From assembly GCA_005116835.1 (NCBI GenBank), contig SWDM01000024.1:62001-126000 (forward strand): a stretch of 64,000 bases of DNA. Direction: 5' to 3'. Origin of the DNA: Nitrospira sp. (GTDB lineage: Bacteria; Nitrospirota; Nitrospiria; Nitrospirales; Nitrospiraceae). Positions 1 to 64,000 of this stretch are shown here, piece after piece. Position 1 is the stretch's first letter. Each line of letters starts with the position of its first letter. The notes beneath the pieces are model-generated. The model searched no databases and had not been told where the DNA came from. It saw nothing but the letters and a program-made list of their open reading frames with translations. The position numbers were made by a program, and so were the translations under genes.

Positions 1-128
1 TTTGTCTTGTATGTTTGGTTGAACCGGATAAATCAGTTGAACCAAATCAACCGGATAGACAAAATCAACAAGCTTCATCGGGTTCCAATGTATCGGGTCG
101 CAGGATCTGAATGAATAGACTCAAACGA

Positions 129-150
129 GGGGAGCCCATTCGAGGGGATA
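129..150. promoter_or_regulatory. Half-site of a recurring palindrome upstream of the first receiver gene
   Basis: The right half reads TTCGAGGGGATA, nearly identical to the right half of the palindrome at 2139-2160. The left half is degenerate. It lies upstream of the preferred start of the receiver gene at 234, which supports that start over an upstream ATG at 111. A regulatory role is inferred only from recurrence. Confidence 0.3.
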
Positions 151-233
151 GTCCAGGGGGAGATGGAGGTGTACAGTGTCGCATGAATATGGGCATGAGC
201 GATCATCTCGTTACTAATGCTACGAGGGCAAGC

Positions 234-623
234 ATGTCACTCGGCAAAGTGTTCATCATTGATGACGAAGTGCATGTCAGAAAAACAGTTGGTCTTGCGC
301 TGAAACAAGGCGGCTATGAAGTTCTTGAAGCGGCTGACGGTGAAGAAGCCATCGCCACGATCCAATCCTCATCCGCTAGTTTCTCGGTTCAGGCGATCAT
401 CTGTGACCTTGCAATGCCAAAGGTGAACGGACATGACCTCATCGCATTTGTCCGGGTCAAGCTCCCGTCAGTGCCCATCATCGTGCTGACCGGATATCCC
501 GATGTCCAGGGTGCTGCGTCTCTGTTCAATCAAGGCGTCGTGGATTATCTCATAAAGCCGCCTCAGGTACAGACGCTGTTGGATGCAGTCAAGCGGGCGA
601 TCAAGGAACAGGCTGTGTTCTAA
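234..623 (+). CDS. Stand-alone response regulator receiver protein
   Basis: This is a single CheY-like receiver domain of 129 residues with no output domain, so it should act by protein contact in phosphorelay signalling. The acidic pair (IIDDE), the phospho-acceptor Asp in CDLAMPK, the Thr of VLTG and the Lys of LIKPP are all present. I chose the ATG at 234 because GAGGG lies 6 bases upstream and the receiver fold begins at once; the longer frame from 111 adds a low-complexity leader. The gene faces a GAF histidine kinase gene (692-2020, minus), and the pair is repeated at 2420-4264, so kinase and receiver probably work together. Confidence 0.85.
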   Translation: MSLGKVFIIDDEVHVRKTVGLALKQGGYEVLEAADGEEAIATIQSSSASFSVQAIICDLAMPKVNGHDLIAFVRVKLPSVPIIVLTGYPDVQGAASLFNQGVVDYLIKPPQVQTLLDAVKRAIKEQAVF

Positions 624-668
624 GCGGGCTGGACGAGCAAAGGGGTTCTGAGTTGTCCGTAACTAACT

Positions 669-689
669 CAGCACTCAGCACTCAGCACT
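669..689. repeat. Heptamer repeat (CAGCACT)x3
   Basis: Three perfect tandem copies of CAGCACT lie between two convergent genes. Related heptamer arrays occur at 2236, 2821, 5607 and 5681, always between genes. Confidence 0.7.
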
Positions 690-691
690 TT

Positions 692-2020
692 CTAGGAGTG
701 ATCCGACTCTCCTGCTGATCGGGGAAGCCGGATGTGGATCTTCGTTCCAGCCCCCAGTTCACTCTCAACCCAGATCGCCCCCCCATGAGCTTCGACCACG
801 TCCTTCACGATTTTCGTACCGAGTCCTGTTCCTCCTGGCTTGGTGCTGATGGAGCGTTTGGTGAAGAGCCGATCCCTGACTTCCGGTGGCATCCCGCCAC
901 CCGTATCGATGACCGACACCACGATTGCCTCTTCAGATGTGGGGGGGTGCCCATACACGGTGATGGAGCCGCCTGGGGGCACTTCGGGGATCGCGTTGTT
1001 GATCAAATTAAAGAAGGCGGTATAGAGGCGTCGCTGGTCCGCCACGATCAGCGGGAGTAACTCTAGGTTCTCGGTCAGTAGTCTGACATGTTTTTCCTGG
1101 GCAAGAATCCCCAGAGACCGAAACACATTGCTGACGATCCAGCCCACCTCGCATGGGGAAAAATCGAGCGGGGTGCTGAGATCTTTGACTGCACCGGCAA
1201 TTTCCGCGACGCGATCATGAATCCGGTTCGCGTCGTCCTTCAACATCGCAATCACTTCATCGCAGAGTTCGCGACTCGCCGTCGCCCGTTTGAGTTCACT
1301 CTTGGGCAAATAATTCTGCAGCTCGTTGATTTCGGTCTGTAAAATTTCCGTGCCGCAGACGATCGGCATGAGGAGATTCTTGATGTCGTGGGCAATGTCG
1401 CCCATTAATGTCGCCACCTCGGCAAGCTTGGCATCCTCCACCAAGCGTGTATGCTCAATGGCTGCAGCAGCGAGTGCAGAGATAATGGTGAGTATTGCCA
1501 GGTCGTCTTGGCCAAGGAATCCTCCCCCTCGTTTGTTCATGACCTGAATGACACCGATGGGGTCGCCCTCCCAACGCTTGAGAGGAATTGTGATCATGTC
1601 ATGGGTCACGGCGCCGGTCGCTTCATCGACTTTCTTAAAGTGGCGGTGATCGGCCTGTGCGTCAGGAACGACTTCCGGTATTCCCGTCTTAAAGACCGTT
1701 CCGGCGATGCCCTCGTGCCAGGGTACTGCTGTGCCAGGCGGCACGGGTTTTTCACCGATGGAGTGATAAAAGACGAGGGTATGATGGTCTGTGTCTGCCA
1801 ACAGCACGGAGCCATTTTCCGCATTCACGACATCCAATGCGATGTGAAGCGATTGTTCCAACAGGTCTTGGAGCTTGATCTGTTGAGAGAACACCTCCGA
1901 CATCCGCCGGGCAGCAGTGATTTCTAATTCCCGTCTCGCTAGAAGCCTGGTCAGCGCTTCATGTGATTCAGGATTAGGCATTTGATGGGCTGTAGTGTCA
2001 GAGAGTTGTGGATTCGGCAT
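692..2020 (-). CDS. GAF-domain sensor histidine kinase
   Basis: The protein has 442 residues. A GAF domain (about 50-190) is followed by a dimerisation region with an H-box written GDIAHDIKNLL (about 208-218) and a HATPase domain with N-box NLINNAIPEV, G1 DTGGGMP and G2 GGTGLGTKIV. No membrane segment is visible, so it is a cytoplasmic sensor, probably of a small ligand or redox state. It converges on the receiver gene at 234-623. A paralogue of nearly the same length lies at 2939-4264. A second Met about 14 residues in could also be the start. The family is clear; ligand and output are unknown. Confidence 0.88.
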   Translation of the reverse strand: MPNPQLSDTTAHQMPNPESHEALTRLLARRELEITAARRMSEVFSQQIKLQDLLEQSLHIALDVVNAENGSVLLADTDHHTLVFYHSIGEKPVPPGTAVPWHEGIAGTVFKTGIPEVVPDAQADHRHFKKVDEATGAVTHDMITIPLKRWEGDPIGVIQVMNKRGGGFLGQDDLAILTIISALAAAAIEHTRLVEDAKLAEVATLMGDIAHDIKNLLMPIVCGTEILQTEINELQNYLPKSELKRATASRELCDEVIAMLKDDANRIHDRVAEIAGAVKDLSTPLDFSPCEVGWIVSNVFRSLGILAQEKHVRLLTENLELLPLIVADQRRLYTAFFNLINNAIPEVPPGGSITVYGHPPTSEEAIVVSVIDTGGGMPPEVRDRLFTKRSISTKPGGTGLGTKIVKDVVEAHGGAIWVESELGAGTKIHIRLPRSAGESDHS

Positions 2021-2138
2021 CTCTGATCTCCAGGATGAGTGCAGATACCAGTCAACAGCTATATAGGAATGGTTGAGTCATACTGAAAAGTCAAGATACG
2101 GATGGGACAGTATCACCAAGTAAGCCCTCCAAACTAGG

Positions 2139-2160
2139 TATCCCCTCATTTGAGGGGATA
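2139..2160. promoter_or_regulatory. Perfect inverted repeat between divergent kinase and receiver genes
   Basis: The arms TATCCCCTCA and TGAGGGGATA flank a TT centre, giving 10 matched base pairs. It lies in the 400-bp gap between the minus-strand kinase gene and the plus-strand receiver gene. An imperfect copy is at 5725-5746 and a half-site at 129-150. The form suits a dimeric DNA-binding regulator; this is inference. Confidence 0.45.
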
Positions 2161-2235
2161 GGCATTTAACTGCATTCCGTATAACTGATAGCCTAGCCTG
2201 CACGGAACTAGTTGGAAATGTGAGACGGGCGAAGT

Positions 2236-2256
2236 AGTTCTGAGTTCTAAGTTCTG
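2236..2256. repeat. Heptamer repeat (AGTTCTR)x3
   Basis: Copies AGTTCTG, AGTTCTA and AGTTCTG are the reverse complement of the CAGAACT heptamer found at 5607 and 5681. Confidence 0.6.
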
Positions 2257-2419
2257 AGCTGAGTGAGAGTCGGATTAGAAAGGTGAGATGGGGAAGAGAT
2301 CCGAAGTTCGAGGTTTTCGAAACTCAAAATTCAGAACTCTGCATTCAGAGATTTCTGTCCCCGCCCGTCGCGCTTGCTAGAGGAGTAAGGGCCTAACCTG
2401 GAAAAGGAGGATCGACGTT

Positions 2420-2800
2420 ATGGGTAAAGGAAGAGTGTTGGTCGTGGATGATGAGGCGGACGTGAGGAAATCCGTGCGCCTCATCTTAACGAAGGCGGGG
2501 TACGATGTGGACGAAGCCGACGATCCAGAGTCGGGAGTCACCCTCGTGAAGTCGGGAGCGAATAAGACGGCGCTCAGTGCGATTATCAGCGATCTGAATA
2601 TGCCGAAAATAAATGAAGTAATAGTGGTTCCCTATTTGCGCTCCCAGTTCCCGACATGCCCGATCATCGTGGTGAGCGGATCGAAAATGATGGAGAGATC
2701 CGCCAAACTGTTTAAAGAGGCCAACGTCGAATTCCTCGCAAAACCGGTCAATCAAGAGCAGCTCTTGGGCGCCATGAAGAGGGCCGTCAAGGAGGCCTGA
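2420..2800 (+). CDS. Stand-alone response regulator receiver protein
   Basis: A CheY-like receiver of 126 residues with no output domain. Acidic pocket VVDDE, phospho-acceptor Asp in SDLNMPK and Lys in LAKPV are present; the usual Thr position is Ser (VVSGS), which is tolerated in the family. The start has a strong AAAGGAGG site 8 bases upstream. It faces the kinase gene at 2939-4264 tail to tail, repeating the arrangement at 234-2020. The first receiver is clearly related, which suggests duplication of the whole module. Confidence 0.88.
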   Translation: MGKGRVLVVDDEADVRKSVRLILTKAGYDVDEADDPESGVTLVKSGANKTALSAIISDLNMPKINEVIVVPYLRSQFPTCPIIVVSGSKMMERSAKLFKEANVEFLAKPVNQEQLLGAMKRAVKEA

Positions 2801-2820
2801 TCCGGAGAGAATGTCAGACT

Positions 2821-2841
2821 GAAGGCTGAAGGCTGAAGGCT
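2821..2841. repeat. Heptamer repeat (GAAGGCT)x3
   Basis: Three perfect tandem copies lie just after the receiver gene stop, in the gap between convergent genes. The unit length of seven matches the other intergenic repeats, but the sequence differs. Confidence 0.65.
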
Positions 2842-2938
2842 GAAGTGTTCGGACCTCTGAACCCGGTCTTCAGCCCTCGGGTTACGCTCGTCACACTTTT
2901 CTCGCGCTTCACGCTTCACGAAAGACGCTTCACGTGAA

Positions 2939-4264
2939 TTAGTTATGCTTCGCCATGGGGTCGAGGGGAAAGCGGAGATGGAACGTTGTTCCAGCCCCAG
3001 GCTCGCTCTCAACCCAGATCTTCCCTTTGTGCGCATCCACTACGTCCTTCACGATCTTTGTCCCCAGCCCAGTACCGCCTTTCTTGGTGCTGATCGCCTT
3101 CGCTGAGAAGAGGCGATCTCGAACTTCGGGAGGTATTCCGCGTCCTGTGTCGATCACAGCGAGCGCAATACTTCCCGTCTCCTGATCGAGATGCCCCCGC
3201 ACCGTGATCGAGCCTCCAGGTGGCGTTTCTGGAATGGCATTGTTGATGAGGTTGTAAAACGCGTTGTAGAGCCTCCGCTCGTCTGCGTGGAATTCCGGTA
3301 GCGAATCGAGGCCGTCAGCTCGCAAGGTAATCTGCCTTCCCCTAGCGAGGCCCTGCAGGGTGTGAAACACATCGAGGATAATCTGCCCGACCGAACAGGG
3401 CGCAAAGTTGGGAGGCGCACTCAACCCCTTGACGCAGTCGGCCATTTCTTGGACACGATCATGCAGGCGCCTGATGCCATTCTGAGCTATTTCGACTGAC
3501 TCATCGCAGATCTTCTTGTTGATCTCATTGTGAGACAGCTCTTCTTTGTTCATTTCACCGAACAGGTCATTCGCGACATCGCGCAATAATTCGACTCCAG
3601 TCTGCACCGGCGTCAGCAGATTCTTCATGTCGTGACCGATGTCGCCGAGCAGCGTGACCACTTCAGCCTTCTTGGAATCCTCGAATTGCTGGGCCTGCTG
3701 AATCGCCAGCGCGGCGAACGCGGAGATGATCGTGAGCAGTCCCAGGTCATGGTTCGTGAAGGGCCCCTCCCGCTTGTTCAGCACGTTCAAGACGCCGATC
3801 GGCTCGCCTCGCCAGCGCCGGAGCGGTACCGTGATCATGTCGTGGGTGACGAAGCCGGTGGCCTGGTCTATCTGGTGAAGATGGCTGGCGTCGTGGTCGA
3901 CCTGGTTCGTAATCTTGGCCTCCCCTGATTGGAAGACGGAGCCTGAAATACCCTTGTCCCAGGGAATGGCCGTACCGCGAGGAACCGGCTTCTTGCCGAT
4001 CGAATATTGAAAGATCAGCTCTTCCTTTTCTGAGTCTGCGAGCAGGATCGACCCGGCTTCGGCTCCCACCTCTTCGAGTGCGATGCGGAGGGTAGTCTCC
4101 ACCAGTTCATCGAGGTCGATCGACTGAAACAGGGCTTGGCTGATCCGCTCAACCGCTTCGAGCTCTGTTTTGTAGTGGAGCAGCGTTGAAACCTCAGCCT
4201 TGCTCAATCGTGCGAAGTCGGTCTCTGGCTGGTGCTTCGCGTCAGGGGAGGGTGGTTGGGTCAT
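2939..4264 (-). CDS. GAF-domain sensor histidine kinase (paralogue of 692-2020)
   Basis: The protein has 441 residues and the same architecture as its neighbour: a GAF domain near 50-190, an H-box written GDIGHDMKNLL, an N-box NLINNAIPET, G1 DTGRGIP and G2 GGTGLGTKIV. It has no membrane helices. It converges on the receiver gene 2420-2800. The strong similarity of the two kinases through GAF and catalytic domains points to a tandem duplication of a receiver/kinase module. The paralogues may sense different ligands, because most differences lie in the N-terminal 50 residues and the dimerisation region. Confidence 0.88.
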   Translation of the reverse strand: MTQPPSPDAKHQPETDFARLSKAEVSTLLHYKTELEAVERISQALFQSIDLDELVETTLRIALEEVGAEAGSILLADSEKEELIFQYSIGKKPVPRGTAIPWDKGISGSVFQSGEAKITNQVDHDASHLHQIDQATGFVTHDMITVPLRRWRGEPIGVLNVLNKREGPFTNHDLGLLTIISAFAALAIQQAQQFEDSKKAEVVTLLGDIGHDMKNLLTPVQTGVELLRDVANDLFGEMNKEELSHNEINKKICDESVEIAQNGIRRLHDRVQEMADCVKGLSAPPNFAPCSVGQIILDVFHTLQGLARGRQITLRADGLDSLPEFHADERRLYNAFYNLINNAIPETPPGGSITVRGHLDQETGSIALAVIDTGRGIPPEVRDRLFSAKAISTKKGGTGLGTKIVKDVVDAHKGKIWVESEPGAGTTFHLRFPLDPMAKHN

Positions 4265-4291
4265 TAGCGATGTCCTTGAGGGAGAAGGTCG

Positions 4292-4714
4292 TTACCCTCG
4301 GTGTCCTTTTAGATATTCTGCCGGTGGCATGATGGCGACTCCTTGGATGGTTTGCCCATAGAAGCGACCGAACGCCTTGAAGTCTCCACTCAGCAAATGG
4401 GTCGCACGCACCGTGATGGCTGCCCACAGAATTGGGCGATCGTTTTCTGGAAGCTTAGCCAGGTCGGGACTCTCTCCCTGTGGCGGCAACACCGATACCA
4501 CTTCGACCGATTTACACAAACGTTCCAATTCCGCCCGCTGCTGTCCAGAAGCAAGATTCCGCTTTGCCTCCTCCAGGGCATAAGCCGACGTCACCAGCAT
4601 CACTTTCGGCAGTGTGAACAGTTTTCGAAGAGGCGTATCCATGCGGTAGGCAGCAGAAAACAGGACGTTAGCGTCAAGAAAGACCTGGTCCACTGGCAAG
4701 CCCGCATTATTCAT
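4292..4714 (-). CDS. PIN-domain protein, likely toxin of a toxin-antitoxin pair
   Basis: A PIN-domain nuclease of about 140 residues. The first acidic residue lies in VFLDANVLFSA, and later acidic residues lie in PENDRPILWAA and LSGDFKAF, the expected layout of PIN metal ligands. I place the start at MNNAG (4714); the longer open frame to 4876 runs through a palindromic repeat and reads as low-complexity Arg-rich sequence. An AbrB-type antitoxin gene lies upstream on the same strand (4889-5185), so this is probably a VapC-like toxin with a MazE/AbrB-fold partner. The roughly 175-bp gap between the two is larger than usual and holds a hairpin repeat. Confidence 0.72.
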   Translation of the reverse strand: MNNAGLPVDQVFLDANVLFSAAYRMDTPLRKLFTLPKVMLVTSAYALEEAKRNLASGQQRAELERLCKSVEVVSVLPPQGESPDLAKLPENDRPILWAAITVRATHLLSGDFKAFGRFYGQTIQGVAIMPPAEYLKGHRG

Positions 4715-4771
4715 AACGGTTCGTCGCGAAATCGCTGAGCCGCGTCGCGAGACCGGCGCGCGGAGCCGGGA

Positions 4772-4808
4772 GGACCCGATGCGTACTCGTGCAGTACGGT
4801 GAGGGTCC
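4772..4808. repeat. Nested palindrome (REP-like) between antitoxin and toxin
   Basis: GGACCC pairs with GGGTCC at the outside and GTACT pairs with AGTAC inside, forming a two-step hairpin. It sits in the gap between the AbrB antitoxin and PIN genes. It may be a repetitive extragenic palindrome or an RNA structure that sets the toxin to antitoxin ratio. Confidence 0.45.
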
Positions 4809-4888
4809 GAGGGGCGAGCCCGCCGGCCGAAGGCTCGTCGTAGCAGCGGATCGGCGATTGCAGCAGAAGCGTTCATGAATGATGCGGG

Positions 4889-5185
4889 CTAAGAGCGGAC
4901 CGGCTTGTAATGAGGGATCTTTCTGGGGTCGAGGCCCATCTTACGCACTTCCTCTTTCGCCTGCGCATAGTCCTTGGCGCCGACCGCATTCGACAACAGG
5001 AACTCAGCCTGCCGTTCCGGGGCATACATCTCAAGGGGGAATGCTGCAGCCGGCCGAATGAGGACTCCGTCCGCTCGTCCCTCAGCAATCACAAGTGAAC
5101 CCTCCTTGATGCCGAAGCGCCGCCGCAGAGATGCCGGAATAACCACGGCCCCCCGTTTGCCTACCTTGCTCATTTCTGTGGGCAT
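4889..5185 (-). CDS. AbrB/MazE-type antitoxin
   Basis: This 98-residue protein begins with a swapped-hairpin AbrB/SpoVT DNA-binding domain: KVGKRGAVVIPASLRRRFGI followed by EGS and VIAEG, about residues 6-50. The C-terminal half is a likely toxin-binding tail. It lies directly upstream of the PIN-domain gene on the same strand, as expected for an autoregulated toxin-antitoxin operon. A palindrome sits 25 bases upstream of its start. The start at MPTEM fits because the domain begins within ten residues. Confidence 0.8.
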   Translation of the reverse strand: MPTEMSKVGKRGAVVIPASLRRRFGIKEGSLVIAEGRADGVLIRPAAAFPLEMYAPERQAEFLLSNAVGAKDYAQAKEEVRKMGLDPRKIPHYKPVRS

Positions 5186-5209
5186 AGAACCTCCCAGCCA
5201 ATGCCTGGC

Positions 5210-5226
5210 TATCAGACTGTCTGATA
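5210..5226. promoter_or_regulatory. Likely operator of the AbrB/PIN operon
   Basis: TATCAGAC, one central T, then GTCTGATA is a perfect 8-bp inverted repeat, followed by another GTCAGACA half-site. It lies just upstream of the antitoxin start, where toxin-antitoxin autorepressors bind. Function is inferred from position. Confidence 0.55.
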
Positions 5227-5606
5227 GTCAGACAATCTTAATCTAGCCCCCTCAAGAACGAAAATCAAGCGCACATGCCCTCGGATAATCCGTTTTTAGC
5301 GAAGCCGCACGATCGTCGAGTTGCCTGGCAAGGCTCGTGATGTAGTGCGTTGTCATTTTGAGGAAGGGAAGGCCCCGAAAATCGCCCGGCTTCACCATTA
5401 GCCATCTTCGCCTCACGACGTACGAGCACGGAGAACATCATCTGACCCACTACATTCGCCACTTCGTATTGGCACTCTTTCGGCGATCTTGGCTGACGTG
5501 AGTACGCACTTCAAACTTAGCCGAGAACAGCTGATCGAAAATCTATTTGGCTAATGGCCCTGTCCAGCTTGTCGTGCCTTTCCCGCCATCCTGGCCTATT
5601 CTAACT

Positions 5607-5627
5607 CAGAACTCAAAACTTAGAACT
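5607..5627. repeat. Heptamer repeat, CAGAACT family x3
   Basis: CAGAACT, CAAAACT and TAGAACT follow one another in register. A second array of the same unit lies 60 bases further on. Confidence 0.55.
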
Positions 5628-5680
5628 TCCCCCATGTCCGCTTTCCCAGCCCGTCCCGCCGTTCTTATTGGCCCCTAACT

Positions 5681-5701
5681 CAGAACCCAGAACTCAGAAC
5701 T
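5681..5701. repeat. Heptamer repeat, CAGAACT family x3
   Basis: CAGAACC and two CAGAACT units follow in register. This is the reverse complement of the array at 2236-2256. Confidence 0.6.
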
Positions 5702-5724
5702 TCCTCGCTCCTCCCCAAGGAGCC

Positions 5725-5746
5725 TATCCCCTCATTTGAGGGGGAC
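5725..5746. promoter_or_regulatory. Second copy of the CCCCTCA/TGAGGGG palindrome
   Basis: It matches the site at 2139-2160 except at the last positions of the right arm, leaving CCCCTCA and TGAGGGG as the paired core. It lies about 115 bases upstream of the lipoprotein start at 5859 and may control it. Confidence 0.4.
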
Positions 5747-5858
5747 TCATCTGTGGGGATTGTTATGGAAATCGGGCAGGGGGTATAAACCGCGCAACGC
5801 ATAAGAAGGTGCATCGTTGACATGTCCATTTACTTCGTCACCTAAAAGGCCTGAAGGC

Positions 5859-6362
5859 ATGAGCCTATCAAGATCGTCCCTGCATCCAGTCTGTCTTTGT
5901 CTGACGCTGCCCATGAGCCTGTTGCTCCTCGCGGGACTGGCTGGCTGTGGACCGGCTTCGTCTGAAAACGCACCGCCATCACGAATCGATCCCCTCGCCT
6001 CGGCCGCGAGTTCAGCGACGGTGAGCCCTGCTCCCCTTGCTTCGGAAAATAGGACAGGTCCCGTGCCCGCAAGGGGGACAGCCCTAATAGGGGATAGTTC
6101 CAAGACAGCACCGGCCCCATCTGCAAAGTCGGCAGACCCAATGGATACCCTCGTTGTGCCAGCATGGATTGCGAAAGATCTGAATTCGCCGGATGCCGGC
6201 ACCAGGCTCCAGGCTCTGGAAACCTGGGTGATGTTTGCGCCTGCTGGATCGATCGATCCCTTGATCCAGGCATACGCGAGTAATGATGACGATCGGGTCC
6301 GGGCGCGTGCCATGGAATTGATCGAGCAGGACTGGGCCCACGCCGCTGGAGCAGGGCAATAA
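5859..6362 (+). CDS. Predicted lipoprotein with a short HEAT-like C-terminus
   Basis: The protein has 167 residues from the ATG at 5859 (AAGG just upstream). A signal peptide ends in a lipobox (LAGLAGC), so it should be lipid-anchored. A Pro/Ala/Ser-rich linker follows, then about 60 residues resembling one or two HEAT-type helical repeats (LNSPDAGTRLQALE and DDDRVRARAMELIEQ). I do not recognise a specific family. A palindrome shared with the two-component region lies upstream. A scaffold or protein-binding role is inferred only from the helical repeats. Confidence 0.7.
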   Translation: MSLSRSSLHPVCLCLTLPMSLLLLAGLAGCGPASSENAPPSRIDPLASAASSATVSPAPLASENRTGPVPARGTALIGDSSKTAPAPSAKSADPMDTLVVPAWIAKDLNSPDAGTRLQALETWVMFAPAGSIDPLIQAYASNDDDRVRARAMELIEQDWAHAAGAGQ

Positions 6363-6439
6363 GGTTGGGAAGGGAGTGGGTATAGAAGATTCGTGCTGTT
6401 GGGAACAATTAATTCTCATCATCCTCTGAGGGAGGTCTC

Positions 6440-6744
6440 TATGCGGTATCTACGAAAGTATCTACAGCAGGTTGGGCTTGTATCTACTCTGCTTCCTACG
6501 TCGCCATACGGACGCCAAACTGACGGACGCCGCTGCTTCACTAGGCGTCAGGCTCCCGACATTGAGTGAGGTGGTGAAAGACCTGGTGCGGAAGCGTTGG
6601 GTCACCAAGCGTCGGTCGGTCGAGGATCGCCGCGCCGTGTGCTTGTCGCTCAGCCGGCTGGGTGAGGCGCTCGCACGGCGTATCAAGGACCGCGTTCGAG
6701 ACGTGAGGAGCGATCTCAGACCAAGGAAGGAGGCATCATTATGA
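6440..6744 (+). pseudogene. Truncated or frameshifted MarR-type regulator
   Basis: From about 6472 the frame encodes a winged-helix segment typical of MarR regulators: LTDAAASLGVRLPTLSEVV (recognition helix) followed by the wing RRSVEDRRAVCLSLS. The only good start, ATG 6440 with GGAGG upstream, is in another frame and stops early. The usable frame would need a TTG start at 6472 and gives 90 residues against the usual 140-150, so the N-terminal dimerisation helices are missing. The end overlaps the next gene by 4 bases. It is either a frameshifted remnant or a reduced regulator. Confidence 0.55.
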
Positions 6745-7040
6745 CCTATCTACGTGTGTTCGTCGGAGCCTGCATTCTGCTTGCCGCCATCGGAGCGGTT
6801 GTTTCCGTCCCGCTTGGTTCGAGCCCTGTCTTCGCCGCCGCTGAGAAGTCAGAACTCCTCGACATCAACACGGCCACCACCGAGCAACTCAAGGCGCTTC
6901 CAGGAATTGGCGAAGCCTACACAGAGAAGATCATCAAGGGGCGACCGTACCAGCGGAAAGATGAGCTGGTCCAGAAGAAGATTCTTCCTCGATCGACCTA
7001 CGAGCAGATCAAGTACAAGATTGTGGCGAAGCAGAAGTAA
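6741..7040 (+). CDS. Exported ComEA-like helix-hairpin-helix protein
   Basis: The protein has 99 residues. An N-terminal signal peptide (about 1-33, ending FAAA) is followed by one ComEA-type helix-hairpin-helix unit: LLDINTATTEQLKALPGIG, then a second helix ending KGRPY. Such domains bind DNA without sequence specificity and belong to DNA uptake or periplasmic proteins. AAGGAGG precedes the ATG. It overlaps the end of the MarR-like remnant. Stand-alone versions of this size are common in environmental bacteria, and their role is not established. Confidence 0.82.
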   Translation: MTYLRVFVGACILLAAIGAVVSVPLGSSPVFAAAEKSELLDINTATTEQLKALPGIGEAYTEKIIKGRPYQRKDELVQKKILPRSTYEQIKYKIVAKQK

Positions 7041-7652
7041 GCCTGGGTTGGATTATTGATATGGGGCAGCGGATAGCGAAGGGGACGATGCACTAAATTG
7101 ACGCTTCAAACCCTGAAGATCCAATTTGGAGCTGTGGGATTGGAAGAATGGAGTTAGCGGACACGATACGTCTTTTCATGAATAGCGCGGAGGCCACCCT
7201 GCAGCGCAGTTGTTGGGCGCTCCGGTTGACCGGCATGTTATACGGCACTAGCTCGAATCTGTCTCTGATTGTCCGCTGTCGACCCGATCCCGACATTGGG
7301 CGGAGCCGGGAGCAGACATTGAAACCGGTGGAAGCTGCCGTGCGGATCGCGGTAAAGAGGCGCCGCAACATCCATCAGGAGGGTGTGAACGAGCCGCTGA
7401 CGTAGCCTGAACCGGCCACTCTATCAACGCATCACCTGGTTGCCATAACCGTCAACGCTCGCATGTGCGCACCGCGGGGCGTGCTCGTGCCTGCCGCGCG
7501 GAAGTACGGCGACAGGCGTGCGCAGCAGCCCGTTGCCACCGAAAATCGACGCTTGACCCCGCACCACCCACTCGACCACAATCAGGCTGGCGCGATTGAA
7601 ATAGCTGTTCGTCGCGCGCTTGAAGTCCGTCACATGGATGCGGGAGGTTGCG
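7041..7652. other. Intergenic stretch, no confident gene
   Basis: An 85-codon plus-strand frame at 7148-7405 is open but has a poor ribosome site and no recognisable domain. Nothing else is supported. Confidence 0.35.
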
Positions 7653-9518
7653 ATGCCCAAGCCACTATTTATTGCCATTGGCGTGCACAAGGCCAAACTT
7701 ATGGCTTTGCTTGAGGGCGTGCTGCCCTCGGTCGACCGTTTAGCATCCTGGGCTTTGGGCAATGGCTATGAGGTTATTCAAATCGACGATCGGGCTTCAC
7801 CCGTTACTGTCGATCGCATCAAAGATGAGCTGACGCCAAAGCTTGCTCAAGGAGATAGAGCGCCCTCGCGCTTGATCGGGCGTGAACGGATCGTGGTCTA
7901 CTTTTGTGGACATGGCATGCATGCCCCGCAGGACCAGTACTGGATCCTTTCAGCCGGCCCCAACCAGCCAAACGAGCGGATCAGCGCTATCGGCTTTCGT
8001 GACATGCTCGCGACCTATGGTCCCAGGCAAATATCGATGATTAGCGACGCCTGCAGGAGTGCACAGGTCGTGCAAGGGCTCGCGAGTTCCGTAATAGATG
8101 CGAATGAGTCACTTGCCGGCACCACGCAGAAAGACAATTTCTTTTCATCACAGGATGGCGAGGCGTCTTTTGCGGTCCCTCCCAGCAACGGGAACCAGGG
8201 CTATTGTATTTTTTCCAGTGTGCTCCTCCGAGCACTTTGCAAGCCTATCGATTTCGAAGCGCTGGATACGCTCTATCTCCAGATAGGCCGCAAAGTTGTT
8301 TCCAGCCAAAGTCTTGCCACTTATCTGGAACAGAAGGTACCCGATGCGGCGCTCAACGTCGGCAAACTCCAAGTGCCGCAATGCGACCCCGGTTTTCGAC
8401 CAACTATCAATGACTATATAGAATTCGCCAATGCCCAGCAGCCCGTTTCTTTGCAGCAAGACGAAATCGTTGCGCGCCAGGAGAACTCAGATGCTAAGCG
8501 TGCAGTAGCACAAAACGACCGGATCAACCTTTCCCGGTCCGAATGGCGACGGCCATATGTCGAGGACATGCAGCGTTTCTTGGGTGCTGTGCTCGGGGAC
8601 GTTTCCCAACAAGAAAGGTGTTGGCCCTTGCTGTTGACGAGCAACAGTGGAGCGCTACAACTATTAGGTGTCGCAACATATTCAGCGTTTCGTAAAATCG
8701 ACATCCGACTACCCGACGAAGCGACTCGCCAACAATGGCAGCTGTTGTGCCTGCCGCTTGGCGGATTTGCAGTTAGTGGTCGAAGCAGTGTTGTGCTAGT
8801 TAGGACGGCCGACCTTGTCGCCGCGATACCGCTATTCCATACGCTTTGGTGCACTGCGAGAATCGACAAATCGTCAGCCGTCAACGGTCAAGTTGGCGGC
8901 GTCGAATTGTTGGCATGGGGGCCACGGTACCCGCCGCCTGCAACTGTTGGGCTGAGCGCTGCGGAAGCGTTGAAGGGTCTTTCGGCGCGAACCCTCACCT
9001 CTGAGGATGTCGCCGTTCTCACCCGAGATATGCGCCAAGTAAAACATGCCGACCCGATGTACGGCATTGTCTCAGCTTACCTCTATAATGGCATCGGCGA
9101 CATCGAGAACATCCGGCGGATGTGCTACTATTATTTTGAGCGCGGGCAAGATGTGCCGTTCGATATTGCGTTGCTGGCGCAGCTTGAGCTTAAGGCGAGG
9201 CCCGACGGAGGCTTCGTTGTTGAAGTGCCCGAAGTCAAGGAGCTGCCAGAGCCACTCAGGCCTCCCGATGCGCCGTATTTTGTCTGGGAAGCCACGAGAT
9301 CTGTAACGGTGAATGTCGCGGGAGTCACACCGCTCCTGCGCGCGGGTTGGCAGCATATCCGAACAAGTAAGCACGCTGTTCACCAGAAATGCTGGGAACT
9401 CACGGATCACCTCACCGAATCCCCGGTTTCGACATTTTCAGGAGCTGATGTCGCAGCTAGACTGACCAAAATCTTTCAGGAGTTAGCCGATGCGTCTCGC
9501 CTTCGTTCACGGGATTAA
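7653..9518 (+). CDS. Caspase-like (peptidase C14 type) protease with large C-terminal region
   Basis: The 621-residue protein starts at the ATG at 7653, with GGGAGG 8 bases upstream. Residues 1-240 form a caspase/metacaspase-like domain. The catalytic His87 lies in YFCGHG and the catalytic Cys134 in SDACRS, each after a hydrophobic strand as the fold requires. Residues 240-621 match nothing I recognise; they include mixed helices and a Trp-rich middle part. The stop overlaps the start of an alpha/beta hydrolase gene by 29 bases, so the two are translationally coupled. Caspase-like proteases in bacteria often act as effectors or activators in conflict systems. That role here is inferred. Confidence 0.8.
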   Translation: MPKPLFIAIGVHKAKLMALLEGVLPSVDRLASWALGNGYEVIQIDDRASPVTVDRIKDELTPKLAQGDRAPSRLIGRERIVVYFCGHGMHAPQDQYWILSAGPNQPNERISAIGFRDMLATYGPRQISMISDACRSAQVVQGLASSVIDANESLAGTTQKDNFFSSQDGEASFAVPPSNGNQGYCIFSSVLLRALCKPIDFEALDTLYLQIGRKVVSSQSLATYLEQKVPDAALNVGKLQVPQCDPGFRPTINDYIEFANAQQPVSLQQDEIVARQENSDAKRAVAQNDRINLSRSEWRRPYVEDMQRFLGAVLGDVSQQERCWPLLLTSNSGALQLLGVATYSAFRKIDIRLPDEATRQQWQLLCLPLGGFAVSGRSSVVLVRTADLVAAIPLFHTLWCTARIDKSSAVNGQVGGVELLAWGPRYPPPATVGLSAAEALKGLSARTLTSEDVAVLTRDMRQVKHADPMYGIVSAYLYNGIGDIENIRRMCYYYFERGQDVPFDIALLAQLELKARPDGGFVVEVPEVKELPEPLRPPDAPYFVWEATRSVTVNVAGVTPLLRAGWQHIRTSKHAVHQKCWELTDHLTESPVSTFSGADVAARLTKIFQELADASRLRSRD

Positions 9519-10359
9519 CAATGAGAATAACACGCCCGAGTCAATCGCCAACGTTTGGTGGGATGCGCTTGTGGCCGGATGGAAAGCCGCAGGCCTTATG
9601 CCGAAACCAAAGCCCGACATTTCGGTCGGTTATTATGCTGACCTTCTAGGTGGAGGCACAAGCAGCGCCGCTGTCGAGATGGGGCCATCCGGCAGTTCGA
9701 CTGGATTGGCCGCCGGACTGTTGCAAGAATATGCCGATGCCGCCGACGTGTCCCCTGACGAACTTCGAGCCGTGACGGCGGAGTTGGGCCTGCCCGCCGA
9801 AGCCGTGGCGCAGGGTGCCCCTCATGAAGGCTGGATTGTAGGTTTCGCGTCGGTGCTAGAACGTGTCCTGCCCACCAAGGGCAAGCTGATGGCACGATTG
9901 TTCCTGCGGCAAGCAGTTACTTATATCAATGACAGGGCGCTGGCGGCGCAGATCGATCGGAAGGTCTCGTCCCAGATTTTCGGTGCAAAGTCCGACCCCG
10001 TCATTGTGATAGCACATTCGCTCGGCACGGTTGTGAGTTACCGCATCCTTGCAAGTGGAGCGGCGGCTGGGAGACAAGTTCCGCTGTTCGTGACGCTGGG
10101 GTCGCCACTCAGTGTGCGTATGTTCAAGTCGATCCTGCCAGCGCGCAGTTCGATTCCCAATCCTCCCATCGGGCGATGGTTTAATGGCCGGCATAAGGAG
10201 GATTTCGTGACGCTCGGGCGGGCTATCACACAACAATCAATCGGTTTTCCGGATGTCGTGGATCAGACGGACATTGTGAACAAGGATGACGACAAACACA
10301 CGATAATTCATTATCTCGCCAGCCCCAGCGTTGCACGAGAGATATATGCCCAGATTTGA
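9490..10359 (+). CDS. Alpha/beta hydrolase (lipase/esterase-like)
   Basis: The 289-residue protein begins with LAFVHGIN, an oxyanion-hole HG motif typical of alpha/beta hydrolases. The nucleophile elbow is IAHSLGT with Ser177. A late His in KHTIIHYL is a good candidate for the catalytic base. There is no signal peptide. The gene overlaps the caspase-like gene by 29 bases. A protease and a lipase-like enzyme in one translationally coupled unit suggest a two-component effector, with one perhaps activating the other. The substrate is unknown. Confidence 0.8.
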   Translation: MRLAFVHGINNENNTPESIANVWWDALVAGWKAAGLMPKPKPDISVGYYADLLGGGTSSAAVEMGPSGSSTGLAAGLLQEYADAADVSPDELRAVTAELGLPAEAVAQGAPHEGWIVGFASVLERVLPTKGKLMARLFLRQAVTYINDRALAAQIDRKVSSQIFGAKSDPVIVIAHSLGTVVSYRILASGAAAGRQVPLFVTLGSPLSVRMFKSILPARSSIPNPPIGRWFNGRHKEDFVTLGRAITQQSIGFPDVVDQTDIVNKDDDKHTIIHYLASPSVAREIYAQI

Positions 10360-10909
10360 GCGATGTCCGAACCTTGAAATTCAGTGAAATTCGCCGGTAT
10401 GCATTCAGACGAATGCACGCAGAAAGTGACTGTAACTTTTTGCTGCTGGCCGTTACAGTACAAACCGCAGCGGGATCGGTTTATTCGAGCTTCGAGGTGG
10501 GTCAGCGCACGTTCTAATACACGCCTTACAGGCACGAAATTTCTCCAGCGCCGGCGTTCGAGTTGCACGGTGGCGACGGATTCATGAAGTCCGCTGAGGG
10601 ACGGGTCCGGGGACATGGGCTTGGTCGGGGGGTGAGCGCCGCGACCGTCCGCTTTCGCGCGCTGCTGCCACCGGCAGCTCCTGGGCCGATAGCGGTCATC
10701 GTGGAACGAATGCCCCCTAGCGTTCGGTGCAGCATGACGAGATTGCAGAAAAATCCTCGTCTTCTCACACAACAGTGCCACGGGACTGATTGTTGACACC
10801 GCCCTTCCTTATCATCGGATCTCAAGCCTTCTAGCCACGCCATATCCCATGGACCAGGCCAAGCTGAAAAAGTAGAATACCCCTGGTCCTTCATCTTCCC
10901 TAGTTGGGC
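10360..10909. other. Intergenic stretch with two hairpins after the hydrolase gene
   Basis: GCATTC pairs with GAATGC at 10401-10416, and ACTGTAAC pairs with GTTACAGT at 10429-10459. The two could act together as a transcript end, but no U-run follows. No gene is supported in the rest. Confidence 0.35.
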
Positions 10910-11416
10910 ATGATAACACGATTACTGCTGACATGTTTCGTCCTGCTACTTTTCCCTTATTCCACTTTCGCCGACTTCTCCGGCCCCGTCGTCTCCGTCC
11001 TCGACGGCGACACCCTCGAAGTCCTGCACAACCAACGCCCTGAACGCATCCGCCTCAGCGGCATCGACTGCCCGGAGAAACGCCAAGCCTACGGCCAGAA
11101 AGCCAAGCACGCCGCCTCTGACCTCGCCTTCGGGAAGGAAGTCACCATCCAGACCCACGGTCACGATAAGTACACGCGCACCATTGGAGACGTGATCCTG
11201 CCCGATGGGATGAATCTCAATCAGGAACTCGTGAAGCAGGGTTGGTGTTGGTGGTATCGGAAGTATGCACCGGGGGATACGGTGCTGGAAGGGCTAGAGA
11301 GGGAAGCCCGAGAGGGGCGGAAAGGCTTGTGGGCTGATCTGCAGCCGGTGCCGCCGTGGGAGTGGCGGAAGATGAAGTCGGTTAATAAGCCGAGGTCTTA
11401 TAACAACCTTAATTAA
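10910..11416 (+). CDS. Secreted thermonuclease-family (SNase-like) nuclease
   Basis: This is a staphylococcal-nuclease-fold protein of 168 residues. A signal peptide (about 1-21, ending TFA) precedes the OB-fold core: VVSVLDGDTLEVL, IRLSGIDCPE, and a later segment with Asp-Lys-Tyr-x-Arg (DKYTR). These provide the acidic calcium ligands and catalytic Arg residues. It probably degrades extracellular nucleic acid. A broken copy of its last third lies at 33853-34029, so the gene or an element carrying it has moved or been duplicated. Confidence 0.85.
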   Translation: MITRLLLTCFVLLLFPYSTFADFSGPVVSVLDGDTLEVLHNQRPERIRLSGIDCPEKRQAYGQKAKHAASDLAFGKEVTIQTHGHDKYTRTIGDVILPDGMNLNQELVKQGWCWWYRKYAPGDTVLEGLEREAREGRKGLWADLQPVPPWEWRKMKSVNKPRSYNNLN

Positions 11417-11478
11417 AACCGTCATGGTAATACGCTTGGATGAAGGTGAGATCAGGGTTGCTGCCTACCCTGCAGTGG

Positions 11479-12105
11479 CTAGAATAATGGGACTCTTCTC
11501 GCGACAAAAACTCCGACTATCTTGGCTTCCGGGAATCGATCTTGGAGCAGGTCTTTTGCGGCACGGAAGTGTGACCCCGCTGTGATGACATCGTCAAAAA
11601 GTCCAATATGTTTCGGCTGGGGGCTGGTCTCATCTTCATTGATTTCATAGATTGATCTGATTTTATCAGGCGTAGGACGATCGTCATTGTGCAAATGCAC
11701 AGGCTCCATATTTTCGGTTTGGACAATGAGCTCACGCACGTCGCAAGTGCCTCCGATCCAGGTTCCGATCCCCTTCAACACTTGAGTCATACGGTCATCA
11801 TACATTGCATGTGTTTTAGTCTTGGAGGGTGGGATAGGAACAAGAGTAGCAGACTGTAACCATATCGGCTTAAAACACGCTGCAATTTCACGGGCGATTT
11901 GATCAATTGCTTGTTCTTTGTAGTAGTACTCTTTTTTCCCCTTGCGATCGACAGACTTTTTGAAATTGTGAATTAGACGGTTGGTCTCGCTATACTCGTA
12001 GCCTTGCCGAGGCGTGTATTCGCGAAGGTAGATGCAGATATCACCAGAGGTCAAATAGAAGTGGTCGTGAAGCTGCAGCTCATCAATCTGTTGTGGTTTT
12101 ACCAA
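11479..12105 (-). CDS. Phosphoribosyltransferase-domain protein paired with DprA
   Basis: The 208-residue protein carries a PRTase signature IGLFDDVITAGSHF near residue 170, matching the PRPP-binding loop of type I phosphoribosyltransferases (ComF-like). The preceding region contains LVPIPPSKTKTH, another typical PRTase strand. The gene overlaps the upstream DprA-like gene by 23 bases. The region is visibly AT-richer than its neighbours, suggesting recent transfer. I recall DprA-PRTase pairs being proposed as conflict or defence modules in comparative genomics, but I cannot verify that here. Substrate and role are unknown. Confidence 0.75.
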   Translation of the reverse strand: MVKPQQIDELQLHDHFYLTSGDICIYLREYTPRQGYEYSETNRLIHNFKKSVDRKGKKEYYYKEQAIDQIAREIAACFKPIWLQSATLVPIPPSKTKTHAMYDDRMTQVLKGIGTWIGGTCDVRELIVQTENMEPVHLHNDDRPTPDKIRSIYEINEDETSPQPKHIGLFDDVITAGSHFRAAKDLLQDRFPEAKIVGVFVARRVPLF

Positions 12106-13000
12106 CTGAAAGCGAGTCCTTAATTTGGGCGAGATCCTTCACTCGAATGGCCCCACTTTCTTCTAATTTACGGGGCCATGTTAGTTCAGGATTTTTGAAG
12201 CATTGATCCATAATAAAGAGCTTTCGGCCTTGCTGAATGGCCGCTTTTGCTTGGATAAGAGTACCAGAGGTGTTGCCGGCCTCAACGATAATCGTTCCTT
12301 CCGTCAACGCAGACATGGTGATGTTGCGCTCAGGGAAAAATAGGCGGTTCTGTTTATATATCTGTTGGTAATACCGCAAGACAGGAACCTGACTGATAAC
12401 TAGATACTTCGAGGCAATATGGTTCTGGAGAGCTTCATTCTGTTTAGGATAAATGTCGCAAATCGGGGTCCCAATTACCGCAATAGTATTTCCTCTTTCT
12501 TCAAGGGTGGTTCGATGGGCAACGGTGTCTATCCCTTCTGCAAGACCTGAAACGATCGTCCATTTCTCTCGAACGAGGTATTTCACGAGTGCTCTGGCCT
12601 GCTCAATCCCATCTTGTGAAGGCTTGCGTGTCCCAACTACAGCGATGCAAGGAGTCTCTACCAAATCCCAGAAGCCTCGGTAGTAAAGCAACTCCACGGG
12701 ATATTTCGCATCTCGAAGTTTAAGGGAGTATTCTCCAGCCCGATGAATACGAACGCCGAACTGTTTGATTCCTTTTTTCCGTAACACATCCAGGACATGG
12801 TGTGCGGTGTCCATTGCTTCAGTTGGATTGACTAGATCGGAAAGCAGAGCCTCTGGGGCCTCATGTAATCGAGAGGCAATGCTCTTAACGCTTGCTCCGT
12901 GTTCAAGCCAGAGCATTTCATACGCACCAAGTTCTAGCAGAGGCGAAATGGCCTTAGCAGGGATTTCCGGGCTATCAAAGTTTAGTAGTGTGTTCTGCAT
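12083..13000 (-). CDS. DprA/SMF-like DNA-processing protein
   Basis: The 305-residue protein contains the Rossmann-like DprA core: IAVVGTRKPSQDG, then VSGLAEGIDTVAHR, then GNTIAVIGTP and a late segment ALTEGTIIVEAGNTSGT. These are the signature strands of DprA/SMF, which loads recombinase onto single-stranded DNA during transformation. The C-terminal winged-helix domain of housekeeping DprA appears reduced. It is transcribed ahead of the PRTase gene and overlaps it, and GC content is low for the window. The partner suggests a specialised DprA in a conflict module rather than the competence copy. Confidence 0.8.
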   Translation of the reverse strand: MQNTLLNFDSPEIPAKAISPLLELGAYEMLWLEHGASVKSIASRLHEAPEALLSDLVNPTEAMDTAHHVLDVLRKKGIKQFGVRIHRAGEYSLKLRDAKYPVELLYYRGFWDLVETPCIAVVGTRKPSQDGIEQARALVKYLVREKWTIVSGLAEGIDTVAHRTTLEERGNTIAVIGTPICDIYPKQNEALQNHIASKYLVISQVPVLRYYQQIYKQNRLFFPERNITMSALTEGTIIVEAGNTSGTLIQAKAAIQQGRKLFIMDQCFKNPELTWPRKLEESGAIRVKDLAQIKDSLSVGKTTTD

Positions 13001-13178
13001 GAATTGGGATTCCGTGGGGGGTTATACCGTCCCAATGATGAGTATTCGCAGCATGCAAGTACACAAAATAGCTCCTCAAGGAAAGTATAGCAAGCCCCTT
13101 CAACGGTGCAGCAATAGTGTTCTTGGCGTCTAGCCCAACCGACAACTAGGCTGAAGCCTCAGCCACGGAGGTGCTCTC

Positions 13179-13604
13179 ATGCAAGTCCTCCTGTTAGTCC
13201 TTCTGCTGTTGCTCCCACTCACTACCCAGGCCGAATATCTCGGCAATCTCAGTGCTAATGAGTTCGACGCGAACTCTACCGCCAATCCCTTCCGTGCCAG
13301 CAGTCCCTTCTCGTCCAACAGCGTCACGAATGAGATTGGCAACTATGGTGGTCCCTTCAGCAATCAATCGGCTACCAACCCATACGCGACCGAGGCACCA
13401 CGCCTGTACGACCAGCAGGGGAACTATCGCGGCAAGCTGAGCGCGAACCCGTGCGACCCCGACTCGACCAGTAACCCCTACGGCCGCTACGGCTCTCTGT
13501 TCTCGCCGGACTCGATCAATAATCCCTTCGGTGTTGGGAGTCCTTACAATTCCAGCAGTCCCTCGAATCCCTACGGCCGCGGCCTTCGAATTGAAGGACG
13601 CTAG
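13179..13604 (+). CDS. Secreted NPYG-repeat protein
   Basis: The protein has 141 residues. A signal peptide (about 1-18, ending TQA) is followed by a repetitive region with units like YLGNLSANEFDANSTANPF and SNPYG, about every 12-15 residues. The repeats are rich in Asn, Pro, Ser and Gly. GGAGG lies before the ATG. This family is widespread and uncharacterised; the repeats suggest a short secreted or periplasmic beta structure. The C-terminal part is closely repeated in the protein at 30664-30876. Confidence 0.75.
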   Translation: MQVLLLVLLLLLPLTTQAEYLGNLSANEFDANSTANPFRASSPFSSNSVTNEIGNYGGPFSNQSATNPYATEAPRLYDQQGNYRGKLSANPCDPDSTSNPYGRYGSLFSPDSINNPFGVGSPYNSSSPSNPYGRGLRIEGR

Positions 13605-13641
13605 TGTTGCAATATCCTTCTTAAATCGTCATGAGGTCATC

Positions 13642-13836
13642 ATGATTGTCATGCTGTGCGTGGGTGGAGTGGTTGCTTTGGTGGTCAGTGTCCTCCTGTA
13701 TGCCTATGTTTTGCGGCCATCCCGAAAGGAGCCCACCTCGACCACGCGCTTTCCCTCCCCCATGTTACTGCGTCTGGCGAGTTCATGTGTTTCGCCCTTC
13801 GTAGGTCGCCGTCCTCCGAGGAGTAAACAAGTCTAG
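13642..13836 (+). CDS. Small single-span membrane protein
   Basis: The 64-residue frame starts MIVMLCVGGVVALVV, a clear membrane helix with no charged residue, followed by a basic tail ending SKQV. GAGG lies upstream. It directly follows the NPYG-repeat gene. No family is recognised, and the left end of an IS5 element begins 19 bases after its stop. Confidence 0.4.
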   Translation: MIVMLCVGGVVALVVSVLLYAYVLRPSRKEPTSTTRFPSPMLLRLASSCVSPFVGRRPPRSKQV

Positions 13837-13864
13837 AGCACCCATGCTCCTTTAGGCACTGTTA

Positions 13865-14392
13865 TCAAAGGTACGTCTTGATAATGGCGAGCGCGATAAA
13901 AGCGAGGAACGCCGCGTCTGTTTTCTCGTAACGGACGGTGACGCGCCTGTTTTCCTTGATCTTGCCGAAGAACATCTCGATCTTTCTGCGAAGTCTATAG
14001 ATGGCCTTGTCGTAGACGATGGAGATTTTGCGGTTTTTACGACCCGGGATAACAGGGATGTTGTTGTTGGCTTCGAGTGCGCGGCGGTGGGCATCGCTGT
14101 CGTAGCCCATGTCCTCGACGACATAGCAACCGAAGACCTCCGCCGTCAGTTCACCCGCCTGCGTCATATCGGATACGTTGCCGCCCGTCAAAAAACCCTC
14201 GACCACATGATCTTCTGCGGTAATTGCCAGATGGAGCTTTGTTGTCACGCCGACGCGGTTGACACCTCTGGACCAGGCCCCCCTTTTGCGCCGCCGCCGT
14301 GGCGGTGAATCTTCATCGTGGTTGAGTCTGCCAGCACCATGTTCATCGTCACTTTCTTGCCCTGCTGCAGCTTCATCAATACACGCCACCAT
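13865..14392 (-). CDS. IS5-family transposase, downstream frame
   Basis: This frame supplies the C-terminal part of the DDE transposase. It contains GGNVSDMTQA with the second catalytic Asp, and RRKIEMFFGKIK with the catalytic Glu. It overlaps the upstream frame (14245-14625) and lacks a sensible independent start. It is probably made by -1 frameshifting at a run of As and Gs near the overlap, as in related elements. Confidence 0.75.
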   Translation of the reverse strand: MVACIDEAAAGQESDDEHGAGRLNHDEDSPPRRRRKRGAWSRGVNRVGVTTKLHLAITAEDHVVEGFLTGGNVSDMTQAGELTAEVFGCYVVEDMGYDSDAHRRALEANNNIPVIPGRKNRKISIVYDKAIYRLRRKIEMFFGKIKENRRVTVRYEKTDAAFLAFIALAIIKTYL

Positions 14393-14625
14393 AAGCCCTT
14401 CTCACCTCCACGCTTGAATCGCAGATAAATCGGATGCCACTTCCCGTAGCATGATGGCAGATCACGCCAGGGGCAGCCCGTTCGTAAAATGTACAAAATG
14501 GCACAGAACACATGATAGTGGCTGATCGTCGGCGGGCGACCCTTCCAGATATAATCCCCTTCGATCAACGGCTTGATGGTTTGGTCAAAATACTCCCGCG
14601 GTATCGGAAACAAACGCTTGTCCAT
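14245..14625 (-). CDS. IS5-family transposase, upstream frame
   Basis: This frame carries the N-terminal part: a helical region with GRPPTISHYHVFCAILYILR and CPWRDLPS, typical of IS5 transposases, and the first catalytic Asp in LADSTTMK. Near its end it becomes out of phase with the family at a run of As and Gs, where frameshifting would continue into the downstream frame. Confidence 0.75.
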   Translation of the reverse strand: MDKRLFPIPREYFDQTIKPLIEGDYIWKGRPPTISHYHVFCAILYILRTGCPWRDLPSCYGKWHPIYLRFKRGGEKGLWWRVLMKLQQGKKVTMNMVLADSTTMKIHRHGGGAKGGPGPEVSTASA

Positions 14626-14930
14626 GTGAACCTCCCCTGCTTACAGGGAGGTTAGCACAATTCATGACCTTTGATAACAGTCCCTAGTCGTCACGTCGAC
14701 TGTAATGCCATCATTTCTCAACGTCCCGCCTTGTTGTTTGCTCCGTGCCCTTCTAATCTGGGCCACCCTGCGAGGCCCCTATGCCCTTCTCGCTTCGTCC
14801 CTACCGCTATCAATATAAATAATGGGCAGCAGAAGGTGGCGCGGGGCCGATTTTTAAAGTCAATGCTTGTCTTTCCTGTGTGACAAGACTATCTTTGGTC
14901 CGGAATTTTAAAAATCCTTGGAGGGGTTTC

Positions 14931-16493
14931 ATGCTGGAACGCATCTTCATTGTACCTCCACTGGCATTCGCTCGCGTCGGGACGTCGTCGACACCATGCG
15001 ACGCCTTTTTGTGGGGGCCGAATGATGTCTCGCCGCGCGGCTCCGGCACCACCACCCTTCAACCGATCGAAACTCTAGACATCGCGTCGAACGGGACCGT
15101 CAGTTCCAGCATGCCAAACACGATCATTTTTCGCGACCATGAAGGCATCCGGTCGGTCTGTCCGTTTTTCGAGCTTCATGCGAATTGGACCGATGCGGGG
15201 GGGGGATCGTATTCAGGGCCTGTGACAGAAGCGCTCTTGGGCGAGTGGGGTATCGCGCTTTCTGACATCGAATGGGGCGTGGAGCTCGGAAATCTGAAGG
15301 CGTTTCACTATACTTACGCCGTTGGCGATAGGGTCCAAGGCCAAGCGACGGTCAGGGCAGACCATCATGATCGCACGACTGTCACGGGGTCTTCACCGAA
15401 CGGGCCGACACCACCGCTAATCAGAGCCGAGAGTGGCATGCCATTGGGAGCCATACAGGCCGCAAGGCCAAGCGCAGCGTTCCCTGAAATCCGCTTGCGT
15501 TTTTATGCGCCGAGCGGCGCCATCTATGGTCCCGAGGACCTACCCGAACGATTGAAGACTCTTAACTATGACCTCGAAATCGCTGGGGTAAAGCCGAATG
15601 CGGAATGGCGCGGATTCAAGTTGCCGAGTTCAAGCCTGATCGTGAATCCGGACGCAAGCTGGCCCCAGTACGTGCCCGACATTGCAACGCTCGGGCCGTT
15701 CTACAATGAAGACAATCGAAATACGCCTTCAGGACTGCTCGCGGCCCCGTATTTCTCCATTCCTTGGATCAAGGGCACGCCACTTCTTCAGCGTTCTCTT
15801 GGACTTGTCGACGATGTGAGCGATGGATTTGTGAAGTGCAAGTTCAAACTCAAGGAGAAAGAGTTTGTTGCGGTGTCTCGTGTGGTGGTTGGGCCGCCGG
15901 ACTTTGCACCCGCGAATCGACCACCTGTCTCGTTGGCCGACAACTTGGCGGATCGGGAAGATCGCAAAGGCCCACGCGACTTCGATGGCTGGACGCACGC
16001 GGAACTTGGCGAGATTGTCCTAGACATCCTTGAGCGCGCACTGGAAACCTCGGATCTAATGCACCGTGACTACCAGAATGCGCGGGCGGTGCGTACGAAC
16101 ATGGATGAACTCGCGGAGGCTGGCTCAAGGTCACCATTTGATGCAGACGATCTTCGATCGATGCTTTGGCCAGTGCCGGACGCAACTCTTATCAAGGAAG
16201 GCCGGATTGGTGGGATGTCTTTGTCAGAGGCGGGCACATGGAAACACCGTCGCTACGCGACACTTGAGTATCTCGAGGACCGGTTTCGAGAGAATCCCAC
16301 GGTTTTCGATCAGATGATCCGGCGCCCAGTCGATCCCAATGGTTATTACGACCGGCGCATGCCCGCGCTCATTCGAGGCTCTGACGGCAGACCGCTTCAT
16401 CTGACTCGTCGGCAATGGGAAATTTTTCGGCTGTGGATTGCAGGCCTCAAGGCCGCCGCCCAGGCCGCTGGCATGCAGCCAGGGAAAGGCTGA
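14931..16493 (+). CDS. Short LodA-like protein, first gene of the quinone-oxidase-type operon
   Basis: The protein has 520 residues from the ATG at 14931, with GGAGGGG 7 bases upstream. It starts IFIVPPLAFARVG, matching the N-terminal PP-x-x-x-ARVG motif of LodA-type oxidases and of the gene at 22872. The middle contains paired beta strands like the LodA N-terminal domain. It is about 130 residues shorter than the second copy and has no Cys in its C-terminal half, so it cannot form a cysteine tryptophylquinone in the known way. It may be a subunit, scaffold or degenerate paralogue. The radical SAM gene follows after one base. Confidence 0.68.
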   Translation: MLERIFIVPPLAFARVGTSSTPCDAFLWGPNDVSPRGSGTTTLQPIETLDIASNGTVSSSMPNTIIFRDHEGIRSVCPFFELHANWTDAGGGSYSGPVTEALLGEWGIALSDIEWGVELGNLKAFHYTYAVGDRVQGQATVRADHHDRTTVTGSSPNGPTPPLIRAESGMPLGAIQAARPSAAFPEIRLRFYAPSGAIYGPEDLPERLKTLNYDLEIAGVKPNAEWRGFKLPSSSLIVNPDASWPQYVPDIATLGPFYNEDNRNTPSGLLAAPYFSIPWIKGTPLLQRSLGLVDDVSDGFVKCKFKLKEKEFVAVSRVVVGPPDFAPANRPPVSLADNLADREDRKGPRDFDGWTHAELGEIVLDILERALETSDLMHRDYQNARAVRTNMDELAEAGSRSPFDADDLRSMLWPVPDATLIKEGRIGGMSLSEAGTWKHRRYATLEYLEDRFRENPTVFDQMIRRPVDPNGYYDRRMPALIRGSDGRPLHLTRRQWEIFRLWIAGLKAAAQAAGMQPGKG

Positions 16494-16494
16494 A

Positions 16495-17829
16495 ATGGAG
16501 AATACTACAGACTTTCATCTCTTTGAAAGCGAAGTTGGACGCCATCTGCTTGTGGTCGACGGAAGCCGCCTCTATGATATTTCGCAGGAACTGCCGACTG
16601 ATGAGGGAACCCTGTCCAAGCTGGTTGAAGAAATCAGTCCGGCAGGCTCGCAGCGAATCGACGGCACGGCGCTGTCGCCGCCACCCCTCCAAACCTTATC
16701 GCTGAACGTCGCCCAAACATGCAATATGGGCTGCAGCTACTGCTATGCCGGCCAGGGGGCCTTTGGTGGCAAGCCAAAATTGATGTCCTACGATGTGGCG
16801 GAAGCCTCCGTCGATCGTTTGATCGCGGAATCCGGAGAAGGCGCAGACCTAGTGATCGGCTTCATGGGTGGTGAGCCGTTTGTCAATCGGCCGCTTCTGT
16901 GCTCGATCATGCCTTACGCCGAACGAGCAGCGGCTGCCGCCAGACGCACCGTACGCTTTTCTCTCACGACAAACGCGACCTTGCTGGAACCCGATGATGC
17001 GAAGCTTCTGGCGCGTCATCGAACCCAGGTCGCCGTGTCGATCGACGGCCCGAAAGCCGTCAATGATGCCGTGCGTCCGATGAATGACGGAAGCAGCTCT
17101 TACGACCGTCTCATTCGTGGCCTGCAGTTGTTTGAAAAGCACGGCAGGCCGTATCACCTCTCAGCGCGAATCACCGTGACACCAAGCGCCAGGGATTTGC
17201 CAGGCATTCTCGATCACGTTCTATCTTTAGGTTTCGACTCTGCCGGGTTCTCACCGGTGTTGGTTTCGCTGGATCCGAGTCAAGCTCTTGAGCAAACGGA
17301 TTTCGATTGGATGCTGGAAGGCATGATCGCAAGCGGACAGAAGGCACAGCAGTCAATACTTGCCGGCAAGCGGTATTCATTTTCAAATTTCGAGACTGCT
17401 CTCCAGGAAATTGATCGCGGAAGCCACCGGCCGTATCCATGCGGCGCCGGCGCCGCATATCTCAGCGTTAGCGCCGATGGAGGCTTGTATGCCTGCCACC
17501 GACTCGTGGAAGACCCAAAGCATCGCTTTGGCGACGTTTGGAGTGGCAGTGACTATTCGGCACGGGCCAGCCATCTCACCGCGCGCCATGTAGACCGCCA
17601 GGAGCCATGCCGCTCCTGCTGGGCTCGCTATCTTTGCGGCGGGGGTTGCTATCACGAGGTAGATCGCCGCGGTCGGCCGGCCTGCGACTATATCCGCGGC
17701 TGGCTCGAATTTTGCCTTGCTTCCTACGTTGTACTCAAGGAGCGCGCACCAGACTATTTTCGAAATCCCGATCTGTACTTCGACACGACGGTCGCCGGCA
17801 GGCTGCAATCCGCCTATTCTGATAATTAG
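16495..17829 (+). CDS. Radical SAM/SPASM maturase, QhpD-like
   Basis: The 444-residue protein has the radical SAM cluster motif CNMGCSYCYAG near residue 79. The C-terminal SPASM region has CGAGAAYLSVSADGGLYACHR, then CRSCWARYLCGGGCYHE and a final Cys pair, enough for two auxiliary 4Fe-4S clusters. These signatures resemble QhpD, which makes intra-protein thioether crosslinks in quinohemoprotein amine dehydrogenase. A short N-terminal domain (1-65) may bind the substrate. I chose the ATG at 16495, one base after the previous stop, with GGGAAAGG upstream. No QhpC-like gamma subunit is nearby, so the substrate is probably a LodA-like or neighbouring protein. That is inference. Confidence 0.85.
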   Translation: MENTTDFHLFESEVGRHLLVVDGSRLYDISQELPTDEGTLSKLVEEISPAGSQRIDGTALSPPPLQTLSLNVAQTCNMGCSYCYAGQGAFGGKPKLMSYDVAEASVDRLIAESGEGADLVIGFMGGEPFVNRPLLCSIMPYAERAAAAARRTVRFSLTTNATLLEPDDAKLLARHRTQVAVSIDGPKAVNDAVRPMNDGSSSYDRLIRGLQLFEKHGRPYHLSARITVTPSARDLPGILDHVLSLGFDSAGFSPVLVSLDPSQALEQTDFDWMLEGMIASGQKAQQSILAGKRYSFSNFETALQEIDRGSHRPYPCGAGAAYLSVSADGGLYACHRLVEDPKHRFGDVWSGSDYSARASHLTARHVDRQEPCRSCWARYLCGGGCYHEVDRRGRPACDYIRGWLEFCLASYVVLKERAPDYFRNPDLYFDTTVAGRLQSAYSDN

Positions 17830-17840
17830 GAGAATTCGTC

Positions 17841-19841
17841 ATGCCGAAGAGTGATCTCAAAAAGTTCAAGTTATTTCCCCGCAATCTCACGGCCCGGGCT
17901 GATGCGTTGGTGCGCGGCAATCCAGTAACGAGCCGTCCAGAGTCCGGCGTCGAAAACTGCTTTCCAGGGCTGGAGTTTGATCAGCGCAACATTGATAGCG
18001 GCTTCTTCCCGGGGCTCCAGTTCGAAATGCACCACACTGCGGGCGTGGTCCTGAGGGATTTCGACAATAGCGCTCCAGCCGCAGCCTTCCTAAGGCGCAC
18101 TGACATCCAGCAAGGAATTTTTCTCGCTTACGTCCAGGGAGTATTTGCCTCCCGGATGACAACAGTTGCGCCAGCTCCACGCGTTGTCAGGTTTACGCCG
18201 CCAGCCGGCCTCGAAAGCTGGAGGTTCGTACGTGATCTTGAGGTCGGCGAGATTGCAGTCGTTCTTTGCGACAGGCAGGCGTTTTCGAGAGTGGCAAATG
18301 GCAACCTTGACATTGACGTGGTCACGGAATGGCTCAAGAAGCGCGAGAATCGTGAAGAAAATCTGCCTGGCATTGGCCGCTTCGTTCTGTTGTTCGGCGA
18401 ACGCGTGCGCTTCCTGACTTCCAATGGCGTTATCGACCCGGATTCGATAGAGCCAGGCCAGCTAACCCAGAGTCTTTGCTCGCCCTGGCAATACGACTTC
18501 GCAGACTGTGGCTGTTTCTACTGGGCCTCAAACAAACCAGACCTGGTTTCTAACGACGCACAGCCGGAACAGGTACTGAATTTCCAGCGCAAAGATCGCA
18601 GCGAAGGTGGGGATCGCGCGACCACTGCTGACGACTGGGTTCTTAAGCATGAAAACCTTTGGGACGGGGATAGTGTGATCGTCAGGCATGCCGAAATGCT
18701 GACCTGGTGGGCGGATCTGCCCTTTGTTATCAGGCGCAGAGAGACGGATCGCTACGAACCGACTATCGTGAAACCGCCGAAGAAGCCTCTGGACCGTGTA
18801 ACAATCATTGATCGCCTGAGCAGGTTGGCCTCCGTCGAGCATGCCTTGGCGATCGAGTATCTCTATGCCTACTACTCTCTCGGGCTTCCTCCCACCAGGC
18901 CACCAGGACTGGGGACAGTTCAGGCGTGCATCTACACCGCCGGCACCGAGATTTTTCAGGTCGCCATCGACGAGATGCGGCACTTGAGAGCGGTGAATGA
19001 AATCCTGATTGAATTGGGCGCACCCTGGCAGCTCGATCGGGCTGATATTATTGGTGAGGATTTCGATGGTGATGGCGTCGCCTTTCAGCGGCCATTTGCT
19101 TTACGCCCGCTCGACCGAACGCAGCTTGGCTGGTTCATAGCCGTTGAGGCCGCCAGCCAGAACCAGGGTGATGAGAACACGATTGACGGGATGTACACCC
19201 TCATTTTGCGAAGCGTCGCGGTAAGCGATGAATTTTCGGCGGACCAAAAGAACAGGCTGTCTGCTCTCATCAAGGTCATCATTGACGAAGGCATCGACCA
19301 CTATGCGCGCTTCTCGCGGGCCAAGACTGCGCTGGCCGGAATTCCTGAGAACGAGTATTTGAAGGTGCAGACGGGGCCCGAGACTGTGGCAGCGGGCCAT
19401 CCGGACAGCGTGCTGCAGGATGCGGCGGACGCGGCCTATCTTGTAGTTCTGCGTTCACTCGACTATGTCTTCCAGGTCGGGGACTCCCAGAGGGGTGCCA
19501 TGATGGAATCTGCACGCCGGGCCATGTACAACATGGACGACGCTGCCCGCTCCCTTGCTGCGCGGTCGCGTGGGGCGTTGTTCGACTATCGCCGCTTCGG
19601 GCGGATACAAATGCAGCCTGCGGTCAAGGTGGGAGCTGCGGCTGGCGCTATGGCCCCTGACGCTGCCCAACTCAGAACCCGCAAAGTCGAGGAGGCGCAA
19701 GCGATCGGCGCGCCGCTGCGTGCCGTGCTCAATCAACTGGCTACCGCGTCCATGGGTGAACACGTTGAACTCGCGCGCCGCATGGGTCAGCGGCTCGATA
19801 CGATGACCCATGCCTTCGAGGCCATAGATAAAGGCACCTGA
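17841..19841 (+). CDS. Ferritin-like di-iron domain protein
   Basis: The 666-residue protein holds a ferritin-like four-helix domain at about 320-490. Likely metal ligands are Glu in VEHALAIEY, Glu and His in EIFQ..DEMRH, Glu in AVEAAS and Glu/His in DEGIDHY. This layout resembles the iron-dependent ferritin-like domain of VioB/RebD-type enzymes. The N-terminal 300 residues form a separate unknown domain. The C-terminal tail is Ala-rich and helical. AGGAG precedes the start 11 bases after the radical SAM stop, and the next gene starts 2 bases after its stop, so it is deep in the operon. An oxygen-using step in cofactor formation is plausible. Confidence 0.72.
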   Translation: MPKSDLKKFKLFPRNLTARADALVRGNPVTSRPESGVENCFPGLEFDQRNIDSGFFPGLQFEMHHTAGVVLRDFDNSAPAAAFLRRTDIQQGIFLAYVQGVFASRMTTVAPAPRVVRFTPPAGLESWRFVRDLEVGEIAVVLCDRQAFSRVANGNLDIDVVTEWLKKRENREENLPGIGRFVLLFGERVRFLTSNGVIDPDSIEPGQLTQSLCSPWQYDFADCGCFYWASNKPDLVSNDAQPEQVLNFQRKDRSEGGDRATTADDWVLKHENLWDGDSVIVRHAEMLTWWADLPFVIRRRETDRYEPTIVKPPKKPLDRVTIIDRLSRLASVEHALAIEYLYAYYSLGLPPTRPPGLGTVQACIYTAGTEIFQVAIDEMRHLRAVNEILIELGAPWQLDRADIIGEDFDGDGVAFQRPFALRPLDRTQLGWFIAVEAASQNQGDENTIDGMYTLILRSVAVSDEFSADQKNRLSALIKVIIDEGIDHYARFSRAKTALAGIPENEYLKVQTGPETVAAGHPDSVLQDAADAAYLVVLRSLDYVFQVGDSQRGAMMESARRAMYNMDDAARSLAARSRGALFDYRRFGRIQMQPAVKVGAAAGAMAPDAAQLRTRKVEEAQAIGAPLRAVLNQLATASMGEHVELARRMGQRLDTMTHAFEAIDKGT

Positions 19842-19843
19842 CA

Positions 19844-20884
19844 GTGATTCGAAGCCCGCGCATCGAAATTGTTGGCTGCGGAATCGCAGCGGCTACATCC
19901 GCCCTGCTGGCTTCCCAGAGAGGCTATGCGGTCAGCTTTGAGAGAGGAAGCAATCCATCCGAACGTATCGTCTCAGTCCCGCGTGACACGGTTGATCTCG
20001 TTCAGGGCCTGACAGGACTTTCCATCGTACGGACTGTGCCATCGCGCTGGGTAACTGCCCGGCGCGTTGCCTGGGAGAGCCGCGAGTTCTCGAGCATGCC
20101 ACTTGAAGTACTGGTTTTCGATGCCGACGCATTGGCCCGGGCAATAGCCGAGCGGTTCGTTTCGCAGGAATTCGAAGTGATCGCCGCAACAGAAAATGCT
20201 CCGCCGTCGGACTGGACGGTTGTGGCGGAAGGCCGCACTGCGGGTATCGCGCGCGTAACTGCAGGAGTGCGACAAGCCGTTGGCGGCTGGGTTGCCGGCT
20301 TGCCGGGACTGGATGAAGCGACGATGGTTGTTGCGTGCGTTCCCCACGCATGGATTTTTGCGGCCCCGCACCCCGTATCGGGAATCACGCTCATCGCAGT
20401 TCACCCGCCTGCACGCAGCGGAGTGGCTCCGCGCGACATCCTGGGGGATGCCGTCGATTTCCTGTGGCCAGGATTCGGGGCGAGCGTGAAGCGTCATAGC
20501 GGGCGCAGCGTGCCGGCAGCACCATCCTTCGCCCCGGACTGCGCATCACATGGGCGTATTGCGGCTGGTGAGGCCGCGGTTTCCTTTGATCCGTTACGCG
20601 GGGACGGCGTGGGTCATGCCGTACGTGGAGCGCTGCTCGCCCAATCAATAATCGCTGCCATTGCCAGTGGCGCCGATCAAGGCCCATGCCTCACTTATTA
20701 CAGATCACGGCTCGTGTGCGCTTTTGCCGAGCACGTGCAAACATGTTCGGCACATTACCGGCGGGCCTGGAACGCGCCTGTCTGGTGCGACGAGATCGCG
20801 CTAATGTCTGAGTGCATTGCAAAAACAGCGGCAGAGCGCCCGCTCGGTTTTCGGCTTGAAGGGCGTGAGCTCGTGCCAGCATAG
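19844..20884 (+). CDS. FAD-dependent oxidoreductase, QhpG/LodB type
   Basis: The 346-residue protein starts with a Rossmann dinucleotide fold (IEIVGCGIAAATSALLASQ, a slightly altered GxGxxA pattern). It ends with the FAD-binding segment GEAAVSFDPLRGDGVGHAV, a close match to the GDA..P..G.G motif of aromatic hydroxylases. Flavoproteins of this class hydroxylate the Trp precursor of tryptophylquinone cofactors (LodB, QhpG). A second such gene occurs at 24818. The start is a GTG two bases after the ferritin-like gene. It lacks a membrane anchor. Confidence 0.75.
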   Translation: MIRSPRIEIVGCGIAAATSALLASQRGYAVSFERGSNPSERIVSVPRDTVDLVQGLTGLSIVRTVPSRWVTARRVAWESREFSSMPLEVLVFDADALARAIAERFVSQEFEVIAATENAPPSDWTVVAEGRTAGIARVTAGVRQAVGGWVAGLPGLDEATMVVACVPHAWIFAAPHPVSGITLIAVHPPARSGVAPRDILGDAVDFLWPGFGASVKRHSGRSVPAAPSFAPDCASHGRIAAGEAAVSFDPLRGDGVGHAVRGALLAQSIIAAIASGADQGPCLTYYRSRLVCAFAEHVQTCSAHYRRAWNAPVWCDEIALMSECIAKTAAERPLGFRLEGRELVPA

Positions 20885-20943
20885 GCGTTCTCACGGTCAA
20901 ACAGCGCGCTGTCGTCAGACGGGAGATTTTTCGGAGGGAAACT

Positions 20944-22173
20944 ATGTCAACCCCGCATCGGTACGCGCAGCCCGCGCTGCGTCGGCCCAGAAAACTTCAG
21001 CTGGCAACCAATGCAGGGCTCGCGCCGGGCGCCGGGAGTGGCATTGGCATTCGTGGCGTTGAAGTTGTCCAAGCCATTCAGTCTGTTGACAACAGCGTGC
21101 GGCTGATCGCAGACAAACCTGCGGTCGTCCGTCTCTATCTCGACCCAGCCAGCGTCGCATCGGCTTCGCTGGTCACAGGTGAACTCGCATGGCGGCGGGA
21201 TGGAGGGGGAATGACCTACCTACCGGCCATGAATCGCGTCAAGGTAAAGCCGACCAAGCGCCCAACCCTGGATGAACAGCGTTTTGACATCGACCTGAGC
21301 ATCAACTTCCGTCTGCCCCAAGAGGCCTTGAAGGCCGGAGAGCTTGAACTCTTCGTTCGACGGCTGTCCGTGCCAGCCGGAGCTGACATACCGATTGCGA
21401 CACCAGTCCAGTTCAAAGTCCGATTTCATAGCGCGCCGGTATTGCGTGTTCGCGCGATCGGCTTGCGGTATAAAAGTCTGACGACCCCCGGAACCTTCGT
21501 GTCACCCGAAGCGATTCATTTCATGTATCTAAAATCGTACCTTCAAAGAGCGTATCCGGTAGCTGCAGTTGAATGGTCCCAGCTTGTGGTCGATGCCGAC
21601 CTAATCGCTCCTCCATTCCCGGCGAATGCCTCGGATCTTGCAAATGCGCAACTCTCTGCCTTGCGCGCACGCGAGATTTCGTCAGGAGTCGATCCGCGAA
21701 CGCACTACTACGGTCTTGTCGACAACGACCGGGGCAAGGAAGGGTGTTTCATGCGCGGAAGCGCCGCCTATGATGTGAAGAGGGGCATTTTCGGCCTAGT
21801 GGCTTCCGGCCCAACAGGAGTACCCAACGGCTGGACCGGGGACACTGATGCAAGCTTCGCCGACTGGTACGGAGCGCATGAACTCGGCCACACATTTCAG
21901 CGACGCCATCCTGGTTTTCCTTTGGGAACTCAACCACCCGACCCTGAAGAGAAGAGTTTTCCTTATCCCGACGGTTTGATCACCACCAGGCCCGGCAACC
22001 GTTTCGTGGGACTCGATATTGGAGATCCCTCTTTGCCGACAGCGATGCGCGCCCTGCCTGGCGAGCTACATCACGACGTCATGACTTACGCGGACAGCCA
22101 GTGGCTCTCGGCGTATACCTATGAAGCCATACTCAACCGGCTCTTGGACGAAGAAGTCCGCCTTGCACCCTGA
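20944..22173 (+). CDS. Metzincin-type zinc metalloprotease
   Basis: The 409-residue protein has HELGHTFQRRH near residue 317, an HExxHxxxxxH zinc site with metzincin spacing (Gln replaces the usual Gly), and a Met-turn candidate in HHDVMTYA about 60 residues later. The first 200 residues form a beta-rich domain. No signal peptide is evident. GGAGG lies upstream. In the QHNDH system a subtilisin-like protease trims the crosslinked subunit, so a protease here could play the same maturation role. The following gene (22193) encodes a likely beta-sandwich partner. Confidence 0.78.
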   Translation: MSTPHRYAQPALRRPRKLQLATNAGLAPGAGSGIGIRGVEVVQAIQSVDNSVRLIADKPAVVRLYLDPASVASASLVTGELAWRRDGGGMTYLPAMNRVKVKPTKRPTLDEQRFDIDLSINFRLPQEALKAGELELFVRRLSVPAGADIPIATPVQFKVRFHSAPVLRVRAIGLRYKSLTTPGTFVSPEAIHFMYLKSYLQRAYPVAAVEWSQLVVDADLIAPPFPANASDLANAQLSALRAREISSGVDPRTHYYGLVDNDRGKEGCFMRGSAAYDVKRGIFGLVASGPTGVPNGWTGDTDASFADWYGAHELGHTFQRRHPGFPLGTQPPDPEEKSFPYPDGLITTRPGNRFVGLDIGDPSLPTAMRALPGELHHDVMTYADSQWLSAYTYEAILNRLLDEEVRLAP

Positions 22174-22192
22174 TAAGCTAGGGAGTAACTCC

Positions 22193-22861
22193 ATGCTGAA
22201 AACCGAAACTGGCAAGTTTGTGAATCTTGTGGCTTCAGTAGACCGTAAGAAGGGTGTGGGCAAGATCCTGTACGTGAATCCTAGCACGGTAGCAACGATG
22301 GCTGATGTTGCAGGCGTCGAGCTGGGCGTTGCTCCCTCGCCATTTGATGCATTTGAAATTTCGATTCAGGATTCTGGTGGTCGTGAGCTGCGCCGGTTTC
22401 ATCCCACCATTCAAGTATCAAACTGCGAGGGAGATGGACCGCCCGAAACCGGCATGGTCAACGAAGACATCCCCGTGCTGGAAGGCATGAAGCGGGTGGC
22501 GCTACTGCACAAGGGAGTTGAGGTAAGCCATTTCGAGGCCGGTGAGTCTCGTCCGGCGTTGGAACGCGCGGCGGGAACGGCGCCTCTCTCCCTCAGTGCC
22601 CCGCTGGCCGTCAAGCCCAACCGTAGGGGTTTGAGTACGGCGGCGGCAGTGCCGGCCAAAGAAGGAGTGACATACACTGTGCAGGTAAAACCCGAAGGAG
22701 CTTCAGCTTGGCAGACCATCGCGGTAGGTCGGCAAACACCTAATGCGGAGATTGACCGCAACCAGTTTCCGGGATCTAAAGCCGCCATGGTGCGCGTTCT
22801 TCGGAGCACGGGTTTTGAGGATGAGATTTTTTCTGAGCAAGAGATAGATCTGAACTACTGA
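22193..22861 (+). CDS. Unknown protein, probably beta-sandwich, partner of the metalloprotease
   Basis: The 222-residue protein starts at the ATG at 22193 after GGGAG. It is Val/Ile/Gly-rich with alternating strands and a Pro/Ala linker near residues 120-160, which suggests two beta domains. No catalytic motif is seen. It lies 19 bases after the metalloprotease and 10 bases before the second LodA-like gene, and so belongs to the operon. I do not recognise the family. Confidence 0.65.
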   Translation: MLKTETGKFVNLVASVDRKKGVGKILYVNPSTVATMADVAGVELGVAPSPFDAFEISIQDSGGRELRRFHPTIQVSNCEGDGPPETGMVNEDIPVLEGMKRVALLHKGVEVSHFEAGESRPALERAAGTAPLSLSAPLAVKPNRRGLSTAAAVPAKEGVTYTVQVKPEGASAWQTIAVGRQTPNAEIDRNQFPGSKAAMVRVLRSTGFEDEIFSEQEIDLNY

Positions 22862-22871
22862 GGCAACACAA

Positions 22872-24821
22872 ATGACGAACGGCAGCAACAATGCAATCAA
22901 TCCGGCCGAGATTGTGGACTTGGCGGTCTATCCGCCGCTTGGCATCGCGCGTGTCGGCAATGCAGAAGGGGAAGCGGACTATTTCACTGCAGCCGAAGTT
23001 ATCGGCGCCTTGCCCACGGATCCCGGCGCACTACGCGATGCGCAAGGCAAGATCAAACGCCAGGCAGTCCGGTTCCGGATCTACGCGCGATTGACCTCTG
23101 GTGGGGTCCGCGAATTGACACTGGACGACGGAGTTGAAATTGAGTGGCACGTGACGGTGGCCAACCTTAAGGCCGGCTGGTATGAGTTCACGAATGCCCT
23201 CGACTTGCCGGATGGGCTCTCCATAACTGCGCCGAAGCGAAATGCCGATACGTCTTCCGGCCGCTTCCGTCTGGACATTACTCCACCACCACGAACAATC
23301 GCAGGTCGCGATCTTTCGGGTGCCGGCTACATTCTTGAAGGCCGGTTCTTCTCGACGCCAGTCTACCTCGGCGAGCTACGCACCGATTCACAGGGACGGC
23401 TGCTGTTCCTTGGTGGACGTGGCCTTGCCGCACCTCACTGGCCGGGAACGAAGCCTACAACCTTCGCCAACAACACTCTGTGGTTCGATGACGTAGCCGA
23501 CGGGCCTGTTCGCGCCCGGATCACGATAGGAGGGAAAGTGTTCGACGCCACGCCGGGGTACGTTGCCGTGGCGCCCCCGAATTACGCGCCTGGACTCTTC
23601 GGCGTTGTGACGATGGACGATGTGGTGCGCGACCTGTTCGCGGCACAGAACTGGCTTGAACTGCCGCTCGAGACACGATTCACCCGCGACATCTGGCCAA
23701 TCTTCTCGAGGTTGACAGGAATGCAGTGGGTCAACCACGGCCTGTTCATGGCTCATGGTTTTGGCTCACCTCTTGATACCGGGCATCCGGATGTGCTTGC
23801 CAGGCTCACTGACGTGTCGGCGCAGGGGCGCGCCTGGCGTATGGCGGTGCTGGCCCTTTTCCGTGATCCTGCGCTTGGCGGCGCAGTCAATCGTTCCAAG
23901 CTACCTTACCTGTACGGCGATGCTTTCGGCGACAAGGACGACCACGCTCGAGGACTTTTGGCGGTCACGGCGACCATGTATCGTTACCTTATGGCCTGGG
24001 CGCGAGGCGAGTTCGTCAACGACTGGCAAGGAACACCGCCGCCAGTTCATTTTGACGAGCTGTCGCCAGCCGATCAAATGGAGCATCTGTCGCGCGCTCC
24101 GCTTTACGAGTGCCTCGGCGGCCCATTTCATCCGGGCATCGAGTTGACGTGGATCATGAGGCGTGCATCTCTTTGGACGGCACCTTACCGCCTGAAGGTA
24201 CTGGAGGAAGGCGAGCCGGCGCAGCAAGACTATGGGGCCGGGTTGACGTCCGACATATGCCTAGCCACCGAGGGGCCGCTTCGTGGTGTGGCGCCGGGAG
24301 CGCTTACCCGCTGGCTCGGCATTCCATGGCATACAGACGAAGCCTCTTGCCAGTCTGACTTCGAGTATGCCCCGTCAACCTACCTGTCGATGCCCAGCTA
24401 TTGGGGCGCGCGTGTTCCGAATCAGGTATTGAGCACTGAAGCCTGGTCGCGTTCCACCGACGGCGCAAGTCCGGTATTACAGCGTCTGAAGCATTCGGCT
24501 TACCGGGAGGATTGGACGCGCGACATCAACGGCCGCAACTATTACGAACGCATCGCCAACATGGTGCAGGAATGGTGGATGCTGGGGATGATCGTTCCGC
24601 GCGACACGCCGGCACACTTGCGTAACCTTGGCCTTCCGGCCACATCGCACGTCGAGAGTGGGCGCCATCCGTCAAATGCCGGGTCCAACGACAAGCTCAA
24701 GTTAATGGAGGCTATCGAGAGGGTAGATTCGCCCGTGCCGCCGGACGTCGCGGCGCGTGGAGTGGTCCCGTCGGGGGAAGGCAAACCACCGCGTCGCGTT
24801 TACCATCGCGGCGAGGTATGA
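22872..24821 (+). CDS. LodA-like oxidase, candidate cysteine-tryptophylquinone enzyme
   Basis: The 649-residue protein has the family N-terminal motif AVYPPLGIARVGN (about 18-30) and C-terminal conserved segments GGPFHPGIELTW and WLGIPWHTDEASC, then SYWGARVPNQVL. Cys493, with Asp489 four residues before it, matches the D-x3-C arrangement around the CTQ cysteine of LodA. Trp511, Trp525 and Trp548 are candidates for the quinone-forming Trp. Family members oxidise amino groups of amino acids (LodA on lysine, GoxA on glycine), releasing hydrogen peroxide. The substrate here is unknown. The stop overlaps the LodB-like start by 4 bases, the usual lodAB arrangement. Confidence 0.83.
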   Translation: MTNGSNNAINPAEIVDLAVYPPLGIARVGNAEGEADYFTAAEVIGALPTDPGALRDAQGKIKRQAVRFRIYARLTSGGVRELTLDDGVEIEWHVTVANLKAGWYEFTNALDLPDGLSITAPKRNADTSSGRFRLDITPPPRTIAGRDLSGAGYILEGRFFSTPVYLGELRTDSQGRLLFLGGRGLAAPHWPGTKPTTFANNTLWFDDVADGPVRARITIGGKVFDATPGYVAVAPPNYAPGLFGVVTMDDVVRDLFAAQNWLELPLETRFTRDIWPIFSRLTGMQWVNHGLFMAHGFGSPLDTGHPDVLARLTDVSAQGRAWRMAVLALFRDPALGGAVNRSKLPYLYGDAFGDKDDHARGLLAVTATMYRYLMAWARGEFVNDWQGTPPPVHFDELSPADQMEHLSRAPLYECLGGPFHPGIELTWIMRRASLWTAPYRLKVLEEGEPAQQDYGAGLTSDICLATEGPLRGVAPGALTRWLGIPWHTDEASCQSDFEYAPSTYLSMPSYWGARVPNQVLSTEAWSRSTDGASPVLQRLKHSAYREDWTRDINGRNYYERIANMVQEWWMLGMIVPRDTPAHLRNLGLPATSHVESGRHPSNAGSNDKLKLMEAIERVDSPVPPDVAARGVVPSGEGKPPRRVYHRGEV

Positions 24822-25924
24822 CCCTTGGGGAAGGCACTCCACACGTCTGCGAGGTAGCCATCGCCGGCGGAGGGCCGGCGGGCGCGACGGCCGGGCGGAT
24901 CCTGGCTGGCTGGGGTTTCGATGTCGTGATCATCGCCGCACCTGAAGGCGAAAAAGCCGGTGAAGTGATTGGGCCCGAAGCCATTCATATTCTTGATGCA
25001 CTGGGCCTCACTGAGCTTTTTGCGCGGTCGCCTGAAATTGCGACGCGATGCGACGGTGTCGTTTCACATTGGCCATCGTCGGGCATGGATCACTCTGACC
25101 ACAGATTGCGCGGTACATGCGGTTGGGTGATTGACCGGCCGTGCCTTGGCATGGCGCTCATGAAGCTGGCGCTTGAAAATGGATGCCGCTGGTTGTACGG
25201 AACCGTCACGACGTGCAGGAAACTGGATCCGTCGGGATATCAACTCTCGGTAAATACGCGCGATGAAGCGCAAGTCGTAGAGGCAAAGTTTGTTGTCGAT
25301 GCGACCGGCCGCACTGGAAGCATTGTTCGCCGGCTTGGCGCGCGTCGAATTGTCGATGACAGGCTCATCGCTGCCGCGACCTGTTTGGATCGCACAACAT
25401 CACAACCCGATCCGTACTTACGCCTTATCGCGACCCCCGACGGATGGTGGTATTGCAGTGATGGCCCAGCGGGTGACACGCGTGTGGCGGTGGTAGCCGA
25501 CCCTCGTCTTGACGCGGGTAAGCCGCAAGTCCTCGGCGGCGCCTTGCGGCTGATCGTCAAAAAATTTCACCAAGCTTGGCAGAGCAACGAACTCGCATCG
25601 CGCATGATTATTCTGGATGCTTCCAGCTCTCGGCTGGATCGTTGTGCCCAGGATGGATGGCTAGCGGTGGGCGACGCGGCAACGGCTTTTGATCCGCTTT
25701 GTGGCCAAGGGTTGGCACAAGCGTTTGGCTCGGCACTTGCTGCGGCTCACGCCGTCCGTGAATGCTCAGCAGGAAACGCGGACGCGTTGGTCGCTTATGA
25801 CCATGCAGTGCAAGACACCTATCGACACTCACGGGCTCAGCTCGAGCTGCGTTACGCCTACCGAGCAGAGAGTGAGCGTACCCCGTTTTGGCGCGCCCGC
25901 ATACGCCCGAGCGCTGCGGTCTAG
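24818..25924 (+). CDS. LodB-like FAD-dependent oxidoreductase
   Basis: The 368-residue protein has a GxGxxG motif (VAIAGGGPAGATAGRIL), a GDG-like segment (VDATGRTG) and the FAD motif VGDAATAFDPLCGQGLAQA. These belong to the tryptophan-halogenase/hydroxylase superfamily that includes LodB, which is needed for CTQ formation in LodA. It overlaps the upstream LodA-like gene by ATGA. Together with the first flavoprotein at 19844 there are two candidate Trp hydroxylases in this operon. It is the last gene of the plus-strand run and faces a DyP gene on the other strand. Confidence 0.83.
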   Translation: MTLGEGTPHVCEVAIAGGGPAGATAGRILAGWGFDVVIIAAPEGEKAGEVIGPEAIHILDALGLTELFARSPEIATRCDGVVSHWPSSGMDHSDHRLRGTCGWVIDRPCLGMALMKLALENGCRWLYGTVTTCRKLDPSGYQLSVNTRDEAQVVEAKFVVDATGRTGSIVRRLGARRIVDDRLIAAATCLDRTTSQPDPYLRLIATPDGWWYCSDGPAGDTRVAVVADPRLDAGKPQVLGGALRLIVKKFHQAWQSNELASRMIILDASSSRLDRCAQDGWLAVGDAATAFDPLCGQGLAQAFGSALAAAHAVRECSAGNADALVAYDHAVQDTYRHSRAQLELRYAYRAESERTPFWRARIRPSAAV

Positions 25925-26044
25925 GAGGCAGCGCCCTTGGGGCCAGACGGTACTATGGCGGCAACGGTCCCGGCCGATCTCACCAGGAACCGACTTGGTG
26001 ACAGGCTGTCCCCGTTTAAAGGTGTCTGCCAAATCCGGGGCACC

Positions 26045-27568
26045 TCACACAGTTGAGAAGAAGCTTAGACTGGGTGAGAACATATACTCCCCACCGGCTG
26101 CCACCACCCACCCCCCCGGTACCGTGAGGGGAAATGTGGTGTTGCCATTATTCAAAAGAATCGTGCTGTCGCGTGCGCCACCGATAATCGGGTCAACACC
26201 GCTGTTTGCATGTGGCTTGTTTTCGTCGTTTACCCAGTCATTCATTATGAATTCAAATTGGTCAACGATAGAAGTTTGATATGCAACGAAGAGAAGACCG
26301 CGATCCCCATCAGATTTCCCTAATTCACGTCCGAAGGTAATACCGCGCCGCAGGATGAGCTTCTGAAATGTGCGCTCCATCGGGCCAATGTCTGTTGAGT
26401 CGTCTCGAGGCTGTACCTTTCTGATGTGTGCTGCAAATGGGCAAACTACGCCATTTGGATCCGCTAAATTGAGCGGATGCAGATCATTCGGAAGGGGGAC
26501 GGTTGTGGTTTCGCTGAATGTGAAGTGGTTTTCCCCAGCCTGGTTTTCTCCACGGTCGGTGTGCGGATCCCTCGCCAAAGGCCAACCGGACGCCCACCGA
26601 CCTACGAGCAAAGCCCCGAGTCGTTCAGGAGTGAGGTTTTGATCAAAGCCACGGCCACGGATCAAGGCTGACGCTGTGGCAAGAAACTTCTGGAACGCAA
26701 CAACATCTTGTCTAAGTCTACGGTAAACGAGAAAAGACCCGTTCTTCGCCCAAGTCGGTCCTGGCGGTTCTGAGTGCGGCCTCATGTCCTCAGGCTGGTC
26801 CCGCATCTGACGTGGATACCCAAATACGAAATGACCTGGCCATACGAGTTGACGTCCAGGAGCGGCGTACCTAGATCGGTAAGCGTTAAAATCTTGGCTG
26901 GGAGGCCAGACCCGCGGTTCGACAAAGTCATGAGCGGCGGCAGATGCGCGACCACGAATTGCTGGCAACGAGATGCCGTCTTTGAACCCGAAGTGTTCAT
27001 GGCCAGCCATTGCGCCTGGACGAACGCGGCCACGATCTACGTGGATACGCTGAAACCCGTTTGATCGCGCCGACGTAATCAACTCACGCTCTGCTCTTGC
27101 GGCCCAAACATCGTCGTCGGTCGCAAGAATGAGTAAGACGTCCGGCCTTTTCCGCCCGGAGCCGAACAACCATGTTTCTGTAGCACCCGGCGTCCCACTC
27201 CCGGTAGGCGGATCGCCAATCACACCCGCTCGGCTCTCCATGCCTAGTTTGAACGCGGCATCGTCGAACTCATCGATACCCGGCACTGCTAGCTTTTGAA
27301 GTCCTTCAGCCGAGATCGCGCAATTCAGGAACAGAAAATCCAGGTTGTCAGGATCGCGACCTAGCTTACGCCGCATCCCCTTCCAGAGGGTGTGGGCCTC
27401 CATAACTTCTTTCGCCGAAGACAGTCTCGGCGCAAGCCCCCTCAACCACTTCTTTGCGAGTTGAGCGTCAACGACACGGAGAAAAACGAAGTGCTGAGCG
27501 TCTTTCTTGAAACCGGGCAGAATGTTTCCCTGAATGTCGTCCAAGTCAAGAACGGGTTCCTGGTCCAT
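26045..27568 (-). CDS. DyP-type peroxidase
   Basis: The 507-residue protein carries GHEHFGFKDGIS, the GxxDG motif of dye-decolourising peroxidases, and the proximal haem His in CPFAAHIRKVQPR. The C-terminal FVAYQ and GGEY segments fit the family. It has no signal peptide. I place the start at MDQEP (27568); a TTG at 27607 would add 13 residues. It is the third gene of a minus-strand unit after the pYEATS-like protein and an unknown protein. It converges on the LodA/LodB operon, whose oxidase would produce peroxide, so a functional link is possible but inferred. Confidence 0.88.
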   Translation of the reverse strand: MDQEPVLDLDDIQGNILPGFKKDAQHFVFLRVVDAQLAKKWLRGLAPRLSSAKEVMEAHTLWKGMRRKLGRDPDNLDFLFLNCAISAEGLQKLAVPGIDEFDDAAFKLGMESRAGVIGDPPTGSGTPGATETWLFGSGRKRPDVLLILATDDDVWAARAERELITSARSNGFQRIHVDRGRVRPGAMAGHEHFGFKDGISLPAIRGRASAAAHDFVEPRVWPPSQDFNAYRSRYAAPGRQLVWPGHFVFGYPRQMRDQPEDMRPHSEPPGPTWAKNGSFLVYRRLRQDVVAFQKFLATASALIRGRGFDQNLTPERLGALLVGRWASGWPLARDPHTDRGENQAGENHFTFSETTTVPLPNDLHPLNLADPNGVVCPFAAHIRKVQPRDDSTDIGPMERTFQKLILRRGITFGRELGKSDGDRGLLFVAYQTSIVDQFEFIMNDWVNDENKPHANSGVDPIIGGARDSTILLNNGNTTFPLTVPGGWVVAAGGEYMFSPSLSFFSTV

Positions 27569-27607
27569 CACGGAGTCCCCGCGTGTTCTTCGATTAGATT
27601 CTGGCAA

Positions 27608-28792
27608 TCATCTTCTCAGATTGGACCGCTCCCCTCTCAGTGAAAGAATATTTAGAGGGAGCTGCTTCGGAGGCGTCCCTGTGCACCCAATTGGGCGCGG
27701 GGAAGTCAGTTGGGCAGGATCGCTTACCATCACGGCAACCCGAACGTTAATTCGAGAAGCTATTTGCGCGCCAAACTCAATTGGCTCACCCCCAATCTTG
27801 ATATCCGACACCGTGTATCCCTTGTCTCCGGGTACCGCATAGCTCGCGCGAACTATGTAAGACTGGTTCGGGTTAGGAGCGTGCGATCCTCGAAGCACTG
27901 TCCAGAAATTTCTCGCATCAGTTTTATCGGGCGTGATCCAGCCAGTCCAGTCAACCCCACTCATGTAAAGGCCTACCGGGTTTTCGATCGTGATGAATCG
28001 GTTTTCTCTAACGAAAGTATTGACGGTATGACCGATCCGCGGATCGCTCTGGCGATTCGGATCTCCGTAACCGGCACAGATGATAAGACCGAGCGCGTCG
28101 GAAATTGAGTCACCCAGCTTGTTGACTCGAAGTATGCTAGAACGTGAGACAATGTTCACTTGGGCACCAAGCGTATTGTTCGGTTGCTGCATATGTACCG
28201 CGTACTCGTTGTTGTGCCGATTCCACCAGTTATAATCCCCCTTCGCATCAGTCAGATCGTTCAATCCAATGGACGAAACGCCAGTAATCTCCCGGTACAG
28301 CTGAACCAAGAAGTTTCGAGATTCGGGGGAGTAGTCAAAAAGAAAATTATAGTACTCGGGCGGTTCGCTGGTAAAGATTACCTTTGCTATCTTGTTTTCC
28401 TCGTTCCGCGTGACCACCCATTCGCAGTACTCGTCCTGGATCCGCGTAATGATTTCGGGTTTTCGTGGAAATCGCTGCCGGGCATCCAGAAAGGCCAGCT
28501 TCTCGCGAACGGTATTGAACTGATCGTCGAAACTCGTTGGAAGTGCAGACCACGTGACATTCTTAGGTTGCGAGGTTGTGGGCATGGGCATTGAAGCGGG
28601 GTTGTAGACCCGTAGATCGCTGTCGGACCTTCCCCACAATCGCAGCTCTTCAAGTGCGGATAGATTTTCGTCGTTCGGTTTACCATAGAGATGTGTCTCG
28701 TAGGCATCGTTTATCATTTCACTCCAAGCTTCACGAAGGCCAGGAACTCGATCAAAATCTGTTAGTTTGGCAGTCGGATCAAAGACCCACAT
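27608..28792 (-). CDS. Unknown protein between pYEATS-like and DyP genes
   Basis: The 394-residue soluble protein is mixed alpha/beta and fairly rich in Asn, Trp and Tyr. I recognise no family. Conspicuous segments are DEYCEWVVTRNEENKIAKVIF near the middle and YNWWNRHNNEYAVHM, then a C-terminal half with YRSxx-like strands. It is transcribed between the membrane-bound pYEATS-like gene and the DyP gene with short gaps, so the three look like an operon. GC content is below that of the LodA/LodB operon. Confidence 0.7.
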   Translation of the reverse strand: MWVFDPTAKLTDFDRVPGLREAWSEMINDAYETHLYGKPNDENLSALEELRLWGRSDSDLRVYNPASMPMPTTSQPKNVTWSALPTSFDDQFNTVREKLAFLDARQRFPRKPEIITRIQDEYCEWVVTRNEENKIAKVIFTSEPPEYYNFLFDYSPESRNFLVQLYREITGVSSIGLNDLTDAKGDYNWWNRHNNEYAVHMQQPNNTLGAQVNIVSRSSILRVNKLGDSISDALGLIICAGYGDPNRQSDPRIGHTVNTFVRENRFITIENPVGLYMSGVDWTGWITPDKTDARNFWTVLRGSHAPNPNQSYIVRASYAVPGDKGYTVSDIKIGGEPIEFGAQIASRINVRVAVMVSDPAQLTSPRPIGCTGTPPKQLPLNILSLRGERSNLRR

Positions 28793-28940
28793 GAATTCCC
28801 TCCAGTTCCATTTAGCGTTCCTTGAGAGAGTAATCGGTCGATCAGTCTTACCTGCTGGTGGGGCATTGTTTCCTTTAAAAGCCGCTTCAGCGAACGGTTA
28901 GGAAATGAATGAATTCGGTGAATGGCTCGATGCGATGCCT

Positions 28941-29666
28941 CTAGTCCTCATAAAATCGCTGCGTACCCCCGGGAACATCCATAAGATCCAGTTCGAGTCG
29001 TGTCTTTCCGTAGTCCGCCTCAGCACCGATCGTGAATGCCCCGTAAGAAACAATCTTGTCTTCTGCTATCCCTCCTTTTGCTTCGATTTCGTAGGAAGAC
29101 CAATGACCGAACGTCGGGTGCAAGTGCAGATTAACCTTTCCGGTTAGCGGCCGGGCAGGATCAGTGGATACGACTCTGATGATCACTCGGCAACGTGAAC
29201 TTTTCGGACCTGCATCAGGCTCAATAGTAGCGATGAGTTTGCGACCGTTCGCTTCCGAGTTGCCTCCAAAACAGCCTTTGTTTGGATCGTTAAGATCCGC
29301 CGCCGGTGCACCTATGGCCGCTATCGTCCCTTGTGCAGGCGGTGCGGCAGCGGGGGAGGTAACAGCGGTCTTACTCCCGGGGCCCACACCTTTTTCCAAG
29401 TTGCCAACGGCCGCCTCGACGCTTTTCACATCTTCCTTTAGTTGGTTGACTTCCTTCTCAAACTCGATACCAAAACCCTTGAACTTTTTGATTTGATGAA
29501 TCACTAAGGCCACAACGGCAACAACAAGAAACATTGCCGTCTTCTCGTCGAATCGGTCAGGTTGAAAAATGTGGAGCAGCGCGCAGACGACGCTGATGCC
29601 TGCGACGATCAGAAGCCCCAATTGACTCAGCCTCGCAAACTCATTCCGCTCATTCTTGTCTATCAT
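28941..29666 (-). CDS. Membrane-anchored pYEATS-like protein
   Basis: The 241-residue protein begins with two membrane helices (about 15-35 and 46-65), followed by a coiled-coil segment (FEKEVNQLKEDVKSVEAAV) and an Ala/Pro linker. The C-terminal 95 residues resemble the pYEATS domain: VNLHLHPTFG, then SYGAFTIGAEADYGKTRLELDL, the family's signature. pYEATS domains are known from comparative genomics as components of NTP-dependent conflict systems. The start at MIDKN is supported by AAAGGA upstream. It is the first gene of the unit that includes the DyP enzyme. Confidence 0.72.
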   Translation of the reverse strand: MIDKNERNEFARLSQLGLLIVAGISVVCALLHIFQPDRFDEKTAMFLVVAVVALVIHQIKKFKGFGIEFEKEVNQLKEDVKSVEAAVGNLEKGVGPGSKTAVTSPAAAPPAQGTIAAIGAPAADLNDPNKGCFGGNSEANGRKLIATIEPDAGPKSSRCRVIIRVVSTDPARPLTGKVNLHLHPTFGHWSSYEIEAKGGIAEDKIVSYGAFTIGAEADYGKTRLELDLMDVPGGTQRFYED

Positions 29667-29949
29667 AGCAATTCCTTTCGGTGTCGATGTTGGCGCGCTA
29701 ACGACACCCACCTACTAGATAAACTAGACCGAGCCTCATGCTACGCTCCAAGAAATAGCAAGATTTGACGGATTCTCTAATTTAGTTAAGGTGTTATGTC
29801 AAGGGATTTGTTGTGCCAACATCAAAGTGATGTCAGTCGCATTGTGACCCGCCCCGCGAAATCAAGCGAGTTGGGAGTTGAAGAATTGGCCTGTGCGTAT
29901 TCGATTTACTCAGCAGGCAGAAATATAGGCAACACTTGGATGCCTGAAG
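29667..29949. other. Intergenic stretch before the IS630 remnant
   Basis: No gene or repeat is supported. It likely holds the promoter of the minus-strand pYEATS unit. Confidence 0.3.
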
Positions 29950-30640
29950 AACGAGCGGACGAGTGCGGGGCCGTGCGCCATCTCGGCGAGTAGCACGGTG
30001 ATGCGGGCGGCCAGCCTCACCCTTATGCAACGGCCGGCGTGCGATGCCGGTGCGCTTGGCATGGCTCCAGACTAGCTCATCGGGTTGAGATCCGTGGCGT
30101 AGCCGGGCAGGTAATGCACGGTCAGCTTGCCGTTGAGCCCCGCAACGTTTTGCTTGACCGCGAGAGCTTTGTGGGCTGGCAATCCGTCAAGGGTTAGATG
30201 CAGGGGATTACGATGTCCGCGCAGCATTCGGCGCAGCAGATCCACGACCAACCCGCTGGTCAAGGCGCCCGCATAGTTGGCGAACCAGACGGCACCCTTG
30301 GAACTTGACGGCCGACACGGCGCCGATGCTTTGCGCTGGCCGGGAACCTGGACTACCGGGGTGTGCGCTCTTGCCCCCACGTCTTGCCGTGGACCGCGTT
30401 GGCACGAAAGCCTGACTTATCCCAGAGATAGATCGCGGCGTGGGTCCGTTTGGCGTGGCGTGCAATCATGGGATACGTCTCACGCTGATACGCCGGCTGC
30501 AAGGGCTTCTGCGGCGTCAGTCCTTGTCGCGCCAGCAACGCGCCAATCGAGCCCAAACTTAGACGTACGCCAATCGTTGGGCAATCAGTTCGCGCACGAT
30601 CTGGCGCGTCCACAACCCGAAGTCGAACCCGTATTGCTGC
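29950..30640 (-). pseudogene. Degenerate IS630-family transposase
   Basis: Fragments of an IS630-type DDE transposase occur in different frames on the minus strand. 30353-30613 encodes the N-terminal segment (GVRLSLGSIGALLARQGL, then IYLWDKSGFR). 30072-30380 encodes HLTLDGLPAHK and LPGYATDLNPM with DDE residues. 29833-30030 continues in another frame. At least two frameshifts make it inactive. Confidence 0.75.
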
Positions 30641-30663
30641 GTTGAAAGGTTGAGGGTCAAGGC

Positions 30664-30876
30664 ATGACTATTGATTTATTTGGACCGGTGGCATCCAATC
30701 CGTTCGCTACCGATGCGCTGCGGCTGTATGACCAGCAGGGAAACTATCGGGGCAAGCTGTGCGCGAACCCGTACAACCCCGACTCGACCAGCAATCCCTA
30801 CGGCGCCGGCAATCCCTACAGCCCCAGCAGCCCCACGAATCCCTACGGTCGCGGTCTGCGAATTAAAGGGCGATAG
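30664..30876 (+). CDS. Short NPYG-repeat protein lacking a signal peptide
   Basis: The 70-residue protein repeats the C-terminal half of the protein at 13179-13604, including RLYDQQGNYRGKL and the SNPYG/NPYGRGLRI ending. It lacks the signal peptide, so it is probably a truncated copy. It sits between the IS630 remnant and an IS3 element, which may have cut its 5' end. Confidence 0.55.
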   Translation: MTIDLFGPVASNPFATDALRLYDQQGNYRGKLCANPYNPDSTSNPYGAGNPYSPSSPTNPYGRGLRIKGR

Positions 30877-30970
30877 GTTCGGGTATCGCCGGAGCGAGGT
30901 CGATAGCGTACGATATGCCCCTCATTATTTTTCTGATCAGGAACTGTCCTACCTCTCCAATCTGTTGACA

Positions 30971-31016
30971 GTGTGCTCATTCCAAACTGTCTTAACGGAA
31001 GGGTTTACCCCAATAA
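30971..31016. repeat. Orphan copy of the IS3 right end
   Basis: This stretch reproduces the right terminus of the adjacent IS3 element plus the flanking CCCCAATAA (compare 32389-32434), in the same orientation. It is probably what remains of an earlier copy of the same IS. Confidence 0.55.
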
Positions 31017-31080
31017 TGGACTGACCCCCTAGATTGAGACACGGCGAATTGGCACACTTGGCACAAGGAGGGACAAGCAA

Positions 31081-31428
31081 GTGGCCAAGAAACGTGTGGG
31101 CAAGTTTCCAAAGGCCTTTCGGCAGATGGCCGTGGACCGGCTGACGCAGTGTGACAACATCGTGACACTCGCGAAGGAGCTCGGCATTAGTCGGCGGCTG
31201 TTGTATACGTGGCGCGAGAAGCTTGAGCCGGTGGAGCGCAGCGAAGGACCACCGGCGAATTCGCGCGAGGCCACCCTCCGGAAAGAGGTCAGCCAACTCA
31301 AGCGGGTGTTGGCTGAGAAGGTGCTGGAAGTCGATTTTTTCAAAGGGGCCTTGCACACCGTCGAGGCGCGACGCCAGCGGAACGGAACAGCTGGCGTGCA
31401 GGCATCTACGCCCACATCCGGGACGTGA
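31081..31428 (+). CDS. IS3-family transposase orfA
   Basis: The 115-residue protein has an N-terminal helix-turn-helix (TQCDNIVTLAKELGISRRLLYTWR), followed by a leucine-zipper-like region (LRKEVSQLKRVLAEKVLEVDFFKGAL) typical of orfA. It starts with GTG after AGGAGGG. Its stop overlaps the orfB start. Confidence 0.85.
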   Translation: MAKKRVGKFPKAFRQMAVDRLTQCDNIVTLAKELGISRRLLYTWREKLEPVERSEGPPANSREATLRKEVSQLKRVLAEKVLEVDFFKGALHTVEARRQRNGTAGVQASTPTSGT

Positions 31429-32363
31429 TGTCGAGGCAAGGCTCATTGAGTATCGAACGGATGTGTCATCTGGCACAGGTCAGCCGGGCGGGTTTCTATC
31501 GGTCGCTGCGGGCACACCAACCCGTGGACGAAGAGATGGACGTGCGGTCGGCCATTCAGGGGATCGCCGTCGCACACCGGCGTCGGTATGGCTACCGGCG
31601 CATCACGGCAGAACTCCGTCGGCGCGGCCTGCTGGTGAACCACAAACGGGTCGTGCGGCTCATGCGAGAAGACAACCTTCTGGCGGTCCAGCCTCGGGCC
31701 TTCGTGGTCACGACCGATGCGCAGCATGACCTGGAGGTGTATCTGAATCTCGCCAGTCGCCTGACGTTGACCGGGATCAATCAACTCTGGGTGGCGGACA
31801 TCACCTACATCCGGCTGAAGGGCGAGTTCGTCTACTTGGCGGTGCTGCTCGATGCGTATTCACGCAAGGTCGTGGGCTGGGCGCTGGATCGCACGTTAGC
31901 CGCCCGGTTGCCGATCGCGGCCCTGGCGCACGCCCTCGCGGAGCGGCACCCGCCGCCCGGGTTGGTCCACCATTCCGATCGCGGCGTCCAGTATGCCTCC
32001 GAAGCATACGTGACCCTGCTGCGAGCGCACCACATGATCCCGAGCATGAGCCGGCCGGCCAACCCCTATGACAACGCTAGTTGTGAGAGCTTCATGAAGA
32101 CGCTCAAGCGGGAGGAGATCTATGCCAACACCTATCGGGATCTCGATCACCTGCGCGCGAACATTGCGGCGTTCATCGAGCAGTATTACAATCGCGGCCG
32201 GTTGCATTCGGCGCTGGGCTACCACTCGCCGGAAGAGTTTGAGCAGGCGGCCAGTTCGGCGACCACTGCGACCGGAGCCACCATGCGATTTTTCAGGCCT
32301 CGAGCACTCGCTCGAGTGGCATCATCAGCTAGGGATCAGGCTGCAGCACCAGAGGCGGGGTGA
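31425..32363 (+). CDS. IS3-family transposase orfB
   Basis: The protein has about 311 residues: an HTH_21-like region (RRRYGYRRITAELRRRG) and an rve integrase core. DDE residues lie in WVADITYI, HHSDRGVQY and NASCESFMKTLKRE. The catalytic triad is intact, so the element may still be active. It starts at GTG 31425 or ATG 31428, overlapping the end of orfA. Confidence 0.88.
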   Translation: MMSRQGSLSIERMCHLAQVSRAGFYRSLRAHQPVDEEMDVRSAIQGIAVAHRRRYGYRRITAELRRRGLLVNHKRVVRLMREDNLLAVQPRAFVVTTDAQHDLEVYLNLASRLTLTGINQLWVADITYIRLKGEFVYLAVLLDAYSRKVVGWALDRTLAARLPIAALAHALAERHPPPGLVHHSDRGVQYASEAYVTLLRAHHMIPSMSRPANPYDNASCESFMKTLKREEIYANTYRDLDHLRANIAAFIEQYYNRGRLHSALGYHSPEEFEQAASSATTATGATMRFFRPRALARVASSARDQAAAPEAG

Positions 32364-32581
32364 GGAGCACCATTCAATAAACCACCAAGTGTGCTTATTC
32401 CAAACTGTCTCATCCGAGGGGTTCACCCCAATAAGCTGTGCTAAATTTGTGCTAAAAATCTCCACAATGGATCGAATTCTACAGAATCAATAGAATGGAT
32501 TAAATCCTCTCAAGTCCTTGTTCGTAAAGAAAAAAAAGGGGAAACCTTCATGAAATCAAGCCATTGATATTATTTATCTTT

Positions 32582-32631
32582 TCGCCCTTTTAAGGCGAGG
32601 GTCCTGGGTTCGAGGCCCAGCCGACTCACCA
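32582..32631 (+). other. 3' half of tRNA-Lys(TTT), likely attachment-site scar
   Basis: An anticodon stem-loop (TCGCC, loop CTTTTAA, GGCGA), variable loop, T-arm and 3' acceptor strand ending CCA are all present. The matching 5' acceptor and D-arm are absent upstream. Such a fragment is what tyrosine-recombinase elements leave at the far end of an insertion into a tRNA gene. Confidence 0.7.
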
Positions 32632-32975
32632 GTTCAATAAGTTACGCGACCCCCTCCCACACGTTCCTTCCAACGGCCAAGCTGTCGCCAGCTTCACTGT
32701 CACTCCCGCCGCGTGGTCCTCTCCGGCACGCCGGCGACAGCCCCTGCTTCAAGTTTCCTCCGTGAACTGTGCATTGGCTCTCCTCTTCCTGTGAGAGGTG
32801 TCACCCACCAAGAACTGGTGATCTCCAACATGTGAGAGATCGCGGCGATTGCAGAATTGCCCCAAGGCTATCCCCCCTCCGAGGTACTTCCTTCGAGTCT
32901 TTCGCCCCACGCCTCGTGCCGCTATGCTTCTCACAGAGCGCACGTTCGCAGGCTGGATGGCAAGGAGGCGACATC
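32632..32975. other. Intergenic stretch after the tRNA-Lys scar
   Basis: No gene or strong repeat is seen up to the ribosome site of the zinc-ribbon gene. Confidence 0.3.
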
Positions 32976-33221
32976 ATGGAATGCAGACGCTGCCAGGGCT
33001 TGATGGTGGAAGACCAGTTTTTTGACTTGGAGGGGATCCACGGCTTCATGTGGATGAAAGGCTGGCGTTGCATGCACTGTGGTCATGCGGTGGATCCCCT
33101 GATTGAGGCCAACCACCGCTTGCACGACGCGACCGTGCGCGTGCGGCCGCGCGAGGAACCGGAGAATGAGAACGAGCATGTGTATCTTCGGGCCAAAACC
33201 GTCACACGGGTTGCCGCATGA
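32976..33221 (+). CDS. Small zinc-ribbon protein
   Basis: The 81-residue protein begins MECRRCQG and later has WRCMHCGHAVD, two CxxC knuckles about 30 residues apart that can bind one zinc. The tail is acidic/basic and probably disordered. AAGGAGG precedes the ATG. It stands 75 bases upstream of a receiver gene, a pairing I associate with Nitrospira-like genomes. Function unknown. Confidence 0.68.
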   Translation: MECRRCQGLMVEDQFFDLEGIHGFMWMKGWRCMHCGHAVDPLIEANHRLHDATVRVRPREEPENENEHVYLRAKTVTRVAA

Positions 33222-33296
33222 CGGTGGGGTGAGGAGCACCCGTCCCCACACGAAGGCATTCCGTCCTGGCACGGACGAACAGGAGCGTCTCTGACG

Positions 33297-33659
33297 ATGG
33301 CGACCATTCTGATCATCGATGACGAAGAGCCCATCCGTGCACTCCTTCGCACCACTCTTGAAGCGGCAGGGCATGAGGTGGTGGAGGCTCCCAACGGCCG
33401 CATCGGGCTTGACCTGTACCGCCACAGGCCGGCGGACTTGATCATCACAGACATTGCCATGCCCGAGCTGAATGGGCTGGACCTGATTTTGGAACTGACG
33501 CGTCAATTCCTCCACGCCAAGGTGATTGCGATCTCAGGCGCAGAAGGGGAAAAGCATGTCTTGGATGTCGCGAAACTCCTCGGGGCACGGCGGACCTTCC
33601 AGAAGCCCTTTAGCCTGCCGCAGTTGCTGGACGCTGTGCGATACGAATTGGAACATTAG
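33297..33659 (+). CDS. Stand-alone response regulator receiver protein
   Basis: A 120-residue CheY-like receiver. It has the acidic pair IIDDEE, phospho-acceptor Asp in TDIAMPE, Ser in AISG and Lys in FQKPF. No output domain and no adjacent kinase. It is related to, but clearly distinct from, the two receivers at 234 and 2420. Confidence 0.88.
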   Translation: MATILIIDDEEPIRALLRTTLEAAGHEVVEAPNGRIGLDLYRHRPADLIITDIAMPELNGLDLILELTRQFLHAKVIAISGAEGEKHVLDVAKLLGARRTFQKPFSLPQLLDAVRYELEH

Positions 33660-33852
33660 TGTGACCTTTCCTCGGCTCTGTGCCTGACCTCTCCCCCACA
33701 CGAGATCACGCATCGCTCACCACGCCCATCTTCGGTCATCGCAGGAATCATGGCTCCTCGACCTGATGGCCTGAACGACAGTCGCGCCGCACAATCAGAT
33801 CACCGCACCATTGGAGAGGTGAGTCTACCCAAATGGTACGAATCTCACTCGG

Positions 33853-34029
33853 CAGTTCGTCGAGCAAGGCTGGTGTTGGTGGTATCGGAAATATGCGCCG
33901 GGAGATACGGTGCTGGAAGGGCTAGAGAGGGAAGCCCGAGAGGGGTGGAAAGGGTTGTGGACTGATCCGCAGCCGGTGCCGTCGTGGGAGTATCGAAGGT
34001 CCAGACGCACACGCAATCCCATGAGATAA
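33853..34029 (+). pseudogene. C-terminal remnant of a thermonuclease gene
   Basis: The frame encodes QGWCWWYRKYAPGDTVLEGL and on to EREAREGWKGLW, almost identical to the end of the protein at 10910-11416. The DNA is also very similar there (for example the run from GGTGTTGGTGGTATCGGAA). The N-terminal nuclease core is absent, so it is inactive and marks a duplication. Confidence 0.75.
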
Positions 34030-34338
34030 CTGTTTTGCCAATGTACGCATCGCAACCCAGAAACGGCTCCTCGAACGCGTGCACACAGGTGGTGAGCGTG
34101 ATAATCTCTCCGACCGGCTTGCCGCCGGCACCGAACACGGCACGGCGTGCATCTGGAACCGAGGCCACCTCAAAGGCCACCCGAACGATCCTGGGACACC
34201 CACGCCATCCCCTCGCTCTGCTGTGTGGCCACACCCAACTCACCACCACCAGTCCGTGACCCTTCGAAGCGCGTACCGGCTTCACTCTGCAAGACGCGCG
34301 CACCCGTCCTCAATATCATCTAGTCATACGAGGTCCTC

Positions 34339-34554
34339 ATGATCCATTCTTCACCTCAATCCCTGGTCTGTTGTTGCTGCGGAGACAGGACACTCGGCCG
34401 ACAATGGTGGAATCGCGATACCGGCTTTGGCCTCTGCCAACGCTGTGCAGACTGGATTTCCACACGGGGCACCACAGAAGAAGAGATGCAGCAACTGTAT
34501 GGGACACGAGGTGTGCACTACGCCCTCGAGCTACAACCTACAGCCATACGTTAA
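34339..34554 (+). CDS. Small cysteine-rich protein
   Basis: The 71-residue frame has CCCCGDRTLG near its N-terminus and GLCQRCADW later, a plausible four-Cys zinc knuckle, preceded by GAGG. Family unknown. The next 280 bases hold open frames that I cannot support. Confidence 0.5.
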   Translation: MIHSSPQSLVCCCCGDRTLGRQWWNRDTGFGLCQRCADWISTRGTTEEEMQQLYGTRGVHYALELQPTAIR

Positions 34555-34610
34555 CGTTCATGTCAGCCACTCCGCATCCCTCGCTACTCCTCTCCCGAGC
34601 ACCAGCCTTG

Positions 34611-34770
34611 TTACGTCCTGGTATACCCTGGCTCTCATAATTTCTTCAGCGGTTGGTATTGTTCTCGGATGTTGGTTTTCCCTCTTCTTGCTATTATTGG
34701 GATTCCGGTGTGACCGGGGAGCGCGCGCGGAGTTGTTAAGGTGGGAAGAGCATGGTATACCAGGATGTAA
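34611..34770. repeat. 17-bp inverted repeat pair upstream of an integrase gene
   Basis: Arms TTACGTCCTGGTATACC (34611-34627) and GGTATACCAGGATGTAA (34754-34770) pair with one mismatch and are 126 bases apart, ending 68 bases before the recombinase start. They could be a small non-autonomous element, recombinase binding sites, or flanks of a removed insertion. Confidence 0.5.
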
Positions 34771-34837
34771 TAATTCTCCTCCGTCACCACGATTGACTCA
34801 TAGGCCGAGACACCTGATCTGACGAGACATACGCGCC

Positions 34838-35911
34838 ATGGCTACAGACGAATCCCCGTCCCCCGTCAACCAGACACTCGGCTGCAGGCTCGCGGAAAGC
34901 GACTATTGGCGCGATCGCTATATCCAGGAACACGAGCACAGCTCGGAAACTGAGCGACTGTCATCCGAGACGATGGCGACGTACGGACAGAAGATTCAAT
35001 TGTTCCTTGACTGGTGGACCCAGCACGACCCCGAACACGCGCTCACACAAGCCCTGGCACAGGCCTACCAGGTCTGGCTCATCGCAGAATGGAAAGAGCA
35101 TCGCCGGTTTACGAAACGCTCGTATGGCCTCTGCCTCTCAGGGATTCGACGCTGGGGGACCTTTCTCGTCGCCCAGCACGTGCTCGCCGCGAATCCCTTC
35201 CGCACGATACGAGGCCCGGAGCGAGCGGATTCACACGCCAGCGGATTCCTGACACGGCCCGACGCCGATCACCTCCTGGCCACGTTCGACCGCACCCACC
35301 TCATTGAACACCGCGATTATGTGATCTGCCGCTTGATGCTCACACACGGCGCGCGAGAAACCGAACTCTGCCAAGCCACCGTTGGAGATGTCGACGGCGC
35401 CGGCAACGACGTCCAGCTCTCGCTCAACAGTAAAGGAAAGAAGAAACAGGAAGCGGTCCGACTCACCCCCGCCGTCCTCACCGACATCCACGCTTACCTC
35501 GCCCACCGTCGCGCCCTCGGCGAACTCGTCACCCCGACGTCACCCCTACTCGCCCCGGTACGCACTTTCGACACCCCCCGGAATGCACACATGGGCAGCC
35601 ATGAAATGCGGCGCCGGATTAAACTGGCGTTGGCCCGTGCCAAGCTCACCACTCGACACCTGACCGGCCTCTCACTCCGCCACACCGCCGCCATCCAGGC
35701 CTTTCTCGACAAGACTCCCTTCGACGAGGTGCAAGCCTTGATGCGCCACACCGACAAAAAAACCACCAAGATTTTCGAGGCACGGGCAAAAGGGATTCGC
35801 CGCAGACAAGCCCGTCGCGCACGGACACCCACACGCGCCCCTCATCAGACTCGTCGGCGCGGAGACCCCGCCCTTCAGGACGGGGAGGACGCGCCGGGCC
35901 TGTTCTCTTGA
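34838..35911 (+). CDS. Tyrosine-recombinase-fold integrase with the catalytic Tyr replaced by Phe
   Basis: The 357-residue protein has a SAM-like core-binding domain (about 40-130) and a catalytic domain with HGARETEL (Arg I), SLRHTAA (the His-x-x-Arg-equivalent position) and LMRHTDKKTTKIFEA, where the nucleophile Tyr should stand but the codon is TTC (Phe). No Tyr follows. It is therefore probably inactive, or acts only as a DNA-binding protein. The last 30 residues are Arg-rich. The related integrase at 61404 keeps its Tyr. Confidence 0.75.
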   Translation: MATDESPSPVNQTLGCRLAESDYWRDRYIQEHEHSSETERLSSETMATYGQKIQLFLDWWTQHDPEHALTQALAQAYQVWLIAEWKEHRRFTKRSYGLCLSGIRRWGTFLVAQHVLAANPFRTIRGPERADSHASGFLTRPDADHLLATFDRTHLIEHRDYVICRLMLTHGARETELCQATVGDVDGAGNDVQLSLNSKGKKKQEAVRLTPAVLTDIHAYLAHRRALGELVTPTSPLLAPVRTFDTPRNAHMGSHEMRRRIKLALARAKLTTRHLTGLSLRHTAAIQAFLDKTPFDEVQALMRHTDKKTTKIFEARAKGIRRRQARRARTPTRAPHQTRRRGDPALQDGEDAPGLFS

Positions 35912-36192
35912 GTGTGAGCTCGCCCCATGAGGAGGAATGCGGTGCCCCCATGACACGTCGCTGGACCTTCCGCGCCTATCCCACGGTCAAGAAGCAGCAC
36001 AAGACAACAACACCAAACTGGCACGCCAATGGCAGAACAGCACCCGAGAGACGTGGCAGATCGCGGATGGATCCAGACTCGGCGCAGGAGCAAGGACGTG
36101 ACGATCGCACGCCCCTCCCACAGCGTGGTCGACATGCAGATCCCAGAACACAGCGCCTTGGCTCAACGGGTTAGACCTCGGCTTGAGAATCG

Positions 36193-36229
36193 GGTAACAT
36201 GTGGCCAGAAACTGTGGTAACATGTTATC
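36193..36229. promoter_or_regulatory. Repeated TAACATG sites upstream of the mazE-like gene
   Basis: GGTAACATGT occurs at 36193-36202 and again at 36216, where it extends to the palindrome TAACATGTTA. This fits an autoregulatory operator for the toxin-antitoxin operon. Confidence 0.45.
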
Positions 36230-36253
36230 AAGACACCGCGAAAGGGAACCTCG

Positions 36254-36475
36254 ATGGCCACTGATACCCACCGGACCCAGAAAGAGAAGCAGAAGCGCTA
36301 CAGGAGCCGCCTACGCCGCAAGGGCCTGCGTCCCGTGCAGATTTGGGTCCCCGATACGCGGGCGTCGGGGTTTTCGGCCGAATGCCGCAAGCAGGCGCGC
36401 CTCGCATCCCGTTCCGCCCAGGAAAAGCCCACCCTTGACTTCATCTCGGAGATCGCCGTGTGGGACAACACCTAA
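36254..36475 (+). CDS. MazE-like antitoxin (DUF3018 type)
   Basis: The 73-residue protein has a basic N-terminus (KQKRYRSRLRRKGLRPVQIW) and a C-terminal tail resembling the antitoxin family paired with MazF. The stop lies inside the MazF gene start, a 16-base overlap. Repeated palindromic sites lie upstream. Confidence 0.8.
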   Translation: MATDTHRTQKEKQKRYRSRLRRKGLRPVQIWVPDTRASGFSAECRKQARLASRSAQEKPTLDFISEIAVWDNT

Positions 36476-36798
36476 AACGCGGCGACCTCGTCACCGTCGC
36501 GGCAAAGGGACATTTCAGCGGCAAGCCACGCCCAGCGCTCATTCTTCAGTCGGATTTGTTCTCTGCGCTCAGCAGCGTGACCATCTGTCTCCTGACGACT
36601 GAAATTATCGACGCGCCCCTGTTCCGCCTCGCCGTTGAACCATCTCCTGCCAACGATCTCCTGCAGACTTCCCAGATCATGATCGACAAGATTGTCACCG
36701 TTCCGCAGGACACCATCGGAGCCCGTATCGGATCTCTCGACCGCGACATCATGGTGCGCACCGACCGCTCCCTTGCCGTGTTTCTCGGGATCGTGTGA
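36460..36798 (+). CDS. mazF: MazF/PemK-type mRNA interferase toxin
   Basis: The 112-residue protein begins with KRGDLVTVAAKGHFSGKPRP, the RGDL and K-PRP signatures of MazF/PemK, followed by LTTEIIDAPLFRL and a C-terminal segment DRDIMVRTDRSLAVFLGI. These endoribonucleases cleave mRNA and stop growth when the antitoxin is lost. It starts with GTG inside the antitoxin gene. Confidence 0.88.
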   Translation: MGQHLKRGDLVTVAAKGHFSGKPRPALILQSDLFSALSSVTICLLTTEIIDAPLFRLAVEPSPANDLLQTSQIMIDKIVTVPQDTIGARIGSLDRDIMVRTDRSLAVFLGIV

Positions 36799-37411
36799 CA
36801 GGCATCGTATATTGATGGACTTCGCGCCCGGGTTCGATCATTTCCCAGACACTCAACCTGTCCGCCTTCACCCGCCTGCATTAGGGACACATCTCGTTCG
36901 CCAGCGCCTGGACCGGCCGACCATCTGGATTACCCCGATTGTTCCGGTACGCAGTATTCGATCTCCGGCAGTGTCACCGCGACCCCGCCACGACCAATCC
37001 CCCGATCGCACGTCACAATTACCCGAGCCAGCCTCGATACTCGAAAATTGCCTGGTCCAACCGTGAGGGTACTCAGTAACAATCAAGCAGCGAGGTCGCC
37101 TCTTCTCTGCAGTGCAGGCCCTACCCCAGCTCACCAGCGGACTTTCACATTGCATGGCTGACCGCCACACTCCGTGCCCGCATGTCTCTTGGACAAATCA
37201 GAGGCGATAGAAAAAGAGTTTCTATCCTCCCGGCTGTCCATCTTTCGACTGTCAGGCGTCACGACCTTACGCAAGAGGGACCCTGAGCATTGAAGAGGAA
37301 TGTCCGAGTGACCCCAGGTCGGTCGTGAGGCGCTGGAATCGTGATGACCTGTAAAAATTGCTCAACATTGCAACGAATCCCCACTTAGTGGAACGAACAA
37401 CGAGGAAAAGC
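36799..37411. other. Intergenic stretch between mazF and radC-like genes
   Basis: Several frames are open but none has both a ribosome site and a recognisable product. The plus-strand frame ending near 37160 could be a decayed gene. Confidence 0.3.
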
Positions 37412-37912
37412 ATGGCGACGACGGAGACAGTAAAAGCACGAACGCACTACCGCATCCCGCGCTACCGCGTGTGTGTTGTGCGGGAGAACTATGACGCGCT
37501 CCTCGCCGAACCGCCTAAGCGCTTGACCGACAGTAGACAGGTCTATCACGCACTGCGACCACATTTTGCCGATGCGGCCTGTGAAGAATTCGTGATGATC
37601 TGCCTTGATACGAAGCATGCTCCCATCGGCTGGCATATCGTCTCGATCGGTTCCCTCACCTTGTCTATTGTTCATCCGCGTGAAGTGTTCAAGGTGGCTG
37701 TAGCCATGAACTCCGCCGCGATTATTCTGGCGCACAATCATCCCTCAGGCGAACCCACGCCAAGCCAGGAGGACCGAGTACTCACTCAACGGCTCGTTGA
37801 GGGAGGCGAGTTGCTTGGCATCCGCGTGCTGGATCATGTGGTCATCGGAGATGAAGGGCGCTATGTGAGTTTTGCCGATCAAGGATGGCTCAACCAGGGG
37901 GTGCATTCGTGA
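37412..37912 (+). CDS. RadC-like JAB/MPN-domain protein
   Basis: The 166-residue protein contains the JAMM signature HNHPSGEPTPSQED in its C-terminal half, with a conserved VSIGSLTLSIVHPREVFK before it. RadC-type proteins are frequent cargo of integrated elements; the name comes from an old genetic assignment and the activity is not established. ATG 37412 has GAGGAAAA upstream. A disrupted paralogue lies at 63058. Confidence 0.88.
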   Translation: MATTETVKARTHYRIPRYRVCVVRENYDALLAEPPKRLTDSRQVYHALRPHFADAACEEFVMICLDTKHAPIGWHIVSIGSLTLSIVHPREVFKVAVAMNSAAIILAHNHPSGEPTPSQEDRVLTQRLVEGGELLGIRVLDHVVIGDEGRYVSFADQGWLNQGVHS

Positions 37913-38171
37913 ACGTCACCATGGCCGCCACAACCGGGGAGTACGCAATCGATGAATAGAGGAAGTAACACAGGCGCTCCGCATCCCTTTGAGTGAACGT
38001 CTGGAGAATTGGGAACTCCCGTTGACCTTTGCCCCGATCCCGCATGATCGGCACGGCACCCAGAATGGCGAGGCCGGCATGTTCTAGATACCTGGCCCAT
38101 TCGCGCAGGACTTCGGGCCCAACGTACGGAAGAAGCCGACACCGTGTCTTTCCCAGTGCGGAAATCAACAT
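37890..38171 (-). CDS. Possible small protein, unknown
   Basis: This minus-strand frame encodes about 93 residues with a sensible amphipathic pattern (REWARYLEHAGLAILGAVP and ERLCYFLYSSIA). It overlaps the end of the radC-like gene by 23 bases and has a weak ribosome site. No family recognised. Confidence 0.4.
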   Translation of the reverse strand: MLISALGKTRCRLLPYVGPEVLREWARYLEHAGLAILGAVPIMRDRGKGQREFPILQTFTQRDAERLCYFLYSSIAYSPVVAAMVTFTNAPPG

Positions 38172-38195
38172 CACCTAACCATGAGGGCCTCACAG

Positions 38196-38522
38196 ATGAA
38201 GCCGATCGACCCACTCGTGCAAGCACAGCGACTAATTGGCGAGATTGCGGACTACCCCGCGAATGAAAACAGCGAACCGGACGTAATGGGCGATGCCCTC
38301 GCAGCCATTCACGCCAAGGCCATACGGGCAGCATGGCACCTCGAAAAGGTCGGGCCCGTCTCCCCCGCCCTCACTCCGTCGGACTGGACGGAAATCTACT
38401 ACGCGCTGGAATTCAAATTGACAAGCCCGGCAGTTGTCGGAGACGCACGCTTCACGAAGCAGCGTGAGACCATCATGCAAACCATCGGACCAGACGGTCG
38501 GAATATGTGGGGTGGCCGGTGA
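38196..38522 (+). CDS. Hypothetical element protein
   Basis: The 108-residue protein has helical stretches and ends GPDGRNMWGGR. ATG 38196 has GAGGG upstream. It overlaps the next gene by GTGA, so the two are coupled. Unknown family. Confidence 0.6.
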   Translation: MKPIDPLVQAQRLIGEIADYPANENSEPDVMGDALAAIHAKAIRAAWHLEKVGPVSPALTPSDWTEIYYALEFKLTSPAVVGDARFTKQRETIMQTIGPDGRNMWGGR

Positions 38523-38758
38523 TTCTTCACACAGAAATCCTACAGCTTCCGCGAATTAAAGACAGGGTCAAGATTGAAATTGTCACGTTCAACAAGGAGC
38601 CGTGCTGGGTTGCCTACCGTGAATCCGCGATTGGCTGGGACCGTATCTCAGCCATGACACGGGCAGAGGAACGGCGATTTCCAAAGAGTGTGGGGCTTGC
38701 CGCGCAATCAGTTCTGAGGCAGTACCTATCCACGTCTGCACACACGAAAGGACAGTAG
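38519..38758 (+). CDS. Hypothetical element protein
   Basis: This 79-residue protein starts at a GTG overlapping the previous stop. It is mixed alpha/beta with a C-terminal helix (SVGLAAQSVLRQYL). Unknown. Confidence 0.55.
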   Translation: MILHTEILQLPRIKDRVKIEIVTFNKEPCWVAYRESAIGWDRISAMTRAEERRFPKSVGLAAQSVLRQYLSTSAHTKGQ

Positions 38759-38760
38759 CC

Positions 38761-39048
38761 ATGGCCAGCACGAGACAATTAACCGAATATACCATCACTA
38801 TCATTAGGTCTGAGACATTCGGCATCAAGGCGAGGTGCGCAGAAGAAGCCGTTGACCTGGCCTTTGAATGCAGCGTTGTTGATACGGACTCCGTACCGTG
38901 CGAGCACGTCCAGGTTCTTTCTCACAGGTGCGAGACAGATAGCCACACCGTAGATGAAGTGCGCCATGCCAAAAGCAAAAGATTAATGAGGACACAAACC
39001 ATCTCGCGCCGGCCCGCGTCGTCAGATTCTCCTGGGCTCGCGCGCTGA
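38761..39048 (+). CDS. Hypothetical element protein
   Basis: The 95-residue frame begins with a good beta/alpha pattern (YTITIIRSETFGIKARCAEEAVDLAF) but turns low-complexity and basic after about residue 70, where it overlaps the frameshifted gene that follows. The true end may be earlier. Confidence 0.5.
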   Translation: MASTRQLTEYTITIIRSETFGIKARCAEEAVDLAFECSVVDTDSVPCEHVQVLSHRCETDSHTVDEVRHAKSKRLMRTQTISRRPASSDSPGLAR

Positions 39049-39188
39049 ACTGGGACTTGCACAAAGAGACACCCCGATACGCCCTAGTCGACGCTGTACT
39101 GGATCAACAGGGGACCCGGTACAACCGAGACGGAACAGGGAGCCGTCACGCTGGACCAGACGGCAGTTTGTCGTCACCGCCACTCTGA
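38966..39188 (+). pseudogene. Frameshifted small gene
   Basis: ATG 38966 reads six codons to a TAA, but a one-base shift opens a coherent frame (VVRFSWARALNWDLHKETPR, then YALVDAVLDQQGTRYNRDG) to a TGA at 39186. It looks like a decayed gene. Confidence 0.45.
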
Positions 39189-39255
39189 TTGAGGAAGACG
39201 ACACGGCTACACCGCACCAGCAGCACCCACCACGCAATCACACGGAAGGATCGGT

Positions 39256-39555
39256 ATGTCACGTCTACGCAAAGGAACCATCAAACAGGACATCACGCCA
39301 AAGTTGCCAGGCTACTACGTGTTTATTGTCACGGGGGGCATCGACCCGACCCTCCATCGGCAACGATTCACGACAAGGAAGGCGCGGGATCACTACATGA
39401 AAGACATCTACGCCTCGGATGTCGATGAAGAAGCCGGGGACCTGCCCTGCTTTCTCAATGTCTCGCCACGCGGGACCGTCACGATGGGCTATTACTCCCG
39501 CGAGTGGTTTGAGACAGCCAACCGGCCAACAGCGCTCGCTCCCATCACGACCTAA
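39256..39555 (+). CDS. Hypothetical element protein
   Basis: The 99-residue protein is preceded by GGAAGG. It has a strand-rich middle (GYYVFIVTGGIDPTLHRQRF) and an acidic loop. Unknown family. Confidence 0.6.
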   Translation: MSRLRKGTIKQDITPKLPGYYVFIVTGGIDPTLHRQRFTTRKARDHYMKDIYASDVDEEAGDLPCFLNVSPRGTVTMGYYSREWFETANRPTALAPITT

Positions 39556-39601
39556 CCCCTCACCGCCGACCGCCCTCACCATTCAGCAACGGGTACACCG
39601 C

Positions 39602-40558
39602 ATGTCTGATCCGTAATATCCGTCCTATGCACAGCTCTGCAAATTTGTCGCCCAAACCGGCCGCCTCCCACGCCTGAGCGATCCGATCCCCGCGCATCAC
39701 TATGCCGGCTGGGCCTTACCCATGATTATGGAAGGCCATCGGATCCTCCCCGACGTCCCAGATCGATGGGGCTACCATCTCCGTATTCTGCAGGCACAGC
39801 ACCTTCCTGATGAGCCGATCCCCCAGATACACTTTCTCTCCGGACCGCACCCTGACACACTCAAACACCTGCACCAATGGATCAGACTGGCGGCCCACCA
39901 CCAATCAACCTGGACAGGTATGACGGACTTCATTGAATGGCTGGCCTATGCACTGCAGGTGAGTCAGACGCCCCCTCGACTCGATGACGCCATCCAAGTT
40001 GAACTCTACCAGCACGTCAATCTACTTGCGATGGTCCAACATCCCTACGACTACTTTGGAGACATCATTTCGGAAGGCCTCGGCAACGGCCCATGGGCCA
40101 ATCCGAACAACTTTTACCCGACTCCGATGGAGATCTGTCGTCTCATGGCCGCCATGACGTTGCCTGACATCACGAAAGTTTCTCTTCAGAAAGTAAAGAA
40201 TCTCCGAACAGCAAGAATTGCCGACCCAGCGGGATCAGGCACGGGACGCATGCTTCTCCTCGCGTCGAACATCAGTCTGTCCTTGTATGGCTGTGAGAAG
40301 GACCCCCTGGTTCGCACGGTCTCGCTCATCAATGGCGCCCTCTATGCCCCGTGGCTCGCGTTCCCGATTCCCGACCATATTCTCGAATCCGATCTGCCCA
40401 CTGATGCCGCAACCAGTGACAATGCCACGTGCACCCAAGCCTTACTGGCACCAGGCCATCTACAAGCGATCACCTCTCTGAACCAACCGCCATGCATCGC
40501 CAGCACACTTGATGAGATCGATGAGCACACGATGCAACTCGTCCTGCCTGGATGGTAA
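39602..40558 (+). pseudogene. N6-type DNA methyltransferase-like gene with an early in-frame stop
   Basis: From ATG 39602 the frame meets TAA at codon 5 and then stays open to 40558, continuing coherently (YPSYAQLCKFVAQTGRLPRL). It contains FYPTPMEICRLM and IADPAGSGTGRMLL, motif I of N6-adenine methyltransferases, but no DPPY/NPPY catalytic motif. Translation from ATG 39722 would give 278 residues. It is therefore a methyltransferase relative that is probably inactive. Confidence 0.6.
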
Positions 40559-40665
40559 TCCACCATTCACCCATTCTGGATCCCGCATGCGAACACTGAG
40601 TACGACGAGACACACAGAGGTCGCAGAATACTTCCTACCCATCGCCCATACAGGAGAAACGACAC

Positions 40666-40920
40666 ATGAGCCACGAAGCCCTCTCTGATAATCTATCCCC
40701 TAACGCCAACGCGATTCTCGATCAGCTCTTCAATGTGGGCGATTCGCAATCCCTTGCCGTCGCTGAATGCCTGAATACAATCGCTGAGAATGGAGAAGAC
40801 AGCGCCTCGGACGGCTACCTCGTCGTCTGCGCACAGGAGATCCGAGACGCCGCAACAACCGTCATGAAGGCACTGGGTCCTACCAGCAAGCGTCGAATCA
40901 GACGGCGCCGACGATCATAA
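40666..40920 (+). CDS. Hypothetical element protein
   Basis: This 84-residue, mostly helical protein with an Arg-rich tail (KRRIRRRRRS) is preceded by GGAG. The tail suggests nucleic-acid binding. Unknown family. Confidence 0.55.
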   Translation: MSHEALSDNLSPNANAILDQLFNVGDSQSLAVAECLNTIAENGEDSASDGYLVVCAQEIRDAATTVMKALGPTSKRRIRRRRRS

Positions 40921-40961
40921 CTGGCACAGCACGCTCATCCCCACGTCCAATGGAGACTTCC

Positions 40962-41552
40962 ATGCGCCCCTTCCCTCAGACGCAACCGTTCCACCGCATC
41001 GAACTGACGCTCACCATCGCCAACCAAACATTGCCCACGACCATCCTTGATTTCTTCGATGTCCAGAATGATTTTACGCATTATGTGACCGCCCTCATCC
41101 CCTCGCCACCACACATATCGCTCGTATCTCCACAGATCACACTGACGCTCCATATCTATAGTGCCCCGAACTGGACCAAGGACACACTGGAAGAACCGAT
41201 CGACCGGTATCTCGGCCTGGAGCACCCCCCAGCGTGGTTGATGAAATGGGTCATCAACTCCGAATTGTATCGATACCAGCCCTCGGCAACAGAACGAATC
41301 ACGTTGACCAGGCTTGGATTCCTACGGCCCGTCTGACCGTCCAGACGGCACTATCTCTATAGCCTCTATTCTGACGACGATGATGTCGTGTTGTTCCCCA
41401 CGCGCCTGGAGGCCACCCTCACCCGACGTGCCTGGCTCCGTGCAGACGCCAACGACGTCTCCGACGTCCACCCGCATGATCTGACGAGCTGGGTCACCAC
41501 CCGCACACGCCAGCTACACCGCACCACCCCCTCTGCGCAACGTCACAGCTAA
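40962..41552 (+). pseudogene. Hypothetical gene interrupted by an in-frame TGA
   Basis: The frame from ATG 40962 runs 124 codons to TGA at 41334, then continues without another stop for 71 codons (RRHYLYSLYSDDDDVVLF, then LEATLTRRAWLRAD) to TAA at 41550. Both parts look coding. If only the first part is made, the protein has 124 residues. Family unknown. Confidence 0.5.
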
Positions 41553-41625
41553 GACAGGCCGCCGCGACGACACGCTCACTCCCCGTCCAGACCGAGTGCT
41601 AACCGCTTACACCACGGAGTCACTG

Positions 41626-41898
41626 ATGCCTTATCGCTTCCATACGCGCTGCGTCGAAACCAGCAATGACAAACTCCAGGCCATGTACGATCGGAAACGT
41701 CCCATTACATTTCGCACCGCGCAACGAAAGATTGGACAAGCGCATCTCAACGAAGTCTTCCCCTTCTACGCACCCGGCCCGCTCACCTTGGCCACAGATC
41801 CCTACGTCGAGTACAGCCGATCATGGTTTGATGGCCGACCCTGTATCAATATCGAACATTCACGAATCGACCATATTTTCCTCAAGCCGCCGGACTAA
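41626..41898 (+). CDS. Hypothetical element protein
   Basis: The 90-residue protein starts at ATG 41626 with GGAG upstream. Basic with aromatic residues (SRSWFDGRPCINIEH). Unknown. Confidence 0.55.
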   Translation: MPYRFHTRCVETSNDKLQAMYDRKRPITFRTAQRKIGQAHLNEVFPFYAPGPLTLATDPYVEYSRSWFDGRPCINIEHSRIDHIFLKPPD

Positions 41899-41934
41899 TT
41901 CCACACGCACACACCATCCCGTAAAGGACATCGC

Positions 41935-42327
41935 ATGCCCCGGACACTACCAACCCCACTCGATGTGGAATTTCTTGTCCCTCGTCTCAGTCCAGACGAA
42001 CAGCGCATGGCATTTATTACAGCCAGCGTTGCCACTGACGACCTCTGTTCCATTGAACCCTTTGTGGCCGCCCTGACGCTCGCCCTCTCGCGCTGGGCCA
42101 TACACACATGAGACGGGCGCCAGGCCTGGACTGACTCATTAGAAGACTTCAATGTCGGAGATCTGAGCCACTACCTCTCGACACCCTCGTTGCAGCATCA
42201 TCTCATGGCCGTCGGCATCACCAATCTGTCTATCGCATTGTCCCCTGACTTCCGAAACGACGTCGATCACTGGCACTACGATACCGTCCTCATCAAGCCC
42301 GACCTCGCTCCAAACACCAATGCCTGA
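41935..42327 (+). pseudogene. Hypothetical gene interrupted by an in-frame TGA
   Basis: ATG 41935 follows AAAGGA. The frame reads 58 codons to TGA at 42109, then continues 71 codons (DGRQAWTDSLEDFNVGDLSH, then HHLMAVGITNLSIALSP) to TGA 42325, beside the next gene's ribosome site. The second part has clear coding character. A TGG or CGA to TGA change would explain it. Confidence 0.55.
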
Positions 42328-42343
42328 GAAGGAAGGCGTCACC

Positions 42344-43306
42344 ATGAAAAGCGTCTATGACAAAGATAATTTCATCGGCCGCGTGAACTACGCCGCACAA
42401 TGTTTTATCCGCAAAACGAGCGCCACTCGTCACGCAGATACGTGTTTTGAAATGTTCGATGGGGATGCCGTGGTCACCGCACTGGTCCGACGCGCCCAGC
42501 ACAACCCGAAATTGTATGCCGCGATTGCCAAACAATGGAGTGGGGCATTCCCCCAAGGTTGGATCGACACAGAAGCCCGCTACGCCAGTTGGCCGACGAG
42601 GCGTCTCTCCATCCTCGCACGAGATCTACGCATTATCGGGCAGCGCGAATCAGACGACAGGCTAACACGCATGCAATTGGCTAACACCACCGACACCGCA
42701 CCACCCCTCGTCACACACTCTGACCCAACAATCAGCGGCCCATCCAACACAATACCAACCACCGACCAGGCTACTCAGCCAGAAGAACACCTCATAGATC
42801 AATCCCCAGTCCCATTGATGCAGACACTCGAACCCGCCCAATTCTTTCAGCCTGACTATGAACAGTCACTCCATACCTTTGATCTCGAGCCTAAACAATG
42901 GACCCATCTCGCCTCGTGCCTATTTGGACCAGCGAGGCCCAGTGGATTCGATCCTCGTGTACCGTGGTCTGGCGCGAGCTTTCGCTATGATCTGTTTGAA
43001 CAAACCGAATACAAACGACTGGCTATTCGCCGGCAGCACGGAGGTGGCACCCGCTGGTACATCGCACATCAGTACGGCCATGAAGACACCTCCCTCCTCC
43101 GTCTCATCCTCTCGATCGACTATGAACCGACCCGCTGGGATTACTGTCACTTTCTCTGTAACGCCTTAGAACGTACCGAATACGCCGCGCATGTGTTTGA
43201 ACAAGAGCGGTGGACTCACGCGGTGCTGCAAAAACGGGTCAGAATTCAACGTAAAGGAGGGTATGCCACGGCGCGCATCATTCCAGTGGAACATGCCGGC
43301 TCCTAA
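42344..43306 (+). CDS. Hypothetical element protein, two-part
   Basis: The 320-residue protein starts at ATG 42344 with GAAGGAAGG upstream. An N-terminal helical region (1-110) is followed by a Thr/Pro-rich linker (about 115-165) and a C-terminal domain rich in aromatic residues (GGGTRWYIAHQYGHEDTSLL). No family recognised. Confidence 0.65.
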   Translation: MKSVYDKDNFIGRVNYAAQCFIRKTSATRHADTCFEMFDGDAVVTALVRRAQHNPKLYAAIAKQWSGAFPQGWIDTEARYASWPTRRLSILARDLRIIGQRESDDRLTRMQLANTTDTAPPLVTHSDPTISGPSNTIPTTDQATQPEEHLIDQSPVPLMQTLEPAQFFQPDYEQSLHTFDLEPKQWTHLASCLFGPARPSGFDPRVPWSGASFRYDLFEQTEYKRLAIRRQHGGGTRWYIAHQYGHEDTSLLRLILSIDYEPTRWDYCHFLCNALERTEYAAHVFEQERWTHAVLQKRVRIQRKGGYATARIIPVEHAGS

Positions 43307-43691
43307 CAGACTGAGAGGGACCCGATAGATCCTCTCTCGCGACAACAACACCCGCTGAAACGCCCGCTGATTCCTGACACAATGCAGGGCCCTCTGTACC
43401 GCCCGCTTTGCCAGAAAGACAAACGATCGCCCTGCGCCATATACGACCGGATTCAGCGAAACCACACGCACAATATTTTTCCACCCCGTAAGCCAACTCC
43501 TGGACCACTTCCCCCTCTACCGACTCACGCGCTCGCACGAATCCAGCATGCCCCGCCTCCATCGCACAGGTTTTACGCACCCGATCCTCATAAACCAGCA
43601 AGGACGCTGGAGTAGCCCTGACGTGGTCATTCCTGAATTACGACGGCCCTCTATGCTGAAGCCAAACTGCAAAATTGCTTATTGCGATTGA
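43293..43691 (+). pseudogene. Decayed gene with three in-frame stops
   Basis: From ATG 43293, overlapping the previous gene, the frame meets TAG 43326, TGA 43356 and TGA 43368, then is open for 106 codons (TIFFHPVSQLLDHFPLYRL, then HRTGFTHPILINQQGRW) to TGA 43689. The open part has coding character, but the N-terminal part is dead. Confidence 0.35.
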
Positions 43692-43732
43692 AACCTGGAT
43701 CACGAGACATCACTCACGCTAAGGAGGCACGT

Positions 43733-44179
43733 ATGGCAAATTACTACACATCATTCTCCACACATATTAAGTATCGGAACCGGGAGGAGCAACTCTGGTT
43801 GCTTGCGCAACTCGACGCGCAAGATACCAGCGCGGACGATGACGGACCCTACTGCAACTATGAAGATGACCCCAAGGAACAGGCCGTCTGGGTCTACACC
43901 GAAGAATCGGGAAATGTGGATGGCGTGGCCGATCTCGTCGCACGGTTTCAAACCCGCTTCACAATTCCGACTCCCTGGATCTTGGAATGGGCCAACACCT
44001 GTAGCAGCCCACGCCTCGACTCGTTCTCCGGCGGGGCCATGGCGGTCTACAAGGGAAATAGTCACACCATCTGGCCCCACGGCTTGGCGGAACGATGGAT
44101 CAAACAACAAGAACGGAAAGCACAGAAGACACGGACACGTGCGCTGAATGTCACCCCCTCTCCGCGCAACGGACCCTGA
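43733..44179 (+). CDS. Hypothetical element protein
   Basis: The 148-residue protein is preceded by AAGGAGG. It begins MANYYTSFSTHIKYR, has an acidic loop (SADDDGPYCNYEDDPKE) and a basic tail. I recognise no family with certainty. Confidence 0.65.
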   Translation: MANYYTSFSTHIKYRNREEQLWLLAQLDAQDTSADDDGPYCNYEDDPKEQAVWVYTEESGNVDGVADLVARFQTRFTIPTPWILEWANTCSSPRLDSFSGGAMAVYKGNSHTIWPHGLAERWIKQQERKAQKTRTRALNVTPSPRNGP

Positions 44180-44282
44180 ACTCCCACAACCCGCCCAGCT
44201 CAGCAGCACCGCGCCCACAGCCATCACCCGTCGGGGCCTAGACAACTAACGACCGCTTCATCTGTACGACCAAGGAGCCCCT

Positions 44283-44669
44283 ATGTCCCACATTGCGACC
44301 TACTCCACCGCTATGACTTCCCTCAAAACGATTGAAGAAGCCTGTGTCCGCATAGGCCTCACGTTTCTCCGCAATCAAAAGACGGCACAATTTTATCAAG
44401 GCCAGCACACCGCCTGTGCGCACGCCATTGGCATCCCCAACTCCTCCTATCAAGTCGGGCTGGTGCGCAACCCCGATAAAACATATGCGTTCTTGATGGA
44501 CACGTACGATGCCACCCTCCGAAACACCATGGGACCCAACGGCCAACGCTTTCTCCAGCACTATGCGGCCGCGAGCGCCATCGCCGAAGTCAAACAGCAT
44601 CGCCGCATGCACATCACCGAAACCACACTCAAAAACGGCAATATCCGGCTACAATTCGTCGCCCGCTAA
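44283..44669 (+). CDS. DUF1257 (Ycf35-like) protein
   Basis: The 128-residue protein begins MSHIATYSTAMTSLKTIEEAC, the typical start of DUF1257/Ycf35 proteins. AAGGAG precedes it. A DUF2997-like gene follows after 28 bases, the usual partner. The biochemical role of the pair is unknown. Confidence 0.72.
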   Translation: MSHIATYSTAMTSLKTIEEACVRIGLTFLRNQKTAQFYQGQHTACAHAIGIPNSSYQVGLVRNPDKTYAFLMDTYDATLRNTMGPNGQRFLQHYAAASAIAEVKQHRRMHITETTLKNGNIRLQFVAR

Positions 44670-44697
44670 TCCTGTGCCACATCTTCAAAGGAGTCTC

Positions 44698-44895
44698 ATG
44701 CTTGAAATCATTGTCGAAATCACCCCAGAAGGCACAACCCATAAGACGGTCAAAGGTCTCAAGGGCAAGCAATGCCTGACCCACCCGGTCGTCCAAGGAC
44801 TCGACAAAGTCCTTGGAAAACGCAAAACCCTGGCACACACCAGTGAGTTCTACGCCTGCGCCACGCAGGTCGTGACCCAGGCCCAACACGCCTAA
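44698..44895 (+). CDS. DUF2997-like protein
   Basis: The 65-residue protein starts LEIIVEITPEGTTHKTVKG, matching the I-x-V-x-P-x-G pattern of DUF2997, with Cys-Leu in the next helix (GKQCLTHPVVQGLDKVLG). It is partner of the DUF1257 gene just upstream. Confidence 0.7.
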   Translation: MLEIIVEITPEGTTHKTVKGLKGKQCLTHPVVQGLDKVLGKRKTLAHTSEFYACATQVVTQAQHA

Positions 44896-44918
44896 CAACA
44901 GAGGAGTCACGAGCCCAC

Positions 44919-45200
44919 ATGGCACCGCCCCGGCAATTCGAACTCATCATTCACCGCGACGGTACGGTCTCCCATCTCCATACCGACGGTCTCCGTCTCA
45001 CGAAACTGGGACCCCACCACATTCGACGGGCCTCCCTCGTAGAACCGTCCCGAGACAGCCGACGATGGGAAGTCAGGCTTCCGCAATCGAAACAATTAAT
45101 CGCGACTGCAACAACGAGAGGACGTGCCCTCACGCGTGAGCGCGCCCGTCTACTACGAGATATTCTCCCCACGAAGCCCAGCGCACACAGCCGGCTCTAA
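44919..45200 (+). CDS. Conserved element protein
   Basis: The 93-residue protein begins FELIIHRDGTVSHLHTDGL, a pattern I have seen in small proteins of integrated elements and plasmids. Probable all-beta fold. GAGG lies upstream. Function unknown. Confidence 0.62.
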   Translation: MAPPRQFELIIHRDGTVSHLHTDGLRLTKLGPHHIRRASLVEPSRDSRRWEVRLPQSKQLIATATTRGRALTRERARLLRDILPTKPSAHSRL

Positions 45201-45267
45201 TCCATCCTGTTACGTTCCTACAGCTACAGGTCATCATGTCCACTTCACATCTCACATAGAGGTCACC

Positions 45268-45807
45268 ATGTCGTCACTCGGATGGACTCCTGGCGTCGCC
45301 GCCTTCTACCGCGGCAAAGACAATCACAGCGCAGCCTTACACCTGAAACTTCAAGCCGCCACCGCCATGCGTGAAGGATACGTACAACTTGACATGACGA
45401 GCGGGCCTGCTCCGTTCACCTACGACTGGTCCCGCAAGATTGTGTGGCAGTTTACGTTGGTCGAGCTGGCCGCCATCATTCGGCTCTGTCAGGCTCCCCA
45501 CACAGACATCCCGCCCGTGACACTGAAGCACGACCCCAAGGCCAAACAGGACGGAGCCGGAGAACGGAATAAGATCCTGAAAATCAAACGTGGGGCTCGT
45601 GGCGGGGCCTTTTGGGATGTGTCTGAAACAAATACCACCGCACCCGAAAAAGATCGGGCACATAGTTTCGCCATGAACGATGACGAACTCTTGATTGTGA
45701 GCGAACTGTTTCGATCGGCGCTTGCCATGACGACTGGATGGACGGCCATGCTCTGCACCGCGCGACCAGCCCCGTTCAAAGCTCAACAATCGGCCCCTGC
45801 CGCCTAA
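45268..45807 (+). CDS. Hypothetical element protein, possible nucleic-acid-binding fold
   Basis: The 179-residue protein is preceded by GAGG. It has two beta-rich halves: FTYDWSRKIVWQFTLVELAA, and KILKIKRGARGGAFWDVSET followed by an acidic helix. The pattern loosely recalls Whirly/PUR-type single-strand-binding proteins, but I cannot confirm it. Confidence 0.6.
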   Translation: MSSLGWTPGVAAFYRGKDNHSAALHLKLQAATAMREGYVQLDMTSGPAPFTYDWSRKIVWQFTLVELAAIIRLCQAPHTDIPPVTLKHDPKAKQDGAGERNKILKIKRGARGGAFWDVSETNTTAPEKDRAHSFAMNDDELLIVSELFRSALAMTTGWTAMLCTARPAPFKAQQSAPAA

Positions 45808-45857
45808 GACACCCCGCTCCGCCGATGCACACCGATTGGCAAAGAAAGACCTCCACC

Positions 45858-46379
45858 ATGTCGACACCTCCCGCGCTTTACAAAACAATCATGGTCATCT
45901 GGACCCGTCAACATCCAGAGGAGCAGGAGAGGGACCTCGTCGAACTCGCACAAGCCGCCATCGACGGGCAGGCGTATTGTTCTCGCGCGCAGACCACCTC
46001 CATCGCTGACCCCAGCAAAGACCCAGACTGGGATCGAACAGAATTCTTCGACTCAGGCGCGATCTCTCCAGAAACCGTTCCGCCATTCCGTACCGTCACC
46101 GCCGCCGCGCTGTCGACCGCCTATCGCACCCTCTTCCCGGACGAATGCACCTATTCCCAACCGCAGATCACAAACCACGAAGAGATTATGAGTAACTGGC
46201 TGGCCCGCTATCAGGCCCACCCAGAATCCGCCCTGGCCACCACCAATTGGGCTGGCAAGGTCACCCAGGCCCTCTTTCACGCACTCCACCTTCATATGCC
46301 ACGTACCAAACGGGATCGTCTTATCGCCCTACAAAGAACACAGATGCCAGAAAACGGACCGACAATGCCGACCACATGA
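45858..46379 (+). CDS. Hypothetical element protein
   Basis: The 173-residue, mostly helical protein begins MSTPPALYKTIMVIWTRQ. No motif recognised. It ends before a 240-bp AT-rich gap. Confidence 0.58.
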   Translation: MSTPPALYKTIMVIWTRQHPEEQERDLVELAQAAIDGQAYCSRAQTTSIADPSKDPDWDRTEFFDSGAISPETVPPFRTVTAAALSTAYRTLFPDECTYSQPQITNHEEIMSNWLARYQAHPESALATTNWAGKVTQALFHALHLHMPRTKRDRLIALQRTQMPENGPTMPTT

Positions 46380-46636
46380 AACAGGCATAACAAAGTCTGA
46401 AACACCTTGTTATTGCAGAATATATCAAAGCATATGCCGCAAGACCGTGACACGTCGACAATCCATGTACCACACAACACTAAACAACTCCTCACCACTC
46501 TCGGCGCTCAAGTCATCAACAAGTCCAATGTATTATCATCATGAAATTATATTGGACTATTTGTCTTAACCTAAATCCTGAATAACCTCCGAGACAGACT
46601 CCATCCCCTTCCCCATCGTGCACGCACCCGTATCTA
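46380..46636. other. AT-rich intergenic stretch with an inverted repeat
   Basis: AGTCCAAT pairs with ATTGGACT at 46522-46558 (10 of 11 positions when extended). No gene is seen. It may be a transcript end or an insertion scar. Confidence 0.4.
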
Positions 46637-46821
46637 ATGAGTTCTCGCTAAAACGACATCCCATCAGGACCCGCTCGACCACAATGTCGACGAGTCACAC
46701 CACCTCCGCAGAAAGACGATGCCCATGTATTGCCCCCGACCGCATTGTGGCGGACTCCTTGTGCCCACCGATCAACAGGAACACCTCCCACTTCGATGTA
46801 TCGCCTGCTCCAGAGGGTTTG
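46637..46821. repeat. Repeat copy 1: upstream region plus zinc-ribbon start
   Basis: About 180 bases, starting GAGTTCTCGCTAAAACGACA, recur at 49529-49720 with few changes. It includes the 5' end of a small zinc-ribbon gene and about 75 bases before it. Copy 2 has about 14 extra bases before the start. Confidence 0.75.
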
Positions 46822-46895
46822 CTGTACGCCGCCCCTCGAGAAGCACCCCTCCCACACCGAAGAAGCACGCCCTACCTAGAAACCTTGCCGCGTAA
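46719..46895 (+). CDS. Small zinc-ribbon protein, copy 1
   Basis: The 58-residue protein begins MPMYCPRPHCGGLLVP and has RCIACSR later, so four Cys in CxxxxC and CxxC arrangement for one zinc. The C-terminal half differs from copy 2 (49622-49807) but both end LAA. The conserved N-terminus and upstream DNA suggest a duplicated cassette. Confidence 0.5.
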   Translation: MPMYCPRPHCGGLLVPTDQQEHLPLRCIACSRGFAVRRPSRSTPPTPKKHALPRNLAA

Positions 46896-47070
46896 CGCTC
46901 GTAAGGCCATTACCAGAGAAAGCAGGAGCAAGACGCGGGCAAAGGGGTGCAATCGTGGGAAATAGGTCATTCAACAAGGGAGTCTCAACCCCAAGACGAG
47001 CGAACTCATCCCTCGTTCCTCGAACGATCCTTCGAGGAATCGATCATGTACGCATCGATGCCCACACAAG

Positions 47071-47112
47071 TTGACTCCCATCCGGCCTTGATGTACTATT
47101 TGAATGCGTACA
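47071..47112 (+). promoter_or_regulatory. Promoter and operator of the TacAT-type operon
   Basis: TTGACT, a 17-base spacer and TACTAT form a good sigma-70-like promoter. TGTAC and GTACA flank the -10 region as an inverted repeat. Position 23 bases before the antitoxin start fits autorepression. Confidence 0.5.
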
Positions 47113-47134
47113 TAACTATGGAGGAGTCGCTGCC

Positions 47135-47413
47135 ATGCCGAGAATAGCGGTTGAAGACAATAGCCGGATGTCCTTACGGATTCGGGCCGAGGAAAAAGCG
47201 CTGCTCTTGCGTGCGGTGGCGCTGAACCACACCGACCTGACGGATTTTGTCATTCGTCACGCCTTGCGTGCCGCCAAGGCCGTCATCAAGGAGGCGGATC
47301 ATGTGCAGCTCTCCGAAAGGGATAGTGTGCGGGTTCTGGATCTGCTGGAGAATCCGCCTGCGCCGAACACAAAACTGCTGGCAGCCGCTCGAGCATTGCC
47401 TAAGCGGTCATAA
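47135..47413 (+). CDS. DUF1778 ribbon-helix-helix antitoxin (TacA-type)
   Basis: The 92-residue protein has an N-terminal RHH domain (SRMSLRIRAEEKALLLRA) and a C-terminal helical toxin-binding part. It ends 2 bases before the acetyltransferase gene. Typical TacAT organisation. Confidence 0.85.
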   Translation: MPRIAVEDNSRMSLRIRAEEKALLLRAVALNHTDLTDFVIRHALRAAKAVIKEADHVQLSERDSVRVLDLLENPPAPNTKLLAAARALPKRS

Positions 47414-47415
47414 TC

Positions 47416-47937
47416 GTGACGGCATGGCACGAAGAGCCGATCAACAAGAACCATGATCGGGAAGCGTTCGACTGCGGCGGAGGAGCGCTGAATGAATTCT
47501 TGCGCCGTTACGCCCGCAAGAGCCACGAGTTGGGCGGTGCAAAAACATTCCTTGCGATTGACGATGCCGACAACAAAACCATTCTCGGCTTCTATAGTCT
47601 GAGCCCCGCCTCGGTTGACTATGCCCGGACGCCGGAGATCATACGGCGCGGGCTGGCACGCCATGACGTGCCGGGCTTCCGCTTGGCGCGCCTGGCTGTG
47701 GATCGCAGACTACAAGGGCAGGGAATTGGCGGACAACTTCTGCTCGCGGCGGGCAGACGCTGCCTGTTGGCCTCGGCGGAGGTTGGCGGCGTGGTGCTTG
47801 TCATCGACGCCAAGAATGAACGGGTGGCAGGATGGTATGCCAGCTATGGCGCTGTGCCGCTACTGGACGCGCCGCTATCTCTGTTGCTGCCGCTCGCGAC
47901 AATCGAGGCCGCGCTTAAAAAATCCAGGAAATACTGA
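47416..47937 (+). CDS. GNAT acetyltransferase toxin (TacT-type)
   Basis: The 173-residue protein starts at GTG 47416. It contains the acetyl-CoA-binding loop QGQGIGGQLL and a preceding LARLAVDRRL strand, with FDCGGGALNEFLRRY near the N-terminus, typical of TacT toxins. These acetylate the amino group of charged tRNAs and block translation. It is coupled to the DUF1778 antitoxin. The remnant of a tyrosine recombinase follows directly. Confidence 0.85.
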   Translation: MTAWHEEPINKNHDREAFDCGGGALNEFLRRYARKSHELGGAKTFLAIDDADNKTILGFYSLSPASVDYARTPEIIRRGLARHDVPGFRLARLAVDRRLQGQGIGGQLLLAAGRRCLLASAEVGGVVLVIDAKNERVAGWYASYGAVPLLDAPLSLLLPLATIEAALKKSRKY

Positions 47938-47949
47938 CACTCCATCCCG

Positions 47950-48138
47950 GTGAGCAGCGCGGGCTTCCTCGGAAGACAGCACCGTCGTAACGCCCTTCGT
48001 CACCGAATGACGCGGCCCCCCCCGGACGGAGTGCGCCGGATGCGTCGGCATCACCTGCCCGGTGACGAGCCAGTCACACAGCATCCGGATACAGCCCAGA
48101 TGTTGCTTGACCGTGGATGAGAGGTGGCCTGGTTCCAC
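47950..48138 (-). pseudogene. N-terminal remnant of a tyrosine recombinase
   Basis: The frame encodes SSTVKQHLGCIRMLCDWLVT and LSSEEARA, typical of the SAM-like core-binding domain of phage integrases. The catalytic domain is missing because the TacAT module begins at the break. Confidence 0.65.
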
Positions 48139-48288
48139 CCACGAAAGCAGCCCCCCCCACTCAGCGAACGAACTCCAACTAACCTCCCGACTATTCAGCG
48201 AAATGCGCTATCCTGTAATACAGAATAGGATCATACACTCAGGCCCACTCCTCTTTCATCGAGGTGCGGCCAAGAGGAAGGATTTATT

Positions 48289-48891
48289 ATGCGCCCTCAC
48301 AGACTGCTCCTTATTCTCCTGTCTAGCCTGCTCTGGACCGCACACGCCGAAGCCCAAACGATCGATCTGCCCGCCATGATTCGATGCAAAGCCGAAGGCG
48401 AACGCGCACCGAGTCGCAGTCAACTGATCGAGACCTGGCTCTCACGTGCCGAAAAGCGCGATGCCATCGCCGCCTTTTGTCTCGCCTACGTCCAAAGCGA
48501 CAAAGTCCATGTTCCCCTCGGCTGGCTCGAACAGTCCGCACGATTGAACCTCCCTGATGCCCAACTGCTAATGGGCACGAACTACGAGGTCGGCTTCCTC
48601 TTCAAACAAGATTTCGTCGAAGCCCTCTCCTGGTATCGGAAAGCCGCCGATCAAGATTTCCCCTATGCCCAATACGAACTCGCCTCCATCTACTATGAAG
48701 GACGAGCAGGCCAACAGAAAAACATCCAGGAAGCCTACTTCTGGGCCCTGCTAGCCCACCGTCATCAATTCCTCGACGCCAATACGCTCATTCGCACCAT
48801 GGACCCCCAGATCCAAGAGCCAGACAAACGTCTCGTCCAAACCAAGGTTGACCGGTGGGTCCACCAACTGAAACCAGGTCGACTCGGGTAA
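48289..48891 (+). CDS. Secreted Sel1-repeat protein
   Basis: The 200-residue protein has a signal peptide (about 1-22, ending AEA) and Sel1-type repeats: DAQLLMGTNYEVGF and FVEALSWYRKAADQDFPYAQYELASIYYEG. Sel1 repeats are helical protein-binding modules, often in periplasmic signalling or virulence proteins. Partner unknown. AGAGGAAGG lies upstream. Confidence 0.82.
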   Translation: MRPHRLLLILLSSLLWTAHAEAQTIDLPAMIRCKAEGERAPSRSQLIETWLSRAEKRDAIAAFCLAYVQSDKVHVPLGWLEQSARLNLPDAQLLMGTNYEVGFLFKQDFVEALSWYRKAADQDFPYAQYELASIYYEGRAGQQKNIQEAYFWALLAHRHQFLDANTLIRTMDPQIQEPDKRLVQTKVDRWVHQLKPGRLG

Positions 48892-49128
48892 CGGATGTTG
48901 CCGACACCCAAAACGCTGCAATGGGTGGACACGCCCTGGCCCTTGAACTGCTGTCGGAATGGGATTACGAAGCCAACGCCCCGCTCGCTCCCAAATAGCC
49001 ACCCCTCATCCTTCACCATATCTGTCAGCCCTTGGCGCACCCTGAAGACCGCGTATCGCCTAGCATCTCCCCCCCCTTCTTTGCGTATACTACAAGCAGC
49101 CTATTCACACCCGTCGAGGAGGTCCCCC

Positions 49129-49398
49129 ATGGTCTTAGGCCCTGCCCTCTATGCTCTTCTATTGGGAGCCGGTGTTCCCGCGTGGTACGACCCATGGTCC
49201 GATCCATTCCTCGCCTATGATCGCGCCGCGTGCGAGGCAGGCACTCGATCACTCGAGAGCTGTAGCAACGAACAGCCCCAAGCGGAAGCCTCTCAAGAAT
49301 CCTACTTTGCACAACCCAAAGACACCCGAACGTCCTGGTGGCTGCAAGAGGCACTGAGCTCCCAGAACACTTTGCGGCAGTCTGAATCGGCCGAATAA
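49129..49398 (+). CDS. Small hypothetical protein with hydrophobic N-terminus
   Basis: The 89-residue protein starts after GAGGAGG and begins VLGPALYALLLGAGVPAWY, a possible membrane segment or uncleaved signal, followed by an acidic, Ser/Gln-rich tail with two Cys. Unknown. Confidence 0.5.
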   Translation: MVLGPALYALLLGAGVPAWYDPWSDPFLAYDRAACEAGTRSLESCSNEQPQAEASQESYFAQPKDTRTSWWLQEALSSQNTLRQSESAE

Positions 49399-49528
49399 CC
49401 TCTGACCGCTCCTCTCCACAGCATGGGCGATTCCTGATCCACGCTTCCTCGAACTCCTCTCCCTGTCTCTCAGAGACTCCCACCACGAAGGCACATGGTT
49501 CGGACCTCATCCAAAACCACTCCACTGA

Positions 49529-49720
49529 GTTCTCGCTAAAACGACATCCCATCAGGACCCGCTCGACCACAACGTCGACGAGTCACACCACCTCCGCATC
49601 ATTCACCTCCACAGAAAGACGATGCCCATGTATTGCCCCCGACCGCATTGTGGCGGACTCCTTGTGCCCACCGATCAACAGGAACACCTCCCACTTCGAT
49701 GTATCGCCTGCTCCAGACGG
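49529..49720. repeat. Repeat copy 2: upstream region plus zinc-ribbon start
   Basis: Near-identical to 46637-46821, with an extra TCATTCACCTCC-like stretch before the gene start. Confidence 0.75.
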
Positions 49721-49807
49721 TTTGAGAAACAGAAGCTCTCCCGTCACACCGCTCCCACACCACAGACACGCCCCTCGCCCAAGCTCCCCAAACATCTTGC
49801 CGCGTAA
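49622..49807 (+). CDS. Small zinc-ribbon protein, copy 2
   Basis: The 61-residue protein shares its first 32 residues with copy 1 (46719-46895), including CPRPHCGG and RCIACSR. Its tail is Pro/Lys-rich. No function is known; the repeated leader may regulate it. Confidence 0.5.
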   Translation: MPMYCPRPHCGGLLVPTDQQEHLPLRCIACSRRFEKQKLSRHTAPTPQTRPSPKLPKHLAA

Positions 49808-49936
49808 CGCCGGTATCAAACTGATACTGTAATCCCAACATGAGAATGTCCGCTTTGGCCAACGTAGAAATGTCCTCTTCGCGGATAGACTGCCGGCTTT
49901 CACAAGGAGGGCCGGATGGTCGGAGAGGACAGCGTT

Positions 49937-50130
49937 ATGATGAGCATGAAGGAACTGAAGCGCTTGCATGTGATCCGTTAGGTGATGGAGCAGCGCATCA
50001 CCCAGGTGAAGGCGGGCACGCTGGTGGGGTTGGCGGATCGCCACGTGCGGCGCCTCCTCCTGCGGGTTAAGCAGGAGGGCGACAAGGGGCTGACGCATCG
50101 GGGGCGCGGCCCCGAGCATTGGTGCGGCGT
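49937..50130 (+). pseudogene. ISNCY-type transposase 5' remnant
   Basis: The frame encodes MSMKELKRLHVIR, a TAG stop at 49979, then ITQVKAGTLVGLADRHVRRL and GDKGLTHRGRG, the N-terminal helix-turn-helix region of ISNCY transposases. The rest of the gene is missing. Confidence 0.65.
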
Positions 50131-50144
50131 AACTGATTGAAAAC

Positions 50145-50194
50145 TGGTGCGCCCAGCTGGAATCGAACCAGCGACCCTCAGCTTAGAAGGCTGA
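50145..50194 (-). other. 3' half of tRNA-Arg(TCT), likely attachment-site scar
   Basis: Read on the minus strand: anticodon stem-loop TCAGC, CTTCTAA, GCTGA, then variable loop, T-arm (GCTGG, TTCGATT, CCAGC) and acceptor TGGGCGC-A-CCA. The 5' acceptor and D-arm are absent. It interrupts the DNA between the ISNCY remnant and the SSB-like gene. Confidence 0.7.
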
Positions 50195-50478
50195 TCCCTC
50201 GGCGCAACCACGCCTTGCGCGGCCTAACGCCGCCTGGCCACCAGGTTCTCACCCTATCCGCAGACGCGTCACGTGACCGTGACCACCCCGTCCTACCCGA
50301 ACATAACGAACAACGCCTCGAACTCATCCCAGTCTCCATTTCACGCCCCTGACGCGCCATTCACGCCATCCCTCAGTCCATGCGGATTCCGGAGGCCCGC
50401 TCCGCGGGCACGGTAGACACCAGGTCAGTTCACCGCATCAGCGGAAGACACAGATCACTCCGATGAAAGGATCAGCTC
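50195..50478. other. Intergenic stretch before the SSB-like gene
   Basis: No supported gene. It holds the ribosome site of the SSB-like gene near its end. Confidence 0.3.
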
Positions 50479-50871
50479 ATGACCAAATCCAATAATTTCA
50501 ATCATTGTCTCTTCGAAGGCTTCGTCACACACCTGCCGGAGTATTACCCGGAAAAGGGCAAGCTCTTGTGCTTTTCTATCGCCGTCAATGCCGACCACGT
50601 GTCGGACAAAGTCGACAACCCCATGTATCTCGATGTGAAAGTCAGTGGCATCAGTGAGGCCCAGGCCAAGGCCCTCGTGCAAGGACACGAAGTCCGCGTG
50701 ATCGGACACCTGCAATCGAAAACCTGGAAGCGCGGAGACGAGAAGTCCCAACGCTACATCCATCTCTACGTGCCGGATCCAATGATGCTGACCTTGTTGG
50801 CGAAACCAAAACGCGTCACCACGGAGCCTCTCGTGGACACGCCGTCCGCCCCCGAGCTCGTGAGCGCCTAA
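50479..50871 (+). CDS. OB-fold single-strand DNA-binding-like protein
   Basis: The 130-residue protein has an OB-fold pattern: NHCLFEGFVTHLPEY, LLCFSIAVN, then YLDVKVSG and EVRVIGHLQSKTWKRG. This is the layout of SSB/RPA-like proteins carried by elements. No acidic C-terminal SSB tip is present. It is the first gene in the right part of the element. It likely coats single-stranded DNA during transfer or replication. Confidence 0.7.
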   Translation: MTKSNNFNHCLFEGFVTHLPEYYPEKGKLLCFSIAVNADHVSDKVDNPMYLDVKVSGISEAQAKALVQGHEVRVIGHLQSKTWKRGDEKSQRYIHLYVPDPMMLTLLAKPKRVTTEPLVDTPSAPELVSA

Positions 50872-50904
50872 TCCCCCTTGTATTCATCGACGACAGGAGC
50901 ACCC

Positions 50905-52338
50905 ATGACCACATTTCGCGCCCCCTCGACCACCACATCCCCCCTGCATCAGGATGACGAATCAGCCCGGACGTATCTGCCCTCGCGTGTCTACCTCAAA
51001 GACACGGATGATGCCGAACAGGTGCTGACGGAACTGGAACTCCTGCATACACGCACGCTCGAAGAATGGGGCGATCGTGAACGAGAACGGTTCTATCAAC
51101 GCGCCACCCGCTACGTCGATGATGATCCACGGCCGGAATTCCCTCACATTCTCCGCAGCCTCACGCAGCAGACGGCGCCGCGCTATGCGTTGCTCCCGAA
51201 TGGCCAACGTGTGCGCTGGGTGGGGACCCAGCGGATTGAAACCCTCTGTCACATCCGTGAGACCCTGTCTCTCACCGATGCCGTGACCCGTTTTGCACGG
51301 AAGACGGGGAATGGTCTCTGCCGAGGCTGCCAGGGGCACCATGTGGCCTCACGCCCCACCGCCTCCGCACATCCCAGCACAGGCCCCACCGCACCGGCCG
51401 TTGAATGTCCGAAATGCCATACGGACGCACGCGGCTCGTATGTCGCAGAAGATATCGACACGCTCAAGTGTCTCAAATGTGGCCATCGCGTCTATCGCTC
51501 CGGACCGATCGTCAGCCCTGAACCGGGGAGACTCTCGGACGACGAGATTGCGCTGAACGAAGAACGGATCAGCCAGACGCTTTTCCACGAGGAAGACTCT
51601 GACGCGGCAGTTGAAGACCTCGAGACGGGGCACGACTGGGAATGTGAGGAGCAGCACGGCGAGGCGCTCGATTATAGTTCCTCGCATGAAATCGAGGTCG
51701 ACACTTTCGAGGACTCACCTGAGGACGACATCGACATAAAGGATATTGCAGACCGGCTACACGCCCCTGCCTTTGCGTTGTTCACACACGGCCATGCGCC
51801 GTTACGACAGCGCCTCATTGAACTCATGTTAGAGGGACGAGACAACGCCTCCAATCGGACACTCCACTGGACCTTGGCCGGTCAACTAGCCAGCGAAGGG
51901 CTCCCGCCCTCACCGCAGGATCACTCCGAACAGGTCACGCAATGGATTACCAGTCTGTCGACCGAAGACCTGCTGTCTCTCATCGGGAACCCGGATACGG
52001 AACATCCCATCCTGGCTCATCCGCAGGCTAACCATTTCATGGCGCTGGACCAACTCACCTACCCACTGGAGTCCGCGATTTATTATCAACTCCGTGGGTT
52101 TCGTGACAAACACGCCGGGGCCACCATCCTGGGGCATCGTCACGACCTGAATCCCAAGTCGCTGAAAGAGTTTCTGCAGCGACAGGGCTCTATGCCGCCG
52201 GCGCGTCCCACCGTATCCAAGATCCGAACCGCAGTCCTCAACGGGTCATCGCTGAGCTGTCTGGACCAAAGCGACTCACGCCCTGACACGGCGTCGGCCA
52301 TCCTCACTGAGCTCGTGGATGTAGCGGAATTGCGATAG
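50905..52338 (+). CDS. Large zinc-ribbon protein, unknown
   Basis: The 477-residue protein starts at ATG 50905 (GGAG upstream). It has CRGCQG near residue 140, then CPKCHTD and LKCLKCGHR about 20 residues apart (a rubredoxin-like knuckle). A long acidic segment (about 215-280) follows, with a helical C-terminus. Motifs do not identify a family. The convergent gene at 52614 has a similar plan with zinc knuckles and an acidic middle, so they may be distant paralogues. Confidence 0.65.
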   Translation: MTTFRAPSTTTSPLHQDDESARTYLPSRVYLKDTDDAEQVLTELELLHTRTLEEWGDRERERFYQRATRYVDDDPRPEFPHILRSLTQQTAPRYALLPNGQRVRWVGTQRIETLCHIRETLSLTDAVTRFARKTGNGLCRGCQGHHVASRPTASAHPSTGPTAPAVECPKCHTDARGSYVAEDIDTLKCLKCGHRVYRSGPIVSPEPGRLSDDEIALNEERISQTLFHEEDSDAAVEDLETGHDWECEEQHGEALDYSSSHEIEVDTFEDSPEDDIDIKDIADRLHAPAFALFTHGHAPLRQRLIELMLEGRDNASNRTLHWTLAGQLASEGLPPSPQDHSEQVTQWITSLSTEDLLSLIGNPDTEHPILAHPQANHFMALDQLTYPLESAIYYQLRGFRDKHAGATILGHRHDLNPKSLKEFLQRQGSMPPARPTVSKIRTAVLNGSSLSCLDQSDSRPDTASAILTELVDVAELR

Positions 52339-52401
52339 CTCGCATGAGAACAGCTGATCACATGCATGAGCCAGAACACCCAAAACATGCACTGGCAAAA
52401 A

Positions 52402-52474
52402 AAGAGGGCCACTCGGATTGGGGTGATGCTCTATTCCACAGGAATAGTGCTCCCAATTCACGAGTGACCCTCTT
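52402..52474. terminator. Long nested hairpin between convergent genes
   Basis: AAGAGGG...CACTCG pairs with CGAGTG...CCCTCTT, and inside CTATTCC pairs with GGAATAG. The hairpin lies between the stops of two large convergent genes, where a bidirectional terminator is expected. It is much longer than a classical terminator and may be a mobile palindrome. Confidence 0.5.
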
Positions 52475-52613
52475 ATGTAGAACAATCACATTCAGACCAA
52501 GGCCGAATGGAGTGTCATTATTGAACGTCAGTCCATGTTCATGATTGAGTCGCGTATGTGCACGGGAATCCGGTTGATCCAGACGACCCGTGACACATAC
52601 GCATACTCCAATC

Positions 52614-54185
52614 TTAATCCTTGCCTACCGCCCTTAAAAATGTCTGTTGATAGACACCAAAGTACGGGGCAAAGCGACGCGCTGCAGCCTTCCGATAGAG
52701 ATACGACCGACGCTTCTTGACACATGCCAGACGCCATTGTTGCAGCCATCCATTCATCGGCGGCACACAACGCACCTGCTGACCTGTTGTCAATTCCGTC
52801 GTCATCTCCACTTCCGGCAACAGACTGCGCAACTCCTCATCAGATTGTTTTAGAATCCATCGTCCAAGCTGACATTGCTCTACTTTGCACATCAGCTCAC
52901 ATGATACTGACAGCACTGATGCCACCGACCAGACCAGATCACGACGTGCGTGATGGTCTCGGAGCCCGGTGTAGCGCATCGTGAGATCGAGCAAATAGCC
53001 GCGGAGATACTTCGCATGACGATTCTTCCAAAACGCACCTTGTAACGACGCCAGGAGTTCATCGTACGCAGGAAGATCAGCTGGCACCACATCTATCTCA
53101 TCGCTGAGTGACGTGGAGTCCATATTCTCTTCCGGTACAGACTCTTCCTCCAGGACGTCGGTGTCTGATTCCATTTCGAACGATGTCTCATCCGTCTCGT
53201 CCCTACCCATGTGCTCCAAGACACTCCCCACCTCTTCACCCGACACCACCTCAAGCTGTGTTTGTAAACACTCACTTGTGGAGAGGTCGGAGAATCGAGC
53301 GGGTACTGCCTGAAGATTTGCTTCGACTACAGATAGTGGCAAGGTGGTGACTGCAGACTTGGGATACCAGCCACAATTCACACAATGCCAATCTGTAATC
53401 TGATAGCCATCACGACCGTAGACAATCGACTCCAGCGCGGTACCATGACAATGGTCACAGATCTGAACCGGTTCCGACACTGCTCGAGGAGCAGAAGGCA
53501 AGACCGACACAGGATGACCATGCATGCCACCACATTCTGAGCATTGGACAGATCCAGTGATCCAAATCACATGCCCAACCGCTGAATTCTCATTCGCACG
53601 CAATTCCACCTCTGATAACCGGACCGTTCCCAACACGCCACACAACGGTTGTGCACGGCTGACATCGAGACGATATGCCCAACGACCATCTTCCAATGTG
53701 ACAAGACGATTCTGGTATCGCCACATTTGATAGTGCCAGGCATATCGTAGCGGATCCGATTCTGTGGTCAGAATTGCATGTACCTCGGGCGACATCTTTG
53801 GACGTGCCGTACTGTCAGTGACCCAACACCGCGGCAAGACCTCCGATGCATCGAAGTCCATCTCTCGGTCGTCCTCATAACGATCCTCAAACGGCGTCCG
53901 GGCATCATGCATACGCTGATTTCCATATTCCGTTCGTTTCACGTGAAGGCGATGCTGTTGTACTGCTAGAAGTGTCGATGGATGGACGAGATGAAAACCC
54001 GATTCCAGTTCACGAATCATGTATTCTAACTGGTCAAGTTCCAACCGCATCCAACGTGGCCTGCGTTCACCTTGTAACTGTTCAGCACATCCAAACCGAG
54101 ATTGGCCTGGAGAACTGCGAACAAAATCACGAAGTGATGTAAAGGCCGGACGTCTGTGAGCCATGATGTAATGTTGTGTATTCAT
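52614..54185 (-). CDS. Large zinc-ribbon protein, unknown
   Basis: The 523-residue protein starts at MNTQH (54185) after AAAGGA. It has CSECGG, then ICDHCHG and WHCVNCGWYP as zinc knuckles near the middle, an acidic segment of Glu/Asp-rich residues, and a helical C-terminal region. GC content is lower than in the plus-strand genes. No known family. It converges on the 477-residue protein with a long hairpin between. Confidence 0.65.
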   Translation of the reverse strand: MNTQHYIMAHRRPAFTSLRDFVRSSPGQSRFGCAEQLQGERRPRWMRLELDQLEYMIRELESGFHLVHPSTLLAVQQHRLHVKRTEYGNQRMHDARTPFEDRYEDDREMDFDASEVLPRCWVTDSTARPKMSPEVHAILTTESDPLRYAWHYQMWRYQNRLVTLEDGRWAYRLDVSRAQPLCGVLGTVRLSEVELRANENSAVGHVIWITGSVQCSECGGMHGHPVSVLPSAPRAVSEPVQICDHCHGTALESIVYGRDGYQITDWHCVNCGWYPKSAVTTLPLSVVEANLQAVPARFSDLSTSECLQTQLEVVSGEEVGSVLEHMGRDETDETSFEMESDTDVLEEESVPEENMDSTSLSDEIDVVPADLPAYDELLASLQGAFWKNRHAKYLRGYLLDLTMRYTGLRDHHARRDLVWSVASVLSVSCELMCKVEQCQLGRWILKQSDEELRSLLPEVEMTTELTTGQQVRCVPPMNGWLQQWRLACVKKRRSYLYRKAAARRFAPYFGVYQQTFLRAVGKD

Positions 54186-54301
54186 GTGATCCTTTCTGGA
54201 CACGACAAATCTCGATCCACGCCAGGGCGGATAAGATCGTTCGATGTTATAAATGTGGTGTAATGGACAGACTGAAACCGAGAGGTCAGCACACGCAGAA
54301 G

Positions 54302-54691
54302 CTAGGCGAGATCAAACGGTCGGCCATAGAGCGCATGTGCTGCGTCACCAATCGCGTCCGTAGATTCCTCACACAAAGCCTGCAATTTCGATGCATCGTA
54401 CCCCGTATAGATCTCCAACATCCGGCGTGAAACAGGCGTCAGTTCCTTTCCGACTGCGACCACTTTCAACGCGTGCCGATATTCTTGATCTTCTGGAATC
54501 GAAGCATGCCCTGACACCTGACACAGAATCTGCTGTGCAAGTGACTCAATCGTGAACAATACCCCGCAATAGTTGCAGAGTGATTGACGAATAGTCTCAC
54601 GCATCGCAGAGGTCACACGGTCAGGATGATCCAGATACTCTTGCAACAGGTGCGCAACTTCTTCTTTTAATGTTTTCCATTCAGGACTCAT
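54302..54691 (-). CDS. Hypothetical element protein
   Basis: The 129-residue helical protein has GGAGG before its start. It includes LCNYCGVLF, a possible Cys pair, in the N-terminal half. Unknown. Confidence 0.6.
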   Translation of the reverse strand: MSPEWKTLKEEVAHLLQEYLDHPDRVTSAMRETIRQSLCNYCGVLFTIESLAQQILCQVSGHASIPEDQEYRHALKVVAVGKELTPVSRRMLEIYTGYDASKLQALCEESTDAIGDAAHALYGRPFDLA

Positions 54692-54709
54692 GATGACACC
54701 CTCCTTCCG

Positions 54710-55162
54710 TTAGTTATGTCCACTCACCAGCACCGTAGGCGACTTCCATACCGCAACCGACCGACACCATCGCACCATCTGAACTACCGACCGAATGACC
54801 GGTAATTGCAAATCGCGCAACAGCCTCGTCCGATCATAGTGCAGTACCCGCATCCGAGCTGACAGCGACAGCGCAACGGCAACAACATGACGTGGATCGG
54901 GATCGGCAAAACCGGTCACGCTCACGTCACAATAATTGTCGCCCGCCCCATCAATCGGAAGAAAGTCTTTATCTGTCACACCCGCGCCACGAAGAAAATC
55001 CAGGACGCCGCGTGCAGCATCTTGTGTCGGAAATAATTCGCTGAATCGCTGTAAGAATCCATCCTTCATCACCGTACCGAGATACCAACCAAACGGTGAA
55101 TAGAATTCATGGACCACTTCTGACAACACAGCCGTATGTACACGTATTCCACAGGTATTCAT
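54710..55162 (-). CDS. Hypothetical element protein
   Basis: The 150-residue protein starts at MNTCG (55162) after AAGGAG. Mixed alpha/beta; DVSVTGFADPDPRHVVAVAL suggests a compact fold. Unknown. It is upstream of the 54302 gene on the same strand. Confidence 0.6.
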   Translation of the reverse strand: MNTCGIRVHTAVLSEVVHEFYSPFGWYLGTVMKDGFLQRFSELFPTQDAARGVLDFLRGAGVTDKDFLPIDGAGDNYCDVSVTGFADPDPRHVVAVALSLSARMRVLHYDRTRLLRDLQLPVIRSVVQMVRWCRSVAVWKSPTVLVSGHN

Positions 55163-55275
55163 GTGTGTACTCCTTATGCTTAATAAATGATGTTGAAACT
55201 GTGATGACATGGAACAATTGACCTATACTCCCCGATGTGTGCTAGACTTTCTCAGGCACTCACTGGGAGGATTCG

Positions 55276-55551
55276 ATGATCAATCGCGCATTAATGACCG
55301 TTCAGGACATGGTCAACGCATTCGTCGATAGCCGTCCAAAGTTTTGGAAGACGAACGCCAAGTACGTTGGAGACCTGAGCTATTTATCGCTGGGGGATGG
55401 AATTGAGAAATTGAAGACACAGGTGAGAAATCTGAAGCGCCATCATCGGATGACGAAAGCCGAAGCCGAGACACTTAAGCAGATTACACGCGCAATCGCT
55501 TCTTTATCTCCGTCTCCAACTCCATCACGTCGACGTCACGTTGTGGCATAA
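55276..55551 (+). CDS. Hypothetical element protein
   Basis: This 91-residue protein is preceded by GGGAGG. It contains TQVRNLKRHHRMTKAEAETL, a helical basic stretch. Its 3' end overlaps the opposite-strand gene at 55484 by 68 bases. Confidence 0.55.
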   Translation: MINRALMTVQDMVNAFVDSRPKFWKTNAKYVGDLSYLSLGDGIEKLKTQVRNLKRHHRMTKAEAETLKQITRAIASLSPSPTPSRRRHVVA

Positions 55552-55735
55552 CCGTGAAATAGTCCGGACGTGATCGAATCCATGCCACCATCCCTGCATC
55601 AATCAATTGATCGAGCCGGCTGAAGACATCGTCATAGACCAAGTCGAACTGCTTACGATTTCCTGCCACATGCTCCAGTGTCACAGTGACAATCCGGTGC
55701 ACAATTTCCACATCAAGTCTGACGACTTCCTTCAT
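55484..55735 (-). CDS. Hypothetical element protein, overlapping antisense
   Basis: The 83-residue protein starts at MKEVV (55735) after GAGGAGG. Its 3' end overlaps the plus-strand gene 55276-55551 by 68 bases. Unknown family. Confidence 0.5.
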   Translation of the reverse strand: MKEVVRLDVEIVHRIVTVTLEHVAGNRKQFDLVYDDVFSRLDQLIDAGMVAWIRSRPDYFTVMPQRDVDVMELETEIKKRLRV

Positions 55736-56293
55736 ACACACCTCCTCTACAGACAAATCGCCACGCGATTTATCATGATTACGCACAATGGACTGCGGCA
55801 GATCGAAACGATCTGATGTAAGACCAGTAGACAAGACACTGGACACAAGACATGGAAGGGAGCAGGCGGAGAGACGAAAGTCAGAATGAAATAGAGAGAA
55901 TGAGATGGGTGAAACAGCGATCTCGGTATCGTCTACAACATGCAGAATGATACACGAGCCGTGGAGAGAGACGTCTGAAGACGGATCAAGTCACTCAAAC
56001 ATTCTCGAATAGTAAGATGAACATTCAGTACAGAACGTACAGAACGATGTTTCAGCGAACGCCTACAAAACCAAATATAATGGCCATACTCTAGCGCAAG
56101 ATCTCGAGCAGGTCAATCCCCCGTATAGCGCCACTCCATGCCTAATTTTCTGTACGATTCCCTGAACGCTCCTCCTGGCCATAGGTCATCCGGTAGTACC
56201 TTCCATAAGGCCATCGCTCGTTCACAGGCCGGCTTCGCCGGCACCGCTCTCGCGGATGATACTCGGCCTGTCCGCACACACGGAGGATCACGT
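55736..56293. other. Intergenic stretch, no confident gene
   Basis: Purine-rich sequence (GAGAGAATGAGATG and similar) and short direct repeats ACAGAACG near 56030. No supported gene; the promoter of the gene at 56294 is likely here. Confidence 0.3.
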
Positions 56294-56632
56294 ATGAGTC
56301 AGCATCTCTTTCGGACCACGCACCAGCACCGCCCGGTGCTCATCACGATGGGATGGGACCGCCCGTTGCAATATGTATTTCTTACGGTGAAACGCCTCGA
56401 CCCTGCCGAAGACGGCCGAGAATCCGACTATCTCTATACCAACTTAGACGACGAGACGACCGAGCCCTCCTCTCTTGAATACTACTGCGCACAGCTCACC
56501 CGACTCGGTCTCGAAATTCCTCCCAGCATGAGGCACGCCGTGGCGGACGACGAGGCGCAAAACGTCGGAAACAAACAAGTGGAATATCACGCCGACGGAT
56601 CCTGTCGGGTGCTGTACGGCGAGACGGACTAA
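56294..56632 (+). CDS. Hypothetical element protein
   Basis: The 112-residue protein starts after GGAGG. It has a beta-rich first half (QYVFLTVKRLDPAED) and a helical part. Unknown. Confidence 0.62.
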   Translation: MSQHLFRTTHQHRPVLITMGWDRPLQYVFLTVKRLDPAEDGRESDYLYTNLDDETTEPSSLEYYCAQLTRLGLEIPPSMRHAVADDEAQNVGNKQVEYHADGSCRVLYGETD

Positions 56633-56712
56633 CGCCACGACGGCAGAGACGGCCCGACACACACGTAGTTCTGCTGTCATCAATAGACACCCCACCCTTC
56701 CGAGCCTCAATT

Positions 56713-57135
56713 ATGTCCTCACGTCGAACCGTCGTCCGCTACACCGCCTGCCCAAACTGCAGCCAGTGGAGTATCGGCGTCCAAGCCAACGGGCGTATCG
56801 TCCGACATTCGATGGGATGCGGATCCGTTGAAACGGTTGGTCCGGGGACCCGACGGCCATTGTGGAGAACCACGATCTGTGCAGGGTCGGGCACGCTCGT
56901 CAACCAATTGCTCTATCATAACTCCATGCCAACGCTGACTGAATCAATCTGCATTGTGGACTTCTGCGGCTTTTTCTCCCCAGGGCACTTCCCGTGATCC
57001 TACTGGGCGGATTGGGACGGAGAATTTCTCCTCTTTGGAGCAGAATGGGCAGAGATTCCAGATATGCCCAGCACAACAAAACCCACCGAAGAACATCCCT
57101 ACGCGTGGGCTCGACAACACGGCAGTGATCTCTAA
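56713..57135 (+). pseudogene. Zinc-knuckle gene with an in-frame TGA
   Basis: The frame from 56713 encodes a CPNC knuckle and reaches TGA at 56995 (94 codons). It then continues without interruption for 45 codons (SYWADWDGEFLLFGAEW, then KPTEEHPYAWARQHGSDL) to TAA at 57133. The second part is strongly coding. A start at ATG 56926 inside would make a separate small gene carrying the same TGA. Confidence 0.5.
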
Positions 57136-57155
57136 CTCATCGAGGCAGCCACACC

Positions 57156-57353
57156 ATGTCTTACTTTCGACTGCCACAGACCACTCAGGAACGCCGCGCC
57201 AACCAAGATCCACTCGCCCGGCCAGCGCGCGGCCCTCACCAGCTGCCTCATAGTTGGGACGATATCTCTGTCACCGCCCGAAAGAGTCGCAATTGGAAAC
57301 GCTTCCGAAAAACCAAATACCGACAGATCATCGATCACGCGGCCTCTCGCTAA
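57156..57353 (+). CDS. Small basic hypothetical protein
   Basis: The 65-residue, Arg/Lys-rich protein ends with an acidic-free basic helix. It begins MSYFRLPQTTQERRA. Unknown; likely nucleic-acid-binding. Confidence 0.5.
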   Translation: MSYFRLPQTTQERRANQDPLARPARGPHQLPHSWDDISVTARKSRNWKRFRKTKYRQIIDHAASR

Positions 57354-57404
57354 TCCCCTCCTGACGCGACCAAACCCATCGACAGCCGGCACCGCGAGAT
57401 TCCC

Positions 57405-57768
57405 ATGCCAAGGACCACCGTGATGCATGCAGACTTTTCCCCATTTCGCCGCAGGGACCCCAAATTCTTTCTCGCCCTCAACGCCATACGACAACAGGCT
57501 GAAGAGTCGCGCCATCGATTCCGCACCCAATATGGCACCCAAGAGGACGCCAATGCTGCCGCGACCCAGCTTCCTCCGCCAACTCAAGCCGATCAATCTC
57601 GAGCCCATACGCGCGCTCGGACGAGGCCACCAGAACTTCGATGGCATCATTGCCCAGTATCCGATGTTGGCCTTGACGCTCATCGAACCAAACCTTGCTA
57701 CAGCCATTTAACAGGTCCATGCCAAAATGATCAAAGATCGGGAGTACCTCACCCAACTGGAGATGTGA
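57405..57768 (+). pseudogene. Decayed gene with frameshift and in-frame TAA
   Basis: ATG 57405 opens a coding-like frame (DPKFFLALNAIRQQAEESRH). From about 57532 another frame takes over (PSFLRQLKPINLEPIRALG, then YPMLALTLIEPNLATAI), meets TAA at 57709 and continues with KMIKDREYLTQLEM to 57766. Together they look like one broken gene. Confidence 0.35.
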
Positions 57769-57853
57769 GCGAACACATTAACGCGGGGGACATGATTCCA
57801 CCGGTTGTCTGCCCTTATCCTGTCTTCTCTCCCGCATGAAGGAGCTCAGTCTT

Positions 57854-58636
57854 ATGGATGAACTCGTCAAAAGTGTCAGCATCGACAATATGCTCAACCA
57901 GCGACAAGCCGTTGACGATTTACTCCAACGTGCCCGGCTCCTCTTACTGGAAGCCGAGACGCTGGCCGATGCCGCCCATCTCGGATCGATTCGAGATTTA
58001 TTCAGCCCTCGTCGGCATCATCCCTACGACATCAACGTTCTGGATGACGACGGACATCGCCAGGCCATGCATATTCTCGATGGGCCTGCGTGGGTCTATC
58101 TCATGAATGAATCAGGCAATCGGACCTTCATGGACCGGACGGCCCGCCAAAAATGGGATGACCAAATCGCCAAAGGGGAGTACCCCGCCTTCACAAAGGA
58201 GACGGTAACGGCGACTTTCGGGACCCTTCATCTGAGCCGTGAAGAGATGTTCGAACGAGGGGTGATTGAAACCTTCCGACGCTTATCCTGGGACTACAAA
58301 ACCAATCAACCATTCAAATTTGGAAAACGGATCATTGTCCAATACCTCGCGAATGAGTGGGGGAGTCTCAATCATCGCGCCTTAGATGAACTCGAAGATC
58401 TCCATCGCGTCTTCTGTATTCTCGACGGGCACAAAGAACCGGATCATCGAGATGGGATCGCCAGCCAAATGCAAACCGCCTGTGCGAACAACGACACACA
58501 GTGGACCGGTCCCTACTTCGCCATCAAATGGTATAAAAAAGGCACTGGGCATGTGACGTTCCTTCGATCAGAACTCGTCACCCGTATGAACCAACTCCTC
58601 GCCAAGCGTTATCCGAATGCTCTCGCCTATGGCTAA
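57854..58636 (+). CDS. DUF4942-domain protein
   Basis: The 260-residue protein starts at ATG 57854 with AAGGAG upstream. It matches DUF4942, including SWDYKTNQPFKFGKRIIV and DELEDLHRVFCILDGHKE. Such proteins occur in integrated elements and plasmids. The longer family members carry a methyltransferase domain, which is absent here. Function unknown. Confidence 0.75.
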   Translation: MDELVKSVSIDNMLNQRQAVDDLLQRARLLLLEAETLADAAHLGSIRDLFSPRRHHPYDINVLDDDGHRQAMHILDGPAWVYLMNESGNRTFMDRTARQKWDDQIAKGEYPAFTKETVTATFGTLHLSREEMFERGVIETFRRLSWDYKTNQPFKFGKRIIVQYLANEWGSLNHRALDELEDLHRVFCILDGHKEPDHRDGIASQMQTACANNDTQWTGPYFAIKWYKKGTGHVTFLRSELVTRMNQLLAKRYPNALAYG

Positions 58637-58781
58637 GTAATTCAGATCGAAGCGCCGCGGGCGCCAGCCTTTCGCATACGCCTCAGGCCAATGGGAATGA
58701 GCCCACACACATCCCATTGAACCGCCCCACTTCAACGTCCACCTCATTCCTCCTTATGCTTCCCTTCACATGAGGTCTCAG

Positions 58782-59882
58782 ATGTCTCACGCCATCACCA
58801 CACCATCTATCAGCTTGTACTATCAACAAGGCAGCTCGGACAAAGAGTACCACGCTCAAATTACAGCAGTTGATGACCTCTATCTCGTGAATTTCCAATA
58901 CGGTCGTCGAGGCTCCAGCCTCACGAGCGGATCGAAAACCAGTCGCCCCGTACCCTTCGACCAGGCCACAAAGATCTTTACCAAACTGATTCTGGAGAAA
59001 AAGGCAAAGGGCTACACCGAAGGAGCCACCGGGGTCCCCTATCAAGACAGCAGCAAGAGTGGCCGCGTGACCGGCATGCTCCCCCAGCTCTTGAACCCGC
59101 TCGATGAATCACGACTCGACGAATTCCTGGCCAATGGCAGCTACGCGCAAGAGAAAAAGAATGGACGCCTCCTCCAGTTGAAGAGGGAAGGCGAACTGAT
59201 CACCGGCGCCAACAAACTCGGTCTCTCGATCGCACTTCCCGACCCCATCGTGCACGCGGTCCGGGCGTTGCCGTGCGACGACCTCGCCCTCGTCGGGGAA
59301 TGGATCGGTACGACCCTGCACTGCTTCGATCTCACGCGCTATGACCAAGACGTCATGCGGCAACCCTATGCCACCCGCTACCACACCTTAGCCCCACTGA
59401 TCGAGGCGTCCTCGCATCGCGCTGTCCAACTCATCACCGCCGCCACAACCCCGAAGGCAAAACGCGCGCTCTACGAACGACTGAGGACTGAACATGCCGA
59501 AGGAATCGTCTTCAAAGACCCCGTGGCCCCCTACACACCCGGACGGCCGAACAGCGGCGGGCCACAATGGAAATTGAAATTCAAATCCTCGAGCACGTTC
59601 ATCGTCAAGAAGCACAACCTCAAACGCAGCGTCGAAATGCAACTCCTCGATTCCCAGGGAATCTTCGTCTCTTCCGGAAACGTCAGTATCCCGCCCAATA
59701 AAAGCATCCCACCGATCCATAGCCTGATTGAGGTCGAATATCTCTATGCCATCAACGGCAGTCATCACCTGCATCAACCGGTCTACCTGGGGCCCCGGGA
59801 CGACGTCGACCGCGGAGACTGCCGGCTCACACAGCTCAAGTATCAGCCGCTCACTGATGGCGACCCCGATGATGATGCGTAG
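58782..59882 (+). CDS. WGR-domain/ATP-dependent-ligase-like protein
   Basis: The 366-residue protein starts at ATG 58782 after GAGG. Residues 1-80 form a WGR-like domain (YLVNFQYGRRGSSLTSG). Residues 115-360 resemble the adenylation and OB domains of ATP-dependent DNA ligases: motif I is EKKNGR, with the candidate lysine Lys125 but Asn127 where KxDG has Asp. Motif III ALVGEWIG, motif IV AEGIVFKD and motif V WKLKFK follow. The WGR fusion and the Asp to Asn change are unusual. It may seal nicks during element replication. Confidence 0.75.
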   Translation: MSHAITTPSISLYYQQGSSDKEYHAQITAVDDLYLVNFQYGRRGSSLTSGSKTSRPVPFDQATKIFTKLILEKKAKGYTEGATGVPYQDSSKSGRVTGMLPQLLNPLDESRLDEFLANGSYAQEKKNGRLLQLKREGELITGANKLGLSIALPDPIVHAVRALPCDDLALVGEWIGTTLHCFDLTRYDQDVMRQPYATRYHTLAPLIEASSHRAVQLITAATTPKAKRALYERLRTEHAEGIVFKDPVAPYTPGRPNSGGPQWKLKFKSSSTFIVKKHNLKRSVEMQLLDSQGIFVSSGNVSIPPNKSIPPIHSLIEVEYLYAINGSHHLHQPVYLGPRDDVDRGDCRLTQLKYQPLTDGDPDDDA

Positions 59883-59925
59883 GATCTAACCCAGGCCTCG
59901 CCACCCCACACACGAAAGCCGATAC

Positions 59926-60066
59926 ATGCCACAAGTCATCCTTACGACTGCCACGGATTGAGGCCATCGAACACTGGCCACTTCGAACCGCGTGGAACCC
60001 CCAGTAAGGGTACCGGCCGGTCCCGATCCTCGCCACCACCGACGAAACAACCAGATAGAAAGATGA
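59926..60066 (+). pseudogene. Small gene with an in-frame TGA
   Basis: ATG 59926 opens 11 codons (MPQVILTTATD), then TGA at 59959, then 34 codons (GHRTLATSNRVEPPVRVPAG) to TGA 60064. It repeats the pattern of in-frame stops seen in neighbouring genes. Confidence 0.35.
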
Positions 60067-60072
60067 GGTGTC

Positions 60073-60354
60073 ATGCGCACTCCATCGCTGACGAGACACA
60101 CCGCCAAGCGAAAATCCCGGTACCTCTCCACCATCGCTGACCGTGCACACATTGAGACAGCCGTACGCTTACTCGCGGAGTGCCAACTGCTCTTACGATC
60201 GGGAAGCGCCCATCGGGCAGCGAATGCGGCTGGGACCTGCCGGAAGTTGGCCTTCACGGAACTCCAACACTGCCGACAGCGCCTCTACCGACAGATGCAC
60301 GCCGATCAGCCGTATGTCACTATAGGGAGAGGGGCGCCCCCTCGTGGATGCTGA
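60073..60354 (+). CDS. Hypothetical element protein
   Basis: The 93-residue, helical and Arg-rich protein starts after GAGG. Unknown family. Confidence 0.5.
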   Translation: MRTPSLTRHTAKRKSRYLSTIADRAHIETAVRLLAECQLLLRSGSAHRAANAAGTCRKLAFTELQHCRQRLYRQMHADQPYVTIGRGAPPRGC

Positions 60355-60421
60355 ATCCAAACTACTCGGACACAGCAGCCAGATCGGATCACGCCCTTCA
60401 ATCCGCATGAAGGGAACTGCT

Positions 60422-60802
60422 ATGTTGAAATGCGATTTGTGCTCCGATCCCCATCCCATCGCCCGCTATCACACCCGTTCCTTTGGGATTACCACGAACG
60501 AGGATGTGTTTCCTGACACGCCAATTCACCTCATTGACGATGTCCCCTATGTGGCCACCGACGATATCCATCCTGTTCGCGGAACGGGCCATCTCGTCGA
60601 TCCGGACTGGCTCGCCTGCGAGCCGTGTGCCAATCTGATTGACCAGCAGAATCTCGACGGACTCATCGCCTACTGCCTGGCTAATTTTCGCGTCTCCCAC
60701 CCATTTCCACCTGATATGACCGAGTCAGAGCTCGCAGACTTCTGCCGCTACTGGTACACCGCGTTCTTTCAGAACCTGCTCAGCACACGCTTGCCCCTCT
60801 AA
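60422..60802 (+). CDS. Hypothetical element protein with zinc-binding cysteines
   Basis: The 126-residue protein starts after AAGGGA. It has LKCDLCSDPHP near the N-terminus and LACEPCANLID in the middle, two CxxC pairs that could hold one zinc ion. Unknown function. Confidence 0.62.
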   Translation: MLKCDLCSDPHPIARYHTRSFGITTNEDVFPDTPIHLIDDVPYVATDDIHPVRGTGHLVDPDWLACEPCANLIDQQNLDGLIAYCLANFRVSHPFPPDMTESELADFCRYWYTAFFQNLLSTRLPL

Positions 60803-60886
60803 CCCCTGATTCAGACGGCCCGCGTCGCGGGCACCTCCTCTCCCCGCAGCCCTACACACACGACTTAATACACCAAGGGAGCTCAC

Positions 60887-61349
60887 ATGGGAGATCCACG
60901 ACGCGTTCATCTCTTCGCGGAATCTATCGCCGAGTTCATCCCTTGATCCGCCCGCATGGCCGACATCGCCGACGGCCGAGGCATCCTCCAAGCCGCGCTT
61001 CGAGAACGAGGCTTTTCGCACGTGACCTCCTGGGATCATCGGCGCCGTTCCCCTTACAACCGACATGGCCATCGTTATGGCTGGTTTCGGCATGACACGC
61101 TGGACCAATACGACGCAGTCGTGGCGATGCATCCGGATGAGGGCACCGATGACGCGATCCTCTATGCCGAGCGTCACCACATTCCGGCCATCATCTGCCC
61201 CTGTTGCGTGAGACCCAGTGCGCAACCGTTTTGGGAGCCGACCAAATGCCACTTCTGGTCTGCGCATCTCGAACGAATGGCCCTCACCGTCTCGCTCCAC
61301 GTCCGATGGGATCGACTCCCCATGAACGGGCGCAACGACGTGATGATTC
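60887..61349 (+). pseudogene. SAM-dependent methyltransferase-like gene, broken at both ends
   Basis: From ATG 60887 the frame meets TGA at codon 20 (60944) and continues with ARMADIADGRGILQAALRER, resembling motif I of a class I methyltransferase, through CPCCVRPSAQPFWEPTKC. The C-terminus runs straight into the tRNA-Lys 3' half at 61349, so it is truncated by the attachment site. Translation from ATG 60956 is possible. Confidence 0.55.
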
Positions 61350-61397
61350 TGACTCTTAATCAGCGGGCCGTAGGTTCGACCCCTACACGGCCCACCA
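61349..61397 (+). other. 3' half of tRNA-Lys(CTT), likely attachment site
   Basis: Anticodon stem-loop CTGA-CTCTTAA-TCAG, variable loop, T-arm and acceptor ending in CCA, without a 5' half. The C-terminus of a tyrosine integrase (61404, minus strand) begins 7 bases away, the classical layout of an integrated element beside its tRNA target. Confidence 0.72.
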
Positions 61398-61403
61398 AAT
61401 TCT

Positions 61404-62495
61404 TCAAGCACTTACACCACTCGTCGCCAGTGCCGGACCTGCCGTTTGTGCCATGTGTGCTAAATTTGTGCCCCCTGTGCTCGCCAGACGGTACTTCTCT
61501 AGCATTTCCACACCCTCGCGCAGACTCTCCGGATAGTGGTGAGCATAGCGCTGAGTCATGATCGGCGACTTGTGCCCTAAGAGACATTGGACCTTGTAGA
61601 GATCGATCCCTGATTGCACAAGCCTGGTGGCAAACGTATGCCTCAGATCATGGAAATGGAAATTCTCGATACGACACAATTTCATCGCTCCACGAAACGC
61701 GCGTCGGAGATGGCTGTCGTCAAGCAGGGTGAACGTGTCACTCGGGAACACGTAATCACTCTTGATCGAGCGCACCTTGGCTTTTCGCTTCAGGACATCG
61801 AGCACGAGACTGTTGATGGGGATGGTTCGCCGTTCGCCGTTCTTTGACCGAAACACGGTCACCGTTCTTCGAAACAGATCGACTCCCTCCCACGTCAACT
61901 CTCGAATCTCCCCCATCCGCATGCCTGTATTCAATGCGAACAGGATCATGTCTTTGAGCCAAGGTCGTGCAGCCTGGAGAAGACGCTCTTCTTCTCCCGT
62001 GCTCAACCATCGATCCCGCCGATTGCGCTCTTGTTCCATGGAGACGCGCGCGACAGGATTCTCCCGGCACCACTCCCATTCCCGGATGGCGAGATTAAAC
62101 GCCTTCTTCATGCAGGCCAGCTCACGGTTGATGGTGGCGGGTGCCACCCCATCCGCATACCGCTTGGCTTTATACGCCACGATGCGCTTCGGCGTAATGT
62201 CGGCCAAGGTAGAGCCGTGGAAGAACGGGAGCAGGTTCTTCGTGTAGCCACTGACGGATCGTTGGCTCATCTGTTTCATGACATGTTCTTTCAGATAGCG
62301 ATCCATCAGCTCCGCAAACGTCCGTTCCTGCTCTTCTCGTTTCTCAAAGTACCGACCCTCGACGATATCGACGGTGATCTTCGCCAGAATCGCCTCTGCT
62401 AATCGCCGATCCGAGGTATCCGTGGACCGTCGCACTTGCTGACCGTGATACTTGAACCTCATCCACCAGACCGTATTTCGTTTATAGAGCCCCAT
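61404..62495 (-). CDS. Tyrosine recombinase/integrase (tRNA-targeting type)
   Basis: The 363-residue protein has an N-terminal Arm-binding/AP2-like region, a SAM-like core-binding domain and a catalytic domain with TGMRMGEI (Arg), DLRHTFATR (His-x-x-Arg) and LLGHKSPIMTQRYAHH with the nucleophile Tyr. All catalytic residues are present. It ends beside the tRNA-Lys(CTT) 3' half and probably serves the element to the right. Confidence 0.88.
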   Translation of the reverse strand: MGLYKRNTVWWMRFKYHGQQVRRSTDTSDRRLAEAILAKITVDIVEGRYFEKREEQERTFAELMDRYLKEHVMKQMSQRSVSGYTKNLLPFFHGSTLADITPKRIVAYKAKRYADGVAPATINRELACMKKAFNLAIREWEWCRENPVARVSMEQERNRRDRWLSTGEEERLLQAARPWLKDMILFALNTGMRMGEIRELTWEGVDLFRRTVTVFRSKNGERRTIPINSLVLDVLKRKAKVRSIKSDYVFPSDTFTLLDDSHLRRAFRGAMKLCRIENFHFHDLRHTFATRLVQSGIDLYKVQCLLGHKSPIMTQRYAHHYPESLREGVEMLEKYRLASTGGTNLAHMAQTAGPALATSGVSA

Positions 62496-62789
62496 TCACG
62501 CTCCTTTCCTAGGGCTCAATGCTGGTCCGGTTTCCCCGTGCCGGGGATTATAGATAGCCCGTTTCGCCGCTGCAATGATCTCGTCAATGTCGCGACCGCT
62601 CTTCTTGTAGTCAGGCAGCGCGGGTCGGTTCTTGGCAAACCCTGACAGCCAGCCTTCAATTTCCTCTGTGCGGAATCGGATGAGTCCATGAATGCGAACG
62701 CACGGGATCTTGCCCTGTGACGCCCAAGCATAGAGCGTCGAGGACTTGATTCGCAGCTGTTCCGCTAGGTCTTTGATCGTCAGCAGCAT
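62496..62789 (-). CDS. Excisionase-like helix-turn-helix protein
   Basis: The 97-residue protein starts LLTIKDLAEQLRIKSSTLYAWASQGKIPCVRIHGLIRF, a MerR/AlpA-like excisionase helix-turn-helix followed by a wing. It lies just upstream of the integrase gene on the same strand, with no gap. Such small proteins direct excision and regulate the integrase. Confidence 0.78.
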   Translation of the reverse strand: MLLTIKDLAEQLRIKSSTLYAWASQGKIPCVRIHGLIRFRTEEIEGWLSGFAKNRPALPDYKKSGRDIDEIIAAAKRAIYNPRHGETGPALSPRKGA

Positions 62790-62998
62790 AAAGACACCAA
62801 CCGGGGGAGTCTTACGACACCCCCATCCCCCCGTGATGCGCCCGCATGTCTGCCGGCGTCGGATTCGGACTGCACTCTCAGTGGGTGCGAGCTGGCGCGG
62901 CAGAGCAGGGGCCACGCCCTCTCGGTGCCTTCCCAGAGGGCCCCTTCCGTTTCAGGCCTGCCCCCCGCGAGAGCGCCATCCCGCCTACTTCTTCGACG

Positions 62999-63026
62999 CC
63001 CCACCCCTGTGTTGTGAAGGGTGGGG
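62999..63026. terminator. GC-rich hairpin upstream of the disrupted radC-like gene
   Basis: CCCCACCC pairs perfectly with GGGTGGGG around a 12-base loop, 30 bases upstream of the radC-like start. Terminator or leader structure. Confidence 0.45.
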
Positions 63027-63057
63027 CTAAAACATCTTGATGAAGAAGGAGGCGGAT

Positions 63058-63391
63058 ATGGCCATTCACGGTTCACAGGGCATGCTGAACATTCGACGGC
63101 AGTCCAAGCCGAGCCACGAATACGCCGTGCCTCGATACCGAGTCACGCTGGTGCGAGAAGGCCGAGCCACCGCGCCTGTTTCCCCACTGCTGACCTCGGT
63201 CGCCGTGGCAGACGTGCTGAGGCCGCTCTTTGCGGGGCTAGACCGTGAACAATTCCTCGTCTGCGGGCTGGATGCCAAGAACTGTATCATCGGGATCAAT
63301 GTCGTCTCGATCGGTTCCCTGACGTTGGCCATCGTGCATCCACGCGAAGTGTTCAAACCCTTGATCCTGATGAATGCCGCTGGCTGGATTT
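63058..63391 (+). pseudogene. RadC-like gene interrupted by a group II intron
   Basis: ATG 63058 follows GAAGGAGG. The protein shares RYRVTLVREG and VVSIGSLTLAIVHPREVFKP with the RadC-like protein at 37412. It is interrupted after LILMNAAGWI, just before the JAMM motif, by an intron on the opposite strand. Because the intron is antisense, splicing cannot restore the protein. Confidence 0.8.
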
Positions 63392-64000
63392 GTCGGGTAA
63401 GGATGCGGTCTTTCGACCGCATCCTCCCCTAAGAACCGGACGTGATGGTTTCCTCTCATCCGGCTCAAGCCGTTGCGAAGCCCGGCCGTCACGCCGAGCC
63501 GGACGATCACGACGGAGACAATGGGGGATGGGGCCGCCGACGCGATGGTCGCGTCGCAGATCGACGGTCTTGGAAGTACGCACGCCAACCCGGATCGTAG
63601 GGATGAGCCTCCGCCCGGATTTTGAGGTGCCTGCGGATCGGCGTCTTGTTGGCACAGACCAACGTCAACCAGTCCACACGGCCCTCCGGCGTACGATTTC
63701 CCACGTCGGCCGCAAAGCGCCAGCTTCGCCCGTCGACCGGATGCCAGTATCGATGCAGCACCCACTCGGCGGTCTTCTCCTGATGCCTGCGTCGCGCCCA
63801 TCGCCAGAGACGATGCCAGAGCACATGATCGACTTTCCGGAACGTGCGCGTCGCCACAATGTGCCGGTGATACATCACCCACCCGAGGATCACCCGGTTG
63901 AGTGCATGGATCAAGTCAGCCTGTGCCGCCGCGCCGTTCGCTCGGATGATCGCTCGCACCTTCTGCAGGAACGCATGCACGTTCTGCCGTGAAGGCGTGA
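63392..64000 (-). mobile_element. Group II intron, 3' part
   Basis: Domain V at 63433-63466 reads, on the minus strand, GAGCCGGATGAGAGG with the matching arm CACGTCCGGTTC. Domain VI is the hairpin at 63401-63424 (GGATGCGG pairing with CCGCATCC). The intron continues past the window. Confidence 0.78.
63507..64000 (-). CDS. Group II intron maturase/reverse transcriptase, C-terminal part
   Basis: The frame is open to the window end and encodes NRVILGWVMYHRHIVATRTF, then DHVLWHRLWRWARRRHQ and WVLHRYW, the X/maturase (GIIM) domain. A C-terminal segment follows. The reverse transcriptase domain lies outside the window. Confidence 0.8.
   Translation of the reverse strand, partial: TPSRQNVHAFLQKVRAIIRANGAAAQADLIHALNRVILGWVMYHRHIVATRTFRKVDHVLWHRLWRWARRRHQEKTAEWVLHRYWHPVDGRSWRFAADVGNRTPEGRVDWLTLVCANKTPIRRHLKIRAEAHPYDPGWRAYFQDRRSATRPSRRRPHPPLSPS

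Follow-up and report, generated by a model that had tools for sequence, protein, structure and literature searches.

The described systems closest to the locus analysed here include LodA/GoxA with their LodB/GoxB flavoproteins and the qhp operon (QhpA-QhpG) of quinohemoprotein amine dehydrogenase (QHNDH). In the latter, QhpD makes Cys-to-Asp/Glu thioethers in QhpC, and QhpG dihydroxylates the QhpC tryptophan (PMC7876137). The cysteine tryptophylquinone (CTQ) of QhpC lies at Cys37-Trp43 and one thioether at Cys41-Asp49; for the other two thioethers the text of the paper gives the number, not the positions (PMC7876137). The survey of fungal LodA-like group V loci, in the parts drawn on here, places LodA-like, LodB-like and PF12902 ferritin-like genes near one another and mentions no split LodA, and it nowhere uses the terms 'radical' or 'SPASM' (PMC4417212). 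In the open-licence literature no description of a split LodA together with a QhpD-like system was found, although one may exist elsewhere, and to this extent the claim of an earlier note on this DNA, that no system with such a gene set has been described, holds.

The locus consists of eight ORFs on the plus strand at positions 14931-25924 of the window, i.e., of the whole 64-kb stretch of DNA analysed. With intergenic gaps of 1, 11, 2, 59, 19 and 10 nt and one 4-nt overlap in the last pair (g7/g8), they form one closely spaced operon, and the tight eight-gene operon described in the earlier note is real. Judging from the encoded proteins, it comprises two predicted quinoprotein subsystems, a split one (g1-g4) and a conventional GoxA/LodA-type oxidase with its flavoprotein (g7/g8). 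The genes of the split cassette are also referred to by letter types, A for g1, R for g2, C for g3 and F for g4. Between the two subsystems lie g5 (409 aa; 20944..22173, plus strand) and g6 (222 aa; 22193..22861, plus strand), neither of which matched a Pfam family in the domain search. g5 is a putative zinc metalloprotease, as previously proposed, with the metzincin-type motif HELGHTFQRRH, which is kept in L101 and L102 and reads HELGHTFGRFH in L063. g6 is the one gene that had been listed as unknown; it co-occurs with g7-type LodA in other species.

Directly upstream of the operon are transposase-like ORFs on the minus strand (13865-14625), which, considering that related cassettes are often plasmid-borne or near transposases, are in line with a mobile history. 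Upstream of the transposase, a short protein with repeated S/TxNP-type units is encoded at 13179-13604. On the other side, both on the minus strand, lie a DyP-type peroxidase (26045..27607), a recurrent accessory neighbour also found near the cassette in L006, L008 and L076, and a recurrent 394-aa protein without assigned function (27608..28792), homologues of which occur in L006, L008, L019, L101 and L102.

g1 (type A, 520 aa; 14931..16493, plus strand) corresponds to the N-terminal part of a LodA-type quinoprotein and is without the cofactor segment. Its LodA_N score in the domain search is 22.1 bits, under the cut-off of 26.3. The profile of 80 g1 relatives nevertheless matches canonical LodA with an E of 8e-14; the AF2 model of g1 (pLDDT 86) has significant Foldseek matches to GoxA chains only, and in VIA it aligns to residues 2-424 of LodA 3weu (Z 13.3, rmsd 4.4, 325 residues). 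On the profile and the modelled fold, g1 is assigned to LodA_N despite its low score.

g3 (type C, 666 aa; 17841..19841, plus strand) carries the complementary part and combines a LodA-type cofactor segment with a ferritin-like domain in one chain. Its LodA_C score is 25.5 bits against a cut-off of 25, nine of nine relatives also match, and a profile built from 87 g3 relatives finds the LodA cofactor region with an E of 1.1e-4. In this profile match, Cys223 stands at the LodA CTQ cysteine and Trp228 at the tryptophan of the FW/YW motif. Asp512 and Cys516 of LodA correspond in a further alignment to Asp219 and Cys223 of g3. The FW/YW tryptophan we take to be the CTQ residue; its position was counted in the GoxA alignment, where it is presumably Trp697. 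The ferritin-like domain (18780..19586, plus strand; PF12902; conserved Glu333, Glu378, His381, Glu436 and His487) matches 3hl1 in VIA with a Z of 19.9. Near the top of the structure search with the g3 model stand only ferritin-like folds, and LodA and QhpC are absent. Their absence carries no weight, because the model, which is of unmodified g3, is disordered in the cofactor segment, with a pLDDT <50 that the missing partner may alone explain.

In the window and at nearly all loci the two LodA domains are encoded by separate genes, and in L077 the g1- and g3-type parts form a single ORF. As far as can be judged by sequence comparison, g1 and g3 are the two halves of one LodA-type protein, matching successive parts of LodA. 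The earlier note had counted two LodA-like proteins in the operon. One of these, g7, is indeed intact, but g1 is an N-terminal part only, the cofactor part residing in g3, a gene in which the ferritin-like domain had been recognised and the LodA_C segment missed.

The cofactor segment of g3 (residues 212-234; 18474..18542, plus strand) reads LCSPWQYDFADCGCFYWASNKPD, and the pattern [LM]CxPWxxDxxxCxCxYWxxxxPD is kept at 87 loci in many phyla. Glu45, Cys213, Asp219, Cys223, Cys225, Trp228 and Asp234 are each present in 87/87, and Cys40, which stands before PGLE, in 79/87. The invariance of CxCxYW and PGLE is partly selected, because both belonged to the search patterns; Cys213, Asp219 and Asp234 did not. 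QhpC residues 26-49 align to this segment. The spacing is the same in the two proteins from Cys to Asp (6), from Asp to Cys (4) and from Trp to Asp (6), and differs between the two cysteines (2 in g3 vs 4 in QhpC) and from Cys to Trp (5 vs 6). The other two QhpC thioethers are, we assume, Cys27-Asp33 and Cys7-Glu16. The proposed counterpart of the Cys7-Glu16 pair is Cys40...Glu45 of g3 (CFPGLE; 17958..17975, plus strand), where NCFPGLEFD parallels QhpC GCTTSFDPGWEID and GoxA FHPGVELTW when aligned by eye. The four cysteines, three acids and one tryptophan of g3 stand in the order of those in cross-linked, CTQ-bearing QhpC, so that the Cys/acid pattern for thioethers and CTQ is found in g3 at the level of residue order and spacing. 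The g3-QhpC profile match falls in this register, though weak when taken by itself, since three of 150 shuffles score equally high. PF08992, the QhpC family, has no match in g3 or its relatives, and a PF08992 search, in which true qhpC records do score, found no QhpC in the host genome. Intact LodAs, including g7, are without both extra cysteines. A divergent QhpC with CFW replacing CWW at the CTQ site is encoded on a Novosphingobium plasmid (L098, 8776-9153), which also has a deep-branching QhpD and a split cassette (L099).

An initial genome scan with the g3 sequence alone gave no relatives, which were found by a later alignment scan. With one genome taken per species, the scan comprised 185 relatives, from which 79 loci were kept; eight plasmid loci found by tblastn bring the total to 87. 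The hosts include Pseudomonadota, Actinomycetota, Cyanobacteriota, Planctomycetota, Acidobacteriota, Myxococcota and Chloroflexota. Among the 87 loci with a g3-type protein, g1 is present in 80, g2 in 80 and g4 in 76, and most of the missing cassette genes are near or past contig ends. The main gene orders are A-C-R-F (37) and A-R-C-F (29). The LodA-like and radical SAM/SPASM neighbourhood to which the earlier note had drawn attention thus exists elsewhere, as a four-gene core in dozens of genomes (71/87 loci), and this recurrence, together with that of all eight families in three more species, argues that the gene set is not due to chance. The g2 tree intermixes phyla, which suggests horizontal transfer.

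Two loci from one Acidobacteria metagenome-assembled genome, L077 (7627-9780) and L093, have g1- and g3-type genes, fused in L077, and neither R nor F in the vicinity, even though the L077 contig extends a further 9 kb on each side; they speak against the maturation of C by R and F proposed below. An FAD-linked oxidase, berberine-bridge-like by eye, lies beside the cassette in L046 (5235-7169) and at 13 other loci, in Rhodobacteraceae and Bradyrhizobium among others. A haem peroxidase, animal-type by eye, is found near the cassette in L051 (3963-5840), L008, L019, L064, L069 and L072; with DyP, two kinds of peroxidase thus recur near the cassettes. Several accessory clusters resemble antisense reading frames.

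g2 (type R, 444 aa; 16495..17829, plus strand) is a radical SAM/SPASM maturase with the cluster motif CxxxCxxC (Cys76, 80 and 83; 16720..16743, plus strand). Its best NCBIfam model is QhpD (TIGR03906), with 290.6 bits against an equivalog cut-off of 453. QhpD is the best named family in all three R proteins tested, and the QhpD cysteine pattern is conserved in R, in line with the QhpD-like cysteine motifs given in the earlier note. In the tree, all sampled g2 relatives are separate from QhpD with a support of 100/100. g2 also matches the PapB model (244.9 bits), the SCIFF maturase model (220.6 bits) and CteB 5wgg (PDB), as might be expected if its target were some unrelated small peptide of the kind found in ranthipeptide systems, and if its LodA-like neighbours were there for another cause. 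Such a target appears very unlikely, because the gaps of 1 and 11 nt flanking g2 leave no space for a precursor gene, R accompanies A and C in different phyla, and C has a QhpC-like acceptor pattern. No small Cys-rich precursor gene, which would place g2 in the ranthipeptide/SCIFF group, lies beside it.

g4 (type F, 346 aa; 19844..20884, plus strand) is FAD monooxygenase-like and nearest to QhpG (NF049967), with 78.8 bits against an equivalog cut-off of 240; its homologue in L012 (Bradyrhizobium) passes that cut-off with 279.9 bits. For 72 of the 76 F proteins, QhpG gives a higher score than the LodB-type g8 does. Considering the QhpD- and QhpG-like affinities of these enzymes and the restriction of the extra cysteines to g3, it is proposed that g2 and g4 mature g3, while g8 matures g7.

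Domain identities, the split homology, the conservation and the gene linkage are computed, and from these we infer every step of the chemistry as well as substrate, assembly and H2O2 use. It is probable, on the residues and genes described above, that g2 installs thioethers in g3 and that g4 hydroxylates its tryptophan, leading to CTQ in a two-chain g1+g3 oxidase. g1 would be the N-terminal scaffold, and g3 would provide the cofactor segment, flexible as long as it is unmodified, with which its disorder in the model agrees, and the ferritin-like domain. g2 would form the thioethers Cys213-Asp219, Cys225-Asp234 and probably Cys40-Glu45, and g4 would hydroxylate Trp228, which would then join Cys223 to give CTQ. 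Mature g3 together with g1 would constitute an amine or amino-acid oxidase producing H2O2, which may be handled by the ferritin-like domain or by the nearby DyP peroxidase. g7/g8 would be a second, conventional CTQ oxidase with its maturase.

The same enzymes might instead modify g3 to a product other than CTQ, in which the linked Cys, Tyr and Trp form another cofactor or a structural or metal-binding element, with the di-iron site of the ferritin-like domain as redox centre. Tyr227, adjoining Trp228, is also present in 87/87, and this fits such a product, as do the ferritin-like part, which occurs at 83 of the 87 loci (in 66 as a fusion and in 17 as a gene of its own, with none found at the other 4) and keeps its ligand residues across relatives, and the position of GoxA His583, which is Phe or Tyr in 85/87 in an alignment by eye. 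The positions of the CTQ Cys and Trp of LodA/GoxA are kept, however, and a QhpG-like flavoprotein is linked, so that a product of this kind seems rather unlikely. The new protein-derived cofactor envisaged in the earlier note is not needed, as the conserved residues fit CTQ and Cys-to-acid thioethers.

g7 (649 aa; 22872..24821, plus strand) is an intact GoxA/LodA-type CTQ oxidase, with 366.2 bits for GoxA, 198.5 for LodA_N and 116 for LodA_C. It has both LodA domains, the CTQ residues (Cys493 and, as proposed from the alignment with GoxA, Trp511) and a LodB/GoxB-type partner. Its scores are under the GoxA and LodA equivalog cut-offs, and its substrate is therefore left unassigned. The partner, g8 (368 aa; 24818..25924, plus strand), is a GoxB/LodB/QhpG-type flavoprotein (GoxB 163.6, QhpG 154.3 and LodB 133.8 bits, each under the cut-off) and the presumed maturase of g7; with g4, which is nearest QhpG, it makes up the two flavoproteins, one of them LodB-like, that had been recognised before. 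The nearest plasmid relatives of g7, in Mycetohabitans, Microvirga and Bradyrhizobium barranii, are about 10 kb or less from a split cassette. All eight gene families are also found in three other species, Microvirga (L101), B. barranii (L102) and a Rhizobiales genome (L063), and Mycetohabitans has the set without g5. The protease was seen beside g7/g8 at no more than a few loci and is not, as had been supposed, a core part of the system.

The joint presence of all eight families in this species and three others could be read as a sign of one merged pathway, in which both LodA-like proteins would be substrates of g2, g4 and g8 alike. This is very unlikely, since g7 is without the acceptor cysteines and most split cassettes are without g7 and g8; in addition, a flavoprotein accompanies more distant LodAs in Sinorhizobium and Rhizobium, near which neither a split cassette nor a radical SAM gene is annotated. 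The earlier note had likewise taken the two maturation strategies to be merged. LodA-type and Qhp-type maturation genes do stand in one operon, but two substrates are more in keeping with the sequences, because g1+g3 has the extra cysteines and goes with g2/g4, while g7, without them, pairs with g8.

The split system shares with LodA/GoxA and LodB/GoxB the fold of g1, the LodA_C motif of g3 with the CTQ Cys and Trp and an Asp four residues before the Cys, and a linked flavoprotein. It differs in having two chains instead of one and a Cys-Trp distance of 5 in g3 as against 65 in LodA, and adds two or three cysteines, a radical SAM enzyme, a ferritin-like domain and a flavoprotein nearest to QhpG. 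With the qhp operon it shares the Cys/acid order around the CTQ of QhpC and the QhpD- and QhpG-like maturases, these being the nearest named families. In contrast, g3 is outside the QhpC Pfam family, and the scaffold is LodA here and a cytochrome plus propeller there; none of the eight genes has the CxxCH heme motif that a diheme cytochrome subunit would show.

Among the structural matches of g1, the QHNDH alpha subunit, 1jju_A 352-486, is the first one not belonging to LodA/GoxA (Z 8.3, rmsd 3.6, 115 residues); antibody domains, however, score almost equally well. The g1 profile independently matches the QhpA profile with a score of 29.9, which none of 60 and none of 150 shuffles reached, and pairs g1 residue 1 with QhpA residue 381 (L094 QhpA residues 381-405). 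By a hand-counted alignment, QhpA 381 is 1jju_A 352, i.e., the structural alignment starts in the same register (LERIFIVPPLAFARVG vs PDRISIVPDLTIARIG). LodA itself matches QhpA more weakly at the same place, with eight of 150 shuffles as high. The g1-QhpA match and the resemblance of g3 to QhpC suggest that LodA and QHNDH share ancestry, whereas the QhpG paper regards the tryptophylquinone cofactor as convergently generated by divergent strategies (PMC7876137). That LodA/GoxA and QHNDH come from a LodA-like ancestor, with the split cassette near the intermediate (g1 corresponding to the QhpA C-terminal domain, g3 to QhpC, g2 to QhpD and g4 to QhpG), is a proposal for and against which we find the balance about even, and the shared ancestry may be regarded as the least certain part of the analysis.

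A third widespread system, with a LodA scaffold, the QhpC cross-link pattern and QhpD/QhpG-like maturases, makes common descent directly testable. Also named are a radical SAM protein-maturation system, the protein and residues on which it probably acts, and a possible class of two-chain oxidases.
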